From assembly GCF_022410515.1 (NCBI RefSeq), contig NZ_JACSDI010000017.1, forward strand, positions 1-64,000: 64,000 nt of DNA, read 5' to 3'. Source of the DNA: Shewanella cutis. GTDB taxonomy: Bacteria; Pseudomonadota; Gammaproteobacteria; Enterobacterales; Shewanellaceae. Shown one piece after another: positions 1-64,000 of the stretch (position 1 is its first letter; the number at the start of each line of letters is the position of its first letter). A program made the position numbers and the translations under genes. The notes beneath the pieces are model-generated. The model ran no database searches and was not told the DNA's origin. It saw only the letters and a program-made list of their open reading frames with translations.

Positions 1-278
1 TTAGTAAAAGCCTCCATTAAGTAAGCGGCAAAACTATTGGCTATATTATTTATTACCAATAGTAACTTTTGATTGATGGTGCTAAAAAGTCCTTTAAAAC
101 ATAAACCAATCCATATGCAAAAAAAACATAAGCAGCTTCTCAAAACCACCTAGGAAAAATCCGATCAATTTAAAGAATTACCTTTTAATTTATCAACAAC
201 CCTATAAAAATTGATCATTAATTAACATTGAGTCTATGATTAATCTAACTTACCATCACAAATCATAAAGGTATAAAA
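1..278. other. AT-rich leader, no gene recognised
   Basis: This stretch is very AT-rich and I found no convincing open reading frame, RNA gene or terminator in it. It presumably holds the promoter of the DUF4239-like gene that follows and perhaps the tail of a gene beyond the window. No operator-like repeat was seen. Confidence 0.5.
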
Positions 279-1067
279 TTGTTTAACTTCAACCCAATTG
301 GGCTAACATCAGATTCTATTGCATTATTTTTTGGCACTTTTACTGCTTTATTTATATCAGCATTAATTGGAAACAAAATAATTGGCATAAAAAAATCAAA
401 ACATGATGATGGTGAAGGTGTTGAAGACTTTCGTGTAATATTAGGTGCGACACTTTCCCTTTTGGGATTGATAATTGGATTTACATTATCAATGTCTATA
501 GCAGGGTTCAATACTAGGCAAGCTGCGGAGGAAAACGAAGCTTTCGTAATCCGTACGGGATATATGCGCGCTGATTTATTACCAAAAGAATCTAGCGCCT
601 TAATGAAATTTACCATAAAGAAATATCTGCAAAAAAGAATAGATAGCTATGACTTGTTATCCTCTGAAAACTCCAATTTCAATTTAGAAGTAATAAAACT
701 ACAAAGAAAAATGTGGGACATTGTAGTTAATGAAACAAAAAACAATACAACCCCAATCACATCGCTAGTCGTTTCTAATATAAATGAAATTGTTCTCGCA
801 CAACAAAAAACTTTAGCAGGTTGGAGACATCAAATTCCATACGCTGCTTGGTTTTTATTAATATCAACTGCAATTATTTGCAACATTTTGGTTGGTTACA
901 ATGCAAGAAAAGTTAAAGGTAAAGCAGGTTTGTTATTAATTCTACCCACAATGATATCCCTATCATTTTTAATGATTTCTGAAATAGATGCACCTGGCAG
1001 AGGAGTCATTAAGGTTTCACCAACAAACTTACAAAGCTTGATTACCATTTTAAATAGTGAGTTATAA
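279..1067 (+). CDS. DUF4239-like (bestrophin-like) membrane protein
   Basis: This 262-residue protein looks like the DUF4239 or bestrophin-like family of unknown function. A transmembrane segment lies near residues 12-34. A second at about 53-73 includes a Gly/Leu-rich stretch (GATLSLLGLIIGFTLS) followed by a polar helix with NTRQAAEENEAF, which is characteristic of the family. Two more segments sit near residues 190-206 and 215-230. The middle 110 residues are soluble and charged. The start has a weak AAGG at 269-272. The gene and its downstream neighbour are clearly richer in AT than the rpoH-ftsY block, suggesting acquisition. Substrate and role are unknown; the family name is inferred from pattern only. 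Confidence 0.6.
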   Translation: MFNFNPIGLTSDSIALFFGTFTALFISALIGNKIIGIKKSKHDDGEGVEDFRVILGATLSLLGLIIGFTLSMSIAGFNTRQAAEENEAFVIRTGYMRADLLPKESSALMKFTIKKYLQKRIDSYDLLSSENSNFNLEVIKLQRKMWDIVVNETKNNTTPITSLVVSNINEIVLAQQKTLAGWRHQIPYAAWFLLISTAIICNILVGYNARKVKGKAGLLLILPTMISLSFLMISEIDAPGRGVIKVSPTNLQSLITILNSEL

Positions 1068-1145
1068 ATTTTAAATTAAACAAAATCATATCCATTTTAA
1101 TATTCGCCATCCAGAAAACCAAACTATTACCATAAAGGAAATATA

Positions 1146-2444
1146 ATGAAGAATATATTACTAGTAACTGCAATATTTTTTTTAGCTAGTTGTGGTAGTG
1201 ACAATTCATCAGAAACGTCTTCACCAGCCCCACCAACTCCAGAGCGACCAACTCTACCAGTAAGTATTAGCGGTACGGTAACAAAAACATCCTCTGCTGA
1301 TAATACAATTACAGTTAATGGCTATAACGTTAATATTGCCAACGCTAACATTGTATACCGTAAACAGCCTCTAGAGGCTAATGCTCTTCAAATCGGCATG
1401 CGAGTGAAAATAGAGAATCTACAAAATCAGGCAAAAAATGTCATTTTAGAACCTAGCATTTTAGGTGAAGTCAGCTCTGTCAGTACAAGTTCCATTGCAG
1501 TTAATGGTATAGACATCGCAATTAAGTCCACAGATAAAACTCCATATAAAATTGGAGATTGGGTAGCGGTTAATGGTTATCCAAGTGCGACGGGAGAATG
1601 GCAGGTAGAGTTTATAAACTTAATTCCAAATTTTACCTATGCTGAAATCGAGGGGCATATATCGGGATTAAACAAAATATTACAGCAATTCAGCATAGGC
1701 ACTGCAGTGATTAATTATGCCAGTGCGCATTTAGATGGAAATCTACAAGAAGGTGCTTGGGTTGAGGTTGAAGGTCAACAGCATGGTTCGGTTTTTTTAG
1801 CAACAGAGGTTGATGCTGAAGATATTAACGATTCTCCGATATTCAATGAGATGGAATTAGAAGGTACTGTAACCTGGATTAACAAAGACAAGAGCCAATT
1901 TGAGCTTAATAGTCGTATTAAACTCTATGTAAATGAAACAACACACTTTGAAGATGGCCATCGTGCAAACCTAACTCCTGGCAAGCGAGTCGAAGTTGAT
2001 ATTTTGTCTACACCGCAGGGATTATGGGCTAAAAAAGTAGATTTTGAAAATTCTGACACTGGTGGAACTGTAACTGATTTGGGGAGAAAGTTCGAACTTG
2101 AAGGCAGAGCAACACTTAACAACACTTATCAACTACAGATCAATGAATATAGCTTTATTATCGATGCAAGAACTCAATTTGATGATGGATTAACCCTGGA
2201 AACGATTAACCATAAGTGGGTACAAATTGAGGGAATAGAAATAGCTGATGGCCAGTGGTTAGTGAAAGAAATTGAACTTGAACGTCAAGATAATGAGCTA
2301 GATCTAAGCGGTAGAGTCATGCAAAACAGCCTCTGGGGCTACCATGCTATTGATGCATCTTTAGCTTCATTTGATGGCAAATGGGTTAATATGGAATGTC
2401 AGTTTGATGGCTTAAACATTTATGATTGTCGACTAGACGATTAG
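1146..2444 (+). CDS. DUF5666-type lipoprotein (paralogue of 56996-58279)
   Basis: The 432-residue product begins with a lipoprotein signal (lipobox LASC, Cys16), then a Pro/Ser/Thr-rich linker, then repeated beta-rich modules of the DUF5666 kind. Typical phrases are SGTVTKT, ITVNGYNVNI, GDWVAVNGYP and GAWVEVEGQQ. Each module looks like a small OB-like barrel that alternates 'G.V' and 'V.G' strands. The C-terminus carries a probable disulfide pair (MECQFDGLNIYDC). It is collinear and very similar to the protein at 56996-58279, but its DNA is much more AT-rich. Function is unknown; an exported surface or periplasmic role is inferred. An AAGGAAAT ribosome site at 1136-1143 supports the start. 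Confidence 0.75.
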   Translation: MKNILLVTAIFFLASCGSDNSSETSSPAPPTPERPTLPVSISGTVTKTSSADNTITVNGYNVNIANANIVYRKQPLEANALQIGMRVKIENLQNQAKNVILEPSILGEVSSVSTSSIAVNGIDIAIKSTDKTPYKIGDWVAVNGYPSATGEWQVEFINLIPNFTYAEIEGHISGLNKILQQFSIGTAVINYASAHLDGNLQEGAWVEVEGQQHGSVFLATEVDAEDINDSPIFNEMELEGTVTWINKDKSQFELNSRIKLYVNETTHFEDGHRANLTPGKRVEVDILSTPQGLWAKKVDFENSDTGGTVTDLGRKFELEGRATLNNTYQLQINEYSFIIDARTQFDDGLTLETINHKWVQIEGIEIADGQWLVKEIELERQDNELDLSGRVMQNSLWGYHAIDASLASFDGKWVNMECQFDGLNIYDCRLDD

Positions 2445-2483
2445 AAATAACAACCAGTGCGGGTTATGCACCCACATTTAATC

Positions 2484-2521
2484 AAAAAAAGAGTCTCTTA
2501 AAATTAAGAGACTCTTTTTTT
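2484..2521. terminator. bidirectional rho-independent terminator
   Basis: A long perfect hairpin (arms AAGAGTCTCTTAA and its complement) is flanked by A-runs on the left and T-runs on the right. It can end both the DUF5666 gene on the plus strand and rpoH on the minus strand. Confidence 0.9.
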
Positions 2522-2552
2522 GATATTATTATCTAGATTATTGGAATTGAAG

Positions 2553-3410
2553 TTAAGCTTCCATACAAGCCTTAAGCTTGTTCATGGCATTTTTTTCAAG
2601 TTGGCGAATACGCTCAGCCGAGACTTGATAGGTTTCTGCCAATTCCTGCAGGGTGGTTTTATCGTCATCTAACCAACGGGCACGCAGAATATGCTGGCTA
2701 CGCTCGTCTAAGGTTTTGATGGCCGATAATAGACGACCTTGGGCATTAGATTCCCAGTTATCGTTTTCGATGTTTTCGGCTAAATCCGACGAATGATCTT
2801 CGAGATAATGTACAGGAGCAAAATCCTGCTCATCATCGTTATCACTGCTAAGGTCAAACGCAGGATCCTGCGCTGCCATACGTGATTCCATCTCAGTCAC
2901 ATCGGCCTTAGATACCCCTAAGTTTTCTGCCACCATTGCGACTTCATCATCGCTAAACCAACCGAGGCGAGTTTTCGCTTTACGGATATTAAAGAACAAC
3001 TTGCGTTGCGCTTTGGTGGTAGCGACTTTAACAATGCGCCAGTTTTTCAGCACATATTCGTGAATTTCAGCTTTAATCCAGTGCACAGCAAAAGACACTA
3101 GACGGACGCCCACATCGGGATCGAAGCGCTTAACCGCTTTCATCAGACCGATGTTGCCTTCTTGGATCAAATCCGCCTGCGGCAGACCGTAACCTGAATA
3201 GCCCTTAGCAACATGCACCACAAAACGTAAGTGCGACATAATCAGTTGCTTCGCTGCTTGCAGATCACCCGTTTCCTGCAAACGCTTGGCTAACTCATAC
3301 TCAGTCTCAGCGTCTAACATTGTCATGCTAGTCACTGAATGGATATAAGCTTCTAAACTACTGCTGCCCTGAGGGACTGTTAGTGCCATTGATTGCGTTT
3401 GAAAGGTCAT
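2553..3410 (-). CDS. rpoH: RNA polymerase sigma-32 (heat shock)
   Basis: Sigma-32 directs RNA polymerase to heat-shock promoters. The 285-residue product contains the region 2 core ([30 protein letters not shown]), the RpoH box ([18 protein letters not shown]) that marks this factor among sigma-70 proteins, and the region 4.2 helix-turn-helix near the C-terminus ([20 protein letters not shown]). I place the start at the ATG ending at 3410, because AGGAG lies 6-10 bases before it and the E. coli protein starts at the same point. A longer frame to 3440 is open but unsupported. The gene follows ftsX, the classical ftsYEX-rpoH order. Confidence 0.97.
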
Positions 3411-3565
3411 TCGCGCTCCTACTTTCTTGCTACTTATCAAATATAAGTCGATTTCATCCTATGGTTTCACTCAAAACACCCTAAGGATGAGCTGACGAAC
3501 TATCGGCTAATTGACAGAGTATGTCAACCTTCACTCGTCTGGGGTATTACTTTTAACCCCGTTGA

Positions 3566-3592
3566 ATAGACATTGCAAGTGAACAAAAGTTC
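3566..3592 (-). promoter_or_regulatory. candidate sigma-E promoter of rpoH
   Basis: On the minus strand GAACTT (3592-3587) is followed after exactly 16 bases by TCTAT (3570-3566). The sigma-E consensus is GGAACTT with N15-16 and TCTGA or TCAAA, and E. coli rpoH has a sigma-E promoter of this kind. The -10 match is imperfect, so this is a candidate. It lies about 155 bases before the chosen rpoH start. Confidence 0.5.
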
Positions 3593-3640
3593 ATCGCCAG
3601 CCATATTTATCAAGGTATTTAAACTATAAGCGATTGATCA

Positions 3641-4606
3641 TTAAGAAGGTTCAATCGATCTTAAATGTTGCCTTACCGAAAGATAAGAACCTAGCCAACC
3701 TAAGAAGGATGCTAAGCCCACTAATTGCAGCAGCTCGGTAAAGGTCAGTGACTTCATCTCTAATTGGCTACCGTACAAGCCAAGCAGTTCTGCTAGGGCA
3801 GAATCCAGATACCAAACCAACAAGTTAATAATAAGCCAAGCTAATACACCGCCAATCACTCCGTACCAAATACCGGTATAAAGGAAGGGACGTTGAATAA
3901 ATGCCTCGGTTGCTCCGACTAACTTCATCACTTCTATTTCACTACGGCGATTCATAATGGCTAAGCGAATCGTGTTACCTATCACTAATACCACCGCCAA
4001 GACGAGTAACGCCGCAATCGCCATTACTGTTCGTTCGAGTAAACGCACCACAGCCTGTAGCCGCTCTAACCATTCAATATCTAAGCGACCAAAACTGATT
4101 TCAGGCTCGCGCTCAAGCTTAGTTAATAGTTCACGGGCGCCTACGGGTGTGGAATAACGCTGTGTAGGCGTTACGGTGATCACCGCGGGAAGCGGGTTTT
4201 TATCGAGATAGGCCAAGGCTTCGCCAAAGCCAGACAGGCGCTGAAATTCCTCAAGTGCTTGATTGCGATCGATATACTGCACCTTTTCCACTTCTGGATA
4301 AGTGCGAATGCGGGTCAGCAAGCTTTGAATGGTCTGCTCGCTACGATTTTCATCGATAAAGAGTGAAATCTCCGCTGCACTATTCCAAGAGCTAGTAATA
4401 GTCTCAGCATTTTTAACTAACACCTGCAGCGCCGCAGGTAAGCTTAAACTTACCCCGAGAACCGCCATGGTCATCAAAGATGAAACAGGGCTACGCCACA
4501 GTTCACCCATACTCGCCATCGCTTGCTGCACATGACGAATAAAAAACATCACGATACGCCCCGATATCGGCAACTTGCTGCGCGTTAACTTAGCATTGTC
4601 ACTCAT
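3641..4606 (-). CDS. ftsX: cell division ABC transporter permease FtsX
   Basis: FtsX is the membrane partner of FtsE and, at the septum, activates periplasmic murein amidases through EnvC-type proteins. The 321-residue protein has a cytosolic N-terminus, a transmembrane segment near residues 45-65, a periplasmic domain up to about residue 185 (SLFIDENRSEQTIQSLL onward) and three further membrane segments in the C-terminal FtsX/MacB domain. This includes the conserved NRRSEIEVMKLVGAT coupling loop. Its ATG overlaps the ftsE stop by four bases (ATGA), so the two are translationally coupled. Confidence 0.96.
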   Translation of the reverse strand: MSDNAKLTRSKLPISGRIVMFFIRHVQQAMASMGELWRSPVSSLMTMAVLGVSLSLPAALQVLVKNAETITSSWNSAAEISLFIDENRSEQTIQSLLTRIRTYPEVEKVQYIDRNQALEEFQRLSGFGEALAYLDKNPLPAVITVTPTQRYSTPVGARELLTKLEREPEISFGRLDIEWLERLQAVVRLLERTVMAIAALLVLAVVLVIGNTIRLAIMNRRSEIEVMKLVGATEAFIQRPFLYTGIWYGVIGGVLAWLIINLLVWYLDSALAELLGLYGSQLEMKSLTFTELLQLVGLASFLGWLGSYLSVRQHLRSIEPS

Positions 4607-5304
4607 TGCGCATTACCTCGAGCGGTCGCGTGTCCATGGTGTAATTCCTGTGCGCCGAGCATACGCCCTTGCTTCAAGGTAAAAGTGCGGTACTTCATCC
4701 GCGCGATCAGTCCTAAATCGTGGGTGGCAATAAGCACGCTAGTGCCCGCATCGTTAAAGGTTTCGAATAAGCGCAAAATATCCATCGACAACTTAGGGTC
4801 TAAGTTACCTGTTGGTTCGTCGGCAAGTAGCAAGGGTGGCTTATTCACAATGGCGCGGGCGATGCCGACACGTTGCTGCTCACCACCGGATAACATGATG
4901 GGGTTATGGCGCTCTTTGCCATATAAACCCACCATATCCAGCGCGCCAGCGACCCGTTTGCGGATCTCGCCGTGGGAGAAGCCTTCAATCACCAAGGGCA
5001 AGGCGACGTTGTCAAACACGCTTCTGTCCATCAACAAATGGTGGTTTTGGAAAATCATCCCAATATTGCGGCGTAAATAGGGCACATGTTTAGAGCTGAT
5101 TTTGGCAATATCGTGGCCATTAATCGCCACACGGCCGGTGGTGGCGCGCTCGATCACTGTGATTAATTTCAACAGGGTACTCTTCCCCGCGCCCGAATGG
5201 CCGGTTAAGAATGCCATTTCACCTTTTTGTAGGTGAAAATTCACTTCCTCCAGCGCCATTTGGCCACCAGGATAAATCTTACTGACCTGCTGAAAATCAA
5301 TCAT
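4603..5304 (-). CDS. ftsE: cell division ATP-binding protein FtsE
   Basis: This is the ATPase of the FtsEX complex that controls septal peptidoglycan hydrolysis. The 233-residue protein has Walker A (GHSGAGKST), the Q-loop (MIFQNHHLL), the signature (LSGGEQQR), Walker B (LLLADEPTGNLD) and the H-loop (IATHD). It is slightly longer than usual, with a His/Ala-rich tail. It starts three bases after the ftsY stop and overlaps ftsX, giving the operon ftsY-ftsE-ftsX. Confidence 0.97.
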   Translation of the reverse strand: MIDFQQVSKIYPGGQMALEEVNFHLQKGEMAFLTGHSGAGKSTLLKLITVIERATTGRVAINGHDIAKISSKHVPYLRRNIGMIFQNHHLLMDRSVFDNVALPLVIEGFSHGEIRKRVAGALDMVGLYGKERHNPIMLSGGEQQRVGIARAIVNKPPLLLADEPTGNLDPKLSMDILRLFETFNDAGTSVLIATHDLGLIARMKYRTFTLKQGRMLGAQELHHGHATARGNAQ

Positions 5305-5307
5305 AAA

Positions 5308-6840
5308 TTAGCTATCCGCTTTCTCTTGAGTGAACAAGGCATCAATAAATTCTTTAGAATTAAAGGTACGCAAATCATCAATTTGCTCACCCACGCCAAT
5401 ATAACGTAGCGGGATTTTAAATTTATCAGCAATCGCAAAAACCACACCACCCTTAGCAGTACCATCCAGTTTACTGATGGTCATACCGGTGACGCCAACA
5501 GCCTCTTGGAATAACTGTGCTTGGCTAATCGCATTTTGACCTGTGCTTGCATCTAGGGTCAGCATCACTTCATGGGGCGCGTCTGGATCGAGCTTCTTCA
5601 TCACTCGCACCACTTTCTTTAACTCTTCCATCAAGTGAGACTTGTTTTGCAGGCGACCCGCAGTATCAGCAATTAATACATCAATTTTACGGGCTTTAGC
5701 CGCTTGCAGCGCATCAAAAAGTACCGAGGCACTGTCGGCGCCCGTATGTTGAGCCACAACAGCAATATTATTACGTTGTCCCCAAACTTGTAATTGCTCG
5801 ACAGCTGCTGCGCGGAAGGTATCACCCGCCGCTAACATCACTGACTTACCTTGGCGCTGGTATTGTTTCGCCAATTTGCCAATCGTGGTGGTTTTACCCA
5901 CGCCGTTAACGCCGACCATAAGAATAACAAAGGGACCATTAGCATTTTCAGGCACTAAGGGGATTGCCACAGGATCGAGCGTTTTTTGCATTTCATCACG
6001 TAGCAGATCGTATAGGGCTTCGGCATCCTTTAATTGCTTGCGAGACGCGTGTTCCGTCAGGCTGTTAATCAAGCGAGAAGTGGTTTCTACACCTACGTCG
6101 GCGATCAATAACTGTTCTTCCAGTTCCTCAAACAGTTCATCATCGATTTTTTTGCCACGGAATAAGCCGATGAAACCGCTACCAATATTTTCGCTGGTAC
6201 GCATCAACCCGCGTTTTAGTCGCGCGAAGAAGCTTTCTTTAGCGGGTTTTGCCTGTGGTTCGGGTTGTTGCTCAAGGGGCTGTTCAACTTGGATCTGTTC
6301 AGCAGCAATTCGCTCTGCTTCTGCTTGGGCTTCAGCGGCCTGCTGCGCGGCAACTCTTTCCGCTTCGGCTTTTTCTGCGGCTAACTGCTCCGCCTGTACT
6401 TGCTCCGCCGCTAATCGCGCGGCTTCTGCAGCCTGTTGTTCAGCTAAACGTGCAGCTTGCTCTTCGGCAATACGCTTGGCTTCCGCTTCTGCTTGGGCAA
6501 CAGCGGCCTGCTGTTCGGCTAAACGTGCAGCTTGCTCTTCAGTAATACGCTGCGCTTCCACTTCTGCTTGGGCTTTTGCAGCTTGTTCCGAAGCAACTCT
6601 TTCAGCTTCAGCTTTTTCTGCGGCTAACTGCTCAGCCTGCGCTTGCTCCGCCGCTAATTTGTCGGCTAACGCCTGCTCGGCGGCCGCTTTTTCAGCCGCG
6701 AGACGGGCTTCTTCAGCTTGCTGCTTTGCTAATGCTTCGACTTGCTCGGTTTGCGATGGAGTAGAGACCGGGGTTTGCTCGACAACCTCATCTTGTGATT
6801 TATCTTTACGAAACCAGGAGAAAAAACCTTTCTTTGCCAT
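5308..6840 (-). CDS. ftsY: signal recognition particle receptor FtsY
   Basis: FtsY is the SRP receptor GTPase that docks ribosomes making membrane proteins. The 510-residue protein begins with a basic/aromatic membrane-binding patch (KKGFFSWFRK). An approximately 165-residue acidic domain of Ala/Glu/Gln heptad-like repeats follows, then the NG GTPase domain from about residue 205. G motifs visible are GVNGVGKTTT (G1), DTAGR (G3) and SKLDG (G4), together with the FtsY/Ffh-specific GGVVFAI and the GVGEQIDDL end. The acidic domain is encoded by near-repeated DNA. The gene is divergent from rsmD, as in E. coli. Confidence 0.97.
   Translation of the reverse strand: MAKKGFFSWFRKDKSQDEVVEQTPVSTPSQTEQVEALAKQQAEEARLAAEKAAAEQALADKLAAEQAQAEQLAAEKAEAERVASEQAAKAQAEVEAQRITEEQAARLAEQQAAVAQAEAEAKRIAEEQAARLAEQQAAEAARLAAEQVQAEQLAAEKAEAERVAAQQAAEAQAEAERIAAEQIQVEQPLEQQPEPQAKPAKESFFARLKRGLMRTSENIGSGFIGLFRGKKIDDELFEELEEQLLIADVGVETTSRLINSLTEHASRKQLKDAEALYDLLRDEMQKTLDPVAIPLVPENANGPFVILMVGVNGVGKTTTIGKLAKQYQRQGKSVMLAAGDTFRAAAVEQLQVWGQRNNIAVVAQHTGADSASVLFDALQAAKARKIDVLIADTAGRLQNKSHLMEELKKVVRVMKKLDPDAPHEVMLTLDASTGQNAISQAQLFQEAVGVTGMTISKLDGTAKGGVVFAIADKFKIPLRYIGVGEQIDDLRTFNSKEFIDALFTQEKADS
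6300..6740 (-). repeat. Ala/Glu-rich repeat tract inside ftsY
   Basis: This segment encodes repeating units such as AEEQAARLAEQQAA and AAEKAEAERVA, with stretches of near-identical DNA about 80-90 bases apart (for example around 6430-6510 and 6515-6595). The two copies of CAGCTTGCTCTTC differ little in their flanks. Such tracts can change length by recombination or slippage. Confidence 0.7.
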
Positions 6841-7053
6841 GTGTAATTCCAGCGCTCTACTTCAGTGTTGAATTTAAAATAAGACCCTGCCGTTATACCA
6901 GATTACCGCGGCAATTACGCCCAAAAAGTCGGCAATTAGTTCTGCTTTATCAGCCTTCTCACCTTTTACTAGGAGTTTGATATAAAATAGTGGCCTTTAT
7001 TAAGGTGGCATAGTCTACCACTTTCTTTCTTCAGGCAAAATCACGGGGGCACT

Positions 7054-7701
7054 TTGGCTAATAATCGTGCAAACAACAAGCAAGTGACCAAGAGTCAAAC
7101 GGCCAACAAGAAAGCAGGTAGTGGCCAAGTGCGGATCATTGCCGGGCAATGGCGTTCGCGCAAACTCCCCATCCATGATTTAGACGGCCTGCGGCCGACC
7201 ACAGATAGAGTCCGTGAAACCCTATTTAACTGGCTCGCCAATGATATTGCCCATGCAAGGGTGCTCGACTGCTTTGGTGGCAGCGGTGCGTTAGCCCTCG
7301 AATCCCTCTCGCGCTATGCCAGTTTCGCTAAGATTATCGAGTTGCAACGTCCTGCCGCCATGCAACTTAAAGCGAATCTCAATACCCTCAAGTGCGACAA
7401 TGCCGAGGTACTCAACGCCGATACCTTAGTCGTGCTGCAAAATGGCTGCGAGCAAGGGTTTGATGTGGTATTTATCGATCCGCCTTTCCGCAAAGGCTTG
7501 GCAGAAAAAACCATTCAGCTATTGGATAGCAAAGGTTGGCTTAATGATGGCGCGCTAATTTATGTGGAGATTGAGTCGGAATTAACCCAAATGGCAATCC
7601 CTGCGACTTGGCAACAGCTCAAAAACAAGACCGCAGGACAAGTTAGCTATCGTTTATATCAATACCAAGCCGAAGACACTCCGGCTAACACCGAGGAATA
7701 A
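7054..7701 (+). CDS. rsmD: 16S rRNA (guanine966-N2)-methyltransferase RsmD
   Basis: RsmD methylates G966 of 16S rRNA using S-adenosylmethionine. The 215-residue protein shows the family N-terminus (IIAGQWRSRKLP, then RPTTDRVRETLFNWL), SAM motif I (VLDCFGGSGALALES) and the catalytic N-methyltransferase motif IV (VFIDPPF). The start is a TTG at 7054, preceded by GGGGGC at 7045-7050; no better ATG lies before the conserved region. It is divergent from ftsY and followed one base later by the DUF1145 gene. Confidence 0.95.
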   Translation: MANNRANNKQVTKSQTANKKAGSGQVRIIAGQWRSRKLPIHDLDGLRPTTDRVRETLFNWLANDIAHARVLDCFGGSGALALESLSRYASFAKIIELQRPAAMQLKANLNTLKCDNAEVLNADTLVVLQNGCEQGFDVVFIDPPFRKGLAEKTIQLLDSKGWLNDGALIYVEIESELTQMAIPATWQQLKNKTAGQVSYRLYQYQAEDTPANTEE

Positions 7702-7702
7702 C

Positions 7703-7984
7703 ATGTCGTTTCTGATCAATATGGGCAAAGCTATCACCCTAATCGCGTGGCTGATGATGGCTTATAACCTTATTATGCCTTTTGCAGGCAATATCGGCAC
7801 TATTCTCAATATCTTACTTGGGATCACTTGTCTAATGCATTGCTTCCAAGTTGCCATCTTCCATATGCTGTTTAAAAACCTGCTGGCGCTGCGCAAGCAA
7901 GATTATCTACAAGTGTTTATCTTCGGTGTATTTAGTTTATTGAGCTATCGTCAACAGGTATTGGCACAGGTGAAATCGAGCTAA
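7703..7984 (+). CDS. DUF1145 family small membrane protein (YhhL-like)
   Basis: This 93-residue protein has hydrophobic segments near residues 8-27, 30-58 and 72-84 and contains the family phrase LMHCFQVAIFHMLFKN. E. coli YhhL (DUF1145) occupies the same position after rsmD, which supports the call. Its function is unknown. Its last 53 bases overlap the 3' end of the convergent regulator gene. Confidence 0.8.
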   Translation: MSFLINMGKAITLIAWLMMAYNLIMPFAGNIGTILNILLGITCLMHCFQVAIFHMLFKNLLALRKQDYLQVFIFGVFSLLSYRQQVLAQVKSS

Positions 7985-8933
7985 ATCGCTGCCGAAATGC
8001 ACTTGGACTCAAGCCCGTAATACGGGTAAACGCTTTGCGGCAAGCACTTACATCCTCATAGCCAACCTGATGAGCAATTGTCTCGAAACTGAGTGAACCA
8101 TTTTCGAGTAAGTCACAAGCTTTTTGGATCCTGAGTTTTTGCAGATATTCATTAGGCTTAAGTCCTGTCGCTTTCACAAAGCGCCGCAAAAAGGTACGTT
8201 CGCCCATGCAAAGTTGCTGCGCCAAAGCGGCAATGCTAATGGGCTGACCATAACCTGTTTGTAAACGATTTTGCAGACCAAGGATGGCTTGATCCCCATG
8301 ATCTCGCCTAGGTAGAAACTGTTGATAATAGCGCTGTTCACGGTTGCCAGTGTCGATTACCAGATGCTTGCCCAGCTGACGCATTACCTTCACATGGCAA
8401 AACTGTGCGACTAATTCTAATCCCAAGTCTAACCACGACATCATGCCCGCAGCGGTGATAATGTCACCCTCGTTGACCATGATTTTGTCTATATCAAGTT
8501 CAAGCTGTGGGTACTGAGTTTGAAACGCATCAACCAATCCCCAATGGGTTGTCACCTTGCGCCCATCGAGTAACCCCGACGCCGCTAACACAAAGGCTCC
8601 CGCACAGGCGGAGCAAACAATCGCCCCTTGGGCATGTTGCCGTTGCAACCATATCCGTAATTCAGGCGCCACATTGAAATAAAAGTCAGTGTCTATGCTG
8701 GGCGGAATAATGACTAATTGATAAGTATCGTCGAGCGAGATCTCAGCAAGCGATAATCGAGTTACCACGAATCGTGTCGAACTCGACGGCAGACTCTCTT
8801 CTTTTAGCACCAAGGTGTTGGCCATTAATAACATTTCTTCTAAGCCATATACCGCTGAAGTTAAACTTCCGGGTAACGCTAAAATCGCCACGTTCAATGG
8901 CGTGCAATCCGTAAATTTTGTCAATTTAAGCAC
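7932..8933 (-). CDS. GlxA-family regulator (DJ-1/PfpI-like domain plus AraC HTH)
   Basis: This is a 333-residue transcriptional regulator. An N-terminal class I glutamine amidotransferase-like domain (residues 10-180) carries the elbow Cys (CSACAGAFVLAASGLLDG) followed by TTHWG. A C-terminal AraC domain (about 220-325) has the two helix-turn-helices (ERTFLRRFVKATG, and FETIAHQVGYEDVSACRKAFTR). The frame opens with GTG at 8933. A TTG three codons in, preceded by TTAGGTG, is at least as likely to be the true start. It is divergent from the cysteine hydrolase at 9034, a pairing usual for this family; control of that neighbour is an inference. Confidence 0.85.
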   Translation of the reverse strand: MLKLTKFTDCTPLNVAILALPGSLTSAVYGLEEMLLMANTLVLKEESLPSSSTRFVVTRLSLAEISLDDTYQLVIIPPSIDTDFYFNVAPELRIWLQRQHAQGAIVCSACAGAFVLAASGLLDGRKVTTHWGLVDAFQTQYPQLELDIDKIMVNEGDIITAAGMMSWLDLGLELVAQFCHVKVMRQLGKHLVIDTGNREQRYYQQFLPRRDHGDQAILGLQNRLQTGYGQPISIAALAQQLCMGERTFLRRFVKATGLKPNEYLQKLRIQKACDLLENGSLSFETIAHQVGYEDVSACRKAFTRITGLSPSAFRQRFSSISPVPIPVDDSSIN

Positions 8934-9033
8934 CTAAGATGTCATTTCTGCCACTCTTAATACGACCAAATCTAGCGCAAACTGCTCTCACTAAACATAC
9001 TTTTGCGAAGAAAATAAACAGGAGAACACCAAG

Positions 9034-9573
9034 ATGATGACTCACAATCACATGACAAAGACGGCATTGGTCATTATTGATGTGCAAAACGACTACTTTG
9101 TTGATGGGGCTTACCCGCAATGGCAAGTCAATGAGATGCTAGAACGCACTTTGCATTGTGCACAACAAGCGCAGCAACAGGGAATGCCGATTATTTTAGT
9201 GCAGCATATCGCCGATACTACTCAAGGTATGGCTCCCTTTTTTAACCCAGGAACCCAGGGGGTTGAAATTCATCCCAAACTCTTGGCGCTACTACCTAAT
9301 GCCCCCATCGTCGTTAAACAGTTTGCCGACAGTTTTGACAACACAGAGCTAGCCAAGCAGCTGCAAGAAATGCAGATAACTCACTTATTGTTATGCGGCA
9401 TCATGACGCAAAACTGCGTGACGCATACTGCCTTATCTCATTCGGCACTCAGCTATTCGGTCAAAATTATCAGTGATGCTTGTACAGCTCCCACGCAAAT
9501 GGTGCATCAAATCGCCCTTAGCGCCCTATCCCGCAGAGTTGAGTTAATTGATAGCCAAGATCTATCTAGATAG
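9034..9573 (+). CDS. isochorismatase-like cysteine hydrolase
   Basis: The 179-residue protein belongs to the isochorismatase/nicotinamidase superfamily. The catalytic triad is visible: Asp in ALVIIDVQNDYF, Lys in VVKQFADSFDNTEL and Cys in CGIMTQNCVTHTA, with the cis-peptide region before it. These enzymes cut amide or vinyl-ether bonds, and the substrate cannot be told from sequence. The start has AGGAG at 9020-9024. It is probably controlled by the divergent GlxA-type regulator. Confidence 0.85.
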   Translation: MMTHNHMTKTALVIIDVQNDYFVDGAYPQWQVNEMLERTLHCAQQAQQQGMPIILVQHIADTTQGMAPFFNPGTQGVEIHPKLLALLPNAPIVVKQFADSFDNTELAKQLQEMQITHLLLCGIMTQNCVTHTALSHSALSYSVKIISDACTAPTQMVHQIALSALSRRVELIDSQDLSR

Positions 9574-9574
9574 C

Positions 9575-9600
9575 AAAAAGCCCTCATCAGAGGGCTTTTT
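9575..9600. terminator. bidirectional rho-independent terminator
   Basis: The hairpin AAAAAGCCCTC-ATCA-GAGGGCTTTTT serves the cysteine hydrolase on the plus strand and cymA on the minus strand. Confidence 0.9.
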
Positions 9601-9631
9601 ATTGAATATTAAGCTATTGAAGCGTTAAACC

Positions 9632-10195
9632 TTATCCTTTTGGATAGGGGTGAGCGACACCTTTGTGGCAATCCACACAGGTCTTTCTCGCTTCAGGATC
9701 TTTCTTGAAGTTGTTGGTGTGCATTCTCACAGCCATTGGCTTCATAGTTTCTGGCTGGTTTTCATAAATGCGAGTATGGCAGTGTTGGCAGTTCGCTGAG
9801 TCATTACCACGGAAGTAAGCCAACGCTTTGTCTGCTTGCTCTTTGCGGTTTTCATCTAACCAAGCTTGAGTGTTAAAACCATCAATTGTTAAGAAACCAT
9901 ATAAATCTTTAGATACGATGATTTTCTTAATTAAATAATCAACAGGGCCATGGGGTAAGTGACAGTCTTGACACTGAACAGTAATCCCCGCTTTGCCGCC
10001 GCCATGGGCAGACGCCAGTACTTCATGCTTCAAAGAATGATTGCTATGGCAAGACATACAGAACTCATCTGTACTTGTCGCATGTAAAGTCTGCTGAGTT
10101 GCAAAATAGCCCACAACACCAATCACGATACCAACAACCAGTAGCGCTAGGATGGAATATTTCGCGCTGGGTTTAAATAGTGCACGCCAGTTCAT
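9632..10195 (-). CDS. cymA: tetraheme c-type cytochrome CymA (quinol dehydrogenase)
   Basis: CymA oxidises menaquinol in the inner membrane and passes electrons to many periplasmic reductases in Shewanella (fumarate, nitrate, metal oxides, DMSO). The 187-residue NapC/NirT-family protein has one N-terminal anchor (residues 13-33) and four CXXCH heme sites at residues 46-50, 75-79, 136-140 and 173-177. The first heme is in the CMSCHSNHSLKHE context typical of the quinol site. The length matches S. oneidensis CymA exactly. It is monocistronic, with a terminator after it and a candidate CRP site upstream. Confidence 0.97.
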   Translation of the reverse strand: MNWRALFKPSAKYSILALLVVGIVIGVVGYFATQQTLHATSTDEFCMSCHSNHSLKHEVLASAHGGGKAGITVQCQDCHLPHGPVDYLIKKIIVSKDLYGFLTIDGFNTQAWLDENRKEQADKALAYFRGNDSANCQHCHTRIYENQPETMKPMAVRMHTNNFKKDPEARKTCVDCHKGVAHPYPKG

Positions 10196-10603
10196 TACTC
10201 TATCTCCAAAATATTGTCAAAATCAGTTTTTATAAGACTATTTTATGTTTTTTTATTTATTAGAAGTTTGATTTCAAGCCTAAAAATGCCGATTAATTAA
10301 AACTTAAAGTGCAAAATGAGACTTAGCTCTAATTCTGATTACTACAACTCACTAAAACCAGCTTAGCAGAGCGTTAGAGCACTTCAACTCCAGCTAATAC
10401 ATTCATCATTATGTTTAACGACTAATGATTAAGCACCACCTTAAGTAGCTAAGGCAATGAAATCATTTTTAGAATACAAAAATGTGATCAAGGCGACATT
10501 TAACCTTTGATGTAACAATCTGATGCATAAAAACAAACTCAAAACGAAACTTTTTATGCACTTTGTAGGTCTTTAAGGGTAGGTACACTGGCATCGGTTT
10601 TTT
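10196..10603. other. 408-base intergenic region before cymA and the copper cluster
   Basis: This AT-rich region separates cymA (minus) from the first gene of the metal cluster (plus) and should contain both promoters. The only clear element I see is the CRP-like palindrome at 10483-10498. No small open reading frame with a convincing ribosome site was noticed. Confidence 0.6.
10483..10498. promoter_or_regulatory. candidate CRP binding site
   Basis: TGTGA-TCAAGG-CGACA matches the CRP consensus TGTGA-N6-TCACA at 9 of 10 specified bases, and the flanks extend the dyad (AAA...TTT). CRP is known to activate cymA and anaerobic respiration in S. oneidensis. However, the site lies about 290 bases from the cymA start and 105 bases before the 10604 gene, so its target is unsure. 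Confidence 0.5.
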
Positions 10604-10966
10604 ATGGCGAAGTTTTGGATCACCATAGCACTGTTATTTTCACTGTTTAGTCAATCGACGATAGTGAAAGCTATGCCTACGCCAGCGATAAATGACTTAT
10701 TCCATTCCCACTGTATGCAAATGGCCGATGACAACATAAATTGTGTTGCGCCAGATGGCACACAAGAAGAATGCATGATTCACTGCCAAGACTCTCTTAC
10801 CAATCATTGCAAAACCCACTGTCTCGCAAAACTTTTTATTACTTCACCACCTCTTCCACTGGTACTAATGAGTCATGCGAGTAAGCTGATTACGAGCTCA
10901 AGTTGGGCGATTCAAACCGCCGAATTAGGCTTAACCACACCTCCCCCTAACTCCGATTTGCTGTAG
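10604..10966 (+). CDS. small secreted Cys/His-rich protein, possibly metal-responsive
   Basis: The 120-residue protein has a signal peptide (residues 1-23, cleavage near VKAM). A Cys/His/Met cluster follows (HSHCMQM, NINC, EECMIHC, HCKTHC), then a mildly hydrophobic segment and a polar tail. This layout resembles CopL-type metal-binding proteins found next to copper genes, and a second protein of the same plan lies at 11623. Metal binding is inferred from composition and context only. The ribosome site is weak. Confidence 0.5.
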   Translation: MAKFWITIALLFSLFSQSTIVKAMPTPAINDLFHSHCMQMADDNINCVAPDGTQEECMIHCQDSLTNHCKTHCLAKLFITSPPLPLVLMSHASKLITSSSWAIQTAELGLTTPPPNSDLL

Positions 10967-11059
10967 CTAATCTTTTTAATCATTAAATCGATTCAAGATT
11001 TCGCGACGATGCCGCCACGATTTGGTGCTCACGCGAACACGCAAATTTTGGAGTTTATT

Positions 11060-11515
11060 ATGAAAACGACCTTATTTAGTAAAATTTTCGTTGGCGTTAC
11101 ATTCATCATCAGTACTATTGCTATCAGCATGACGGCGAGTGCTGCGACCTTGAAGGGCACTGATACACTCAATGTGGTCAGCATTAATGGCCAAGCAACT
11201 CAATCCTTTAAACCAGTACAACTACCTGAAGGTAAAGTACTAATTGAAGTAAAATATCAAGATCTATTCAGTTATCGCGCCGATGACAGTGGTACTTGGG
11301 TGAAGTCTGAGCCTCTATTCTTTACCCTAGATGTTGCACCGCAGTCGAATTACCAGATCAGTGCTCCAACATTAACTAGCGAGGCTGATGCCAAACGTTT
11401 TATCAATAACCCTCGTATACAGCTCAGTGTGGATGGTGCCACACCACTGCCACTCGTCTTGCAAAATCACAATCAGTTAATGGCAGAGCTCTTGCGAAAT
11501 CAAGTCGCGAGATAA
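11060..11515 (+). CDS. DUF2057 family periplasmic protein (YccT-like)
   Basis: This is a 151-residue exported protein with a signal peptide ending near TASA-A. The mature part has the DUF2057 pattern: an initial beta strand (LKGTDTLNVVSINGQ), then LPEGKVLIEVKYQDLF and a C-terminal NNPRIQLSV stretch. The start at 11060 has GGAG at 11050-11053; an upstream in-frame ATG at 11009 lacks one and would spoil the signal peptide. E. coli YccT, of the same family, is linked to curli regulation. Why it sits inside a metal cluster is unclear. Confidence 0.75.
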   Translation: MKTTLFSKIFVGVTFIISTIAISMTASAATLKGTDTLNVVSINGQATQSFKPVQLPEGKVLIEVKYQDLFSYRADDSGTWVKSEPLFFTLDVAPQSNYQISAPTLTSEADAKRFINNPRIQLSVDGATPLPLVLQNHNQLMAELLRNQVAR

Positions 11516-11622
11516 TCCAACCTAAGGAGCAATGAGCTGAGGCATTAACTAAAATGTGAATTAACGCATTGCAGCATAATGCCTCTGTGCTAGAATCCAA
11601 GCGTTCATTATCTGGAATTATT

Positions 11623-12063
11623 ATGCATCAAACACTTAGTCGTTATTTATTAGTCATATTCACTTTACTCGCATTGGTCGGGCAAGGTGTTGTGTCTAAT
11701 GGACACGCAAGAGTGGCGCACTCAATGGAGATGAGCGCGATGATTCATAACCCTTCCAACCAAGGAATGGATCACGCGGCAATGATGCAAATGAACACCG
11801 AGCACCACGCTGACGCCAGTGCAATGGCCAATACAAATTGCTGTAACGATCAAATGCTTCCCGGCGCGAAGCAGCATTGCTGTGATGGCACCACATCGTG
11901 TCTTAACGATTGTGGACATTGTTTGACGATTTCAGTTGCTGGTACGCTTTTCAGTCCACATCTTTGGCCAAGTGTGAGCCTGAGTGACACCCCAATGGCC
12001 ACTCCTATGCCTCATTTCCACTCTATCTCTTTATCGTCGGCCTTCAAACCGCCGATAGCCTAG
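11623..12063 (+). CDS. secreted Met/His/Cys-rich protein (CopL-like)
   Basis: This is a 146-residue protein with a signal peptide (residues 1-25). A mature region dense in Met and His follows (MEMSAMIHN, MDHAAMMQMNTEHH), then Cys motifs (NCCND, HCCDG, CLNDCGHCL). Met/His-rich segments of this type bind Cu(I)/Cu(II) in periplasmic copper proteins. The position just before the heavy-metal-binding and CusBA genes supports a copper role by inference. The start at ATG 11623 is preferred to the open TTG at 11569 because only it begins with a signal sequence. Confidence 0.55.
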   Translation: MHQTLSRYLLVIFTLLALVGQGVVSNGHARVAHSMEMSAMIHNPSNQGMDHAAMMQMNTEHHADASAMANTNCCNDQMLPGAKQHCCDGTTSCLNDCGHCLTISVAGTLFSPHLWPSVSLSDTPMATPMPHFHSISLSSAFKPPIA

Positions 12064-12278
12064 CCTCATTGTGCCCTTTTTTCAGGGCGAACCAAGCTAA
12101 CTATTTATTTTGCCGTTTATTGTGGTGCCAACATTTCAAGCACCCAGAGTAAAGCAAAAACGTTGTACTGAGCCTATCGCCACCTGTGGCGTCCATTCTT
12201 GATTAAAGATCTCAAGAAATAAGCTCAATCACGTTTGTGTGCTCATATTCGGCCATAAAACCCGATGGAGTGAACAAT

Positions 12279-12539
12279 ATGAAAACTTTAATCAATCTCG
12301 CCTTAGTTGCATTGTTAATGACGAGCACCAGTGTGTTTGCCAACGCAGCACCCCATGAGCATCACCATAACAATGCTGCGCCACAGGAAAAAGCTCACAC
12401 CTATGTATGCCCTATGCACCCAGAAGTGACAGGCAACAAAGATGACACCTGTCCTAAATGTGGCATGAACTTAGAGCCTAAAGCGACGACAGAAAAAAAG
12501 ACTGACGCTGCAGCGCACAAAGATCACGCGCACCACTAA
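12279..12539 (+). CDS. periplasmic heavy-metal-binding domain protein
   Basis: This is an 86-residue protein with a signal peptide (cleavage near VFA-NAA), a His-rich linker (HEHHHNN) and one heavy-metal-binding module with YVCPMHPE and CPKCGMNLEP. It ends in a His-rich tail (HKDHAHH). This same module occurs three times at the N-terminus of the CusB homologue that starts 21 bases downstream. A role as a soluble copper carrier feeding the pump is plausible (inference). GGAG at 12267-12270 sets the start at 12279. Confidence 0.8.
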   Translation: MKTLINLALVALLMTSTSVFANAAPHEHHHNNAAPQEKAHTYVCPMHPEVTGNKDDTCPKCGMNLEPKATTEKKTDAAAHKDHAHH

Positions 12540-12560
12540 GCTAGGCTGGAGATGAGGCAT

Positions 12561-14183
12561 ATGAACCCATTTAACACAGTAACAAAGCCGAGCCCTAAGG
12601 CAGTATTGATACTCAGTAGTCTACTGATGAGTACGCCTTGGTTAGCCCAGGCTCAGCTCGTTGATCCTGCGACTCAGACCGAAGCAGGACATCAGCATCA
12701 CAGCAATACCGCCAATCAAGTAAAAACCTATACATGCCCAATGCATCCAGAGGTAGAAAGCCACGAACCCGGCCGTTGCCCTCAGTGCAATATGTTTTTA
12801 GTTGAGAAAACTGAGACATCAGCTTCAGGCCAACCACAAGAGGCAAAAGATGCCACGGCACCAACCTATATTTGCCCTATGCACCCCGAAGTGGTGAGCC
12901 ACGAGCCAGGACGTTGCCCTCAGTGCAATATGTTCCTTGTTGAAAAGGCAGACAATCCCAACACTGCTGCGGAGCATCAAGCACATACTCCAAGCCAAAA
13001 TGCGACTCAAGTATTTAATACCCCCACGCCTAAGGCCAACAACTTAGTCAAAAATCAAAGCACGGAGGCAACCATTAAGTATGTGTGCCCTATGCATGCC
13101 CATATTATTAGCGATGTACCCAGTACTTGTCCTATCTGTGGGATGAATTTAGAGAAGGTTGAAATTGGCGGTAATACGCAGGAGATCAACATTAATGTCT
13201 CTGGCAGTATGCAACAGGCACTTGCGCTTAAGGTCGCCAAAGTTGAACGCGATACCCTATGGAAGTTTGTCGAAACCGTTGGGCAAATCGACTATGACGA
13301 GAGTCAGATCAGCCATATTCATGCCCGAGTCACCGGCTGGGTTGAAAAATTGATGGTTAAATCGATGGGCGATACTGTCAAAAAGGGCCAACTACTTTAT
13401 GAGATCTATTCACCCGATTTAGTTAATGCTCAGGATGACTATCTGCTGGCATTAGATACTGCAAAAACCGCAGGCAACCAAAAATACCAAGATCTGGTGC
13501 GCAGAGCAGGCTTAAGGTTGTCATTCCTTGGATTTAACGAGCAACAAATCAAGCAATTAGCCAATTCACGCCAAACCCAGTATCGCGTACCGTTTTATGC
13601 ACAACAGGAAGGGGTTGTCGAAACGCTCTCTATCCGTGACGGTATGTATATTGAACCCTCTACCGAGGTCATGTCTTTAGTCGACCTTTCTAAGGTATGG
13701 GTCATAGCCGATGTGTTTGAGAATGAACAAAGCTGGATCAGCGTCGGGCAAAAAGCTGAAGTCTCTGTTCCCGCGATGAATATCAGAGGTATCGAAGGCA
13801 AGATTGACTACATCTATCCCGAGCTAGACCCCATCACCCGCAGCCTAAGAGTGCGCGTAGTGCTGAATAATAAAGACATCTCCTTAAGACCTAAGACGCT
13901 CGCGAAGGTCGCACTCTTTGGTGGCCCCAATAAAGATGTGCTGGTGATCCCGCAAGAAGCACTGATCCAAACGGGTAAAGAAAACCGCGTAATAGTCAAA
14001 CAGGCTGACGACAGCTTTATCGCTAAAGCCGTCACTGTGGGCATGATGAGCCAAGGTAAGGCCGAGATAATATCAGGGCTAAGCGAAGGTGAACGAGTCG
14101 TAACATCGGGGCAATTCTTACTCGACTCCGAAGCAAGCCTCAAGGGCAGCTTAATGCGTTTAAACAGCGGTCATCAGCACTAG
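12561..14183 (+). CDS. cusB: CusB-type RND efflux periplasmic adaptor with three metal-binding modules
   Basis: This is the membrane-fusion (adaptor) subunit of a Cu(I)/Ag(I)-type efflux pump, about 540 residues. After a signal sequence it carries three heavy-metal-binding modules (about residues 56-84, 102-130 and 174-199). The first two are nearly identical (CPMHPEV...CPQCNMFLVEK); the third ends CPICGMNLE. The HlyD-like adaptor follows: barrel-sandwich hybrid (HARVTGWVEKLMVKSMGD), alpha hairpin (LVNAQDDYLLALDTAK), beta barrel and a C-terminal domain (VIPQEALIQTG...GLSEGERVVTSG). ATG 12561 has GGAG about nine bases before it; an ATG at 12552 is too close to it. E. coli CusB lacks such N-terminal modules. 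Confidence 0.92.
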   Translation: MNPFNTVTKPSPKAVLILSSLLMSTPWLAQAQLVDPATQTEAGHQHHSNTANQVKTYTCPMHPEVESHEPGRCPQCNMFLVEKTETSASGQPQEAKDATAPTYICPMHPEVVSHEPGRCPQCNMFLVEKADNPNTAAEHQAHTPSQNATQVFNTPTPKANNLVKNQSTEATIKYVCPMHAHIISDVPSTCPICGMNLEKVEIGGNTQEININVSGSMQQALALKVAKVERDTLWKFVETVGQIDYDESQISHIHARVTGWVEKLMVKSMGDTVKKGQLLYEIYSPDLVNAQDDYLLALDTAKTAGNQKYQDLVRRAGLRLSFLGFNEQQIKQLANSRQTQYRVPFYAQQEGVVETLSIRDGMYIEPSTEVMSLVDLSKVWVIADVFENEQSWISVGQKAEVSVPAMNIRGIEGKIDYIYPELDPITRSLRVRVVLNNKDISLRPKTLAKVALFGGPNKDVLVIPQEALIQTGKENRVIVKQADDSFIAKAVTVGMMSQGKAEIISGLSEGERVVTSGQFLLDSEASLKGSLMRLNSGHQH

Positions 14184-14192
14184 GAGCGCATT

Positions 14193-17100
14193 ATGTTGAA
14201 ATATATTATCGAGGCCTCGATTAGACAAAGGCTCATGGTGCTCATTATCGCCATGATGATCACTTTATGGGGTGTACAGGAGCTGCGCAAAACGCCGCTT
14301 GATGCCCTGCCGGATTTATCCGATGTACAAGTAATCATCAAAACAACCTACCCCGGCCAAGCCCCCAAATTAGTGGAGGAACAAGTCACCTACCCACTAT
14401 CGACTGCGATGCTCGCCGTACCCGGTGCCAAAACCGTGCGGGGCTTCTCGATGTTTGGCGACTCCTACGTCTATGTGATTTTTGATGATGGCACCGATAT
14501 CTACTGGGCCCGCTCACGGGTACTCGAATATTTAAGCCAAATCGGCAGTAGACTCCCCGCGGGAGTACAGCCGTCCCTCGGTCCCGATGCCTCTGGTGTG
14601 GGCTGGGTGTTTGAGTACGCGCTGGTCGATCGCTCCGGCAATTTAGATCTCTCACAACTCAAAAGTCTGCAGGATTGGTATCTCAAACTTGAGCTGCAAA
14701 GTGTCGCAGGTGTGTCCGAAGTCGCCACTGTGGGTGGGATGGAGCAAACCTATCAGGTAGTGCTCGAGCCAGACAAAATGGCGATCTATAAACTCGATAT
14801 TGCCAGCATCAAAAATGCCATTGAAAACTCGAATAGCGAGGCAGGCGGTTCCGTAGTGGAAATGGCCGAAGCCGAATATATGGTGCGCGCTAAGGGTTAT
14901 CGCCAAACCCTAGAAGACTTTCGCGAAATCCCCTTAGGCATTACTAGCCCTTCTGGCACCAGTTTAACCCTAAAAGATGTGGCAACCATCCGCAAAGGTC
15001 CCGCTGCAAGGCGCGGCATTGCAGAACTCGACGGCGAAGGCGAAGTCGTCGGCGGCATTATTGTCATGCGCTACGGTGAAAACGCCCTGAGTACGATTGA
15101 CGCAGTTAAAGCCAAGCTAGAGGAATTAAGCGCTGGATTGCCCGAAGGTGTAGAAATCGTCCCGACCTATGATCGCTCAAATTTAATTTTGAAATCCGTT
15201 GATAACCTGTTCAACAAGGTCGTTGAAGAAATGTTGGTCGTCGGGCTGGTGTGCCTGCTATTTTTGCTGCATGCACGTTCAACCTTAGTCGCGATAGTGA
15301 CCCTACCGCTTTCGATCCTGATCGCCTTTATCGTGATGAATAAGCTAGGAGTGAACGCCAACATTATGAGCCTTGGAGGCATCGCGATTGCTATCGGCGC
15401 TGTCGTCGACGGTGCAATTGTGATGATTGAGAATCTACACAAACATTTGGAGCAATTTCACAGCGAGCATCAGCGCGAACCTAATGTGAAAGAGCACTGG
15501 CGCATAGTCACACAAGCTTCAACAGAAGTGGGCCCAGCGCTATTTTTCTCACTCCTGATTATCACATTAAGCTTTGTGCCTGTGTTTGCTCTCGAAGCGC
15601 AGGAAGGACGCTTGTTTGCACCGCTGGCCTACACCAAATCCTTTGCGATGGCAGCCTCAGCCATTTTGGCCATCACACTGGTACCTGTGTTGATGGGCTT
15701 TTTTATTCGTGGAAAAATCCCTAGCGAAAACAAAAACCCCATTAGCCGAGTGTTAATCGCCCTCTATAAACCAGCTCTTAATCTAGTGCTCAGCTTCCCT
15801 AAAATCACTATCGCTTTGGCGCTATTGGCTTTAGTCAGCGCTTGGTATCCCTTCACGCGCATGGGGAGTGAATTTATGCCTGAACTCGAAGAAGGCGATT
15901 TACTCTATATGCCAACAGCATTGCCAGGGATTAGCGCCAGTAAGGCTGCCGAAGTGCTACAACAAACCGACCGCTTGATCAAAACCGTCCCCGAAGTGGC
16001 TCGCGTTTTTGGTAAAGTGGGACGCGCCGAAACTGCGACCGATCCTGCACCATTGACCATGCTCGAAACCACCATCATGCTAAAACCCCATGAAGAGTGG
16101 CGTGAAGGTATGACCTTAGATGGCATCATTAATCAGTTGCAGCAAACCGTTAAAGTCCCCGGCTTGACAAACGCTTGGGTGCAACCTATCAAGACCCGTA
16201 TCGACATGCTATCAACGGGGATTAAAACGCCTGTCGGGATCAAAATCACTGGTGCCGATGTCAATGAGCTGCAACAGCTTGGCACCCAAATTGAAGCCAT
16301 TCTTAGTCGGATGCCACACACTAAATCAGCCTATGCCGAGCGCACCAGTGGCGGACGTTATATCGATATTACCCCCAAATTGGATGTCGCGGCCCGCTAC
16401 GGCATGAACTTACAGGATATTCAAGATGTTGTGCGTTACGCTATTGGCGGTATGGATATAGGCCAATCAGTGCAGGGAGCAGAGCGCTATCCAATTAACC
16501 TGCGCTACCCACGGGAACTGCGCGACAATATTGAAAAACTGCGTGAACTGCCAGTCATCACTAAATCGGGGAATTATTTACCGCTACGTAACTTAGCAGA
16601 GATTGAGATCACCGAAGGCGCGCCAATGCTCGCAAGTGAAAATGGTCGCCTTATCTCTTGGGTATTTATCGAAATAGAGGGAACCTCCATTGGCGAGTAT
16701 ATTACTAGCGCCAAGCAAACTCTCAGCGCCGAACTTAACGTGCCGCCCCGTTACAGCTATAGCTTTGCGGGCCAGTACGAGTACATGCAGCGGGTCGATG
16801 CCAAACTCAAGCAAGTGATCCCAATGGCATTAGGGGTCATCTTTATCCTACTGATGCTGACCTTCGGCTCCACCATGCAAGCAAGCATGATCATGCTAAG
16901 CCTGCCGTTTGCCTTAGTTGGTAGCACTTGGCTGTTGTATCTGCTGGATTACAACATCTCGGTTGCCGTCGCGGTTGGTATGATCGCCCTTGCGGGCGTG
17001 GCGGCGGAGTTTGGGGTGATCATGCTGGTCTATTTAAATAACGCCATTAAGCATCGGCAGGATAACAATACGTATCACAGCGTTGAGGACTTAAAAGAAG

Positions 17101-17330
17101 CCCTAATTGAAGGCGCTGTGATGCGGATACGTCCTAAGGCGATGACGGTTGCCACCATCTTCTTCGGCCTATTGCCCATTATGTGGGGCGCAGGTTCGGG
17201 TAATGATGTGATGCAAAAAATCGCGGCGCCCATGGTCGGAGGAATGGTCACGGCCCCAATTCTGTCGCTATTTGTACTGCCGGCTCTGTATTTGCTCGTT
17301 TACTCGCGTAAATTAAAGCAAGTCGCTTAA
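14193..17330 (+). CDS. cusA: CusA/CzcA-family heavy-metal RND transporter
   Basis: This is an inner-membrane proton-driven pump of the HME-RND family, 1045 residues. It has twelve membrane segments and two periplasmic loops. The TM4 region carries the family motif GAVVDGAIVMIENLHKHLE, with the acidic residues used for proton relay. The strict family N-terminus (LDALPDLSDVQVIIKTTYPGQAPKLVEEQVTYP) is present. Met residues in the second periplasmic loop (IDMLSTGIKTP) and the close match to CusA suggest Cu(I)/Ag(I) rather than zinc. AGGAG lies just before the start, nine bases after cusB. No CusC-like outer-membrane gene is in this cluster. Confidence 0.93.
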   Translation: MLKYIIEASIRQRLMVLIIAMMITLWGVQELRKTPLDALPDLSDVQVIIKTTYPGQAPKLVEEQVTYPLSTAMLAVPGAKTVRGFSMFGDSYVYVIFDDGTDIYWARSRVLEYLSQIGSRLPAGVQPSLGPDASGVGWVFEYALVDRSGNLDLSQLKSLQDWYLKLELQSVAGVSEVATVGGMEQTYQVVLEPDKMAIYKLDIASIKNAIENSNSEAGGSVVEMAEAEYMVRAKGYRQTLEDFREIPLGITSPSGTSLTLKDVATIRKGPAARRGIAELDGEGEVVGGIIVMRYGENALSTIDAVKAKLEELSAGLPEGVEIVPTYDRSNLILKSVDNLFNKVVEEMLVVGLVCLLFLLHARSTLVAIVTLPLSILIAFIVMNKLGVNANIMSLGGIAIAIGAVVDGAIVMIENLHKHLEQFHSEHQREPNVKEHWRIVTQASTEVGPALFFSLLIITLSFVPVFALEAQEGRLFAPLAYTKSFAMAASAILAITLVPVLMGFFIRGKIPSENKNPISRVLIALYKPALNLVLSFPKITIALALLALVSAWYPFTRMGSEFMPELEEGDLLYMPTALPGISASKAAEVLQQTDRLIKTVPEVARVFGKVGRAETATDPAPLTMLETTIMLKPHEEWREGMTLDGIINQLQQTVKVPGLTNAWVQPIKTRIDMLSTGIKTPVGIKITGADVNELQQLGTQIEAILSRMPHTKSAYAERTSGGRYIDITPKLDVAARYGMNLQDIQDVVRYAIGGMDIGQSVQGAERYPINLRYPRELRDNIEKLRELPVITKSGNYLPLRNLAEIEITEGAPMLASENGRLISWVFIEIEGTSIGEYITSAKQTLSAELNVPPRYSYSFAGQYEYMQRVDAKLKQVIPMALGVIFILLMLTFGSTMQASMIMLSLPFALVGSTWLLYLLDYNISVAVAVGMIALAGVAAEFGVIMLVYLNNAIKHRQDNNTYHSVEDLKEALIEGAVMRIRPKAMTVATIFFGLLPIMWGAGSGNDVMQKIAAPMVGGMVTAPILSLFVLPALYLLVYSRKLKQVA

Positions 17331-17352
17331 TAAACGGCATTAGATAACATCG

Positions 17353-17385
17353 AACCCCTAATGAGTCACGTCTTAGGGGTTTATT
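17353..17385 (+). terminator. probable terminator after cusA
   Basis: AACCCCTAA and TTAGGGGTT form a 9-bp stem with an 11-base loop, followed by TTATTTAT. It is placed just after the cusA stop. Confidence 0.65.
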
Positions 17386-17575
17386 TATCTTAAGGCAATA
17401 CCAGTATTAAATTATCTATTTCATCATGTTAAAATTTTTATATAACATCAAGTGTTAATGTTTTCAGGTAGCGAGTCGCTCCCCATCAATCCCGATTAGC
17501 GAATCTCACTGTTTCACGGCACAATAGCAATATGCAACACCATGTTTTTCTCCATAGCAGAAAGGATGCCCGCGA

Positions 17576-18730
17576 ATGACAGCTTTATTTTCACTCCCTA
17601 TCCGCAAAAGAGACTCGCAATCCGTCACGCTTTGCCGCCATTTACAGGGCTTACTTGGCTTATTGCTTATTGGTTTAACCCCAATCACAACTGTCGCCGC
17701 CCCAGCCACAGGTGAGTTTATTGCCAATAAACGCTGTGAACTGTTTCAGTCTAAAAATAAACAAACTAATCCCGATGATTGGCAAAGCAATATTGGAGAA
17801 CGTTATCCCGTAGCCGAACTGTTAGGCAACAGCGCAAATCCTGACTGGCTTCGCGTGCGCACTAATGCTATTACCTCGCCACTTCGTTGGATCAAAGGTG
17901 ATTGCGGGCAATATCATGCAAGTGTAGCGGTGGAGGCTTATCAGCCCTCATCCTCCGGTAAGCCAGTGCAAACCACCACAGCTTCAGATATCAACGCCAT
18001 CAATCGTGAAAGCCTAAAAGAGCATGGCACACCAGAAAAACGCCAAGGCAATCTGTGTCAAATCGAGGATAATTATGACTCCCATGTGCTCGCCCTGAGT
18101 TGGCAGAGCACCTTTTGCGAACTCTATGGCAGCCGTAAAGCCGAATGTCGTGCCTTACGCCAAACCACTGATGCGCCACAATGGCAACACTTTAGCCTGC
18201 ATGGTCTCTGGCCGAATCGCCAGCAATGTGGCACTCGTTATGGTTTTTGCAGCAGCGTGAAACAACAGCCGAGCGATTTTTGTGATTATCCCGAGGTGCT
18301 ACTCAATGCCTCATTACAAAAGAATCTAGAAGAAGTCATGCCAAGCGCCCGCTACGGCACCTGTTTAGAGCGCCACGAATGGTGGAAACACGGCACCTGC
18401 CGCGATCAAGATCCTAATGACTATTTCTTACTGGCGACCCAATTAACCCAAGAGGTGAACACTTCGGCATGGGTTAAAGAGTTTATCCAACAAAGAATTG
18501 GTAAAAAAGTCACGCAAAAAGAGCTGAATCAAAGCTTTGATGCAAGCTTTGGCCAAGGCGCGCACACGAAAGTAACCTTAGACTGTGCCAAAGGACTCTT
18601 AAATGAAATACGGATTAATCTTCCCCAAGAGATCAAGCTGTCAGACTCAATACCAAGTCTGCTTGCCAAAGCACCAAAGGCAAAAAAGACGAATTGTCCT
18701 GATCCGTTATTAATTGATATGCCAAACTAA
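17576..18730 (+). CDS. ribonuclease T2 family protein (RNase I-like)
   Basis: This is an exported ribonuclease. The RNase T2 domain occupies about residues 155-370, with both catalytic signatures: FSLHGLWPN (CAS-1, His near 207) and ERHEWWKHGTC (CAS-2). Several Cys suitable for disulfides are present. At 384 residues it is longer than E. coli RNase I (268). The excess is an N-terminal domain of about 100 residues after the signal segment, containing CELFQSKNKQTNP and LRWIKGDCGQYH, which resembles a small disulfide-bonded binding domain. It stands alone between the cus cluster and a convergent VOC gene. Confidence 0.9.
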   Translation: MTALFSLPIRKRDSQSVTLCRHLQGLLGLLLIGLTPITTVAAPATGEFIANKRCELFQSKNKQTNPDDWQSNIGERYPVAELLGNSANPDWLRVRTNAITSPLRWIKGDCGQYHASVAVEAYQPSSSGKPVQTTTASDINAINRESLKEHGTPEKRQGNLCQIEDNYDSHVLALSWQSTFCELYGSRKAECRALRQTTDAPQWQHFSLHGLWPNRQQCGTRYGFCSSVKQQPSDFCDYPEVLLNASLQKNLEEVMPSARYGTCLERHEWWKHGTCRDQDPNDYFLLATQLTQEVNTSAWVKEFIQQRIGKKVTQKELNQSFDASFGQGAHTKVTLDCAKGLLNEIRINLPQEIKLSDSIPSLLAKAPKAKKTNCPDPLLIDMPN

Positions 18731-18750
18731 CTCACTGACTTTCACTATGC

Positions 18751-19533
18751 TCACTCATTTTCATTATGCGCTAAGTGAATTATCGCAAACGTAGCACCTT
18801 GAGCGTCGGCAATGACAGCAAAACGTCCCACATTAGGGATATCGCTCGGCGGCACACACAATTGCGCTCCGAGCGCCTGAGCCTTAGCGGCAATGTCATC
18901 GCAATCAGCCACCCTAAAATAAGGCATCCAATGGGCCGGAATATCTCCCCATTCAGGCATAATCTTCATCATACCGCCGATGGATTGCCCCTCTGTTTGC
19001 CATTCAGTGTAATCAATGCCGGGCACATCGCTGGTAACTGTAGTCCAAGGAAACACCTTAGTGTAAAAGTCCGCTTCATGGCTCGGTCTTCGGCAGGCCA
19101 ACTCAACCCAACAAAGCGTATTTTCTTCCCCTTGCCGACGCGAACCCGAGTGATGTTTCGCTTGCCATAAGGCAAAGCGCGCACCTTCGATATCGCTCAC
19201 CTGCGCCATCACACCTGCATCACCCACAACATGAGGCCCCATATGCAATTGACCACCTGCAGCCAAGATTGCGGCGATACTTGCATCGATATCTTTCACC
19301 GCGAAGTAGATCCGCCAATGGCTTGGGGTCTGAGACTCAGATTGAGGGATTTGGTACATAGCCCCTAAATCGTCCCCTTGTAGATTAAATAACGAGAAAT
19401 GCCCCATGGGGATTGGCATTTCTACCGCATTCCAACCAAACAGTGCGTGATAAAACGCCTGTGCCCCCTGCCAGTCATGGCTCGCCAGTTCGACCCAACA
19501 GGCCTGCCCCTGTGCGTACTGAGTAATCCTCAT
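18751..19533 (-). CDS. two-domain VOC (glyoxalase/bleomycin-resistance fold) protein
   Basis: This 260-residue protein has two tandem VOC domains. The first begins CWVELASHDWQGAQAFYHALFGW and the second CWVELACRRPSHEADFYTKVFPW. Each ends with a Phe-Ala-hydrophobic strand (GARFALWQ, GATFAIIH). Such proteins resemble the CFP-30B/hydroxylase-like VOC family and the substrate is unknown. ATG 19533 has GGAG six bases upstream, so the in-frame TTG at 19545 is not used. It is convergent with the RNase gene. Confidence 0.85.
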   Translation of the reverse strand: MRITQYAQGQACWVELASHDWQGAQAFYHALFGWNAVEMPIPMGHFSLFNLQGDDLGAMYQIPQSESQTPSHWRIYFAVKDIDASIAAILAAGGQLHMGPHVVGDAGVMAQVSDIEGARFALWQAKHHSGSRRQGEENTLCWVELACRRPSHEADFYTKVFPWTTVTSDVPGIDYTEWQTEGQSIGGMMKIMPEWGDIPAHWMPYFRVADCDDIAAKAQALGAQLCVPPSDIPNVGRFAVIADAQGATFAIIHLAHNENE

Positions 19534-19622
19534 TACAGACTCCAATCAAACAGATAATGTGTTCGAGTTAAGCTGGAGTTTGCACAACTGTCCAGTTTTG
19601 GTGATAAAAAGATGAATATAAA

Positions 19623-19646
19623 GAAAAAGCCCTCAATTTGAGGGCT
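19623..19646 (-). terminator. rho-independent terminator after the permease gene
   Basis: AGCCCTCAA-TTTGAGGGCT forms a tight hairpin, followed on the minus strand by TTTTTC. It ends the mtr-like gene that terminates at 19666. Confidence 0.85.
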
Positions 19647-19665
19647 TGATTCGTAGACAAAAAAC

Positions 19666-20922
19666 TTAGGAGAACTGCGGCAATAGATTCGCCATCGCGA
19701 GTAGATGACAAGCCCCTGTCACTACGCCGTATAACACCACAAGAATAATTAATGGTGTGCCACCAAAGACTCTAAAACCTTGAGAGTTAGGGAACTGTTG
19801 TCTCGATTTATAGGCCATCAGCGCTGGCACTATCACAGCCCACACGGTTGCCGCTAAGGCTGCAAAACCAATGGCAATCAAAAAGCCATCGGGGAATAAC
19901 AAACCGAATACTGTTGGCGGCACAAAGGTAACAATCGCGGTTTTCATCCGGCCTGAGCGCGAATCATCAAAACCAAACAAATCAGCTAAGTAATCGAATA
20001 AACCGAGTGTGACACCTAGGAAAGATGAAGCGACGGCTAAGTTGGCAAATAGCGTTAACATACTGTTCAACCAACTACTTTCTATCACTTTCGACAGTGC
20101 GCCGACGAGCACCCCCATATTGCCGCCTTGGGCAATAATCTCGCTAAATTGGCTGCGGGGAATATTGCCCATAGTCGCCACTAACCAACAAACGTAAATA
20201 ATCAACGCGATAAAAGTACCAACAAAAATGGCCTTAATAATGGTAGAGGCATCTTTGCCGTAATACTTCACCAAGCTAGGCACGTTGCCATGATAACCAA
20301 AACTGGCGAGCCCAAAGGGTAATGCAGCCCATAGATATGGAATAAAACGTTGATTTCCATCCGGCTCGAGTAACTTAGTCACATCGATCTCAATCAGTAG
20401 GTTACCAATCGCGAGGAAGAAAGTGATGATCATCCCACCGAGCATAATGGTTGTTATGCGATCGACAGCCTTAGTGCTAATCAACACGATACAGGCGAGC
20501 ACCACCGCAAACACTAATCCGGCAACACTTTGGGGTAGCTCAACCCCCATCCCTTGTAGGCTATGGTTTACTATCGAACCACCACCGCTGATATAGGCGT
20601 AGGTTAAGATGTAGAGCACAAAGGCGATAGAAACCCCGTTCACTATACGCCAGAACTGGCCAAGGGTTTCCTTGGTGAGGGTATCGAAACTTGCGCCTGG
20701 CTCGAAATGTAAATTGGTTTCGAGCAGCAACAGCCCCGACATCAACATACAAAACCAAATACCCAGCAACATCAATATCGAATAGCCAAACCACATGCCT
20801 GAGCCAACAACGGGCAATGAAAACATCCCAGCCCCGACTGTGGTACCGGCAATAATCATGGCGCCACCGAGCAGAGACTTACCTACCGGCTTATTTTTAG
20901 CCGCATTCATATGGTTAGCCAT
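19666..20922 (-). CDS. mtr: aromatic amino acid permease, Mtr (tryptophan) type
   Basis: This is an inner-membrane proton symporter of the HAAAP family, 418 residues with about eleven membrane segments. It contains the family start [21 protein letters not shown] and long stretches close to E. coli Mtr ([55 protein letters not shown]). Tryptophan is therefore the likely substrate. The start at 20922 has GGAG ten bases upstream and overlaps the plsB stop by eight bases, so it may be translationally coupled to plsB. A terminator follows. Confidence 0.9.
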
Positions 20923-23344
20923 TAAACGATTGCTCCGCGGTCACGCTGGCGACTATCGTTTGTCTCACCGAGGCTCTTAGTAAATTATTGGCTTGATCTC
21001 TAATACGCTCGACATCGGATTTATCTTCTTTACCAGAGAAATAACCTAATTCTTTTAGTTTAACACTCAAGGTGTTATAGAGTTTTTTATCGTAAAACTC
21101 AGGCGCGGTAATACCATGCAACGCCCCTAAACGTTGAGCCAGCAGATGGCTTTCAGACTCAAGATCTGAGCGTTCCATTTTAGGTCTATGGGCAAGTAAA
21201 TTGAAAATAATCGCATAGCGTTGCAATGTTTCGTTGACGCTTCCGGCCAACAATAGCATTTGGCTCGCGCGCTCAGTCGCAACCGACAATAGCTCGGTTT
21301 CTTCAACTAAACCTTGCTCAATAAACAGATCCAACACCTGATCCACGTAGCTTGGGAGATCTTTGATCCCCATGAATAACTCAGCCTTCAACAGCGGATA
21401 GAAGTCGTTCACAACGCCAAAGATTTGCGCCCTTGAAATCTGTTTATTGTTGATTAAACAGCTCGCAATTAACGACGGAATAATAAATAGGTGAATAATA
21501 TTATTACGATAGTATGTCATTGATATTGCTTGTTTCTCATCAATTGACACTATTTCACCTAAAGGATCGGCGCTGATGGAAAACTTATTGAGCTCAAGTC
21601 CTTGCTGCACTAAATGCTTGCCATCACCTTCAGCCACTGAAGTAAACGAAGTGTAAGGCACACGCTTAAGCAGAGTTAGGTACAAATCTAACTGACGCTC
21701 TAACAAACAACGCTCCAACGCATTTTGCTCAGACGCCAGCAACACTAAACTGGTTAACGTGATAGAGCTGGCCGCGGCGGCATCATTAATGCGCGTCATC
21801 ACCCGATTAGCCAATACGTTAACCGCAGGGGTTAACCATGTCGGTTTTTGCTCTGGATCATCAGCCACTTCAGTGCGCCAGTTTGGCGCGGTTTCATTCA
21901 AGAAGTTCTGCAATGTAATCGGCTCACCAAAGTTGACATAACCTTGGCCAAAATTACCTAATTTACGAATAGCACCAAAGACTTGCCATACAGACTCTTT
22001 CTGCTTTTTCTTACCGCTCAGCTCTTTATGATAGGTTGCCACTTCCATCACGTGATCGTAACCTAAATACACAGGCACTAAGGTGACGGGGCGTTCAATG
22101 CCTCGCAGCACACTGTTTATTGTCATCGCAATCATACCCGTTTTCGGTGCCAACAAACGCCCTGTGCGAGAACGGCCCCCTTCGGAGAAATACTCCACCG
22201 AATATCCCTTAGCAAACAGCTGATCGAGGTATTCACGGAACACGGCCGTATAAAGTTTATTGCCGTTAAAACTACGGCGGATAAAGAAAGCACCGCCACG
22301 GCGGAATAACGGCCCCGCAGGCCAGAAGTTTAAGTTGATGCCCGCAGCAATATGCGGCGGCACCATACCTTGGTAATACAAAATGTAGGATAACAGCAGG
22401 TAATCCATATGGCTGCGATGACATGGCACATACACAATCTCATGGCCATCGTGGTGTAATTGTCGAATTTGCTCGGCACCTTTGATATTGATACCGCTGT
22501 ATAACTTGTTCCATAACCAAGTGAGGAAACGCTCGGCAATCCGCACTAGGCTATCTGAATAATTTGCAGCGATTTCATCAAGATATTCAATGGCGGTTTC
22601 ACGCGCTTGGGTTTCGGAAATCTTCTTACTGTTCGCTTCTTCTTGAATCGCCTTACGTAAGGATTCAGATTTAAGCAGAGAATCGAATAACGCCTGACGA
22701 TTGGGCAACACAGGACCCGTCATCACCTTACGTTGGCGGCGAAAATGTACCCTAGCCACTCGAGCCAATTTGTGGGCAATACCCATATCGGTACCATGCT
22801 CATCAGCCATGTAGCGCAGTGACACAGCATTGGAAAACTGCACAAAGTTGTGACGACCTAAAAATAGAATCATCAAACATTTACGTAACCAAGTAGGATT
22901 TTCGCGCTCCAGCACCGCGGCCTTCATTGTGTCATCTTCTTTACCAGGAGTACGACCCCAATACAGACTGACAGGTACCAGTTGAATATCTAACTCAGGC
23001 TTCTCTTTATGCACCGCCAACAGGCGCATAAAACATTCTAGGAAAGGCTCGTTACTCGCACGATCACCAAATAACGGTTTACGCCCTTCAAGGCACACCA
23101 CACGAGGCGCCACTACGCCATTAACTACTAAAGGCTCGTAGGGGCTTGGCAAACCAAGCTTAGCGGTGATCTCGCTTAAAGCCGCAATATCACTGAGGGA
23201 TTCTGTTTTCATTACATAGGCGAGCGGTCTGGAGGCATCCAGATTCAGATCAGCAAAGGGATCCTGCGGCACAACAATGGTGTGCACTAAGTATTTTTGG
23301 ATCCAGCGTAATGATTTCAACCAAAGAGAGTCTTGTTTAGGCAT
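20915..23344 (-). CDS. plsB: glycerol-3-phosphate 1-O-acyltransferase PlsB
   Basis: PlsB transfers a fatty acyl group to sn-glycerol 3-phosphate, the first step of phospholipid synthesis, at the inner membrane. The 809-residue length is normal. The acyltransferase motifs are present in order: [13 protein letters not shown] (HX4D, block I), [10 protein letters not shown] (block II), [19 protein letters not shown] (block III) and [11 protein letters not shown] (block IV). It is divergent from lexA, as in E. coli where plsB and lexA are also neighbours. Confidence 0.97.
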
Positions 23345-23462
23345 TATTCTTATGCAATGTAAGTACGTTCATTAGCCCAATAGAATACCAGATTCTAGGG
23401 AATATTCGCTAATACTCTCCAATCCCGTTAAAAAGTGGTTAATACTTGCACTATGAATAATA

Positions 23463-23497
23463 CTGTATATACTAACAGTAACTGTATAGAAAAACAG
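23463..23497 (+). promoter_or_regulatory. two LexA operators (SOS boxes) before lexA
   Basis: Box 1 is CTGTATATACTAACAG (23463-23478) and box 2 is CTGTATAGAAAAACAG (23482-23497). Both fit CTG-N10-CAG and the centres are 19 bases apart. They overlap the lexA promoter region and should give autorepression of lexA-sulA, as known for E. coli lexA. Confidence 0.93.
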
Positions 23498-23505
23498 GAA
23501 AGATC

Positions 23506-24126
23506 ATGAGACCCTTGACGCCACGCCAAGCTGAAATTTTAGAGCTGATTAAACGTAATATTGCCGAAACAGGCATGCCACCCACTCGGGCCGAAATAGC
23601 CACCCGCTTGGGTTTTAAAAGTGCAAATGCCGCTGAAGAACACCTTAAGGCATTGGCAAAGAAAGGCTGCATCGAGATCATGCCCGGCACATCCCGCGGG
23701 ATCCGTCTCCCTGTTGAGGAAGAAGATAACAGTGAAACAGGACTGCCACTCATAGGTCAAGTGGCTGCAGGCGAGCCCATTCTCGCTCAAGAACACGTAG
23801 AACAGTATTACCAAATCGATCCTAGTATGTTCCACCCGACAGCCAATTTCTTACTGCGCGTTAAGGGTGACAGTATGAAAAACATCGGCATCCTCGAAGG
23901 TGATCTGCTCGCTGTTCATAAAGTACAACAAGCTCGCAATGGACAAGTCGTCGTTGCTCGCGTAGACGATGATGTAACAGTCAAACGCTTTGAAAAAAAA
24001 GGAAATGTAGTCTATCTACATGCCGAAAATGAAGACTATTCACCCATTAAAGTCGATTTGAGTTTCCAAAGTTTAACCATTGAAGGGCTCGCCGTAGGGG
24101 TGATCCGCAACGGAGATTGGCTATGA
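23506..24126 (+). CDS. lexA: LexA repressor of the SOS response
   Basis: LexA represses SOS genes and cleaves itself when RecA filaments form. The 206-residue protein has the N-terminal winged helix ([38 protein letters not shown]). Its autocleavage site is Ala88-Gly89 (QVAAGEP), the catalytic Ser123 lies in KGDSMKN and Lys160 in VTVKRF. Two operators lie before it. Its stop overlaps the start of the sulA-like gene (ATGA). Confidence 0.98.
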
Positions 24127-24635
24127 ACAAACTATTAGGTAATGCCCCGCGTCACCCCGGTTTATGGCTCGATACTGTTCGGGACGCAGATAGTGATTGG
24201 CAGCATACGCCAATTGTCACTATGCCAACCCAGAGCCAAGGCCGCCAAGAACTGACACAACTGAGCAAACAACTGGCCCAACTGAGCCAACAGGGAAGAT
24301 GGATCGTGTTGATTAATCCACCCAGTATTGGTTACAAGCAGCTATTGGCAAATGCAGGCGTCCGTATGGATCGAGTGTTACTGGTGCACGCAAAAGATGA
24401 AGTCGAAACCCTGTGGGCAATGGAAAAAGCCTTAATCAGCGGTACTTCTAGTGCTGTGATAACTTGGAGCCATGCCCTCGATGCCCGCGACAATCGTCGT
24501 TTACAAATTGTAGCAAAGAGCGCTCGTGCAATGGGAATAGTGCTCGAAGGTACAACAATTGACTTGCCTTCAGATGCCAATCTCACACAATCCACCAAAT
24601 TTACTCAACCCGCTTTTTTCAGCTCTGTTCATTAA
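24123..24635 (+). CDS. sulA: SulA-like cell division inhibitor
   Basis: This is a 170-residue protein of the SulA superfamily, which in E. coli binds FtsZ and halts division during DNA damage. It has the typical core: [34 protein letters not shown], then TLWAMEKAL and [18 protein letters not shown]. The ATG overlaps the lexA stop, with GGAG at 24112-24115. The gene is thus under the two LexA boxes, the lexA-sulA operon type also seen in Pseudomonas. The N-terminus is divergent. Confidence 0.88.
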
Positions 24636-24663
24636 AATTTCGTACTCCGTATTTAGCCTTGAA

Positions 24664-24697
24664 AGCCGCCTCACCAATGAAAGTGAGGCTTTTTTTG
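24664..24697 (+). terminator. rho-independent terminator after sulA
   Basis: GCCTCAC and GTGAGGC form a stem (AGCC extension on the left), followed by a run of seven T. Confidence 0.9.
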
Positions 24698-24725
24698 GCA
24701 ATTTTTCAGACAATTAGAAAAAGAA

Positions 24726-24739
24726 GTGATCTTGATCAA
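24726..24739. promoter_or_regulatory. candidate EtrA/FNR or CRP site upstream of coxB
   Basis: GTGAT-CTTG-ATCAA matches the FNR/EtrA consensus TTGAT-N4-ATCAA at 9 of 10 bases and also resembles a CRP site. It lies about 300 bases before the coxB start. Oxygen- or carbon-responsive control of the oxidase operon is an inference. Confidence 0.45.
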
Positions 24740-25038
24740 TTTTCAAACAGCAAGTATGGTTGATTAAGGCGTGGATAATAAATCGCCAGTTTAGGCGTAG
24801 ATATCGAGTTTTTATCGAACATCACTCGCCCAAACAAATTGAGAAGAATGGGTTTATTCAGCAGTATGTGCCAGTGTGGCTAATACCAGCAGTAACAATA
24901 CTTGATCATAAGTAAGCCGCCAACGCACGTTGAAGTCAGAAACACTTTTTTGGGAACTGAAGAGTTTGCATAGAGTTGAGACTTACTGTGTTGCTCTTCT
25001 TTGTAGTTGCTATTCGCAATTGGCAGAGGAGAAATCTT

Positions 25039-26580
25039 GTGAAGCAATGGTTGTATTGTTTACTCGTGGTGCTATTCGCCCCACCGTTGGCCGCATCGGA
25101 CATGCGGTACAACATGACACCTGGCGTAACAGAAATCAGTGGCAAGGTATACCACTTGCACATGACGATTCTGTATATCTGCTGCGCGATAGGCTTAGTG
25201 GTTTTTGGCGTGATGATTTATGCCATGATCAATCACAGAAAATCCAAGGGCGCGGTCGCCTCTCACTTTCACGAAAGCACTAAAGTTGAAATTGCTTGGA
25301 CGGTAATTCCGTTCGTCATTTTGATTTTGATGGCTATTCCAGCAACTAAAACGCTTATTGCAATGGAAGACCCTAGCAATGCCGATCTAACGGTCAAAGT
25401 GACGGGCTCCCAATGGAAATGGCATTATAGCTACTTCGACCAAGATATTGAGTTTTACAGTATTCTCGCCACACCAAGACCTCAAATTGAAGGAAATGAG
25501 GTTAAAGGTGAGCATTACTTACTCGAAGTAGATAAACCCCTTGTTCTGCCGGTAAATAGAAAAATTCGTTTTTTGATGACCTCTGAAGATGTTATCCATT
25601 CATGGTGGGTACCTGATTTTGCAGTGAAAAAAGATGCGAATCCTGGGTTTATCAACGAGGCTTGGACACGTATCGACAAACCCGGTATTTATCGCGGTCA
25701 ATGCGCCGAACTTTGCGGTAAAGATCATGGATTTATGCCCATAGTTGTCCAGGCACTTCCTGAGGCGGAATTTGATGCTTGGGTCAAAGAGCAAAAGCAA
25801 GCAGCCAATGCCGCGGCACAAGCCGCACAAGCTTCACTATCCAAAACCCTGAGTAAAGAAGAGCTGATGACGCAGGGCGAACAAGTTTACCTTGGCCACT
25901 GCGCAGCCTGCCACCAACCGAATGGCGAAGGTCTTAAAGGCGTATTCCCACATCTTAAAGGCAGCCCGATTGCAGTGGGCCCGCTCGGTGCTCATATTGA
26001 AATTGTGCTCAATGGTAAAGCGGGTACGGCGATGCAAGCCTTTAGCAAGCAATTGACTACACAAGAAATTGCCGCAGTGATTACCTATGAGCGTAATGCT
26101 TGGGGAAATAACACGGGTGATGCTGTACAGGCTAAAGACGTTGATGCCCATCAATCAGCTGGCAGTAGCAATACTTCTTCTGCAACAACGGCTGCCACAC
26201 AAGTTCCTCAAGCTGCAACCCATTCAGTAGAACCCGTGATAAATGTCGATCCCGCTAGCCTTCCCATGCTCAGTCATGAAGTGCTAATGGCCGAAGGGGA
26301 AAAAGTCTATGTCACTTTCTGTGCAGCTTGCCACCAAGTCACTGGTGCAGGCATGCCCCCCGCCTTCCCAGCACTCGTTGGCAGTGCTATTGCAACAGGC
26401 CCAGTCGCCAATCACATCGACATAGTGGTTCAGGGTAAAACGGGCACAGCCATGCAGGCATTTGGTAAACAACTCTCCCCGCAACAGCTTGCTGCCGTGA
26501 TTACCTATGAGCGCAATGCATGGGGCAATAATACTGGCGATACAGTGCAACCCGCTGATATTGCTCGCCATGGACAGTAG
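25039..26580 (+). CDS. coxB: cytochrome c oxidase subunit II with two cytochrome c domains
   Basis: Subunit II accepts electrons from cytochrome c at its CuA centre. The 513-residue protein has a signal segment, two membrane helices (near residues 42-63 and 85-105) and a cupredoxin domain. The CuA ligands are visible: His187 (VIHSWWVP), then Cys222, Cys226, His230 and Met233 in CAELCGKDHGFM. Two fused class I cytochrome c domains follow, with CAACH at 288-292 and 428-432. They share GTAMQAF.KQL and VITYERNAWGNNTGD and so arose by duplication. GTG at 25039 has GAGGA upstream and is preferred to the ATG at 24976. Confidence 0.93.
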   Translation: MKQWLYCLLVVLFAPPLAASDMRYNMTPGVTEISGKVYHLHMTILYICCAIGLVVFGVMIYAMINHRKSKGAVASHFHESTKVEIAWTVIPFVILILMAIPATKTLIAMEDPSNADLTVKVTGSQWKWHYSYFDQDIEFYSILATPRPQIEGNEVKGEHYLLEVDKPLVLPVNRKIRFLMTSEDVIHSWWVPDFAVKKDANPGFINEAWTRIDKPGIYRGQCAELCGKDHGFMPIVVQALPEAEFDAWVKEQKQAANAAAQAAQASLSKTLSKEELMTQGEQVYLGHCAACHQPNGEGLKGVFPHLKGSPIAVGPLGAHIEIVLNGKAGTAMQAFSKQLTTQEIAAVITYERNAWGNNTGDAVQAKDVDAHQSAGSSNTSSATTAATQVPQAATHSVEPVINVDPASLPMLSHEVLMAEGEKVYVTFCAACHQVTGAGMPPAFPALVGSAIATGPVANHIDIVVQGKTGTAMQAFGKQLSPQQLAAVITYERNAWGNNTGDTVQPADIARHGQ

Positions 26581-26589
26581 GGGATTAAG

Positions 26590-28182
26590 ATGAGCACACT
26601 GACTCAAGATCAAATTGCCGCCCATGATGAACATCATCACGGTGCACCCAAAGGCATCATGCGCTGGATACTCACGACTAACCATAAAGATATTGGCACT
26701 CTGTATTTATGGTTTAGCTTTATTATGTTTTTAACCGGTGGCGCGATGGCCATGGTGATCCGCGCCGAACTCTTTCAGCCCGGATTACAACTCGTTGAAC
26801 CTAACTTTTTTAATCAGATGACCACGGTTCATGGGCTGATTATGGTATTTGGCGCGGTAATGCCCGCCTTTACGGGGCTCGCGAATTGGCTGATCCCCAT
26901 GATGATTGGGGCACCTGATATGGCGCTACCGCGGATGAATAACTGGAGTTTTTGGATCCTCCCATTCGCCTTTACCATTCTACTTAGCTCATTGTTTATG
27001 GAGGGAGGCGGCCCCAACTTTGGCTGGACCTTCTATGCACCACTCTCGACCACTTATAGCCCTGACAGCACAGCGTTATTTGTGTTCTCCATCCATATTA
27101 TGGGCATCAGCTCGATTATGGGTGCGATCAACGTGATCGTGACCATAGTCAACCTACGCGCACCAGGCATGACTTGGATGAAGCTACCGCTATTCGTCTG
27201 GACTTGGTTGATTACCGCCTTTTTGCTTATCGCCGTCATGCCCGTACTCGCGGGTGCGGTCACTATGGTATTAACCGATAAGTTTTTCGGCACTAGCTTC
27301 TTCGAGGCCGCTGGCGGTGGTGATCCCGTGATGTTCCAGCATATTTTCTGGTTCTTCGGTCACCCCGAGGTTTACATCATGATTTTGCCGTCCTTTGGCA
27401 TCATATCCGCCATCGTACCGGCCTTTAGCCGCAAACCATTATTCGGCTATGCGTCCATGGTGTATGCGACTGCCAGTATTGCGATTCTGTCCTTCCTCGT
27501 GTGGGCGCACCATATGTTCACCACTGGTATGCCGGTGTTTGCCGAGTTGTTTTTCATGTATTGCACTATGTTGATTGCAGTACCCACCGGAGTAAAAGTG
27601 TTTAACTGGGTGGCAACCATGTGGCGTGGCTCCCTCAGTTTTGAAACCCCAATGTTATTCGCGGTGGCCTTTATTATCCTGTTCACTATTGGCGGCTTCT
27701 CTGGTTTGATGCTCGCTATAACCCCCGCTGACTTCCAGTATCACGACACTTACTTTGTCGTAGCTCACTTCCATTATGTGTTAGTGACAGGTGCAATTTT
27801 TTCCATTATGGCGGCAGCTTATTACTGGCTCCCCAAATGGACCGGCCATATGTACAGCGAAAGGTTAGGCCAATGGCATTTCTGGTGTTCAGTCATTTCG
27901 GTCAACGTGTTGTTTTTTCCGATGCATTTCTTAGGTCTTGCGGGAATGCCAAGGCGTATCCCCGATTACTCGATTCAATTTGCCGATGTAAACCAAATCG
28001 TCTCGATTGGGGGTTTTGCCTTTGGTCTATCTCAGCTGATTTTCCTCGTACTGGTAATTAAGTGTATCCGAGGTGGTGAAAAGGCCCCCGCCAAGCCATG
28101 GGAAGGCAGCGAAGGCCTAGAGTGGACGCTGCCAAGCCCCGCACCCTACCACTCTTTCACCACGCCACCCGAGGTGAAATAA
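26590..28182 (+). CDS. coxA: cytochrome c oxidase subunit I
   Basis: This is the catalytic subunit carrying heme a, heme a3 and CuB; it reduces O2 and pumps protons. The 530-residue protein has twelve membrane helices and the invariant motifs: TTVHGLIMVFG (heme a His), FWFFGHPEVYIMILP (CuB His and the cross-linked Tyr), VWAHHMFTTGM (CuB His pair) and YHDTYFVVAHFHYVL (heme a3 and heme a His). This is an A-type (mitochondrial-like) oxidase. It lies nine bases after coxB. Confidence 0.97.
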   Translation: MSTLTQDQIAAHDEHHHGAPKGIMRWILTTNHKDIGTLYLWFSFIMFLTGGAMAMVIRAELFQPGLQLVEPNFFNQMTTVHGLIMVFGAVMPAFTGLANWLIPMMIGAPDMALPRMNNWSFWILPFAFTILLSSLFMEGGGPNFGWTFYAPLSTTYSPDSTALFVFSIHIMGISSIMGAINVIVTIVNLRAPGMTWMKLPLFVWTWLITAFLLIAVMPVLAGAVTMVLTDKFFGTSFFEAAGGGDPVMFQHIFWFFGHPEVYIMILPSFGIISAIVPAFSRKPLFGYASMVYATASIAILSFLVWAHHMFTTGMPVFAELFFMYCTMLIAVPTGVKVFNWVATMWRGSLSFETPMLFAVAFIILFTIGGFSGLMLAITPADFQYHDTYFVVAHFHYVLVTGAIFSIMAAAYYWLPKWTGHMYSERLGQWHFWCSVISVNVLFFPMHFLGLAGMPRRIPDYSIQFADVNQIVSIGGFAFGLSQLIFLVLVIKCIRGGEKAPAKPWEGSEGLEWTLPSPAPYHSFTTPPEVK

Positions 28183-28183
28183 C

Positions 28184-28765
28184 ATGCAAAACCAACCCAA
28201 TCAGCCCAACATCAAGTCAAACCGTAAGCTTATCAGCCTACTGGTGTTGGGCTGCCTTGCGATGTTTGGCTTTGGGTTTGCATTGGTGCCACTCTACGAT
28301 GTGCTGTGCGAAAAACTGGGGATTAATGGCAAAACCTCTAATACCGCCAGTAATTACCAAGCAATTACGGTAGATAAGAACCGTGTGGTGACTGTGGAGT
28401 TTATCTCACAGGTATCAACGGGCATGCCGTGGAAGTTTGAGCCACAAACTAAACGGCTCGATGTGCATCCAGGTGAACTGATCCACACGACATTTTTAGC
28501 GCAAAACTTATCGAATAGGCTGATTGTGGGTCAGGCGATACCATCAGTTTCACCTGGGCAAGGGGCGGCCTACTTCAATAAAACCGAATGTTTTTGCTTT
28601 AACCAACAACACTTAGCGGCAGCGAGTCGCGCTGAGCTGCCGTTGATTTTCTTCGTGGACCCTCAATTGCCTGAGTCGATCCACACCTTAACCCTCTCTT
28701 ACACCCTCTACGACATTACCGACAAGCAGTTAGCGTCTGCCATAGAGCAAGGAGCTGCAAAATGA
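28184..28765 (+). CDS. ctaG: cytochrome c oxidase assembly protein CtaG (Cox11)
   Basis: Cox11/CtaG delivers copper to the CuB site of subunit I. The 193-residue protein has a single N-terminal anchor (residues 16-38), with VPLYDVLCEKLGING after it. The periplasmic beta domain carries the copper motif ECFCFNQQ. The stop overlaps the coxC start by four bases. Confidence 0.95.
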   Translation: MQNQPNQPNIKSNRKLISLLVLGCLAMFGFGFALVPLYDVLCEKLGINGKTSNTASNYQAITVDKNRVVTVEFISQVSTGMPWKFEPQTKRLDVHPGELIHTTFLAQNLSNRLIVGQAIPSVSPGQGAAYFNKTECFCFNQQHLAAASRAELPLIFFVDPQLPESIHTLTLSYTLYDITDKQLASAIEQGAAK

Positions 28766-29637
28766 CCACTAAACATGAAACTTATTATGTCCCCGCCCAG
28801 AGTGCATGGCCAATTGTGGGGGCTATTGGCTTATTCTTAATCGCCTTTGGCGCAGGGCAGTTTGTAACACAATTAAAATCCGGCAACTCTGGAGGTGGAT
28901 ACATCCTATTTGCGGGAATTGCCGTGATCTTATTTATGCTTGTAGGCTGGTTTAGAACCGTTATTCAGGAATCGATGACGGGCCTTTACTCCCATCAAAT
29001 GGACAGATCGTTTCGCCAAGGCATGAGCTGGTTTATTTTCTCCGAGGTGATGTTTTTTGCCGCCTTCTTTGGTGCGTTATTTTACGCCCGCATGTTTGCA
29101 GTGCCTTGGCTTGGCGGGGCATCCAACAACGCCATGACCCACGAAATCCTATGGCCGAATTTTGAAGCCGTTTGGCCACTCCTAACCACTCCTGATGGTA
29201 CAAAAACCACAGCGATGCCGTGGAATGGTTTGCCTTTAATCAACACCATTGTACTGCTAACGTCATCAGTCACCTTACATTTTGCCCATATCAGCTTAGA
29301 AAAGGGTAAACGTTCGGCCATCATACTCTGGCTTGGGCTTACGATTTTGCTAGGGATTAGCTTCCTTGCCTTACAGGTTGCCGAATATCGCCATGCTTAC
29401 GAGGAAATGGGGCTGACTCTGACTTCAGGTATCTATGGCAATACCTTTTTCCTGTTGACGGGCTTCCATGGCATGCATGTCACTTTGGGGACTATCTTTC
29501 TATTAGTCTTATTTTTCAGGGTGCTAAAGGGACACTTTAGTGTCGATAAGCATTTCGCCTTTCAGGCTGGCAGTTGGTATTGGCACTTTGTCGATGTGGT
29601 TTGGCTCTGTCTGTTTATTTTTGTGTATGTGCTTTAA
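28762..29637 (+). CDS. coxC: cytochrome c oxidase subunit III
   Basis: This is structural subunit III of the aa3-type oxidase, 291 residues with seven predicted membrane helices. Family motifs include QGMSWFIFSEVMFFAAFFGALFYAR, HFAHISLEKG, GFHGMHVTLGT and the C-terminal SWYWHFVDVVWLCLFIFVYVL. It is translationally coupled to ctaG (ATGA overlap). Confidence 0.97.
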   Translation: MTTKHETYYVPAQSAWPIVGAIGLFLIAFGAGQFVTQLKSGNSGGGYILFAGIAVILFMLVGWFRTVIQESMTGLYSHQMDRSFRQGMSWFIFSEVMFFAAFFGALFYARMFAVPWLGGASNNAMTHEILWPNFEAVWPLLTTPDGTKTTAMPWNGLPLINTIVLLTSSVTLHFAHISLEKGKRSAIILWLGLTILLGISFLALQVAEYRHAYEEMGLTLTSGIYGNTFFLLTGFHGMHVTLGTIFLLVLFFRVLKGHFSVDKHFAFQAGSWYWHFVDVVWLCLFIFVYVL

Positions 29638-29683
29638 AACGATATCAAAACAATATCTTAGCATTTAACGCCAAATATTAAGA

Positions 29684-29914
29684 TTAAGGTGTGGGATTGA
29701 GGCCAATAAGCCCAGTCCCCAGAGCCACCAGCAAGAGCAGGATAACCAGTACAGAAAACATCACCCTGCGGCCCAAATAGTGGCTCATAGGCACTGGATT
29801 ATCAGCGGTTTGATCGCCACCTTTAACCATAATAATTAAGGCTCTGCCTAGATTAAAAATGATAAATAACAACAACAGTACTAAAACACACTTAAAAATC
29901 AGTGGGATATTCAT
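29684..29914 (-). CDS. DUF2909 (twin transmembrane) small protein
   Basis: This is a 76-residue protein with two membrane helices (residues 8-30 and 51-71) joined by a polar loop ending SHYLGRRVMFSVLV, the DUF2909 pattern. It lies opposite to the oxidase operon, between subunit III and SURF1, a position also found in Pseudomonas oxidase loci. This suggests a role in oxidase assembly (inference). AGGA lies six bases before the ATG, and the start overlaps the SURF1 start on the other strand. Confidence 0.8.
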   Translation of the reverse strand: MNIPLIFKCVLVLLLLFIIFNLGRALIIMVKGGDQTADNPVPMSHYLGRRVMFSVLVILLLLVALGTGLIGLNPTP

Positions 29915-30740
29915 GCACTATCCTTATATTTCTCTGCCTAAATTGATTTGGTTGCATAGGGGGGCCTTGCTACTGCTGATATTGACTGTGGTGCTATTCG
30001 TGATTTTGGTCAAGTTAGGTTTATGGCAAATGGACAGAGCCGCTGAAAAAAACCAGCAACTAGCAGATATGGAAGCAAGGCAAACCGCTCCTGTGCTTAG
30101 TATTGAAGCGCTATTAAACAAGCTAGATAGCGGCAGCATGACGGGTTACCGCTTACAAGTGCAAGCAACACCTATTAATCAACAAATATGGTTACTCGAC
30201 AATCAAATCTATCAAGGACAAGTGGGTTATTTGGCCTTTCAGATTTTGCAAATTCGGCACGAAGAAAATAGTGCACTCACACCAGATCAACCTTGGCTGT
30301 TACTCGAGCTTGGTTTTATCGCCGCTAAATCTCACCGTGATGAATTGCCCGAGGTAACCCCTATTACAGGTGATTTAGTGCTAATAGGTCGACTCTATCA
30401 AAAGCAGATCAATCCCTTAAGCCATCATTTACTGGCAGAACCCTTTACCACACCACAAGGTGAGCGAATTCGTTTTCAAAATCTTAATCTGCCCGAGATG
30501 GCCAAGATGCTAGGGCATCCAATCTTGCCCGTGGTGTTGCAGCCTGATGCTTTAGCGAATCTCTTACCAACACCAGCATTACCTCACCCTTGGCAACCCT
30601 TCCCCTTGTCGGCACAAAAGCATTGGGGCTACGCACTGCAATGGTTTGCAATGGCGACCGTATTTGCAGGACTGATGGGCTGGCAGGGGATTAAGTACGT
30701 CAAAAAATCACGCTCACGCCATCAACTACATAAGGACTAG
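29913..30740 (+). CDS. SURF1 family oxidase assembly protein
   Basis: SURF1 helps insert heme a into subunit I. The 275-residue protein has the usual two terminal membrane helices (residues 20-40 and about 244-262) around a periplasmic domain. It has the family phrases GLWQMDRAAEKNQQL, QIWLLDNQIYQGQVGY and HWGYALQWFAMA. I set the start at ATG 29913, within the CATG shared with the divergent DUF2909 gene; an in-frame ATG at 29859 would place the start 54 bases inside that gene and has no ribosome site. Confidence 0.9.
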   Translation: MHYPYISLPKLIWLHRGALLLLILTVVLFVILVKLGLWQMDRAAEKNQQLADMEARQTAPVLSIEALLNKLDSGSMTGYRLQVQATPINQQIWLLDNQIYQGQVGYLAFQILQIRHEENSALTPDQPWLLLELGFIAAKSHRDELPEVTPITGDLVLIGRLYQKQINPLSHHLLAEPFTTPQGERIRFQNLNLPEMAKMLGHPILPVVLQPDALANLLPTPALPHPWQPFPLSAQKHWGYALQWFAMATVFAGLMGWQGIKYVKKSRSRHQLHKD

Positions 30741-30816
30741 GCCAAAACAGAGCAATAGCAAAATACTGATTATAAAAACTAAACAATTAATTAGGGATAG
30801 TGCAAGAGGAGCAAAT

Positions 30817-31362
30817 ATGAACTCCCAAAACAAAACCAAATACCGCGCACTGGGGTTATTACTACTGGCATTTATTGCGCCTGTAGTCATCGCTAAGTTA
30901 GTACTGAGCTTGCATTGGTATCACGGCGGCGCTACCAATCACGGTGAGTTAATTAGCCCAGAGACCAGTTATGCCAGTCTAGGCATGACTAATCCTATGC
31001 CTAAGGAATGGCAATTGCTGTATTTACTGCCCGCCCTATGTGATGAAGCTTGCCGCGAACGTCTGTATATCCTGCGCCAAAGCCATACGGCCTTAGGACC
31101 TGATCAGGCTCGGGTCGCGCCCCTCATTCTTGTGAATCCCGATAGCGACTTAACTGCATTAAATGCCTTTGACTTCAACACACAGCCAGCCAATCAAAGC
31201 CTCAAGGAGTGGCTTGATCAACAGCAACTTATTGTTGTTGACCCACTTGGTTCTCTCGTTTTGCGCTACCCCCAAGTACAAGGTAAAGCGGCGCATTTAG
31301 CCCAAGGTAAAGCACTGGTCGCCGATCTGCGTAAGCTATTAAAACTCTCGAGGGTAGACTAA
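30817..31362 (+). CDS. SCO-like thioredoxin-fold protein of the oxidase locus
   Basis: This is a 181-residue protein with one N-terminal anchor (residues 11-33) and a domain reading like a reduced thioredoxin/SCO fold. A CDEAC motif sits where SCO proteins have CxxxC, followed by RERLYILRQSHTALGPDQARVAPLILVNPDSD, similar in pattern to the SCO1 sequence at 33310. The third copper ligand, a His before GYV, is absent; the equivalent stretch is VVDPLGSLVLRYP. The same position in Pseudomonas oxidase loci holds an unnamed gene. Copper handling is inferred. It overlaps ctaA by one base. Confidence 0.6.
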   Translation: MNSQNKTKYRALGLLLLAFIAPVVIAKLVLSLHWYHGGATNHGELISPETSYASLGMTNPMPKEWQLLYLLPALCDEACRERLYILRQSHTALGPDQARVAPLILVNPDSDLTALNAFDFNTQPANQSLKEWLDQQQLIVVDPLGSLVLRYPQVQGKAAHLAQGKALVADLRKLLKLSRVD

Positions 31363-32354
31363 TGCAACTGACTTGGCTTCTACGTATTACCTTATTTTTT
31401 ACCCTGTTAGTGATTTTAATGGGGGCTTACACACGACTTTCGGATGCGGGTTTAGGCTGTCCAGATTGGCCGGGGTGCTACGGCCATATCAAAGTTCCCA
31501 CCCAAGACCATGAGATCTCCCATGCTCAAAGCCTATTTCCTGACCATGATATCGAGCCAGAGAAAGCCTGGCTTGAAATGATCCATAGATATATTGCTGG
31601 CGGGCTCGGCTTGCTAGTGTTATCCATCTGGGTTTTATGTTTAAAAACCCCAGAAGCACCGAAAAAGTTACCTCTGTTCATAGTGTTGCTTATCCTGTTT
31701 CAAGGGGCGCTAGGCATGTGGACAGTGACAATGAAACTCATGCCTATCGTGGTAATGTCGCATCTTATTGGTGGCTTTAGCCTGATTTCACTGCTGCTAC
31801 TCCTCTATCTTCGCACTCGACCGCGGCGGATTGTGGCGAGTGGCACCTCGGTTCAAAATCTCGCCCCCTTGGCATTAGTCAGTCTATTTGTCCTCATCGG
31901 TCAGATCATGTTGGGGGGCTGGACGTCGTCAAACTATGCCGCCCTCGCCTGTACGGTTTTGCCTATTTGTGAAGGTAACTGGATGGACAACCTTGCCATC
32001 GCCGATGCGTTTTCTCCTTTCCAGGGCCAACACCCCAGCTTTGAATTTGGGGTACTGGATTACCATGCGCGCATGACAATCCATATTGCCCATCGTATCG
32101 GTGCCATTATTACCGCCAGCCTGTTACTGCTGCTTGCCTATCGATTATTTGTCAGCACTCAACTCAAGGCACTCAGTCTGTTGCTGGTCGGCTTATTGGT
32201 ACTGCAAGTCAGTTTAGGGATTTCAAATGTGGTGATGCATTTACCACTGGGAATTGCCGTATCCCACAATGGCGGCGCGGCATTATTGCTACTTACCCTA
32301 GTCGCAATTAACTATTTTCTTTGGCATCAGTCATCTTCAACTTCGAGGGTTTAA
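31362..32354 (+). CDS. ctaA: heme A synthase CtaA (COX15)
   Basis: This enzyme converts heme O to heme A for the oxidase. The 330-residue protein has eight membrane helices and the conserved phrases [53 protein letters not shown] and HIAHRIGAI, which carry the heme-binding His. The TAATG junction couples it to the preceding gene, and cyoE follows two bases later. Confidence 0.95.
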
Positions 32355-32356
32355 CC

Positions 32357-33253
32357 ATGGCAAAACCACTCTCAATCAGCAGTCAGCCTAGTGTTAATGT
32401 GGCATGGCGTGCCTATTTTGAAATGACTAAGCCCAAGGTGGTGGCTTTAATGCTACTCACTGTCTTAGTCGGCATGTGCTTAGCGATGCCAACAATATTA
32501 CCCGTACAACCTTTGATCGCAGGACTTTTAGGCATCGCGATGATGGCGGGCTCAGCTGCGGCCTTAAATCATCTGATTGATCGACGCATCGATGGCTTGA
32601 TGGCGCGCACTTACAATCGTCCACTCCCCAAAGGGCGGATCTCCGCAACGCGCGCACTAATATTTGCCGCCGCCTTAGGTAGCCTTGGTTTCGTGATTCT
32701 GTATCTTTTCACTAATCCGCTCACCGCTTGGCTCACCTTTGCTAGCTTGATTGGATACGCGTTGATTTATACCGCTTATTTGAAACGGGCCACGCCGCAA
32801 AATATTGTGATTGGCGGCTTAGCAGGTGCCATGCCACCGCTGCTTGGTTGGACTGCTGTCACTAATCAATTCCATGGTCATGCGCTCTTGCTGGTGATCA
32901 TTATCTTCCTGTGGACACCGCCGCATTTTTGGGCACTGGCGATTCACCGGCGCGCTGAATATGCCAAAGTCGATATTCCCATGCTGCCCGTCACCCATGG
33001 GGTAGAGTTTACTAAAACCTGTATTTTGCTCTATACGATTTTGCTGGCGATTGCTTGCCTATTACCCGTCTTGGTGGGGATGAGTGGCCCACTGTATTTC
33101 GTCTGCTCTAGTGCGCTCAGTTGTGGCTTTATCTATAAAGCGTGGCAATTAAAGTATCAGGATCGCGAAGGGTTGGCGATGCAGGTATTTCGCTTCTCGA
33201 TTTATCATTTGATGTTGTTATTTATGGCATTACTGCTCGACCACTATTTGTGA
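32357..33253 (+). CDS. cyoE: protoheme IX farnesyltransferase (heme O synthase)
   Basis: This UbiA-family membrane prenyltransferase makes heme O from protoheme, the substrate of CtaA. The 298-residue protein has the Asp-rich motif [22 protein letters not shown] second loop holds the conserved [29 protein letters not shown] 32357 with GAGGG about eight bases upstream is preferred to the in-frame 32321 start inside ctaA. Confidence 0.96.
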
Positions 33254-33309
33254 GCCTAAGTTGCAGTACAAGATTGCCATCGCAATCAAGAATGTAGGAA
33301 GGACAAGGT

Positions 33310-33951
33310 ATGCAAAAAAGAATCCCCAATACGCTGTTAGTGATCGCCATACTTTTGATAGGGCTCGGCGGGCTTTTGGCTGTGAAGCTCACCCCACCTA
33401 AACCCGTTGAATTACAAAGTGGTTTTCTGTTTCCTAATGCTTTCGGTCTCGCGCCATTTGAGCTTGTTGATCAACATCAACAGGCTTTTACCAATGCTAA
33501 TTTAACAGATCAGTGGAGCTTATTTTTTATCGGTTTTACCTACTGTCCCGATATATGCCCGACCACCTTAAACAAGCTTGCCGCCGCTTACTCTGAGCTT
33601 AAAAAAGTTGCGCCAATTCAGGTGGTATTTTTATCAGTCGATCCCAAACGGGACACACCAGATAAACTGCTTAGCTATGTGAATTTCTTTAATCCTGAGT
33701 TTAAGGCTGTCACGGGTGAACAAACCCAAATCTTCCCACTCACCCGCAGCTTAGGACTCACCTACGCTATGGTCGGTGAAGGTGAAAATTATCAAGTCGA
33801 CCACAGTGCTGGCTATGTGCTGGTGTCTCCCCAAGGCACGCGGGTGGCGGTGTTTAAACCCACGGCGGAGTTAGGTCAAGCCCCTCAAGTCCTCAACGAA
33901 GCCTTGATCAGTGATTTCGCAAAAATCGTTAGCAGCTATAAACCGCAGTGA
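33310..33951 (+). CDS. SCO1/SenC/PrrC family copper chaperone
   Basis: SCO proteins deliver copper to the CuA centre of subunit II. This 213-residue membrane-anchored thioredoxin-fold protein has the CuI motif FTYCPDICPTTL, the VDPKRDTP signature and the third ligand His in VDHSAGYVLVSPQG. It is the last gene of the oxidase group. No clear terminator lies in the 44-base gap to the convergent deacetylase gene. Confidence 0.93.
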   Translation: MQKRIPNTLLVIAILLIGLGGLLAVKLTPPKPVELQSGFLFPNAFGLAPFELVDQHQQAFTNANLTDQWSLFFIGFTYCPDICPTTLNKLAAAYSELKKVAPIQVVFLSVDPKRDTPDKLLSYVNFFNPEFKAVTGEQTQIFPLTRSLGLTYAMVGEGENYQVDHSAGYVLVSPQGTRVAVFKPTAELGQAPQVLNEALISDFAKIVSSYKPQ

Positions 33952-33995
33952 CTATACCAACCAAAGTGACTGTCGTTATTAAATTAAACGGCGCA

Positions 33996-35042
33996 CTATT
34001 CCTTTATCCAAGTACCATCGTCTTTGGGTCTCACCCACGGCTGTGAAAACCAGTAAAAACCATTGTGAGTCTTGCTCGGCGCCGTACAGTTGTAACGGGA
34101 ACGACCAGCGGGCAAAGCTAAGTCGGCTTGAATGCTAAACTCGTTTTCGCTTAACCAAGTGGGAGCCTTAGCGCCTTGTCCTTGGATATAACACATTAAT
34201 TGTTTGGCGGAAATATCGCTCATATCGAGCTTGACCTTTAGCTCTGGACGCCATTGCCCGCCCTTAAGCTCAGGATCACTTGGCGTTTGTGCCAGCACAG
34301 GCATATTTAAACTGTATAGCTTGGCTTTAAGGCTTTTTAAATCAGCATATTGTCCCGCAACCGGAAAACGCGGTAGCGCCGTTAATGGCGAGTACGGGCC
34401 TGCAGCACCTGATTGCTGGCCAAAGGCAACAAAACCGTTTTCGGTCAGCATGTCTTGAACCGCTTGATTGTATTCGCCATAGGGATAGGCCAGCATTTTA
34501 AAATTCTGCCCAGTCGCCTCACGAATCGCGTTTTCGGTGTCCAGAATATTGGCCTTAATTCGCGCTAGCCATTGTGATTGGGATTCGTTGTCTAAACGGC
34601 GGATCAGATGTTCATGGGCCCAACTATGGTTAGCAATAGCGGCCCCTTCCTTGGAGAGCTGAATTAATTCTTCCCAAGTCATCATCTCGGTAAACTTTTG
34701 TTTAATCGGCTCAATTGCCACAAATAAGGTGTAGGGAAAACCAAATTCCTTTAGGATAGGATGCGCTGTGGTCGCAATGCTGCGATAACCATCGTCGAAG
34801 GTGATCGCGACCGTTTTGGCGGGCAAATCTTGTTTATTTTTTATCGCCTCAACCACCTGCGATAACGACACCACCTTAAAACCATCGTCCGCCAGAAACT
34901 GCATTTGCTCACGAAATTGTGCTGGCGTGACGCTCGTTGCCGCCGGCGTGGTGTGTGACACATGGTGGTACTGTAAAATGACCACGGCATTGGCTGAAAA
35001 AGTCATCAGTCCGAAGAGTGCCAATAACGCACGTTTAACCAT
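33996..35042 (-). CDS. exported polysaccharide deacetylase family protein
   Basis: This 348-residue protein has a signal peptide (MVKRALLALFGLMTFSANA). Its NodB-type domain includes AITFDDGYRS, NHSWAHEHL and MLAYPYGEYN, which carry the Asp-Asp/His metal site. A C-terminal beta domain ends in WVRPKDDGTWIKE. It probably removes acetyl groups from a cell-envelope or biofilm polysaccharide; the substrate is unknown. ATG 35042 has GAGGTG upstream; the frame continues to 35201 but that part lies within the divergent MATE gene. Only 22 bases separate the two starts. Confidence 0.85.
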   Translation of the reverse strand: MVKRALLALFGLMTFSANAVVILQYHHVSHTTPAATSVTPAQFREQMQFLADDGFKVVSLSQVVEAIKNKQDLPAKTVAITFDDGYRSIATTAHPILKEFGFPYTLFVAIEPIKQKFTEMMTWEELIQLSKEGAAIANHSWAHEHLIRRLDNESQSQWLARIKANILDTENAIREATGQNFKMLAYPYGEYNQAVQDMLTENGFVAFGQQSGAAGPYSPLTALPRFPVAGQYADLKSLKAKLYSLNMPVLAQTPSDPELKGGQWRPELKVKLDMSDISAKQLMCYIQGQGAKAPTWLSENEFSIQADLALPAGRSRYNCTAPSKTHNGFYWFSQPWVRPKDDGTWIKE

Positions 35043-35064
35043 AATGTGAACACCTCTAATATCA

Positions 35065-36432
35065 ATGACTACTGCAAAATCCACCACACTCACGCTGCTA
35101 TTTAATGGCACCAAGAATCGCCAACTGTTCGCGCTTGCACTGCCGATGATCCTCTCCAATATCACGGTTCCGCTATTGGGATTGGTAGATACGGCTGTCA
35201 TCGGCCATTTGAGTGACGCCTATTATTTAGGGGGTGTTGCACTCGGGTCAACGATTATCACATTAATCATTTGGTTATTAGGCTTTTTACGGATGGCAAC
35301 CACCGGCTTAGTCGCACAGGCCTATGGTGCAAATGATATTAATGCCCAATTAAAACTGTTGGTTCAAGGCGCCATGCTGGCGACAGGGCTTGGCATCGCG
35401 GTAATCCTGCTACAAGTCCCGCTTCTCAGTTTAGCGCTCAGCTTCTCCGAGGCGAGTGTGGAAGTGGAGCGTTATTGCCGGGAATATTTTCAGGTTCGCG
35501 TTTGGTCGACGCCATTCGCCCTGCTCAATTTAGTCATGCTGGGCTGGCTCCTTGGCCGGCAACAACCCAAGGCGGCGATGTGGCAGCTTATCTTCGCCAA
35601 TGTGGCTAACATCATCCTCGATGTGCTGTTTGTATTAGGATTCGGCTGGGGTGTAAAAGGCGCAGCACTCGCCTCAGTATGCGCCGATATCACCGCCTTT
35701 AGCGTTGCGCTCTACATGGTATTACAACAAGTTAAGTTAATACCAAACTACCCATTTGCCGATATCCGCGACCATATACGCTTAACTGGTTTTGGCCAGT
35801 TGCTTAGGCTCAATAGTGATATTTTTATCCGCAGCCTATGCCTGCAAGCCGCCTTTGCCTTTATGACCTTTCACGGCGCAGGCCTTGGGGACAATACCGT
35901 CGCAGCCAATGCAGTGTTATTGAATTTACTGCTATTAATCTCCTATGCCCTCGATGGCATCGCCTATTATGCCGAGGCGGAAGTGGGCAAAGCCTATGGC
36001 CAAAAGCGCGCGCAGCAATTGCATGAAGCCGTAGTGCTGGCATGGTGTTGGTCTGCCATCACGGCTCTTGGTTTTACCCTGATATTTAGCCTTTGGGGAA
36101 GCCATATTATCGAGCTGTTGACCAGTATTGATGAGGTCAGAACCACAGCACATACTTATCTGATTTGGTTGGTATTGCTACCGCTTTGGTCTTTTAGCTC
36201 TTACCTATTCGATGGGGTTTATATCGGTGCAGCGCAGGGCAAAGTGATGCGTAATAGCATGATTATCGCCACTTTTGGGGCCTTTTTCCCAACATGGTAT
36301 TTACTGCAGGCATTATTATTACCCGAGCAAGCTAACCATGCCCTCTGGGCAGCAATGACCGCCTTTATGCTCACTCGTAGCCTCACCCTTGGAGTGCATT
36401 ATCGCTTTAGTAAGACATTTATTCTTAATTAG
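35065..36432 (+). CDS. dinF: MATE family efflux transporter, DinF type
   Basis: This is a 455-residue inner-membrane cation/drug antiporter with twelve helices. Family motifs are MILSNITVPLLGLVDTAVIGHL, LGFLRMATTGLVAQAYGAND and the DinF-like YALDGIAYYAEAEVGKAYGQKR. E. coli dinF lies right after lexA and is SOS-controlled. Here it is 11 kb away and no LexA box is seen in the 22-base upstream gap. The ribosome site is weak. Confidence 0.85.
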   Translation: MTTAKSTTLTLLFNGTKNRQLFALALPMILSNITVPLLGLVDTAVIGHLSDAYYLGGVALGSTIITLIIWLLGFLRMATTGLVAQAYGANDINAQLKLLVQGAMLATGLGIAVILLQVPLLSLALSFSEASVEVERYCREYFQVRVWSTPFALLNLVMLGWLLGRQQPKAAMWQLIFANVANIILDVLFVLGFGWGVKGAALASVCADITAFSVALYMVLQQVKLIPNYPFADIRDHIRLTGFGQLLRLNSDIFIRSLCLQAAFAFMTFHGAGLGDNTVAANAVLLNLLLLISYALDGIAYYAEAEVGKAYGQKRAQQLHEAVVLAWCWSAITALGFTLIFSLWGSHIIELLTSIDEVRTTAHTYLIWLVLLPLWSFSSYLFDGVYIGAAQGKVMRNSMIIATFGAFFPTWYLLQALLLPEQANHALWAAMTAFMLTRSLTLGVHYRFSKTFILN

Positions 36433-36509
36433 TTCTGTAAAGACAGTAGCTTACTTAGGTTTCCCCAGTTAAGATACGTGCCATTGTTGTAATACAAATG
36501 TGACATGTT

Positions 36510-38447
36510 ATGAAAAGGATTTTACCTTTGTTACTCATGTGGCTAAGCCTGCCACTGATTGCCCAAACCGTTCCACAGCTTCCTGTCGAGGCCTTTGCCA
36601 GCATTCCCGATGTGAGCTCTGTGCAATTATCTCCCGATGGTAAGAAAATTGCCTCTATCGTTCGGGTAGAGCAGCCCAAACTCAAAGGCACAGTTGTCAG
36701 CATTCTCAATTTAGAAACGGGCGCAAAAGACGTTGCAGTTCATACCGATAATCAAAAATTTGTCCTGTTATCATTACAATGGGCAAATGACACAACCTTG
36801 CTGATCAGCGCTAAGTTCCCGGCAAACCGTGACGGCACGCCTACAACCGAAACCCGTCTAGTTAAGTACGATTTAACCACTAGAAAAACCTCGAGTGTAC
36901 TTGCTCGTAGTGTTATCGAGCGACTTAGTTGGATCCCTCAACATCAAGGGCAAATTATCGATCTGATGCCTGATGACTCGGAACATATTCTGCTATCCCT
37001 TGATGGCATGGGCCAAAAAATGGGAGAAGACAGCGTACTCAAAGTCAATCTATCACAGGGGAAATCCTCCTATATTCAAAATGCTAAGCGTAATATCATC
37101 GGCTGGATTACCGACAGACAACATAAAGTCCGTATTTCCATCTATAACGATGATACTGAATACCGCATCTATGAGCAGCCCGAGCAAAAATCCGAGTCCC
37201 GTTTGCTCTGGAGCTTTAAAGCCTTCTCCGAAGACAGTATCTGGCCACTGGGCTTTGATGCCGACCCCAATATTTTGTACGTTCGCGCCTATCACAAGGG
37301 CTATGAAGCCATCTTTAAGGTGAATTTAACCGATCCTAAACTCACAAAGGAGCTGGTGTACGCCAACGAAGATACCGATGTTGAAGGCGATCTCATCTAT
37401 TCACAACTCAAGAAAAAAGTCATTGGGATCAGTGAGGGCGATGGCGAGGAGTATACCTTCTGGGATCCTGAATATGCGGGTCTACAAAATGGGCTGAAAG
37501 CGGTATTACCCAATGCCCACAACTACATCACTCAATTTAGCGCCAATGAACGCCGCTATATCGTCTACTCCACCAGCTCGACTCAGCCAGGCACCTACTA
37601 CTTTGGTGATCGGGATGAAAAGGCGCTATTTCCGATTGCCGAGAGATATAGCCAGCTCAGCACTGAACAACTCGCAGACACGCAATACTTAAGCTACGAA
37701 GCGCGGGATAAACTCAAAATCGATGCTTACCTGACTGTGCCTAAAGGCCTTGAGGCGAAAAACTTACCAACCATTATCTTCCCCCACGGCGGTCCCATTA
37801 GTTACGACAGTAATGACTTCGATTACTGGGCACAGTTTTTTGCTAACCGCGGCTACGCAGTATTCCGGATGAACTTTAGGGGCTCAGCCGGCTACGGCTA
37901 TGAGTTTATGAAAGCCGGCCTAAAAAGCTGGGGGCTCGAAATGCAAAACGATGTGGAAGATGGCACGCGTTACCTAATCAATCAAGGGATTAGCGATCCG
38001 CAACGTATCTGTATTGTCGGCGCGAGTTATGGTGGTTATGCAGCACTAATGGGCGCAGCAATGACACCCGAACTGTATCGCTGCGCAGTGAGTGTCGCAG
38101 GGGTAACGGACGTAGCTAACTTGGTTAAATCCAGTCGTCGATATACCAACTATGAGGTTGTTAAAGAACAGATTGGCAATGACTTTAGCGCCCTCTACGA
38201 ACGCTCGCCCATCAGCAAAGCCGATAAGATCACTATCCCAGTATTACTACTGCATGGTGACAAAGACAGAGTGGTCAAGGTACAACAAAGCCGTGAAATG
38301 TTTGACGAACTGAAATCCTTAAAGAAGAACGTCGAATATATTGAACTTGAAAATGGTGACCACAATTTAAGTAACAATGACCACAGGTTAACCACGTTCA
38401 AGGCGCTGGATAAGTTTTTAGCAGATAACCTAAAAACTCAGTTGTAG
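36510..38447 (+). CDS. S9 family (prolyl oligopeptidase-type) serine peptidase
   Basis: This 645-residue exported peptidase has a signal peptide (residues 1-18) and an N-terminal beta-propeller with WD40-like PD40 strands (SVQLSPDGKKIAS). A C-terminal alpha/beta hydrolase domain has the nucleophile Ser near residue 506 in GASYGGYAA, Asp near 583 in LLHGDKDRVV and His near 616 in NGDHNLS. Such acylaminoacyl or dipeptidyl peptidases trim peptides in the periplasm. It is a single gene ended by a bidirectional terminator. Confidence 0.93.
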   Translation: MKRILPLLLMWLSLPLIAQTVPQLPVEAFASIPDVSSVQLSPDGKKIASIVRVEQPKLKGTVVSILNLETGAKDVAVHTDNQKFVLLSLQWANDTTLLISAKFPANRDGTPTTETRLVKYDLTTRKTSSVLARSVIERLSWIPQHQGQIIDLMPDDSEHILLSLDGMGQKMGEDSVLKVNLSQGKSSYIQNAKRNIIGWITDRQHKVRISIYNDDTEYRIYEQPEQKSESRLLWSFKAFSEDSIWPLGFDADPNILYVRAYHKGYEAIFKVNLTDPKLTKELVYANEDTDVEGDLIYSQLKKKVIGISEGDGEEYTFWDPEYAGLQNGLKAVLPNAHNYITQFSANERRYIVYSTSSTQPGTYYFGDRDEKALFPIAERYSQLSTEQLADTQYLSYEARDKLKIDAYLTVPKGLEAKNLPTIIFPHGGPISYDSNDFDYWAQFFANRGYAVFRMNFRGSAGYGYEFMKAGLKSWGLEMQNDVEDGTRYLINQGISDPQRICIVGASYGGYAALMGAAMTPELYRCAVSVAGVTDVANLVKSSRRYTNYEVVKEQIGNDFSALYERSPISKADKITIPVLLLHGDKDRVVKVQQSREMFDELKSLKKNVEYIELENGDHNLSNNDHRLTTFKALDKFLADNLKTQL

Positions 38448-38463
38448 CATCAAAGCCAAATAT

Positions 38464-38492
38464 AAAAAACGCGACTCAAGGTCGCGTTTTTT
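38464..38492. terminator. bidirectional terminator between S9 peptidase and nfuA
   Basis: AAAAACGCGAC-TCAAG-GTCGCGTTTTTT forms a strong hairpin with A and T runs on its two sides, between convergent genes. Confidence 0.9.
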
Positions 38493-38512
38493 ATTTAGCT
38501 CAACTCAAAAGA

Positions 38513-39091
38513 TTAAGCGTAAGAGTGCTCACCGTGTTGGTGATCGGTTACGTCACGCACACCGGTTAATTCACCAGGGAACATATCTAACAATTGTTTT
38601 TCGATACCATCCTTTAAGGTGATATCCACTTGCGAACAACCGTTACAACCACCGCCAAACTGCAATACCGCAACACCTTCGCCAGTGATTTCAACCAACA
38701 TAATGTTACCGCCATGGCTAGCTAACTGTGGGTTGATTTCAGATTGGATCACGTATTCGATACGCTCCACTAACGGCGCATCACCCGCAACTTTACGCAT
38801 TTTCGCGTTTGGCGCTTTAAGAGTTAATTGCGAACCTAATTGATCGGTTACAAAGTCGATTGAGGCTTCTTCTAAGAAAGGCGCACTCTTTTCGTCTACC
38901 ATAGCGCTAAAACCATTGAATTCTAATTCAATATCGTCGCTTTCAACGGCATCAGGCGGGCAGTAAGACACGCCACACTCTGCTTGTGCGGTACCTGGAC
39001 TTATCACAAATACACGAATATGAGTGCCTTCAGGTTGATCTGCTAACAACTTTACAAAATGGGCTTGAGCCGCATCGGAAATCGTAATCAT
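38513..39091 (-). CDS. nfuA: Fe/S biogenesis protein NfuA
   Basis: NfuA carries and delivers 4Fe-4S clusters to target enzymes. The 192-residue protein has a degenerate A-type domain ([26 protein letters not shown]) and a C-terminal Nfu domain with the cluster motif [22 protein letters not shown]. It ends GEHSYA, much as E. coli NfuA does. I place the start at 39091 (GGAG nine bases upstream); the open frame to 39160 extends beyond the family N-terminus. Confidence 0.97.
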
Positions 39092-39290
39092 GGAAACCAG
39101 CTCCGTCAGGGGATACCTGAGTGTTTTAGTAAGAATTAGCCGTATGATACTCCTAGTCACTCACGCTTTGTAGTCCCCTTGGGCGCAAGTTTATGGATTT
39201 TTGCCATAGTGATCACGATTCAAGCCTTATTAAGCAATTTATAAATAACACTTAAACATCAGCATTATGCATGAGTAAACAAGCATTAAT

Positions 39291-39324
39291 AAAAAGAAAA
39301 GCGACTCAATTGAGTCGCTAAAAA
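39291..39324 (-). terminator. rho-independent terminator after urdA
   Basis: The perfect palindrome GCGACTCAATTGAGTCGC is followed on the minus strand by TTTTCTTTTT, 19 bases after the urdA stop. Confidence 0.85.
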
Positions 39325-39342
39325 GATCCGATAAAAGACAAA

Positions 39343-41154
<1,812 letters not shown>

Positions 41155-41175
41155 TTATTAAAATTTGACAACCCA

Positions 41176-41940
41176 TTAAAACTGATAACCAACAGATACA
41201 CCGTATTCAATCCCATCATTATATTGTGACCCCCAGCTATCATAATGAGTGACATATATTTTTGAAAAAACTGAATCAGTAAGGTTTGTTTGTAACGTTG
41301 TGATTATCTGATGGCCATAGCTGTCGTATGAAAATAATGCTTGATGCGCTTTATCCCTATCAATTTGCGCCTCATAATTCAAACTTAAACTATTTTTAAA
41401 CCCTAGCAACTCAAATGGATATTTTGCATTTAAAACTACTGCATAACCTGACAGGTCGTTAAATTTTTCTGATGTGGGGGAAAAGCTACCAATGGTATAA
41501 TTTAAACCAACCCCATAGTTGAGTGATAGCTTTTGAATTTTTGCATTATGGGTAACACCTAAATAAAGATTATCTTCAACTAGCGTTTCACTCGCAGAGA
41601 TAAAGTTCTGAGTCCAAAAGTTGAACTGCGATTCTCCGAGCTTATTTTCAAGTATCAATAATGATTTAATGGTAGTTTTACCATCAAGATGTTTCTGGTT
41701 TTCTGCGATTTCAGCCGGGTTTTCGAGCTTAAGATTAGCAAAATAAGTCCCCCAGTCAGCAATTCCCAAATGATTCAACTTAATAAAAGGTTGATTAAAA
41801 ACACCTGGGTTATCATTTTTTGTGTCACTGGTATAAAACTTATAACCTAAATCCACGCTCGTTTTATTCACATCAGCACATACTGAACCACTAAAAACAA
41901 TTGCACCGACTAAAATAGATGCTACACTTTTTTTACACAT
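41176..41940 (-). CDS. outer-membrane beta-barrel protein, OmpK/Tsx-like
   Basis: This is a 254-residue protein with a signal peptide (cleavage near VCA-DV). About a dozen amphipathic strands alternate in polarity and it ends with aromatic YGVSVGYQF, typical of a BamA-recognised barrel. Size and the FWTQNFISASE and YDSWGSQYNDG patterns recall the OmpK/Tsx nucleoside-channel family. AGGGGATCT precedes ATG 41940; the open frame to 42054 is not used. It lies 84 bases upstream of urdA on the same strand, so a role as a substrate channel is inferred. Confidence 0.65.
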   Translation of the reverse strand: MCKKSVASILVGAIVFSGSVCADVNKTSVDLGYKFYTSDTKNDNPGVFNQPFIKLNHLGIADWGTYFANLKLENPAEIAENQKHLDGKTTIKSLLILENKLGESQFNFWTQNFISASETLVEDNLYLGVTHNAKIQKLSLNYGVGLNYTIGSFSPTSEKFNDLSGYAVVLNAKYPFELLGFKNSLSLNYEAQIDRDKAHQALFSYDSYGHQIITTLQTNLTDSVFSKIYVTHYDSWGSQYNDGIEYGVSVGYQF

Positions 41941-41968
41941 AGATCCCCTCTCAACCATGTATTCTAGG

Positions 41969-41986
41969 AAGTATTTTAAAATACTT
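41969..41986. promoter_or_regulatory. 18-bp perfect palindrome upstream of the OMP-urdA genes
   Basis: AAGTATTTTAAAATACTT is an exact self-complement, 29 bases before the outer-membrane protein start. It is followed by no T-run, so an operator is more likely than a terminator. The binding protein is unknown; the upstream LuxR-type or OmpR-type regulators are candidates. Confidence 0.5.
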
Positions 41987-41997
41987 ATCGACCAGTA

Positions 41998-42016
41998 AAC
42001 GTTATATAATAACGTT
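41998..42016. promoter_or_regulatory. second inverted repeat upstream of the OMP-urdA genes
   Basis: AACGTTAT-ATA-ATAACGTT has perfect 8-bp arms around three bases. Its centre is about 29.5 bases from the centre of the neighbouring palindrome, close to three helical turns. It is probably an operator for one of the regulators encoded just upstream. Confidence 0.5.
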
Positions 42017-42114
42017 ACTACGAATATCATGATGACTATGTGATCTAAGCCCAACGGCGCTTTTGCATTTTAAAAGTGTGTGGTTTAATGCAGTAAATTT
42101 ATCGTTTCCATTAT

Positions 42115-43365
42115 TTAGCCGTTAGATATTTCTAACCTGGCGGAAAATAAATTATTTTCAGATGAGCTAGTAAAAATCCAACCCAATTGATTTGCGAGAC
42201 GTTTCACCAGTAAAAGTCCTAAACCAAATCCATGCCGGCCATTACTATTGTAAAAATTAGTTATTTCTATACAACAAGCATCTTGAGTAATGCGAATATC
42301 CCGCCCTCCATGCTCAATACTATTCCTTAATAAATTGCTTAATATTATTTTTAGTGGATGAAGCTGAACGGGCAAACAAGTATCGTCAGAAAATAATTGA
42401 ATTTTTTGCTCATGACCATGAACCCGTTGCTGCTCCTCAATAATACTGGCAAGCAAAGGCGATAACGCGACATTTTCCTTTTCTAAGCTGGAACACTCTT
42501 TATTGGTCAACCACAGCAAGGTTTCGATGAGTGACTTCATTTGATTGGTCGCTTGGGAAGCATACAGCGTTGCCCCTGTAAGCTCACCTTGTTGTAATGC
42601 GAGGATTTCGAATGAAGATTGGCATATGGCGACTGGCGTTCTTAACTCATGGCTAGCAAAGCGTAAAAAATTGAGTTCGCGCTGCTGGGCCTCTTGAAGC
42701 TGTAAAATCGAGTTATCTAAAGCATCAACAATAGCTTTTAATTCAGCATACTGTTGTTGCGGCAAACTCAGTTTGCCTCCGGCTTCCCAGTCATGCTGCT
42801 TAATCGCATGGCTAATTTGATGCACAGGCGTAATCACTTTGCTTTGCATATAAAACGCTAAGCTCGCACTGGCACAAAAGGTGATCAAGACAAGCAGCAA
42901 AATGGCCGTCATATTTTTAGGGGCAAAGTGCAAATCATGGGTAACACTAAACTGCAGCCAAACGTAAAGCGGCTGGCCAGTTTGGGTGTAGTACACACTT
43001 AGCGCGTTAACAATGGGACCTTCTGCATGCTCGTAGCGAATTTTGCTCGCATCTGTTAAGACTTCATTGTTATTTAACTTACGAATTTGCGGCGGAATAT
43101 CTCGCCAATGAGGATAGACGGTTAAGTTATCGGTTTTTAGAATCGGCTGCTGTAATGGTTGCTGAGTTGGCTGTGCCACCTTCAGTAATGCTTCGGCTGC
43201 TTGCCCTGCATTATGCATTGTGACTTCATGCATAGAAATCATACCTGCACACATCATGCAAAGCGGGATAAAACTATTCACGCCTAAGGTTATTAAAAGA
43301 AAAATAACTCCCCACACTTGATAGCTACGCTTAAGGCTAAATTTAGGCGCTTGCATTGATTTCAT
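42115..43365 (-). CDS. sensor histidine kinase of the urdA region
   Basis: This 416-residue kinase has two membrane helices (near residues 17-40 and 152-170), a periplasmic sensor of about 110 residues and a linker like HAMP. The phosphoacceptor is His239 in LRFASHELRTP and the N box is LSNLLRNSIEHG. The usual DxGxG G1 box is missing: the strand reads CCIEITNFYNSNG and then GFGLGLLLVKRL. The frame overlaps the response regulator by 23 bases. The ATG at 43356 is better spaced from AGGG than the one at 43365. It resembles the kinase at 59008-60300. Confidence 0.88.
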   Translation of the reverse strand: MKSMQAPKFSLKRSYQVWGVIFLLITLGVNSFIPLCMMCAGMISMHEVTMHNAGQAAEALLKVAQPTQQPLQQPILKTDNLTVYPHWRDIPPQIRKLNNNEVLTDASKIRYEHAEGPIVNALSVYYTQTGQPLYVWLQFSVTHDLHFAPKNMTAILLLVLITFCASASLAFYMQSKVITPVHQISHAIKQHDWEAGGKLSLPQQQYAELKAIVDALDNSILQLQEAQQRELNFLRFASHELRTPVAICQSSFEILALQQGELTGATLYASQATNQMKSLIETLLWLTNKECSSLEKENVALSPLLASIIEEQQRVHGHEQKIQLFSDDTCLPVQLHPLKIILSNLLRNSIEHGGRDIRITQDACCIEITNFYNSNGRHGFGLGLLLVKRLANQLGWIFTSSSENNLFSARLEISNG

Positions 43366-44020
43366 CCCTAAGGCTTAAGCCAACGCCACGAATTGTATGT
43401 AATATTTGCCGCTCAAACGGGCGATCGATCACTCGGCGCAAAAGATGAATATGGCTGCGCAAGCTGTCACTATCTGGTGCACAGTCGGGCCAAAGCATTC
43501 GCTCAATCTCTTCTCTAGTCACGGTTTCTGGACTACGACGCGCTAATAAAGCCAGGATCTGCCATCCGGTTTTAGACAAAACCAGCAGTTGCCCTTGCCG
43601 ATACACCATGTGGTTTGCAAAATCGATTTCTAGGTCGCCAATAGTCAATCTTTGGGGCGCGGGACGGCGCTGGGCGACCACCTTCAGCCGCGCGACCAGC
43701 TCCTCCATCGCAAAGGGTTTTATTAAATAATCGTCCGCACCCACAGAAAACCCACTCAAGCGATCATTCAGACTACTACGTGCAGTTAACATGATTACTG
43801 GTGAGGTAATGCACTGTGCTTTCCAGCGTTCACACGCTTCAATCCCATCCCCATCCGGCAAATTTAGATCGAGAATAATAGCGTCAAATTGCTGCTGGCT
43901 AATGAGCATATCTGCTTGCGCTAGGTTGAACGCGTAATCGCACTCTATGCCACTCAATTCAAGATATTGAATGATGTTGTTAGAGAGCAGCCGGTTGTCT
44001 TCAACCAGTAATACCAACAT
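43343..44020 (-). CDS. OmpR-family response regulator of the urdA region
   Basis: This is a 225-residue two-domain regulator. The receiver has the acidic pair in VEDN, phosphoacceptor Asp51 (ILDLNLPDGDG), Thr79 and Lys101 (YLIKPF). The C-terminal winged helix spans about residues 125-220 (LSKTGWQILALLARRSPETVTREEIERMLW, RSHIHLLRRVID, IRGVGLSL). It starts two bases after the LuxR-type gene and overlaps the kinase gene, so the three form one operon. It is closely related to the regulator at 58368. Confidence 0.93.
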   Translation of the reverse strand: MLVLLVEDNRLLSNNIIQYLELSGIECDYAFNLAQADMLISQQQFDAIILDLNLPDGDGIEACERWKAQCITSPVIMLTARSSLNDRLSGFSVGADDYLIKPFAMEELVARLKVVAQRRPAPQRLTIGDLEIDFANHMVYRQGQLLVLSKTGWQILALLARRSPETVTREEIERMLWPDCAPDSDSLRSHIHLLRRVIDRPFERQILHTIRGVGLSLRDEINASA

Positions 44021-44022
44021 AT

Positions 44023-44769
44023 TTAGATCAACTCATATTGATGGGCGAGATGAATTAAGTTTGCTCGATTCGTCGCCCCAAACTTCCTACGCATTGATTC
44101 CATATGGTATTCAACTCCCCTAATGCTTATCGGGAGCTGGGTTGAAATTTCGTCATTCTGCAGGCCGTTTGCGACCATAACTAAGATATCCCTCGCATTA
44201 TCTTTCAGTAGAGAACTTTGAAGAAATGGATTAAACAATGACTTATTACATTCAAATAGCTTGTTTTGGGCATCCTTTAAGGTCGTGCTCAAATCCGTTA
44301 ATTGGATGTCCGAATCATCCAAATGACTCAGCAGAATAAAGCGACCCGCCCAATGTCGATTGCTATGGCATGCAACGGGCCAACTTAATACGGTTTGAAT
44401 GTGGTGTTTATTAAAAAGTCGGCGGGCCTTGTCACTTTTCTCACACGATAAGCGATACATATAAGATTTTGATGTATCTAACGAAAAACCAAAATTAAAA
44501 TCACTAGCGGCAATCTGACTTAAATAAAAACGCTGCAATTGGGCAACTTTAGGGGATGAAGCTACGCTGGCAGTGGGTTTACGCAGCGAGGTTTGCGAGA
44601 ACAAATTGGTTTCTTTTGGAAAGTGATAGTTTTCATACGCACAATGTGCGACCCCTTGAAACCAGAATCCACTAAAACCGTGCGGTTTCAAAGCAGTACT
44701 TATCGCCTGAATAACGTCTTGTAATGTCGATGCCATATTGGCATTTGATAGCGCCCGTTTAGCGTCCAT
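44023..44769 (-). CDS. LuxR-type transcriptional regulator with autoinducer-domain-like N-terminus
   Basis: This 248-residue protein has an N-terminal sensory domain (residues 5-170) with a W/Y-rich pattern (GFSGFWFQG, VLSWPVACHSNRHWAGRFILLSHL) like autoinducer-binding domains. A C-terminal GerE helix-turn-helix follows (ILVMVANGLQNDEISTQLPISIRGVEYHMESMRRKF, then NRANLIHLA). The start at 44769 follows a run of six G; the frame to 44859 is hydrophobic and unsupported. It leads an operon with the response regulator and kinase upstream of the urdA genes. Its ligand is unknown; urocanate is a hypothesis, not seen in the sequence. Confidence 0.8.
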   Translation of the reverse strand: MDAKRALSNANMASTLQDVIQAISTALKPHGFSGFWFQGVAHCAYENYHFPKETNLFSQTSLRKPTASVASSPKVAQLQRFYLSQIAASDFNFGFSLDTSKSYMYRLSCEKSDKARRLFNKHHIQTVLSWPVACHSNRHWAGRFILLSHLDDSDIQLTDLSTTLKDAQNKLFECNKSLFNPFLQSSLLKDNARDILVMVANGLQNDEISTQLPISIRGVEYHMESMRRKFGATNRANLIHLAHQYELI

Positions 44770-44940
44770 AAATACCCCCCAACAAAATATAATTAGAAGG
44801 TATCCCAATACAAGTAATAAACAAAATCTATAGATACATATACTTACATTTGATCGCAAAATTAAAAGTTATTTTTTATTTCCCATATTTTTGACATAGT
44901 TTTGACGTTCGTAACGCTACACTGCAACGATCTTTGTTAA

Positions 44941-45729
44941 CTATAAGTCCGTTATCTCCAACAAGCCTGGCGCTTCGGCTCGTGCAAGGCACCATATTTG
45001 AACATGCACATATCGCGCTTCGAATAACTGGGCGATCTCCGCAACCGTCGTGCCTGTCGTCACCACATCATCCACCAATGCAATGCGTTGATAGGCAAAA
45101 TCGGCATTTAACTCAAAGGCATCCTGTAGATTTCGTCGCCGCTGTACGCCGTTTAATCCAGCCTGTGGGCGCGTATCTTGCCGCCGCGTTAATCCTTGGT
45201 CAACTAAGGGCAACTGTAAGCGTTGCGATAACTCATGGGCGATGAGCCATGCTTGATTAAATCCCCGTTGCCGCAATCGGTTGGAGTGTAATGGGACTGG
45301 TACTATCACCTGCGGTAGAGTGATTAATCCTTGCTGTTCAAGCTGACCAATGCGCGCCACTAAGGCTTGGCACAATATGGGTAAGGCGGCAAGTTGTCCC
45401 TGATATTTAATAGCGGCTATCCAAGGGCCAAAGCCTTGATGATAGCTACAGGGCGCAATGACTTTTCGCGGCTGATGCTTTTGGCATTCACCGCAATACT
45501 CGAGTTCAAGCTGGATCGATTTGCCACAACCTAAACAGATTGGGCTATGGTAAAGCCCAGTTTGTAAGCACACATGGCAAAATCCCGCTTCCGTTGAATT
45601 TAGGGATTGGTGGCACAGTAAGCAGCGGTTAGGTAAACTGCCCGCCAAGCAACGATGACCCCAATGTAAAACTAAGCGTAATAACTGCGCCCTATGTTGC
45701 GACCAAATCCATTTGCTATCGCTCGACAT
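44941..45729 (-). CDS. ComF family phosphoribosyltransferase-like protein
   Basis: The 262-residue protein has an N-terminal double zinc-ribbon (CLLCHQSLN, CHVCL, CLGCGKSI, CGECQ). The PRTase-like domain has the PRPP loop IALVDDVVTTGTTVAEIA and PLHSNRLRQRGFNQAWLIA. ComF-type proteins (GntX in E. coli) are linked to DNA uptake and use. It is divergent from bioH with 25 bases between starts, as in E. coli where gntX follows bioH. Confidence 0.9.
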   Translation of the reverse strand: MSSDSKWIWSQHRAQLLRLVLHWGHRCLAGSLPNRCLLCHQSLNSTEAGFCHVCLQTGLYHSPICLGCGKSIQLELEYCGECQKHQPRKVIAPCSYHQGFGPWIAAIKYQGQLAALPILCQALVARIGQLEQQGLITLPQVIVPVPLHSNRLRQRGFNQAWLIAHELSQRLQLPLVDQGLTRRQDTRPQAGLNGVQRRRNLQDAFELNADFAYQRIALVDDVVTTGTTVAEIAQLFEARYVHVQIWCLARAEAPGLLEITDL

Positions 45730-45754
45730 ACAACATCCTATTTGAGGTATTTTT

Positions 45755-46546
45755 GTGAACGCTACAACGTCTGCTCATCATCCACTGCATATCGAAACCA
45801 TTGGCCAAGGGCCAGATCTGGTGATGATCCACGGTTGGGGAGTTAATAGCGCCGTATTTACGCCGCTGCATGAGCAACTGTCTGAGTATAGAGTGCACTA
45901 TGTCGATCTGCCGGGCTTTGGCTTAAGCCTGCCGATAAAGGGCGATTTATCCTCGTGGGTCGATGCGTTAATCAATCGCTTACCCGCCAATGCGATTTGG
46001 GCTGGCTGGTCGCTGGGTGGGTTAGTCGCTACCCAAGCTGCCATAAGCTATCCCTCCCATGTCCGAGGATTAGTTACTATCGCCTCTTCCCCCTGTTTTA
46101 TGGCAAGGGAAGCTGAAGCGTGGCCCGGTATTCCGCCGCAGGTGCTCAGTATGTTTGGCGAGCAACTTGGGCAAAACTTACCTAAAACCATTGAGCGTTT
46201 CTTAGCGATTCAAGCTATGGGAAGTGAAACCGCCAAAGAAGATATCAAGCAGCTGCGGGATTTAGTCTTGGCGCGCCCGCTACCCGATGCTGCGGCATTA
46301 ACTCAAGGCCTTGATATGCTGAATCAAATTGATCTCAGAGCGCAGCTATCGAGCATCAGTCAACCTTGGCTACGGATCTGGGGCAGGCTTGATGGACTCG
46401 TGCCCAAACGCGTGCAACCTCAAATGCCAACGGCAAGCCACATCACCGATGTGATGCTCGCCAAAGCCTCCCACGCGCCATTTGTGTCCCATAGGCAAGA
46501 ATTCTTACAGGCACTCCTACCTTGGCTGGCACAATTCAAGGACTAA
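45755..46546 (+). CDS. bioH: pimeloyl-[acyl-carrier protein] methyl ester esterase BioH
   Basis: BioH frees pimeloyl-ACP from its methyl ester, ending the first stage of biotin synthesis. This alpha/beta hydrolase of 263 residues has the oxyanion motif MIHGWGVNS, nucleophile Ser in AGWSLGGLVA, Asp in WGRLDGLVP and His in ASHAPFVSH. The start is a GTG at 45755 with GAGG seven bases upstream; no in-frame ATG is better. Biotin regulation was not seen. Confidence 0.95.
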   Translation: MNATTSAHHPLHIETIGQGPDLVMIHGWGVNSAVFTPLHEQLSEYRVHYVDLPGFGLSLPIKGDLSSWVDALINRLPANAIWAGWSLGGLVATQAAISYPSHVRGLVTIASSPCFMAREAEAWPGIPPQVLSMFGEQLGQNLPKTIERFLAIQAMGSETAKEDIKQLRDLVLARPLPDAAALTQGLDMLNQIDLRAQLSSISQPWLRIWGRLDGLVPKRVQPQMPTASHITDVMLAKASHAPFVSHRQEFLQALLPWLAQFKD

Positions 46547-46607
46547 TGCTTTATCTTCGTGCAATAAATGGCTAGTATTTAACCATTGAGGCGACGAGGA
46601 ATTCTCC

Positions 46608-47156
46608 ATGCTGCTTGTCAGTAACTACCCCCAAGTTCCGCTAGCGACCACCAATGTCGCGACGGACTCGGCTCGGGTCGACAATCAGCTAAAACCAGTG
46701 GTAATCCCACCTCAGGCTGCGACTAAAGGCCATGAAGAACGCGCCTTTAACCCGCAAAATGAACGTACCGCCGACCAAGCTCAGCAACAGGCTCGATTAC
46801 TTGAGTACAGTCAGCAGCAAGTTCAACAAAAACAGCAGCAACAGCAATCCTCTCAGCAACAGAGCCAGCAACAGCAGGAAAAGCAAGCTCCTATTGTTGC
46901 CGCCGATCGCGCGCTTCCCAAGACATTAAAAGTGCCTGTACGCGGCCCAGCCGCGCTGCAACGTAAGGATATTCGCCTCAAAGTCGGCCAACATAATCCT
47001 AGACCAGCCAATACCAATGCAAAAACCACCACGGCTCGCCAACCTATTCAAGGCGAGTCTCCTCATTTTTATCAACAAGTTGGCCAGCGTATTGGCCAAT
47101 ATTATACGCAGCAGACGCAGCCAGAGGCTGAGCCTGCCATGTCGGCGTGGATTTAA
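46608..47156 (+). CDS. Gln-rich hypothetical protein
   Basis: This is an 182-residue protein without a signal peptide or known domain. The middle (residues 58-92) is almost pure Gln (QQQARLLEYSQQQVQQKQ and onwards) with coiled-coil potential. The ends are ordered-looking and polar, with YPQVPLATTNVATDSARVDNQ at the start and PHFYQQVGQRIGQYY near the end. CGAGGAA lies before the ATG. It sits between bioH and a terminator. Function is unknown. Confidence 0.7.
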   Translation: MLLVSNYPQVPLATTNVATDSARVDNQLKPVVIPPQAATKGHEERAFNPQNERTADQAQQQARLLEYSQQQVQQKQQQQQSSQQQSQQQQEKQAPIVAADRALPKTLKVPVRGPAALQRKDIRLKVGQHNPRPANTNAKTTTARQPIQGESPHFYQQVGQRIGQYYTQQTQPEAEPAMSAWI

Positions 47157-47169
47157 TGGATTTTAGAAA

Positions 47170-47199
47170 TAAAAATGCCGCTAATCAGCGGCATTTTTT
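47170..47199. terminator. bidirectional terminator
   Basis: AAAAATGCCGCT-AATC-AGCGGCATTTTT is a strong hairpin between the Gln-rich gene and the convergent sulfatase gene. Confidence 0.92.
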
Positions 47200-47205
47200 A
47201 TTCGA

Positions 47206-49170
47206 TTACTTACCCGAGCGATACAGCTCTTGCTGGTAGGCTAGACTCCCCCACAAAGCCCAACTTAAAGCCTTTTTCTCCAGCGCCTGCGCTGCTGGCT
47301 CATAAGGAGTTAAGTGCTCGGTTTTTTCATCGTACTGGAAGCCCTGCGCTGCTTTTTCTGGCTGCAGAATCACCACATCTTTACCTTCCATCAGCGCAAA
47401 GTTTTTATCATATTGCATCATTGCGCGCCCCTGCCAATCCTCGCGAACTTGGGTTAAGTCACGGCCTAGCATAGGGTAAGAGTCAGATATGCCAATTAAG
47501 GATAACAAGGTCGGTGGCAAGTCAATTTGACTCACGATCCGGTGGTCGCGTTTTGGCGCAACATTATCCCCGAGGATTAACCCCGGAATACGAAAACGCG
47601 AGACAGGCACCAAATCGGCACCACCGACTCGACTGTCGTGGTCGGCAACCACGATAAAAATCGTGTCCTTCCAGTAGTCAGCATTTTTGGCCAGTTTAAA
47701 GAACTCGCCAATCGCATAATCGGCATATTTTGCCGCGTTATTACGGGTTTGTTTGGGCTGCTCATAGAGTTCAATACGGCCATCGGGAAATTCAAATGGA
47801 TCGTGGTTAGTCGAGCTAAACACTAAACTAAAGAAAGGCTTACCTTCGCTATGAAGACGCTCAAACTCGCTATTGGCCTTACGCATTAAATCTTCGTCTG
47901 AAACACCCCACGAACCAACAAAGGCAGGAGATTTATAATCCTTCTGGTCGATAATGTCGCTAAACCCATTTCCGAGGAAGAAGCTACGCATATTGTCGAA
48001 ATGACTCTCACCACCATAGATAAATTGGGTGGTGTAACCGTGGTGCTTCAACAATTCAGCGATACTGAAAAAGCCTGTCTGGCTCTTACCTAACTTCACT
48101 ACGGCACGGGCTGGCGTTGGGGTAAAGCCAGTCGTAACCGCCTCAATTCCTCGCACAGAACGCGTACCAGTGGCGTAGAGATTATCGAAATACCAACCTT
48201 CCTGTGAGAGTGCATCGATATTTGGTGTTAGCGGCAAGCCACCTAAGCTCCCCACAAAACGGGCTCCGAGGCTTTCCTGCAGCAGGATAACTAAATTTTT
48301 AGGCTTTCCGGTGAAACTTGCTTGGTTAAAACTCAGCGAGGGAATGTCATTTGAGGTAAACGCGTTCTCAGAGCGACCGCTCTCCTGCCTGATGGTCGCA
48401 ATAATCTCAGCTTTATCCAAGGAGCCATACACCTCAGAAGCATCTTCTTCACTGCCCATTTGTTTGATCGCAAACACCAAAGAATAAGCGGAGTTAATCA
48501 CTAACGAGTTAACTAATGGATCATCGGCAAATGCCACCATCGCCGGATTTAATGGTCTATGACCTAAGGTTGAACGCGCGCCCAACAGGGTCACAAAGAT
48601 AACCAGTACGGCTAACACCGGGCGCCAATACCAACGGGGGAAGCGCAGATTTTTACACAACTTACCGCTCAGTACCCAGCCGCCCCATAGCGTTGCGATG
48701 CTCAGTACCACTGAAAAAATCAGCTCTAGCTTGCGTCCCGCCCACAGCATCGACAACACTTCTTTAGGGTAAATCAAATACTCTACATACAAGCGGTTGG
48801 GGCGAATGCCATATTCCTCAATAAAAGCGGGCGTCGACACTTCGAGAAATAAGATGGTCCATAGACCTAAGGTTAACCAAAGGCGCAAAATCCATTGCCA
48901 TGCCCGGCCAATAAGATGATCACCCGAAAATAATGCCGTACCTAAGGCGGCGACACCCCATAACCAACAGAGGGTGGCAATATCGACACGCATGCCCTGC
49001 AATAACAAATGCGACCAACCGTCAACGGCGGCCACACGTTCGCCCTGCCACAGGCCTAAACCGATACGGCTTACCGTTGCAATAGCCAGTACTAATAAAC
49101 TGAAAATGAGAATGGCGCGGAAGGGGCCATGGGCGCCCTGACGACCACGGAAAGATAAACCTGACTGCAT
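47206..49170 (-). CDS. LTA synthase-like sulfatase family membrane protein
   Basis: This 654-residue protein has five membrane helices in the first 190 residues and a large periplasmic alkaline-phosphatase/sulfatase-fold domain. The metal and nucleophile region is LVILLQESLGARF, the Thr nucleophile lies in YATGTRSVRGIEA and a metal site is IFIVVADHDSRVG. Members transfer phosphoglycerol or phosphoethanolamine to envelope glycans. In Gram-negative bacteria the acceptor is uncertain, for example osmoregulated glucans. A GGGGTAGTTC site supports the start. Confidence 0.85.
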   Translation of the reverse strand: MQSGLSFRGRQGAHGPFRAILIFSLLVLAIATVSRIGLGLWQGERVAAVDGWSHLLLQGMRVDIATLCWLWGVAALGTALFSGDHLIGRAWQWILRLWLTLGLWTILFLEVSTPAFIEEYGIRPNRLYVEYLIYPKEVLSMLWAGRKLELIFSVVLSIATLWGGWVLSGKLCKNLRFPRWYWRPVLAVLVIFVTLLGARSTLGHRPLNPAMVAFADDPLVNSLVINSAYSLVFAIKQMGSEEDASEVYGSLDKAEIIATIRQESGRSENAFTSNDIPSLSFNQASFTGKPKNLVILLQESLGARFVGSLGGLPLTPNIDALSQEGWYFDNLYATGTRSVRGIEAVTTGFTPTPARAVVKLGKSQTGFFSIAELLKHHGYTTQFIYGGESHFDNMRSFFLGNGFSDIIDQKDYKSPAFVGSWGVSDEDLMRKANSEFERLHSEGKPFFSLVFSSTNHDPFEFPDGRIELYEQPKQTRNNAAKYADYAIGEFFKLAKNADYWKDTIFIVVADHDSRVGGADLVPVSRFRIPGLILGDNVAPKRDHRIVSQIDLPPTLLSLIGISDSYPMLGRDLTQVREDWQGRAMMQYDKNFALMEGKDVVILQPEKAAQGFQYDEKTEHLTPYEPAAQALEKKALSWALWGSLAYQQELYRSGK

Positions 49171-49331
49171 GAACTACCCCAAAACATTAAACACACTCAG
49201 CTTTGGAGTGCAAATTTAAAAAAATAACCACAAGTGGCTGTATGACAACCCATTTGGCTTAAGGTTGCATTAAATTGCCGACTTTATATTACCTGCAATA
49301 GCAAATATGCAACAATTTTGTAATTAAGGGG

Positions 49332-49371
49332 TAAAAAGTGTCGACTCGGGCACAGACTAACGCCCGAGTCG
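49332..49371 (-). terminator. rho-independent terminator after tex
   Basis: CGACTCGGGC and GCCCGAGTCG form a 10-bp stem, followed on the minus strand by ACTTTTTAC. It lies 13 bases after the tex stop. Confidence 0.85.
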
Positions 49372-49383
49372 TATTGAGTTAGC

Positions 49384-51738
49384 TTACTTTTTAAGCTTCG
49401 CGAAGGCATCGGCAAAGGCATTGCCCATCGCCGCATTGACTGGGGCGGACTTAGGTGCTGGACGCCCAGACTGATGTTGTGCTGATTTGTGCTGTTGATT
49501 AGGCTTGTTAGCCTGATGCTTACCCTGCGCAGGCGTGCGAGTTTGCGTCTTGCTCTGATTAATCGCCTCATCCAGCCGCATACTCAGACCAATTCGGCGA
49601 CGCTCCACATCCACTTCCATCACCTTCACTTTGACCACATCACCCGCTTTAACCACGGTATGGGGATCGGTAATAAACTTGTCGGTCAGCGACGAGATAT
49701 GCACTAGACCATCTTGATGCACGCCGATATCCACAAAGGCACCAAAGTTAGTCACGTTGGTGACTACTCCTTCGAGGATCATCTCAGGTTTCAGATCCTT
49801 AAGCTCTTCAACTCCATCCTTAAACTTAGCAGTCTTAAACTCGCCACGGGGGTCGCGGCCAGGTTTATCCAGCTCGCTAAGGATGTCGGTCACTGTCGGC
49901 AACCCAAACTCAGGGGTCGTAAACTCCTGCGGCTTGATGCTACGCAGTAACTCCGAATTGCCGATAAGGCTCGCCACATCGACTTGTTTGGTCTTGGCAA
50001 TGGTTTCAACCAGCGAATAGGCTTCGGGGTGAACCGCTGACATATCTAATGGATTATCGCCATGGCGAATACGTAAAAAGCCCGCGGCTTGCTCAAAGGC
50101 TTTAGGGCCTAAACGCGGCACTTTTAATAGCTCTTTACGGTTTTTAAATGCGCCATTGGCATCGCGGTAATCCACCACGTTTTTGGCCAAGGTTTTATTT
50201 AAACCCGCAACCTGCGATAGCAAAGGCACAGACGCCATGTTTAAGTCCACGCCCACGCCGTTTACACAATCTTCGACCACGGCTTCAAGCGAGCTAGACA
50301 GCTGGCTTTGACTCACATCGTGCTGATATTGGCCAACGCCAATAGACTTAGGCTCAATCTTCACCAGTTCCGCTAATGGGTCCTGTAAACGACGGGCAAT
50401 TGAGACCGCGCCGCGAATCGAAACATCTAGCTCTGGGAATTCCAGCGCCGCCAGTTCTGATGCAGAATACACAGAAGCGCCCGCTTCGCTCACCATCACT
50501 TTGGTCAGCTGTGGTTGGCTATCCTTAAGGCTGGCAATCAACTCCGCCGCTAATTTATCGGTTTCGCGGGAGGCGGTACCGTTACCAATCGCGATTAACT
50601 CTACCTTATGCATTTGCACTAAGTTGGCGAGGGTACGAATCGACTTGTCCCATAAATTCTGTGGTGCATGGGGGAAAATCGTGGTGTGCGCCACCAATTT
50701 ACCGGTGTTATCCACTATGGCCACTTTAACGCCAGTGCGTAGTCCTGGGTCTAGCCCCATGGTTGCCTTAGCGCCCGCTGGCGCGGCCATCAACAAATCA
50801 CCTAAGTTACGGGCAAACACGTTAATGGCTTCCGCTTCTGCGCGCTCGCGCATCTGCGAGATAAACTCAGTTTCCATTTGCAGGGCAATTTTAATTCGCC
50901 ATGTGGCAGTAACGACCGTTTTGAGCCACTGATCCACACTGCTATCGCCCAGCTTTAAGCCTAAATGGTCACTAATAATGACTTCGCAGTAACTGCCTTG
51001 ACCGGCCTCTACACCGGGATCGGCATTCATCGATAACGACAGAAAGCCCTCATTACGGCCACGCAGCATAGCTAAAGCGCGGTGAGATGGCACTTTGGCC
51101 AGAGGTTCATTGTGCTCAAAATAATCGCGAAACTTCGCGCCTTCCTTCTCTTTGCCGGCGACAACACGGCTCTCTAACACACTGTTTTGGCTTAAGTGTT
51201 CACGGACTTTACGCAGTAATTCCGCATCTTCGGCGTAACGTTCCATCAGAATGTAACGGGCACCTTCCAGCACAGCTTTGGTATCGCTAAAACCCGCTTC
51301 CAGATTCAAATAACTGGCCGCTAACGCCTCAATATCCGCCTTGCGATCCGCAAGTAAAGCCTCAACCAGCGGCTCTAATCCCGCTTCAATGGCAATTTGG
51401 CCCTTGGTGCGGCGCTTAGGTTTAAAGGGAAGATACAGATCCTCAAGACGCGTCTTACTATCGGCGCCGTCAATTTCCCGTTGCAGCTCAGGTGTTAATT
51501 TACCCTGCGCTTGAATACTGGATAAAATCACCTGCCGACGGTCGTTTAACTCACGCAAATAACCTAAACGGCTGTGCAGCGTACGTAACTGGGTGTCGTC
51601 TAAACCACCGGTGGCCTCTTTACGGTAACGGGCGACGAAGGGAACAGTGGCACCATTGTCGAGCAAATCTATGGTGGCAGTGACTTGATGCTCACGAACA
51701 TTGAGTTCCTGAGCAATAATTTGGGCAATAGTCTGCAT
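49384..51738 (-). CDS. tex: RNA-binding transcriptional accessory protein Tex
   Basis: Tex is a conserved nucleic-acid-binding protein related to eukaryotic Spt6. The 784-residue product has the N-terminal Tex domain ([23 protein letters not shown]) and a YqgF-like RNase H fold ([17 protein letters not shown]). It also has helix-hairpin-helix motifs ([19 protein letters not shown]) and a C-terminal S1 domain ([28 protein letters not shown]). A Lys/Gln-rich tail follows. ATG 51738 matches the family start; the longer frame to 51786 is not needed. It lies 129 bases after greB on the same strand. Confidence 0.96.
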
Positions 51739-51867
51739 AAATAAAGTATCGAGCCTAACGGTTTGATTAATCCTAATTACGCCCAAGATACCACAGGCGC
51801 AGTCGTTGTTTCATATGATGCGAGCGATTTGCGGCTGAAAATCGCCGAGAGTTTGATCTCGCTAGGT

Positions 51868-52371
51868 TTATTCGTGCTCGCCCTCTAGCGGCGTGTCAAA
51901 CGGCGTATAACGGATTTCATTGATATACCATGCTTTTGGGCCAGAGGGCGTTTGCACTAGCACTTCATCATCAACTTGCTTGCCGATAAGTGCCCGCGCC
52001 ATAGGAGAATCAATGGTGATATAACCCAGTTTAGTATCGAGCTCATCTTTACCGACAATCCGATAACGCACGCACTCACCCGCGTCGTTTTCAAGCTCAA
52101 ACCAAGCGCCAAAGTAAATTTTGCCTTCCTGCTGCGGAGAATAGTCGACAATTTTAAGCTCTTCGAGGCGCTTAACCAAATAGCGAACACGGCTATCTAT
52201 CTGACGCAAAAGCCTTTTATTGTAAGTGTAATCCGCGTTTTCACTGCGATCCCCCTGCGCGGCGGCCTCTTGCACTTTGAGGGTAATCTGCGGGCGATAT
52301 TCCTTCCACAGGTATTTTAATTCTTTATCTAAGGTCATCCAGCCTTGGCGGGTGATCAAATGCGCTTTCAT
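51868..52371 (-). CDS. greB: transcript cleavage factor GreB
   Basis: GreB rescues backtracked RNA polymerase by stimulating transcript cleavage. The 167-residue protein has the N-terminal coiled coil with the catalytic acidic tip (GDRSENADYTYNKR) and the FKBP-like C-terminal domain (GYITIDSPMARALIGKQVDDEVLVQTPSGPKAW). It carries the GreB pattern rather than GreA (IDSRVRYLVKRLE). It precedes tex, as in many relatives. Confidence 0.96.
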   Translation of the reverse strand: MKAHLITRQGWMTLDKELKYLWKEYRPQITLKVQEAAAQGDRSENADYTYNKRLLRQIDSRVRYLVKRLEELKIVDYSPQQEGKIYFGAWFELENDAGECVRYRIVGKDELDTKLGYITIDSPMARALIGKQVDDEVLVQTPSGPKAWYINEIRYTPFDTPLEGEHE

Positions 52372-52745
52372 GCTAAGACTCTGTAGTTAACTCAAACGAG
52401 CATAATTTTACATAGGCGTACACTGATAATACTCAGAGTCGCCACCAAAGTTAAGGACTAGCAAAAATCACCTCTGCCAGAAATGCCAATTTAGTTACAA
52501 TTTCATATGTATAGTGAATATATTCAACGATTCCCATGCAATTTCATTTGCTTAGTATTAACATGAGTTGGCAATTTGTGGCATTAGACTGCCGTTGGCT
52601 TACATCATGAGCTAGTCGCTCTGATTTAATCCAGCTATATTAAGCGCATTCTTGGCAGATTCGTTTTCAATTTCAGCCAGTTAATCTTTGTTGTATAACG
52701 GCATAAAAAATAAAAGCAATAATCCGAGCAATTTAAGGACATCCC
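52372..52745. other. 374-base intergenic region between greB and ompR
   Basis: This AT-rich region separates divergent greB and ompR and must hold both promoters. I found no terminator, clear operator or small gene in it. Confidence 0.55.
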
Positions 52746-53471
52746 ATGGGACAAGAAACCTCGAAAATCCTCGTCGTCGATGATGATATGCGCCTACGAG
52801 CACTCCTCGAGCGTTACCTGATGGAGCAAGGCTATCAGGTACGCAGTGCGGCCAATGCTGAGCAGATGGACCGTTTACTGGAGCGAGAAAACTTTCATTT
52901 GATTGTGCTCGATCTGATGTTGCCCGGGGAAGATGGCTTATCCATCTGCCGTCGCCTGCGCCAACAGGGTAGCACCATTCCCATTGTGATGCTGACGGCT
53001 AAGGGCGATGAAGTTGACCGCATTATCGGCTTAGAGTTAGGCGCCGATGATTATCTGCCAAAACCGTTTAACCCACGGGAATTATTGGCGCGGATTAAAG
53101 CGGTGATGCGCCGCCAAACTCAGGATGTGCCCGGCGCGCCCGCGCAGCAGGAAGCCGAAATTAGCTTTGGCGAGTTTTCCCTCGATTTGGCTACCCGTGA
53201 AATGTATCACGGTGATGAGGCCATCGCGCTGACCAGTGGCGAATTTGCGGTATTAAAAGTGTTAGTCACCCATCCACGTGAGCCTTTATCGCGGGATAAA
53301 CTGATGAACCTCGCCCGTGGCCGCGATTATTCGGCGTTAGAACGCTCGATTGATGTGCAGGTATCGCGCCTGCGGCGCTTAATTGAAAAAGATCCCGCCA
53401 ATCCACGCTACATTCAAACCGTGTGGGGATTAGGCTATGTGTTTGTGCCCGACGGTGCCGCCCGTCGATGA
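52746..53471 (+). CDS. ompR: osmolarity response regulator OmpR
   Basis: OmpR controls porin genes in answer to EnvZ. The 241-residue protein has Asp56 (VLDLMLPGEDG), Lys106 (LPKPF) and the winged-helix domain (LTSGEFAVLKVLVTHPREPLSRDKLMNLARGRDYSALERSIDVQVSRLRRLIE), very close to E. coli OmpR. It is followed by envZ after 40 bases. Confidence 0.97.
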   Translation: MGQETSKILVVDDDMRLRALLERYLMEQGYQVRSAANAEQMDRLLERENFHLIVLDLMLPGEDGLSICRRLRQQGSTIPIVMLTAKGDEVDRIIGLELGADDYLPKPFNPRELLARIKAVMRRQTQDVPGAPAQQEAEISFGEFSLDLATREMYHGDEAIALTSGEFAVLKVLVTHPREPLSRDKLMNLARGRDYSALERSIDVQVSRLRRLIEKDPANPRYIQTVWGLGYVFVPDGAARR

Positions 53472-53511
53472 TGCGCTTTTGGCCTGTTGCTGACGCTTTT
53501 TTGGCACGATT

Positions 53512-54828
53512 ATGAAACTTAAGTGGTGGCAGCGACTCCTTCCCCGCAGCGCCTTTAGCCAAACCGTGATGCTGATTGGTTGTCTACTGCTGATCAATCA
53601 GCTGGTGTCCTACGTCACTGTCGCTGTCTATGTGTTGAAGCCCAGCTATCAACAAATAAACCAGTTAATCGCCCGTCAAATCAATCTGTTATTTGTCGAT
53701 GGTATTGATATCGGCCGCGAACACTTAACCATAGTCGATGCGCTCAATGCCAAAGTCCGTGACGATGGCATGAAAGTATATAACCAACAGCAAGCCCGCG
53801 AAGCCGGTATCGAGCAAGCCACCTACTACGGTTTTTGGTCATCACAGATGACCGAATATCTGGGTGGCGATGCCGAAGTCCGCGTCACCCACGGCAGCGT
53901 ATTACAAATTTGGATCCGCCCGCCACAGGCCCCATCAGTGTGGATTAAAGTGCCGCTGATTGGGCAAAATGTTTCCGACTTGTCGCCACTGACCTTGTAC
54001 TTAATGGTGATCGGTGCACTCAGTGTTGCCGGTGGATGGTGGTTTGCTCGCCAGCAAAACAGACCATTAAGGCGCTTACAAAAAGCCGCGATCTCGGTAT
54101 CCCGTGGCGAGTTTCCCGATCCTTTGCCCCTGACTGGCTCCAGCGAACTGGTGGAAGTAACCAACGCCTTTAACCAGATGGCCCATAGCATGAAGCAGCT
54201 AGAGCAAGATCGTGCACTGTTGATGGCGGGTATTTCCCACGATTTACGCACGCCGCTGACCCGTATCCGCCTTGCCTCTGAGATGATGGTTGAAGAAGAT
54301 CAATATCTTAAAGACGGTATCGTCAACGATATCGAAGATATGGATGCCATTATCAGCCAATTTATTGCCTATATTCGCCAAGATCAGGAGGCCAGCCGCG
54401 AGCCTGGTCAAATTAATAAACTCATTCAAGATATTGCTCAAGCCGAAGCCAACCGTGACGGTGAAATTGAAGTCGTGCTGAGCGACTGCCCCGAAGCACT
54501 GTTTCAAGGGCTGGCGATTAAGCGGGTATTGAGCAACTTAGTTGAAAATGCCTTCCGTTATGGCTCCGGCTGGGTGCGAATAAGCTCGCAATTTGATGGT
54601 AAACGCATAGGCTTTAGCGTTGAAGATAATGGCCCAGGGATAGATGAATCACAAATTCCAACACTATTTCAACCTTTTACCCAAGGTGATATTGCTCGAG
54701 GCAGTGTCGGCTCTGGGCTTGGGCTTGCCATCATCAAACGAATTATCGACCGTCACCAAGGCCAAATCACCCTCTCGAATCGTGCCGCAGGCGGCTTAAA
54801 AGCCCAAGTTTGGCTACCGCTAGAATAA
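53512..54828 (+). CDS. envZ: osmosensor histidine kinase EnvZ
   Basis: EnvZ phosphorylates and dephosphorylates OmpR. The 438-residue kinase has two membrane helices (residues 19-42 and 160-178), a periplasmic domain, HAMP and the dimerisation helix with His243 in [13 protein letters not shown], the same number as in E. coli. The ATP domain has a full set of boxes: LVENAFRYG (N), VEDNGPGID (G1) and GSGLGLAI (G2). It provides a useful contrast to the other two kinases in this window. Confidence 0.96.
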
Positions 54829-54944
54829 TCCCAAAATCATAATGACAACGCTGACATTTGATTAGATCTGTCATATTTGTGTCACGCAAAATTCATAAAC
54901 TCTAGGCAGTTAACTTACCTTAAGTTTCCAATGAAGATTGCATC

Positions 54945-56921
54945 ATGAAGATTTCAACCTTATCACTCTCTGCTTCAGCGCTGTTGTTATTGCTTGCAGG
55001 ATTATTAGCAGCCGTAGTGCTATGGAGTAGCGACCAAAGGCAACAGATTGAGCAACAAACCCAAGTTCTCCAAGGTATACAGCAGGATTTCCTCGTTGGC
55101 GTGCGCCGCGATCTTGATGGCTATTTAGCCAGCGGAAATGCAACCCTACTCGAACAGGCCAAAGCCAAACTCATTAGCATTAAAAACCAACTGGCTGAAC
55201 TTAACCTCTCGACCTCAGGTAGTACTAACGTTGATGTTCAAGCTGCATTAACCCTGTTTATCCAAGATTTAGACAGCAAATACCGCGCGGCAGGCAAACT
55301 CGCGGGTAATCCAAGACAATTGCTCGCCCATGCCGAATCTGAAATGCTCGATTATAACCGCAGGCTCGGCAGCTATGCCGACAAAGGCTTGGCCGTTAAT
55401 GCAGCAATAGCCGAGCAATATTTGCAATTAAGCCGTGACTTTCCCAGCATTGTTTATCAACTGTCGCAGCTTACCGATGGCTATCTCATTGATAAAAACC
55501 AGCAGCTTAAAAATATTCTCGACAGCACCAGCAAAGCGCTTAATCAGTGGCGCGATCAACTCAACACCCTGCCATTAATCGGTATTTACGAACAGCAGGA
55601 AGCGGATGAGTTTGCTCTCGGCGGCAGTGAACCGGAACAGATTGAGGTAGGGGAAACTGATCGTAGCGAGCTGCTAAGTCTTGCAAATCGCTACAATAAA
55701 GAACTCGCCAATACCCACCAAATGCTCCAAGCCAATCAAGAGATGCAAGTGCAATTAATTCAAGCGATTGGCACGGTTGAACAGCAGCTGATGGCACTCG
55801 GTGAGGCCCAAACGGCCAAAAACCAACACTTAAAATATGAGCTGCAACTCATTCTTTATACGATGGTTTCGATTATGGCGCTGTTTGCTATTGGCTATTT
55901 AGTCCTGCAACAGAACCGAGTCGTTAAGCCCCTTAAGCGCCTCAATCAAGCCTTTATGCAGTTAAGTGAGTCCAACAGCCGCGAGCGTTTAGACATTAAT
56001 CGCCGCTGTGAAACTGGCCAAATTGCAGGGCATTTCAATCAGCTACTTAATCGCTTTGAACAGGAAGATGAACTCCAGCGCCAACAAATGACCAAAGTAT
56101 CACAATCTTTGAGTCAACTAGTGGCCCGCATCACTCAATTATCGCAGCACACTGAGCACACTCAGACCATAGTGGCCGAGACTCAGTCGCAAACTGAGCA
56201 TATCCGCAGCCTCGCCAATGAGGTTAGCCATACCTCGGCACGGGTTGAACAAAGCGCTGCAGAGACCATGCGCCAAATGCAGTCGAGCCAAGCGGAAGCA
56301 GAGGCGGTACTTAGCGCCACCGAGCAGACACAAACCGCCGTTGGCCTGTGCCATGCATCACTCGAAAGCCTGAATAACTCTGTGGCGGATGTTGCCAAAA
56401 TTATTGATGTGATTGGTAATATTGCCGAGCAAACTAATCTACTGGCGCTTAATGCTGCCATTGAAGCCGCCCGCGCAGGCGAGCAAGGCCGCGGCTTTGC
56501 GGTGGTCGCCGACGAAGTGCGCAGCCTTAGCCAACGTACTCAGGTGTCGTTAAATGAAATCGTGAAAATCCTGCAACAACTCACCCAGTCGAATCATGCA
56601 CTTGGCGAAAGTGTCGATGGCATTGCCAAGGCCACCAGCAGCCAAAAATTACGGGCGCAAAGTTTATGGCAAGTTGCGCAAAACGTGCAAAATCAAGCAA
56701 GTGAAATGGCAAACACCGCCAAACAGGGTTCACTTAATGCCAAAGAACAGGTGGATTATCTCGATGAGTTTGTCCGCAGCATGGACAACCTAAAAGACCA
56801 AGCGCAAACCAGCTCACAGCAGAGTGAAGTCATCGCCCAAGAAGTGCAGCAAAGTGTGGAAAATATCGAAACCAGTTTAGGTATTGCCGACAGTCGTGTC
56901 GTGCCAGTGCGCGCAGCTTAA
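54945..56921 (+). CDS. methyl-accepting chemotaxis protein
   Basis: This 658-residue membrane chemoreceptor has an N-terminal helix (residues 8-29), a long helical periplasmic domain (about 30-300) and a second helix (about 302-322). HAMP and the signalling domain follow, with the CheA/CheW-binding hairpin tip [32 protein letters not shown]. The periplasmic part has no recognised binding family; it is mostly alpha-helical with many Gln. A methylation-type tail without a CheR-binding pentapeptide ends the protein. Ligand unknown. An ORF without neighbours in its operon. Confidence 0.92.
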
Positions 56922-56925
56922 GCAC

Positions 56926-56963
56926 ATAAAAATGGCAGCAAGAAAATAATCTTGCTGCCATTT
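56926..56963. terminator. bidirectional terminator between chemoreceptor and DUF5666 gene
   Basis: AAATGGCAGCAAG and CTTGCTGCCATTT form a 13-bp stem with an 8-base loop between convergent genes. Confidence 0.8.
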
Positions 56964-56995
56964 GCGGATTAACGAGCGTTAGTCGTTAACAGGCA

Positions 56996-58279
56996 TTAGT
57001 CGTCAATGCGGCAACTGTGGATTTGCATGCCATCAAACTGACATTCCACATTAACCCATTTACCATCAAAGGTCGCTAATGAGGCATCACTAGCATGGTA
57101 ACCCCACAGACTGTTCTGGCTCACCTTTCCGGTTAACTCCAGTTCATTACTCTGCTGTTCGAGATCAATTTCCTTCACTAGCCATTGGCCATCGGCTAAT
57201 TCAACGCCCTCGATTTGCAGCCATTTTTGATCAAGGGTTGCAAGGGTTAAGCCATCGTCAAACTGGGTTCTCGCGTCGATAATAAAGGTAAAGCCATTGA
57301 TTTGTAGCTGGTTATTGCTATCGAGCGTGGCTCGCCCTTCAAGCTCAAACTTGTTGCCTAAATCGGGTAATGGACCACCCGCATCTGAACTTTCAAAGTC
57401 GACCTCTTTGGCCCACAGGCCCTGAGCAGTGGATTGAATATCCACCTCTAGGCGCTTACCTTCCAGCAAATTGCTGCGATTACCATCTTCAAATTGTGTC
57501 TGCTCAGTCACATAGAGTCGTGTGCGGCTATTAAGCTCAAACTGGCTCTTGTCTTGGTTAACCCAAGTCACTGTACCCTCTAACTCCATCTCGTTGAACG
57601 TCGGCACATCACTCGCATCTTCAACATCGACTTCATGGGCCTTAAATACCGCACCATCCTGTTGACCTTCAACCTCAACCCACGCGCCTTCGGCTAACTG
57701 CCCTTCTAACTCGGCATTGGCATAATCGATCAAGGCTGAGCCCAAGCGAAATTGCTGCGCAACAGGATCAAGCCCGGTCACCCGACCTTCGATTTCAGCA
57801 ATTGCGAAATTCGGGAAAAGGTTAATCGACTCTACCTGCCACTTTCCAACCGCAGTAGGATAGCCATTTACCGCTACCCAATCGCCCTTTTTATATTGGC
57901 TAGCTGATACAACGGCTAACTGTATGCCATTGACTGTAATATTATTTTGATTGATGGCACTGATTTCACCGACTAGCGCAGGATCGACAGCAACCGTTTT
58001 AGCCTGCTGACCTTGGTTAACCAAATCTAGGCGCATCCCCACTTGAATAGCTTTGGCATCCAGTGGTTGTTGTTGATAACGAATATCTGCATTGGCGATA
58101 TTAATCTTGTATCCATTCACAGTGATCTGTTGATGGTCTGCGGACACTTGAGTCACAGTCCCCATCACTTTAGCGGGTAAATTCGCGGGAGGTGGCGTCA
58201 CATCCGTTGATGAACCGTCGCTACCACAGGCGGTCAATAGTAATGCGCTAATACCTATACCTACTAAGTGCTTATTCAT
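56996..58279 (-). CDS. DUF5666-type lipoprotein next to a two-component system
   Basis: This is a 427-residue exported lipoprotein (lipobox LTAC, Cys18) with a Pro-rich linker and five or more beta-rich DUF5666-like modules (MGTVTQV, ITVNGYKINI, GDWVAVNGYP, GAWVEVEGQQ, ELEGTVTWVNQDKSQFEL). Two Cys close the C-terminus (VECQFDGMQIHSC). It shares most residues with the protein at 1146-2444. It is divergent from the response regulator at 58368 with 88 bases between starts, so it may be a target or input of that system (inference). Function unknown. Confidence 0.78.
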   Translation of the reverse strand: MNKHLVGIGISALLLTACGSDGSSTDVTPPPANLPAKVMGTVTQVSADHQQITVNGYKINIANADIRYQQQPLDAKAIQVGMRLDLVNQGQQAKTVAVDPALVGEISAINQNNITVNGIQLAVVSASQYKKGDWVAVNGYPTAVGKWQVESINLFPNFAIAEIEGRVTGLDPVAQQFRLGSALIDYANAELEGQLAEGAWVEVEGQQDGAVFKAHEVDVEDASDVPTFNEMELEGTVTWVNQDKSQFELNSRTRLYVTEQTQFEDGNRSNLLEGKRLEVDIQSTAQGLWAKEVDFESSDAGGPLPDLGNKFELEGRATLDSNNQLQINGFTFIIDARTQFDDGLTLATLDQKWLQIEGVELADGQWLVKEIDLEQQSNELELTGKVSQNSLWGYHASDASLATFDGKWVNVECQFDGMQIHSCRIDD

Positions 58280-58335
58280 TTTTTGTCCCTTATTTACCTT
58301 GTTAAATCAACGGCTGGCATCTTAGTATGGGAAAC

Positions 58336-58352
58336 GTCAAGCAAACGTGAAG
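58336..58352 (+). promoter_or_regulatory. direct-repeat operator candidate before the response regulator gene
   Basis: GTCAAG-CAAAC-GTGAAG places two similar six-base units 11 bases apart, one helical turn, as OmpR/PmrA/QseB-type regulators bind. It lies 16-32 bases before the regulator start, in the divergent gap shared with the DUF5666 gene. Nearly the same motif occurs at 60304-60320. Confidence 0.6.
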
Positions 58353-58367
58353 AAATGAAGATAACGA

Positions 58368-59036
58368 ATGAAAGTATTAATTGTTGATGACAATCATGAT
58401 GTTATAGAAACAATCATGGACTATTTAACCCTCGAAGGCATTATTGCTGACTGCGCCTATCACGGTGAAAGCGCCATCAATTTAATACAGCAAAACCATT
58501 ATGACGTGATCATTATGGATATTATGATGCCCAAATTAGACGGTATTCGTACGGTCAAAAAACTGCGCGAAGAGCTGTTTTGTAATACACCAATTTTGTT
58601 TTTAACCGCCAGAGATAGCCTGCAGGACAAAATTGATTCCTTTACCTCGGGCGGTGATGACTTTTTAAATAAACCCTTCGCCATGGAAGAACTGTGCCTG
58701 CGTCTACGGTCACTGCATAACCGCGGGCCGCGTTTAGATGTAGGCATATTGCGCTTTGGTGAAATCAGCTTAAATGTCGCAACCCAGCAAGTATGCCGCG
58801 CGGGTAAGGAAATCAAGCTGAGTAAAATCCAACGCACGATTTTGACGCTACTGCTCAAACGTGCCCCTGCTATTGTGAGTAAAGAACAAGTTATCGATGC
58901 AGTTTGGGGTGACGAAGCCCCCTGTAGCGACGCGCTTCGTAGCCATATTTACGGCCTGCGCAGTGCATTGGACAAAGGCTTTACAGATTCCAAACTAGAG
59001 ACGATTCATGGCCAAGGTTACCGACTCATCCCCTAA
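58368..59036 (+). CDS. OmpR-family response regulator (BOF/DUF5666 system)
   Basis: This 222-residue regulator has phosphoacceptor Asp51 (IMDIMMPKLDG), Thr80 and Lys102 (FLNKPFAMEEL). Its winged helix spans about residues 122-220 (LSKIQRTILTLLLKRAPAIVSKEQVIDAVW, LRSHIYGLRSALDKG, IHGQGYRLIP). It is similar to the regulator at 43343, sharing KPFAMEEL and the LRSHI helix. The kinase gene starts inside its last 29 bases. A direct-repeat operator candidate lies just upstream, suggesting autoregulation. Confidence 0.93.
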   Translation: MKVLIVDDNHDVIETIMDYLTLEGIIADCAYHGESAINLIQQNHYDVIIMDIMMPKLDGIRTVKKLREELFCNTPILFLTARDSLQDKIDSFTSGGDDFLNKPFAMEELCLRLRSLHNRGPRLDVGILRFGEISLNVATQQVCRAGKEIKLSKIQRTILTLLLKRAPAIVSKEQVIDAVWGDEAPCSDALRSHIYGLRSALDKGFTDSKLETIHGQGYRLIP

Positions 59037-60300
59037 GCCATTGCCGAGCTTATATAAAAAAATCCGCCTAACGTTTTTAGTGCTCACAAGCCTAATGTTC
59101 GCGATATTCTGGGGCTTGATTTATATCGCCGAAGAACAAATTGAGGTCATTAGCCTTGAACACAAACTGGCGACCGAAACCCGCGAATATCAGAAAAACT
59201 ATCAACGATTTGGCGATAAAGCCCAGCTCCCCGATATCCACGAACTCACCACCTATTGGAGCAAAGAGTTTGTGCCGCAATGGCTGCAAGCTTATCAACA
59301 AACGGGTTTTTATGAGCACCAATTGGGCGCCGAAGATAAGCACTTTTTAATTTCGCCGCACCCATCAGGGCAAGGTTTATTGTATGTGGTGTATAAGGAT
59401 GATGCGGATGACTTTCTCGATGGGTATGAGGACAGACTGCATTTTTTGATATCCCTCTTCGGGGTAGGTTTACTGCTGTTCATCATGGCCTATGGCTTGT
59501 ATTTTGTGCGGCTACTATCGGCACCATTTTTTGAAATTGAACGAAAAATCAATGCGCTGACGCCAGAGGAGCCGAGCTTTATCCCTAGCACACCTTACCG
59601 TGAAACCCGCCATATCGAACAAACGCTACTGGAAAATAAAGCCAAAATTGCCGCCTATTTTACTCGGGAGCAGGAGTTTAGCCGCTTTGCCTCCCATGAA
59701 CTGCGCACGCCCATTATGGTGATCCAAGGCTCGACAGAATTGCTAAAAAAACTGCCAAACAGCCCGAACGAAGCCCAGCAGCGGATCGCTAACAAAGCCA
59801 TTGCCCGCATTGATTACGCAGGCCAACAGATGAAAACCCTCACCGAAACCTTTTTGTTATTAGGCAAGGAACAGATTGAATCGCAACACTACGATCAAGT
59901 TGATTTAGCCGCACGGCTTACGCAGCTATTAAGTGAAATGGCGCAGCATTTTGCTAAACACGAAATCCGCCATCAGCTCAGCGTTAACCAAAATACCGCC
60001 ATTTGCGCACCGGTGAGTTTTGTGGACATAGTGATAGGCAACTTAATTAAAAATGCCTTTAACTACAGCAGTGGCGATATTGAAATCACGCTGAATAACA
60101 ATCAACTAACCATAAAAAATCCGCTTAGCCACCACAACGCCGAGCCCACGGGCTATGGCTGTGGTTTGATCATTATTGAACGGATAAGCGAGCGCATGGG
60201 GTGGCACTTTTCGGCCCAAAGCCTAGGGAATGACTATCTGGCAACAATCCAATTTATGGATAACGGCGAGCAAAAACAGCATCTAAATGAATCCGCTTAA
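59008..60300 (+). CDS. sensor histidine kinase (BOF/DUF5666 system)
   Basis: This 430-residue kinase has membrane helices near residues 21-41 and 147-168, a periplasmic sensor of about 100 residues and phosphoacceptor His230 in FSRFASHELRTPIMV. The N box is IGNLIKNAFNYS. As in the kinase at 42115, the G1 box Asp is missing: the strand reads LTIKNPLSHHN, followed by GYGCGLIIIERI as the G2 box. The start overlaps the regulator gene in another frame, with GAGACG upstream. The downstream BOF gene is 90 bases away. Confidence 0.9.
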   Translation: MAKVTDSSPKPLPSLYKKIRLTFLVLTSLMFAIFWGLIYIAEEQIEVISLEHKLATETREYQKNYQRFGDKAQLPDIHELTTYWSKEFVPQWLQAYQQTGFYEHQLGAEDKHFLISPHPSGQGLLYVVYKDDADDFLDGYEDRLHFLISLFGVGLLLFIMAYGLYFVRLLSAPFFEIERKINALTPEEPSFIPSTPYRETRHIEQTLLENKAKIAAYFTREQEFSRFASHELRTPIMVIQGSTELLKKLPNSPNEAQQRIANKAIARIDYAGQQMKTLTETFLLLGKEQIESQHYDQVDLAARLTQLLSEMAQHFAKHEIRHQLSVNQNTAICAPVSFVDIVIGNLIKNAFNYSSGDIEITLNNNQLTIKNPLSHHNAEPTGYGCGLIIIERISERMGWHFSAQSLGNDYLATIQFMDNGEQKQHLNESA

Positions 60301-60303
60301 ATT

Positions 60304-60320
60304 CTTCACAACTGCTTCAC
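60304..60320 (-). promoter_or_regulatory. direct-repeat operator candidate before the BOF gene
   Basis: On the minus strand GTGAAG-CAGTT-GTGAAG has two identical hexamers 11 bases apart (plus strand CTTCAC-N5-CTTCAC). It lies 71-87 bases before the BOF gene start and matches the element at 58336-58352. The upstream regulator is the likely binder. Confidence 0.6.
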
Positions 60321-60390
60321 GCTCGTCTTGGCATGATACTCGCCGCAGATGAGTCGCCCAGCGGCGTAAGATTAGAAAGAGGACATTTAG

Positions 60391-60780
60391 ATGAATAAAA
60401 TCACCTTAAGCATGTTAGCAATCACATTGTCATTGAGTGCCTTGTGCAGCCAAGCTGGATTTCAACCAACAACGGGCGAACCCCAATTACGTGGCGGCTT
60501 TCAAGGCCCCAGCGCACGGCAAATTATTCATGATGTCGTCAGTGCGCTCAATGCCAGCGATGACACTCAAGTGGAGTTAACCGGCCATATCATGTCGTCA
60601 ATTGGCCACGATGATTATATTTTCCGTGACAGCACGGGCGAGATTAAAATCGAAATTGACGATGATCTGTGGCTCGGACATACCGTCACGCCAGAAACCC
60701 AAGTGATTATTCGCGGTGAAGTGGATAAGGACTGGTCAGAAGTCACTATCGATGCCGACAGCATTCAACTCACTCAATAA
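60391..60780 (+). CDS. BOF (bacterial OB-fold) periplasmic protein, YgiW/YdeI-like
   Basis: This is a 129-residue exported protein with a signal peptide (cleavage near SQA-GF) and a single YgiW/NirD-type OB fold. Family landmarks are VELTGHIMSSIGHDDYIFRDSTGEIKIEIDDDLW and VIIRGEVDKDW. E. coli ygiW is next to qseBC, so its linkage here to a two-component system is a conserved theme. The E. coli relatives take part in stress tolerance and signalling. AGAGGA lies before the start. Confidence 0.85.
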   Translation: MNKITLSMLAITLSLSALCSQAGFQPTTGEPQLRGGFQGPSARQIIHDVVSALNASDDTQVELTGHIMSSIGHDDYIFRDSTGEIKIEIDDDLWLGHTVTPETQVIIRGEVDKDWSEVTIDADSIQLTQ

Positions 60781-60800
60781 CCGTATAAAAAGCCCGAATA

Positions 60801-60835
60801 AAAAAGCCAGCCTCACCTAGGCTGGCTATTGTTTT
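60801..60835 (+). terminator. rho-independent terminator after the BOF gene
   Basis: AGCCAGCC-TCACCTA-GGCTGGCT hairpin follows an A-run and is followed by ATTGTTTT. It can end the BOF gene. Confidence 0.75.
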
Positions 60836-60890
60836 CGCTCAAGCAAGCGGCACATCAGCCCCATAAGTTCAGAGGCATCCGCTTAACATC

Positions 60891-61367
60891 TTAACTTAAA
60901 GCCGCCAACACCACTTCGGCTTTACTCACTTCAAATGACTTAGGTGCTTCAACATTCAGTAACGTTACCACGCCATCATCGATAATCATCGCATAACGTT
61001 GTGAACGCACGCCGCCAAAGCCTGCGGTATCCATCTCTAATCCGAGCGCCTTAGTAAAGCTGGCATCGCCATCGGCTAGCATCAGTAGCTCAGACGCATT
61101 TTGCGCCTCGCCCCAGGCTTTCATCACAAAGGCATCGTTTACCGATACACAGGCAATTAAATCAACGCCTTTGGCTTTAAACTGATCGGCCAGCACCACA
61201 TAACCTGGCAAATGCGCTTCAGAACAGGTTGGTGTGAAAGCACCAGGCACTGCAAATAACACCACTTTTTTACCCGCAAACAGTTCGGTAACTTGATGAT
61301 TTACCATGCCATCTTTTGTTAATTGGCTTAACGTCGCCGCTGGTAATTTTTGACCTTGAGCAATCAT
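60891..61367 (-). CDS. peroxiredoxin of the Prx5 family
   Basis: This 158-residue thiol peroxidase has the peroxidatic Cys in VPGAFTPTCSEAHLPGY, with FAVPGAFTPTC the Prx5 signature, and the FGGVRSQRYAMIIDDG region. There is no fused glutaredoxin domain, so it depends on a separate reductant. It removes hydrogen peroxide and organic peroxides in the cytosol. Confidence 0.92.
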   Translation of the reverse strand: MIAQGQKLPAATLSQLTKDGMVNHQVTELFAGKKVVLFAVPGAFTPTCSEAHLPGYVVLADQFKAKGVDLIACVSVNDAFVMKAWGEAQNASELLMLADGDASFTKALGLEMDTAGFGGVRSQRYAMIIDDGVVTLLNVEAPKSFEVSKAEVVLAALS

Positions 61368-61543
61368 GTCTCTCTTCCTTTAGTTAACGTAACTCGCCCA
61401 TACTAGCCCGAATCCGACAGGATAAACACCGAGAGAAAAAGGGGGATTTGTAGCAGTGGAAGCAAATTGCTATGCGGGAATGCCCCAAGCGAATCGCAAA
61501 GTATGCACGTTAGAATGAGTCGAGGTTTCAGTGCTTAGCCTGC

Positions 61544-61846
61544 TTACTGTTTCGTCAGCATAAAACGACGCAAATCTCTTTCCGCACGCATCACAAAAAG
61601 AATTCGAACCTTTTCATCATCATACTTGTAAAAAACACGACATGGATTTACTACTACTTCACGATAATTGAGCCGCTCTAGTTCTGGTGGAATACGCCCA
61701 GAATCGGGAAAATCGACTAAACGCTCAACCTTTGCAAAAACCATTTGAACCAGTTGCTTGGCAGCAACGATATTTTCAAGCGCGATATATTCGGCAATAT
61801 CATTCAGATCAGCTAAAGCAGGTTCCGTCCAAATTATTTCAGCCAT
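61544..61846 (-). CDS. RelE/ParE superfamily toxin
   Basis: This is a 100-residue toxin of a type II module. It has the ParE/RelE pattern: IIWTEPALADLNDIAEYIALEN at the start, then YREVVVNPCRVFYKYDDEKVRILFVMRAERDLRRF. Closeness to ParE (gyrase poison) or RelE (mRNase) cannot be settled from sequence. Its start overlaps the antitoxin stop by 13 bases. Confidence 0.88.
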   Translation of the reverse strand: MAEIIWTEPALADLNDIAEYIALENIVAAKQLVQMVFAKVERLVDFPDSGRIPPELERLNYREVVVNPCRVFYKYDDEKVRILFVMRAERDLRRFMLTKQ

Positions 61847-62091
61847 TTTGACATTCTGTCCTTAGCATCTTGATGGTTGACGACTTTTCCATCCGCTAAA
61901 GCTCGCTCACCACGTGCAATACCTTCAAGGATCGCCAAACGATTTTGCATAAACTCATAATCTTCTACATCAATAAGATAAGCTGACGGTTTACCATGCT
62001 CAGTGATCAATACAGGTTCTTTCGTCTCATGCAGATCGGCAAGGATCTTAGTTGCTTGACGTTTTAGTGACGTCACGAGTTCCACTTTCAT
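61834..62091 (-). CDS. Phd/YefM family antitoxin
   Basis: This is an 85-residue antitoxin. The N-terminal Phd fold binds DNA (VTSLKRQATKILADLHETKEPVLITEHGKPSAYLIDVEDYE). The C-terminal part, with EGIARGERALADGKVV, should wrap the toxin. It leads the two-gene operon; the dyad at 62117-62136 is a likely autoregulatory operator. Confidence 0.9.
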   Translation of the reverse strand: MKVELVTSLKRQATKILADLHETKEPVLITEHGKPSAYLIDVEDYEFMQNRLAILEGIARGERALADGKVVNHQDAKDRMSKWLK

Positions 62092-62116
62092 TTGAACATC
62101 TCCCGAAAAACACTAA

Positions 62117-62136
62117 AGTGATACTATTCTATCACT
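62117..62136. promoter_or_regulatory. candidate operator of the toxin-antitoxin operon
   Basis: AGTGATA-CTATTC-TATCACT has perfect 7-bp arms, 26 bases before the antitoxin start and overlapping a TAGAAT/TAGTAT -10-like region. Phd-type antitoxins bind such palindromes. Confidence 0.6.
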
Positions 62137-62232
62137 ATTAAGCATAACAAGCTTTGAAACGGCTAACGGCAAATGCAGCGCGCAGCGGATTGATTTCGTA
62201 GTCAGTGTTTTGCTGGCAATAAAATGCGTCTG

Positions 62233-62562
62233 TTAGCGTCTGTAACTGCAAAGATGGGCAACCTCATCCTGTGTTTCTTGCGAAAACAGCGCCAATTGCT
62301 CATCAGTCAATACACCATGATGCTTCAAGGCTGCTATTTTAACGACCGCATTACTACGTTTAAGATCATCAAACATCTCAGCGATGGCATTATCTTCTTT
62401 GTTTATCACTGTCCAAAGAGCTAAGTAAGCCTCATGCTCCCTACCTTTACGGGTAGATGATATCTGCTCTATACGCTCAAAAATTGTCTCGCATGCCGAA
62501 TTGAGCAAACTCTGTTTGAGGCTGCTAAGCCTCTTCCAATCTTTTTCAGGTACAGATGACAT
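62233..62562 (-). CDS. hypothetical protein
   Basis: This 109-residue soluble protein is mostly alpha-helical and charged (KDWKRLSSLKQSLLNSACETIFERIEQ and KIAALKHHGVLTDEQLALFSQET). I do not recognise a family. The start is well supported by AGGAGA eight bases upstream. Its stop lies about 140 bases upstream of the antitoxin start, on the same strand, and it could be part of the same accessory insertion. Confidence 0.65.
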   Translation of the reverse strand: MSSVPEKDWKRLSSLKQSLLNSACETIFERIEQISSTRKGREHEAYLALWTVINKEDNAIAEMFDDLKRSNAVVKIAALKHHGVLTDEQLALFSQETQDEVAHLCSYRR

Positions 62563-62720
62563 CTGACAGTTCTCCTAATACATGAGGCTAATAAATAAGG
62601 CCACCCCAAATAAAACAAGCACATAATGCACTTTAGGTTTGCCCACAACTTACTCAGGCCAAAGTGGCCTGAATAGGGTCATTAAAAATACTTAGGCAGC
62701 ATCATCGAAAAGAATCGACG

Positions 62721-62782
62721 TTTTAAGATGGGTGTCCACTTTCTTGCAAAATCAACATTTTAGGATGAGTGTCCATTTCCTT
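62721..62782. repeat. pair of imperfect direct repeats, 25 bases each
   Basis: TTTTAAGATGGGTGTCCACTTTCTT (approximately 62721-62745) recurs with about four changes at 62758-62782. The second copy overlaps the 3' end of the next gene. This may be the remnant of a mobile or REP-type element; no transposase is present here. Confidence 0.45.
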
Positions 62783-63467
62783 CTTCATTTCCTTCTGATT
62801 TGAAAAGCATCGTATCTAAAAAAGAATTAACTTTCGATCGTATTAGCTTTATGTCGTTAAAGTTTTTATTTGAGTCAACTTCACTTTCTCTTGATATGAA
62901 ACTTAAATACATAATCAACTCCATATGTAACTCATGAATAAGTTTTAACTCATCTTTATTAAGTGAATGCTCATACTTACGAATATCAGTAACGATAGCA
63001 TTAATTGCATCAAGTGAATGAATAACACCAGAAGATGGCACTTTATTGAAAGTCACACCAATATTAGGAGACTCATGAATGCCTGAAGTATCTCCTAAAG
63101 TGACTCGACCTTCTCCCTCACCCATTGCTTTTAAAATTTCGTCTAATTTCTGACTATATTGAGTGAGATAGTTTTTCCATTGTGGTAAGTACTTTCTAGA
63201 AATACTGATCCCTTGATGGCGAGGAATAAATATATCAAAAAGCCAAAAAATAAAAGTTGCTATAGCGCCGCAAGATACATTAAACAACAGACCGGAATAA
63301 TCCCATGGAGTGAGCCAATTTTTGATACAATCTGAATTAAGTAAGATAACTGGCAAAGGAATTTTAGACTCTTTGATTGCCAAGAATATAAAGCAAAACG
63401 CAATAAAAAAGATAAAACGCTCTGAAATACTGGTCTGTTTAAAAAGTTTTTTAATTTTAAAAATCAA
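62760..63467 (-). CDS. hypothetical protein with two membrane helices
   Basis: This 235-residue protein has two membrane segments near residues 17-32 and 54-75, then a 155-residue charged cytosolic region with no family I recognise. The start is a TTG at 63467 preceded by GGGAGGA, a strong ribosome site; the ATG just upstream is in another frame and stops at once. The DNA is strongly AT-rich, unlike core genes, so it is probably acquired. Role unknown. Confidence 0.6.
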   Translation of the reverse strand: MIFKIKKLFKQTSISERFIFFIAFCFIFLAIKESKIPLPVILLNSDCIKNWLTPWDYSGLLFNVSCGAIATFIFWLFDIFIPRHQGISISRKYLPQWKNYLTQYSQKLDEILKAMGEGEGRVTLGDTSGIHESPNIGVTFNKVPSSGVIHSLDAINAIVTDIRKYEHSLNKDELKLIHELHMELIMYLSFISRESEVDSNKNFNDIKLIRSKVNSFLDTMLFKSEGNEEGNGHSS

Positions 63468-63796
63468 AGGTTCCTCCCATTTTTTATCTGATATTTAGCC
63501 AGAATATTAATATCAAAATCATGTTTATACGCCTAATCTCACCTCTGAACACTTGGTAAAATCACTCACAACTCACTGATTTAAAATTTGATTTCCACAA
63601 TAGCAAAAATTGTTCTGGGTAGAAAGTGCGCAAATGCATGATTTCTGTTTGTTTTGCGGTGTGCATTTTGAAATAAAAAAAGCAGCGTATCGATGGATAC
63701 GCTGCCTTGTTAGGGGGAGACCGACTTCTTACTCTGCGTGTATTAGTCGGTATGGTCTTTGATAAACTCAGTCACATTGCATATCAGAATCAAATC
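63468..63796. other. 329-base intergenic region
   Basis: It contains the terminator at 63675-63705 for the incoming minus-strand gene and then the AT-rich upstream region of the membrane protein gene. No other gene or site was seen. Confidence 0.5.
63675..63705 (-). terminator. rho-independent terminator
   Basis: GCAGCGTATC-GATG-GATACGCTGC has perfect 10-bp arms, followed on the minus strand by seven T. It ends the gene that enters at the right edge of the window. Confidence 0.9.
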
Positions 63797-64000
63797 TTAA
63801 ATAAACTCTTCACGTTTACGCAGTACCGCCAACAGTCCTAGACCAAGCAGAGCGAAGAAAGAAACTGCGCCGCCTTCATCTACAATGATCACCTCGCTTG
63901 AGCTATCGCGGTCACGACTTTCTAGCGGCAATGCGTACAAACCATCGGTATTATCGGCGCTAATGCTTGCCACGATACCGCTGTAACCGACCTCATAGAC
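63797..64000 (-). CDS. C-terminal fragment of an exported protein with a GlyGly-CTERM-like tail
   Basis: Reading the minus strand from the window edge gives 67 codons then TAA. The last part is an acidic/Gly motif (IVDEGGAVS), a hydrophobic helix (FFALLGLGLLAVL) and a basic end (RKREEF). This is the shape of a GlyGly-CTERM signal processed by a rhombosortase. The upstream part (DGLYALPLESRDRDSSSE) looks like a linker. The start lies beyond the window, so the protein's identity is unknown. Confidence 0.7.
   Translation of the reverse strand, partial: VYEVGYSGIVASISADNTDGLYALPLESRDRDSSSEVIIVDEGGAVSFFALLGLGLLAVLRKREEFI

What the first reader, a model, noticed from the sequence alone, without database searches (positions are those of the whole stretch)
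58280..60780. Self-contained sensory module: response regulator, kinase, BOF protein and divergent DUF5666 lipoprotein with a shared operator
Seen: GTCAAG-CAAAC-GTGAAG at 58336-58352 and, inverted, GTGAAG-CAGTT-GTGAAG at 60304-60320, both with 11-bp period. One is before the regulator gene (and the divergent lipoprotein gene), the other before the BOF gene. Known: QseB/PmrA-type regulators bind 11-bp-period repeats, and E. coli ygiW (BOF) is next to qseBC. Inferred: a QseBC-YgiW-like circuit whose outputs include a DUF5666 lipoprotein of unknown function.
Basis: partly seen in the sequence, partly recalled or inferred. Interest (0 to 1): 0.78.

Follow-up and report, generated by a model that had tools for sequence, protein, structure and literature searches.

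The report
Sensor switch for envelope OB-fold proteins
A bacterial sensor-and-switch gene pair appears to turn on two families of cell-envelope proteins through a precisely built DNA switch kept across several genera of mostly aquatic bacteria, which ties a protein family of unknown function (DUF5666) to known stress-protection proteins.

Summary
In detail: GTCAAG-N5-GTGAAG (58336-58352) and its partner (60304-60320, minus strand) are where stated. Read with the genes, both are one composite element, CTTCAC-N5-CTT(C/G)AC-N11-(T/C)AnnnT, pointing at the DUF5666 lipoprotein gene and the BOF gene. In 54 orthologous loci, 62 of 66 DUF5666/BOF promoters keep the tandem site with at most 2 mismatches (about 1 expected), and those 62 have a -10-like hexamer exactly 11 nt downstream. 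Among 97 Shewanella genomes the composite occurs in 23 of 23 with this two-component system and 4 of 74 without it; in 101 genomes of a Vibrionaceae-like family, 38 of 42 against 8 of 59. It also precedes related BOF genes located elsewhere in the genome (11 of 13). A dedicated OmpR/PhoB-type activator of periplasmic OB-fold proteins is well supported. QseBC identity is not (QseB/QseC model cut-offs not met). DUF5666 is predicted to be a chain of OB folds, so the DUF5666/BOF swaps look like exchange of like for like. Signal and biochemistry are inferred: cationic-peptide or cation stress. No binding or expression was measured.

The parts
56996..58279 (-). DUF5666 lipoprotein gene (427 aa; LLLTAC lipobox by eye), predicted chain of OB-fold domains; output 1
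   Evidence: Pfam DUF5666 1.6e-30, 3 stretches; AlphaFold2 mean pLDDT 84; nearest PDB matches include CusF, PilY2, cold-shock proteins, CcmE
58319..58324 (-). -10-like hexamer TAAGAT of the lipoprotein promoter, 11 nt from operator 1
   Evidence: A at position 2 and T at position 6 in 62 of 62 aligned promoters
58336..58352 (-). operator 1: CTTCAC-GTTTG-CTTGAC read toward the lipoprotein gene (15 bp lie between it and the regulator's start codon)
58368..59036 (+). OmpR/PhoB-type response regulator (222 aa)
   Evidence: Pfam Response_reg 1.2e-28, Trans_reg_C 2.1e-16
59008..60300 (+). sensor histidine kinase (430 aa) with a small domain between two long helices, taken as periplasmic; overlaps the regulator gene by 29 bp
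   Evidence: HisKA 6.2e-11; model pLDDT 78.5; invariant H112, H118, D134, D135, D138, E141, H145 in 13 sequences
60304..60320 (+). operator 2: CTTCAC-AACTG-CTTCAC read toward the BOF gene, 3 bp after the kinase stop codon
60332..60337 (+). -10-like hexamer CATGAT of the BOF promoter, 11 nt from operator 2
60391..60780 (+). BOF (YgiW/YdeI-type OB-fold) protein, 129 aa, with an N-terminal signal-like stretch; output 2
   Evidence: Pfam BOF 1.6e-28; PDB 1nnx YgiW 7.7e-22

Best explanation
This is a dedicated two-component switch. The membrane kinase senses something at the envelope (inferred) and phosphorylates the OmpR/PhoB-type regulator (inferred from family). Two regulator molecules bind head to tail to CTTCAC-N5-CTTCAC (inferred from the tandem geometry). 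The bound pair sits about where the -35 element would be, with a -10-like hexamer 11 nt downstream, so it recruits RNA polymerase and activates the gene downstream (geometry shown, activation inferred). The targets are envelope OB-fold proteins: the DUF5666 lipoprotein and one or more BOF proteins (promoter linkage shown; OB fold of DUF5666 predicted). The site near the regulator may also feed back on the regulator gene, perhaps by repression because it would cover the start of that transcript (weak inference). Physiologically I think the outputs bind cationic stressors (antimicrobial peptides or metal cations) in the periplasm, as the BOF protein SipA does with peptides in V. cholerae, perhaps handing them to an outer-membrane barrel (inferred, about 0.4 likely). 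The confidence given is for the regulatory part.
For: Conservation: 45 of 46 DUF5666 promoters and 17 of 20 locus-linked BOF promoters in 54 orthologous loci have the tandem site at <=2 mismatches, each pointing at the gene; shuffles expect 0.6 and 0.4. Fixed -10 at 11 nt: 62 of 62 of these. Specificity: composite in 23 of 23 genomes with the system and 4 of 74 without it among 97 Shewanella genomes; reversed control 0 of 97; 34 of the 35 sites in system-positive genomes lie before DUF5666 or BOF genes. Second family: 38 of 42 against 8 of 59; within one unnamed genus 9 of 9 against 0 of 17. Targets in trans: unlinked BOF promoters 11 of 13, shuffles expect 0.015, whereas 0 of 6 examined BOF genes beside another regulator gene (CopR/CzcR-like in the one scanned) and 0 of 4 other BOF genes have it. 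In 10 Vibrionaceae-like genomes a site on another contig than the kinase precedes a barrel protein (OmpA-like by Pfam in the 2 scanned) with BOF in the locus. DUF5666 and BOF replace each other at the locus (39 DUF5666 only, 7 both, 7 BOF only, 1 neither). DUF5666 predicted OB folds. Literature: VC1638-39 is needed for induction of the BOF gene sipA by polymyxin B (PMC5636140, abstract and passages); SipA binds antimicrobial peptides and OmpA (PMC6370654, abstract and passages).
Against: No binding, expression or phenotype data. The half-site motif at 1 mismatch is not enriched in the own genome (15 against 29 for the control). One DUF5666 promoter (L115) needs 3 mismatches, and three linked BOF genes have no site within 300 bp (the second BOF of L286; L287, whose site is about 350 bp away; and the L295 BOF that lies behind DUF5666). 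2 of 13 unlinked BOF promoters need 3 mismatches. Three loci keep the leftward element with no DUF5666 gene there (L105, L286, L287), which plain activation of DUF5666 does not explain. Four system-positive genomes (G747, G799, G800, G814) gave no composite hit, and one system-negative genome (G768, L350) has the site before a BOF gene. A second DUF5666 gene in this window (1146-2444) has no site. Profile comparison finds no sequence homology of DUF5666 with BOF. Genomes are related, so the Fisher values overstate independence. vca0732 (sipA) and vc1639 mutants showed no polymyxin B sensitivity in El Tor V. cholerae (PMC5636140, passages), so even the precedent's role depends on the strain.
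Confidence: 0.78

Rival explanations
1. The same regulatory circuit, but for metals: DUF5666 and BOF are CusF/CcmE-like periplasmic metal or haem carriers and the kinase senses a metal cation.
For: Matches to DUF5666 domains include CusF (2qcp Z 8.5, 67 aligned, rmsd 2.9; 2vb2 Z 8.4) and CcmE (1sr3 Z 7.4); a BOF gene (L212) and a BOF-RR-HK-DUF5666 operon (L225) have CopR/CzcR-like regulators (218.5 and 217 bits, below the cut-off of 279.2); a PCuAC copper chaperone gene lies on the DUF5666 side in Vibrio AND4; the kinase's sensor part has invariant His and Asp.
Against: Z near 8 is a level the tool warns about, and a shared fold shows no function; CusF's metal ligands were not looked for; the PCuAC case is a single genome.
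Confidence: 0.25
2. The sites belong to another regulator with a similar box, such as CpxR, and the neighbouring system is only a passenger.
For: The recalled CpxR box (GTAAA-N5-GTAAA) resembles GTGAAG-N5-GTGAAG; CpxR overexpression raised vc1639 and vca0732 in V. cholerae (quoted in PMC5636140, passages).
Against: The composite follows the presence of this system across genomes in two families; a general regulator would not be expected to follow it (the presence of CpxR in these genomes was not tested).
Confidence: 0.06
3. The site serves chiefly as the regulator's own autoregulatory site, and its use by DUF5666 is incidental.
For: It ends 15 bp before the regulator's start codon and is kept before the regulator in three loci with no DUF5666 there.
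Against: The -10 hexamer 11 nt away lies on the DUF5666 side in the 45 DUF5666 promoters with a site, BOF promoters have the same layout, and five loci of order BOF-RR-HK-BOF carry the sites before the BOF genes.
Confidence: 0.08
4. A true QseBC-YgiW system.
For: Tandem 11-bp repeats, BOF neighbour.
Against: QseB and QseC model cut-offs far from met; different box; BOF lies after the kinase rather than on the other side of the regulator as ygiW does in Salmonella (PMC2653508, passages).
Confidence: 0.03

Closest known systems
V. cholerae VC1638-VC1639 -> SipA (VCA0732) (PMC5636140, PMC6370654; abstracts and passages)
   Same: Two-component system needed for strong expression of a periplasmic BOF gene, which there lies on another chromosome; no other gene showed the same pattern of regulation in that study
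   Different: Published receiver residues D8, D9, D51, K101 give spacings (42 and 50) that fit paralogous Vibrio regulators such as L169, not this one (43 and 51); the passages read mention no DUF5666 and no binding site
QseBC/PreAB -> ygiW (PMC2653508, passages)
   Same: Two-component system activating an adjacent BOF gene
   Different: QseB/QseC models not met; PreA activates further operons (preAB, mdaB-ygiN, PmrA-regulated genes); gene order differs
PmrAB/BasRS
   Same: Tandem hexamers with a 5-bp gap, head to tail (PMC3973317, passages); BasR is among the nearest solved sequences
   Different: PmrA box CTTAAG-N5-XTTAAT; PmrA model cut-off not met (142.9 of 330)
BqsRS/CarSR of Pseudomonas aeruginosa (PMC4682146, passages; CarO as a BOF target is recalled)
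   Same: Tandem pentamers with 11-bp period (TTAAG-N6-TTAAG) and strict spacing; responds to ferrous iron
   Different: 432 potential operators at <=2 mutations are reported there; here the composite gives 1 to 3 sites per system-positive Shewanella genome, though the two counts use different rules
DUF5666 (PF18914)
   Same: Member by Pfam score
   Different: No function known to me; 4 papers in the library hold the term, and the one passage read only lists a gene name

Membership tests
OmpR/PhoB family response regulators | receiver plus winged-helix C-terminal domain | tested here: met
   PF00072 99.9 bits, PF00486 60.2 bits, both over cut-off
OmpR/PhoB family response regulators | binds tandem repeats of about 11-bp period | not testable with these tools
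   Such repeats are conserved at the promoters; binding not measured
QseBC | regulator meets QseB equivalog model | tested here: not met
   NF007663 98.6 bits, cut-off 345
QseBC | kinase meets QseC equivalog model | tested here: not met
   NF007664 42.4 bits, cut-off 475
PmrAB | regulator meets PmrA equivalog model | tested here: not met
   NF007928 142.9 bits, cut-off 330
VC1638-VC1639 | orthology of the regulator | tested here: inconclusive
   The V. cholerae sequence was not fetched; only published residue numbers were compared with loci
BqsRS/CarSR | orthology of regulator and kinase | not tested
   No BqsR or BqsS sequence was fetched
BOF (PF04076) | Pfam gathering score | tested here: met
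   99.2 bits, cut-off 25.8
YgiW/YdeI subfamily TIGR00156 | curated cut-off | tested here: not met
   93.2 bits, cut-off 108.15; the broader NF033674 is met (117.8 bits, cut-off 35)
DUF5666 (PF18914) | Pfam gathering score | tested here: met
   105.6 bits, cut-off 27
OB fold (for DUF5666) | five-stranded barrel with a helix between strands 3 and 4 | tested here: inconclusive
   Predicted model only; strand/short-helix/strand order fits by eye and most of the best structural matches are proteins I recall as OB fold; best Z 8.5; domains were not folded separately

The most novel reading that the evidence does not exclude
DUF5666 proteins are strings of OB-fold carriers that do in one lipoprotein what BOF proteins do singly: they catch cationic peptides or metal ions in the periplasm and pass them to an outer-membrane barrel. 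This switch is the dedicated regulator of that relay, and its composite operator (CTTCAC-N5-CTTCAC-N11-TAnnnT) finds the outputs across a genome, including the barrel-plus-BOF operons seen in one Aliivibrio-like genus.
Probability: 0.3. Interest if true: 0.75.

Novelty: new variant of a known kind. Interest (0 to 1): 0.6.

Why it matters
It gives a family of unknown function (DUF5666) a predicted fold, a regulator, a promoter and a partner family, all directly testable in a harmless laboratory Shewanella. The operator is specific enough to propose the regulon from sequence. The exchange of DUF5666 for BOF genes under one operator suggests they share a task, which could help settle what BOF proteins such as YgiW, YdeI and SipA do.

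Tried and rejected
Chance was rejected, though the loose half-site pattern alone would not have excluded it. QseBC membership was rejected on model scores. Direct homology of DUF5666 and BOF by profile comparison: only the signal peptides aligned, probability 12.3; the likeness is of predicted fold only. The kinase model searched against the PDB returned kinase structures in the 50 rows shown, nothing for the sensor part. A class-wide search found the kinase (E <= 1e-60) in only 2 of 369 genomes, the own genome being one, so the system is narrow. YgiW (1nnx) does not appear in the 50 rows shown of either comparison of the DUF5666 model; the tool states that absence excludes nothing. Foldseek's list also holds low-probability rows of DDB1, which I recall as a different fold.

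Sites outside the regulon: 12 of 38 exact tandem hits in the 23 system-positive Shewanella genomes were not before DUF5666 or BOF (my count from the places); the 7 of these 12 that were fetched lay inside open frames of 150 codons or more (6) or near a contig end (1), with at most 2 of 6 matches to TATAAT at the 11-nt distance. In system-negative Shewanella genomes all 5 composite hits begin TTTCAC; the two in G028 are in the region of a paralogous regulator, beside a DJ-1/PfpI gene (Pfam) and a gene that looks like an ABC transporter by eye. In the Vibrionaceae-like set, of the 8 system-negative genomes with a hit, 4 have it before a small secreted protein gene (the one scanned is PepSY), G768 has it before BOF, G763 has no gene called downstream, and G748 and G756 were not examined.

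Rows dropped before counts: L107 and L117 were removed from 56 orthologous loci because they are the same contigs as L046 and L295, leaving 54. The order search gave 30 genomes, own included; 19 of the other 29 were taken as regions plus one of the class search; the 10 not taken are all of family f205. The extra kinase hits were not added to the 54. Of 45 BOF places, 30 had loci; of the other 15, two are linked ones seen in L051 and L052, and 13 were not examined. Start codons are the first start in each open frame, so distances can be off. The null used dinucleotide shuffles, that single-base shuffles. BOF, DUF5666, RR and HK hits in my loci come from profiles I built from the first 23 Shewanella loci, not from Pfam, unless Pfam is named. 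The family f201 is unnamed; I call it Vibrionaceae-like because its loci resemble those of named Vibrio, Photobacterium and Aliivibrio contigs. Literature searches on DUF5666, on YgiW/QseB/OB-fold, on Shewanella with BOF and on Shewanella with polymyxin (listings) showed no title or abstract that I recognised as describing this system; the library is open-access only, so this is not proof of absence.
Full report
What was claimed and whether it is there. The loose motif is not rare: at up to 2 mismatches the window holds 20 against 12.75 expected, and at up to 1 mismatch the own genome holds 15 against 29 for the reversed control. The exact GTGAAGN5GTGAAG is rare: one in 4.86 Mb, at the BOF promoter. 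So the case had to be decided by relatives.

Relatives. Among 97 genomes of the genus, 23 hold a regulator at least 64% identical (own included); the other listed matches are at 45% or less. The genus is Shewanella: contig C1 of G089 has the same length as a contig titled Shewanella nanhaiensis. An order-wide search found the kinase in 30 of 295 genomes, in 7 of 99 genera; a class-wide one in 2 of 369; own genome included in both. After removing two duplicates, 54 loci were analysed. In a quick tree they form one side of a branch against the 67 paralogues with support 92, which the tool does not count as shown.

Architectures. 39 loci have DUF5666 without BOF, 7 have both, 7 have BOF without DUF5666, 1 has neither. 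The order is usually DUF5666 leftward, regulator and kinase rightward, with BOF after the kinase where it is present; five loci read BOF-RR-HK-BOF; one (L295) has BOF behind DUF5666 on the leftward side. On the tree the presence of DUF5666 needs at least 4 changes and that of linked BOF at least 4. None of the 67 paralogue loci had a DUF5666 or BOF hit at E 1e-4; a site at <=1 mismatch was seen in 6 of them, more than 1 kb from the regulator start; of the 13 ortholog loci of the same scan 10 have one at the regulator promoter and 12 have DUF5666.

The operator. For each DUF5666 or BOF gene in the 54 loci I took the upstream DNA (150 or 300 nt). The site is present with at most 2 mismatches in 45 of 46 DUF5666 and 17 of 20 BOF promoters, each pointing at the gene, against 0.6 and 0.4 expected in dinucleotide shuffles. 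In these 62 promoters a hexamer lies exactly 11 nt further on with A at its second and T at its sixth position in 62 of 62; the mean likeness to TATAAT is 4.1 of 6 at that spacing against at most 3.0 at the other spacings from 6 to 18. This is the layout expected of a regulator that takes the place of the -35 element (general knowledge of the OmpR/PhoB family, recalled).

Specificity. The composite YTTCACRN4YTTSACRN10YANNVTR, made from those promoters, was sought in the 97 genomes: 40 sites in 27 genomes, none for the reversed control. All 23 system-positive genomes have it; 34 of their 35 sites precede DUF5666 or BOF by their places, and the other (G022:C1:22547) lies near a paralogous regulator. 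Four of 74 system-negative genomes have 5 sites, all beginning TTTCAC. Fisher's test gives 1.6e-18, or 8.9e-23 if the first half-site must be CTTCAC (23 of 23 against 0 of 74); both are overstated because the genomes are related and the pattern was built partly from them. The test was repeated in 101 genomes of a Vibrionaceae-like family (for sites, 97 for the kinase): 38 of 42 positive against 8 of 59 negative, and with CTTCAC first 34 of 42 against 1 of 59. Within one unnamed genus with both kinds, 9 of 9 against 0 of 17. Some promoters of that family had gone into the pattern, so this second test is not fully independent.

Targets in trans. In 13 Shewanella genomes without BOF at the locus a related BOF gene lies elsewhere; 11 have the composite at <=2 mismatches upstream, 0.015 expected, and the other two at 3. 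Six examined BOF genes beside another regulator gene (CopR/CzcR-like in the one scanned) and four other BOF genes have none. In the second family, 24 of the 30 fetched sites belong to system-positive genomes, and each of these 24 loci has BOF (12) or DUF5666 (12). In 10 of them the gene just after the site encodes a barrel protein of 209-215 residues with BOF in the same locus; four were read in full and have barrel then BOF in one direction, and the two barrels scanned match OMP_b-brl and OmpA_membrane (4.1e-08 and 2.8e-08). In those 10 genomes the kinase lies on another contig. That is notable because V. cholerae SipA, a BOF protein, binds OmpA (PMC6370654, abstract and passages).

What DUF5666 may be. 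The lipoprotein was modelled from 12 aligned sequences, mean pLDDT 84, pTM 0.66: by eye, five or six small barrels in a row with the strand and helix order of an OB fold. Foldseek's best row is ribosomal protein S1 (E 5.5e-10), then a cold-shock-domain chain and baculovirus LEF-3, with CusF and CspA lower; VIA-align gives PilY2 (Z 8.5, 75 aligned, rmsd 2.6), CusF 2qcp (Z 8.5, 67, 2.9) and CcmE (Z 7.4, 68, 4.1). I recall most listed rows as OB-fold proteins. A profile search of PDB sequences gave cold-shock protein at E 0.65, a hint only. There is no detectable sequence homology with BOF. Short Aeromonas forms (138-142 aa) start, by eye, with a signal peptide without a lipobox.

How it probably works. 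Shown: gene order, conserved operators with fixed -10 distance, targets, co-occurrence. Predicted: OB fold. Inferred: phosphotransfer, binding, activation. The signal is unknown. The part of the kinase between its two long N-terminal helices has invariant H112, H118, D134, D135, D138, E141 and H145 in 13 sequences, which would suit cation or cationic-peptide sensing. The best functional precedent is VC1638-39, needed for induction of the BOF gene sipA by polymyxin B (PMC5636140, abstract and passages); its published residue spacing fits a paralogous group rather than this regulator, so orthology is doubtful. A metal-carrier role is the main rival.

What does not fit. Three loci (L105, L286, L287) keep the leftward operator and, by eye, a -10 although no DUF5666 gene is there. 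They may be remnants, serve regulator feedback, or drive something not seen. The second DUF5666 gene of this window (1146-2444, 64% identical) has no operator. Four system-positive genomes had no composite and one system-negative genome has it before BOF.

Verdict. A real, conserved and specific regulatory module; QseBC-like in how it works, not a QseBC member by the tests made; a new variant of the two-component-to-BOF kind, with DUF5666 as an added or alternative output.

Noticed in passing
window 1146-2444 (+): A second DUF5666 gene, 432 aa, 64% identical to the first over 422 aa, without the operator and with no regulator or kinase hit in the first 9 kb of the window.
   Followed up: partly
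L330-L336, L338, L339, L341 (sites near position 1501): The same operator sits before a barrel gene (OmpA-like in the two scanned) with BOF in the locus, on another contig than the two-component genes.
   Followed up: partly
L225 1995-6052 (G087:C94): A row of genes in one direction, BOF - CopR/CzcR-like regulator (below cut-off) - kinase - DUF5666 (486 aa): a different two-component system with the same two protein families.
   Followed up: partly
L342, L343, L345, L346: TTTCAC-N5-TTTCAC sites with a -10-like hexamer before small secreted proteins (PepSY in the one scanned, L345) in genomes where this system was not found; perhaps another regulator's box.
   Followed up: no
L106 5907-6431 and L116 5907-6431: In two Photobacterium loci a gene follows the kinase closely; it is a lipocalin by Pfam in L106, and similar by eye in L116.
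   Followed up: no
L105 3204-3680 (-): Vibrio AND4 has a PCuAC copper chaperone gene on the side where DUF5666 usually lies.
   Followed up: no
window 61544-62091 (-): A ParE toxin / Phd-YefM antitoxin gene pair a little beyond the module.
   Followed up: no
window 43373-44020 (-): A response regulator gene whose best NCBIfam model is PmrA (158.5 bits, below its cut-off of 330).
   Followed up: no
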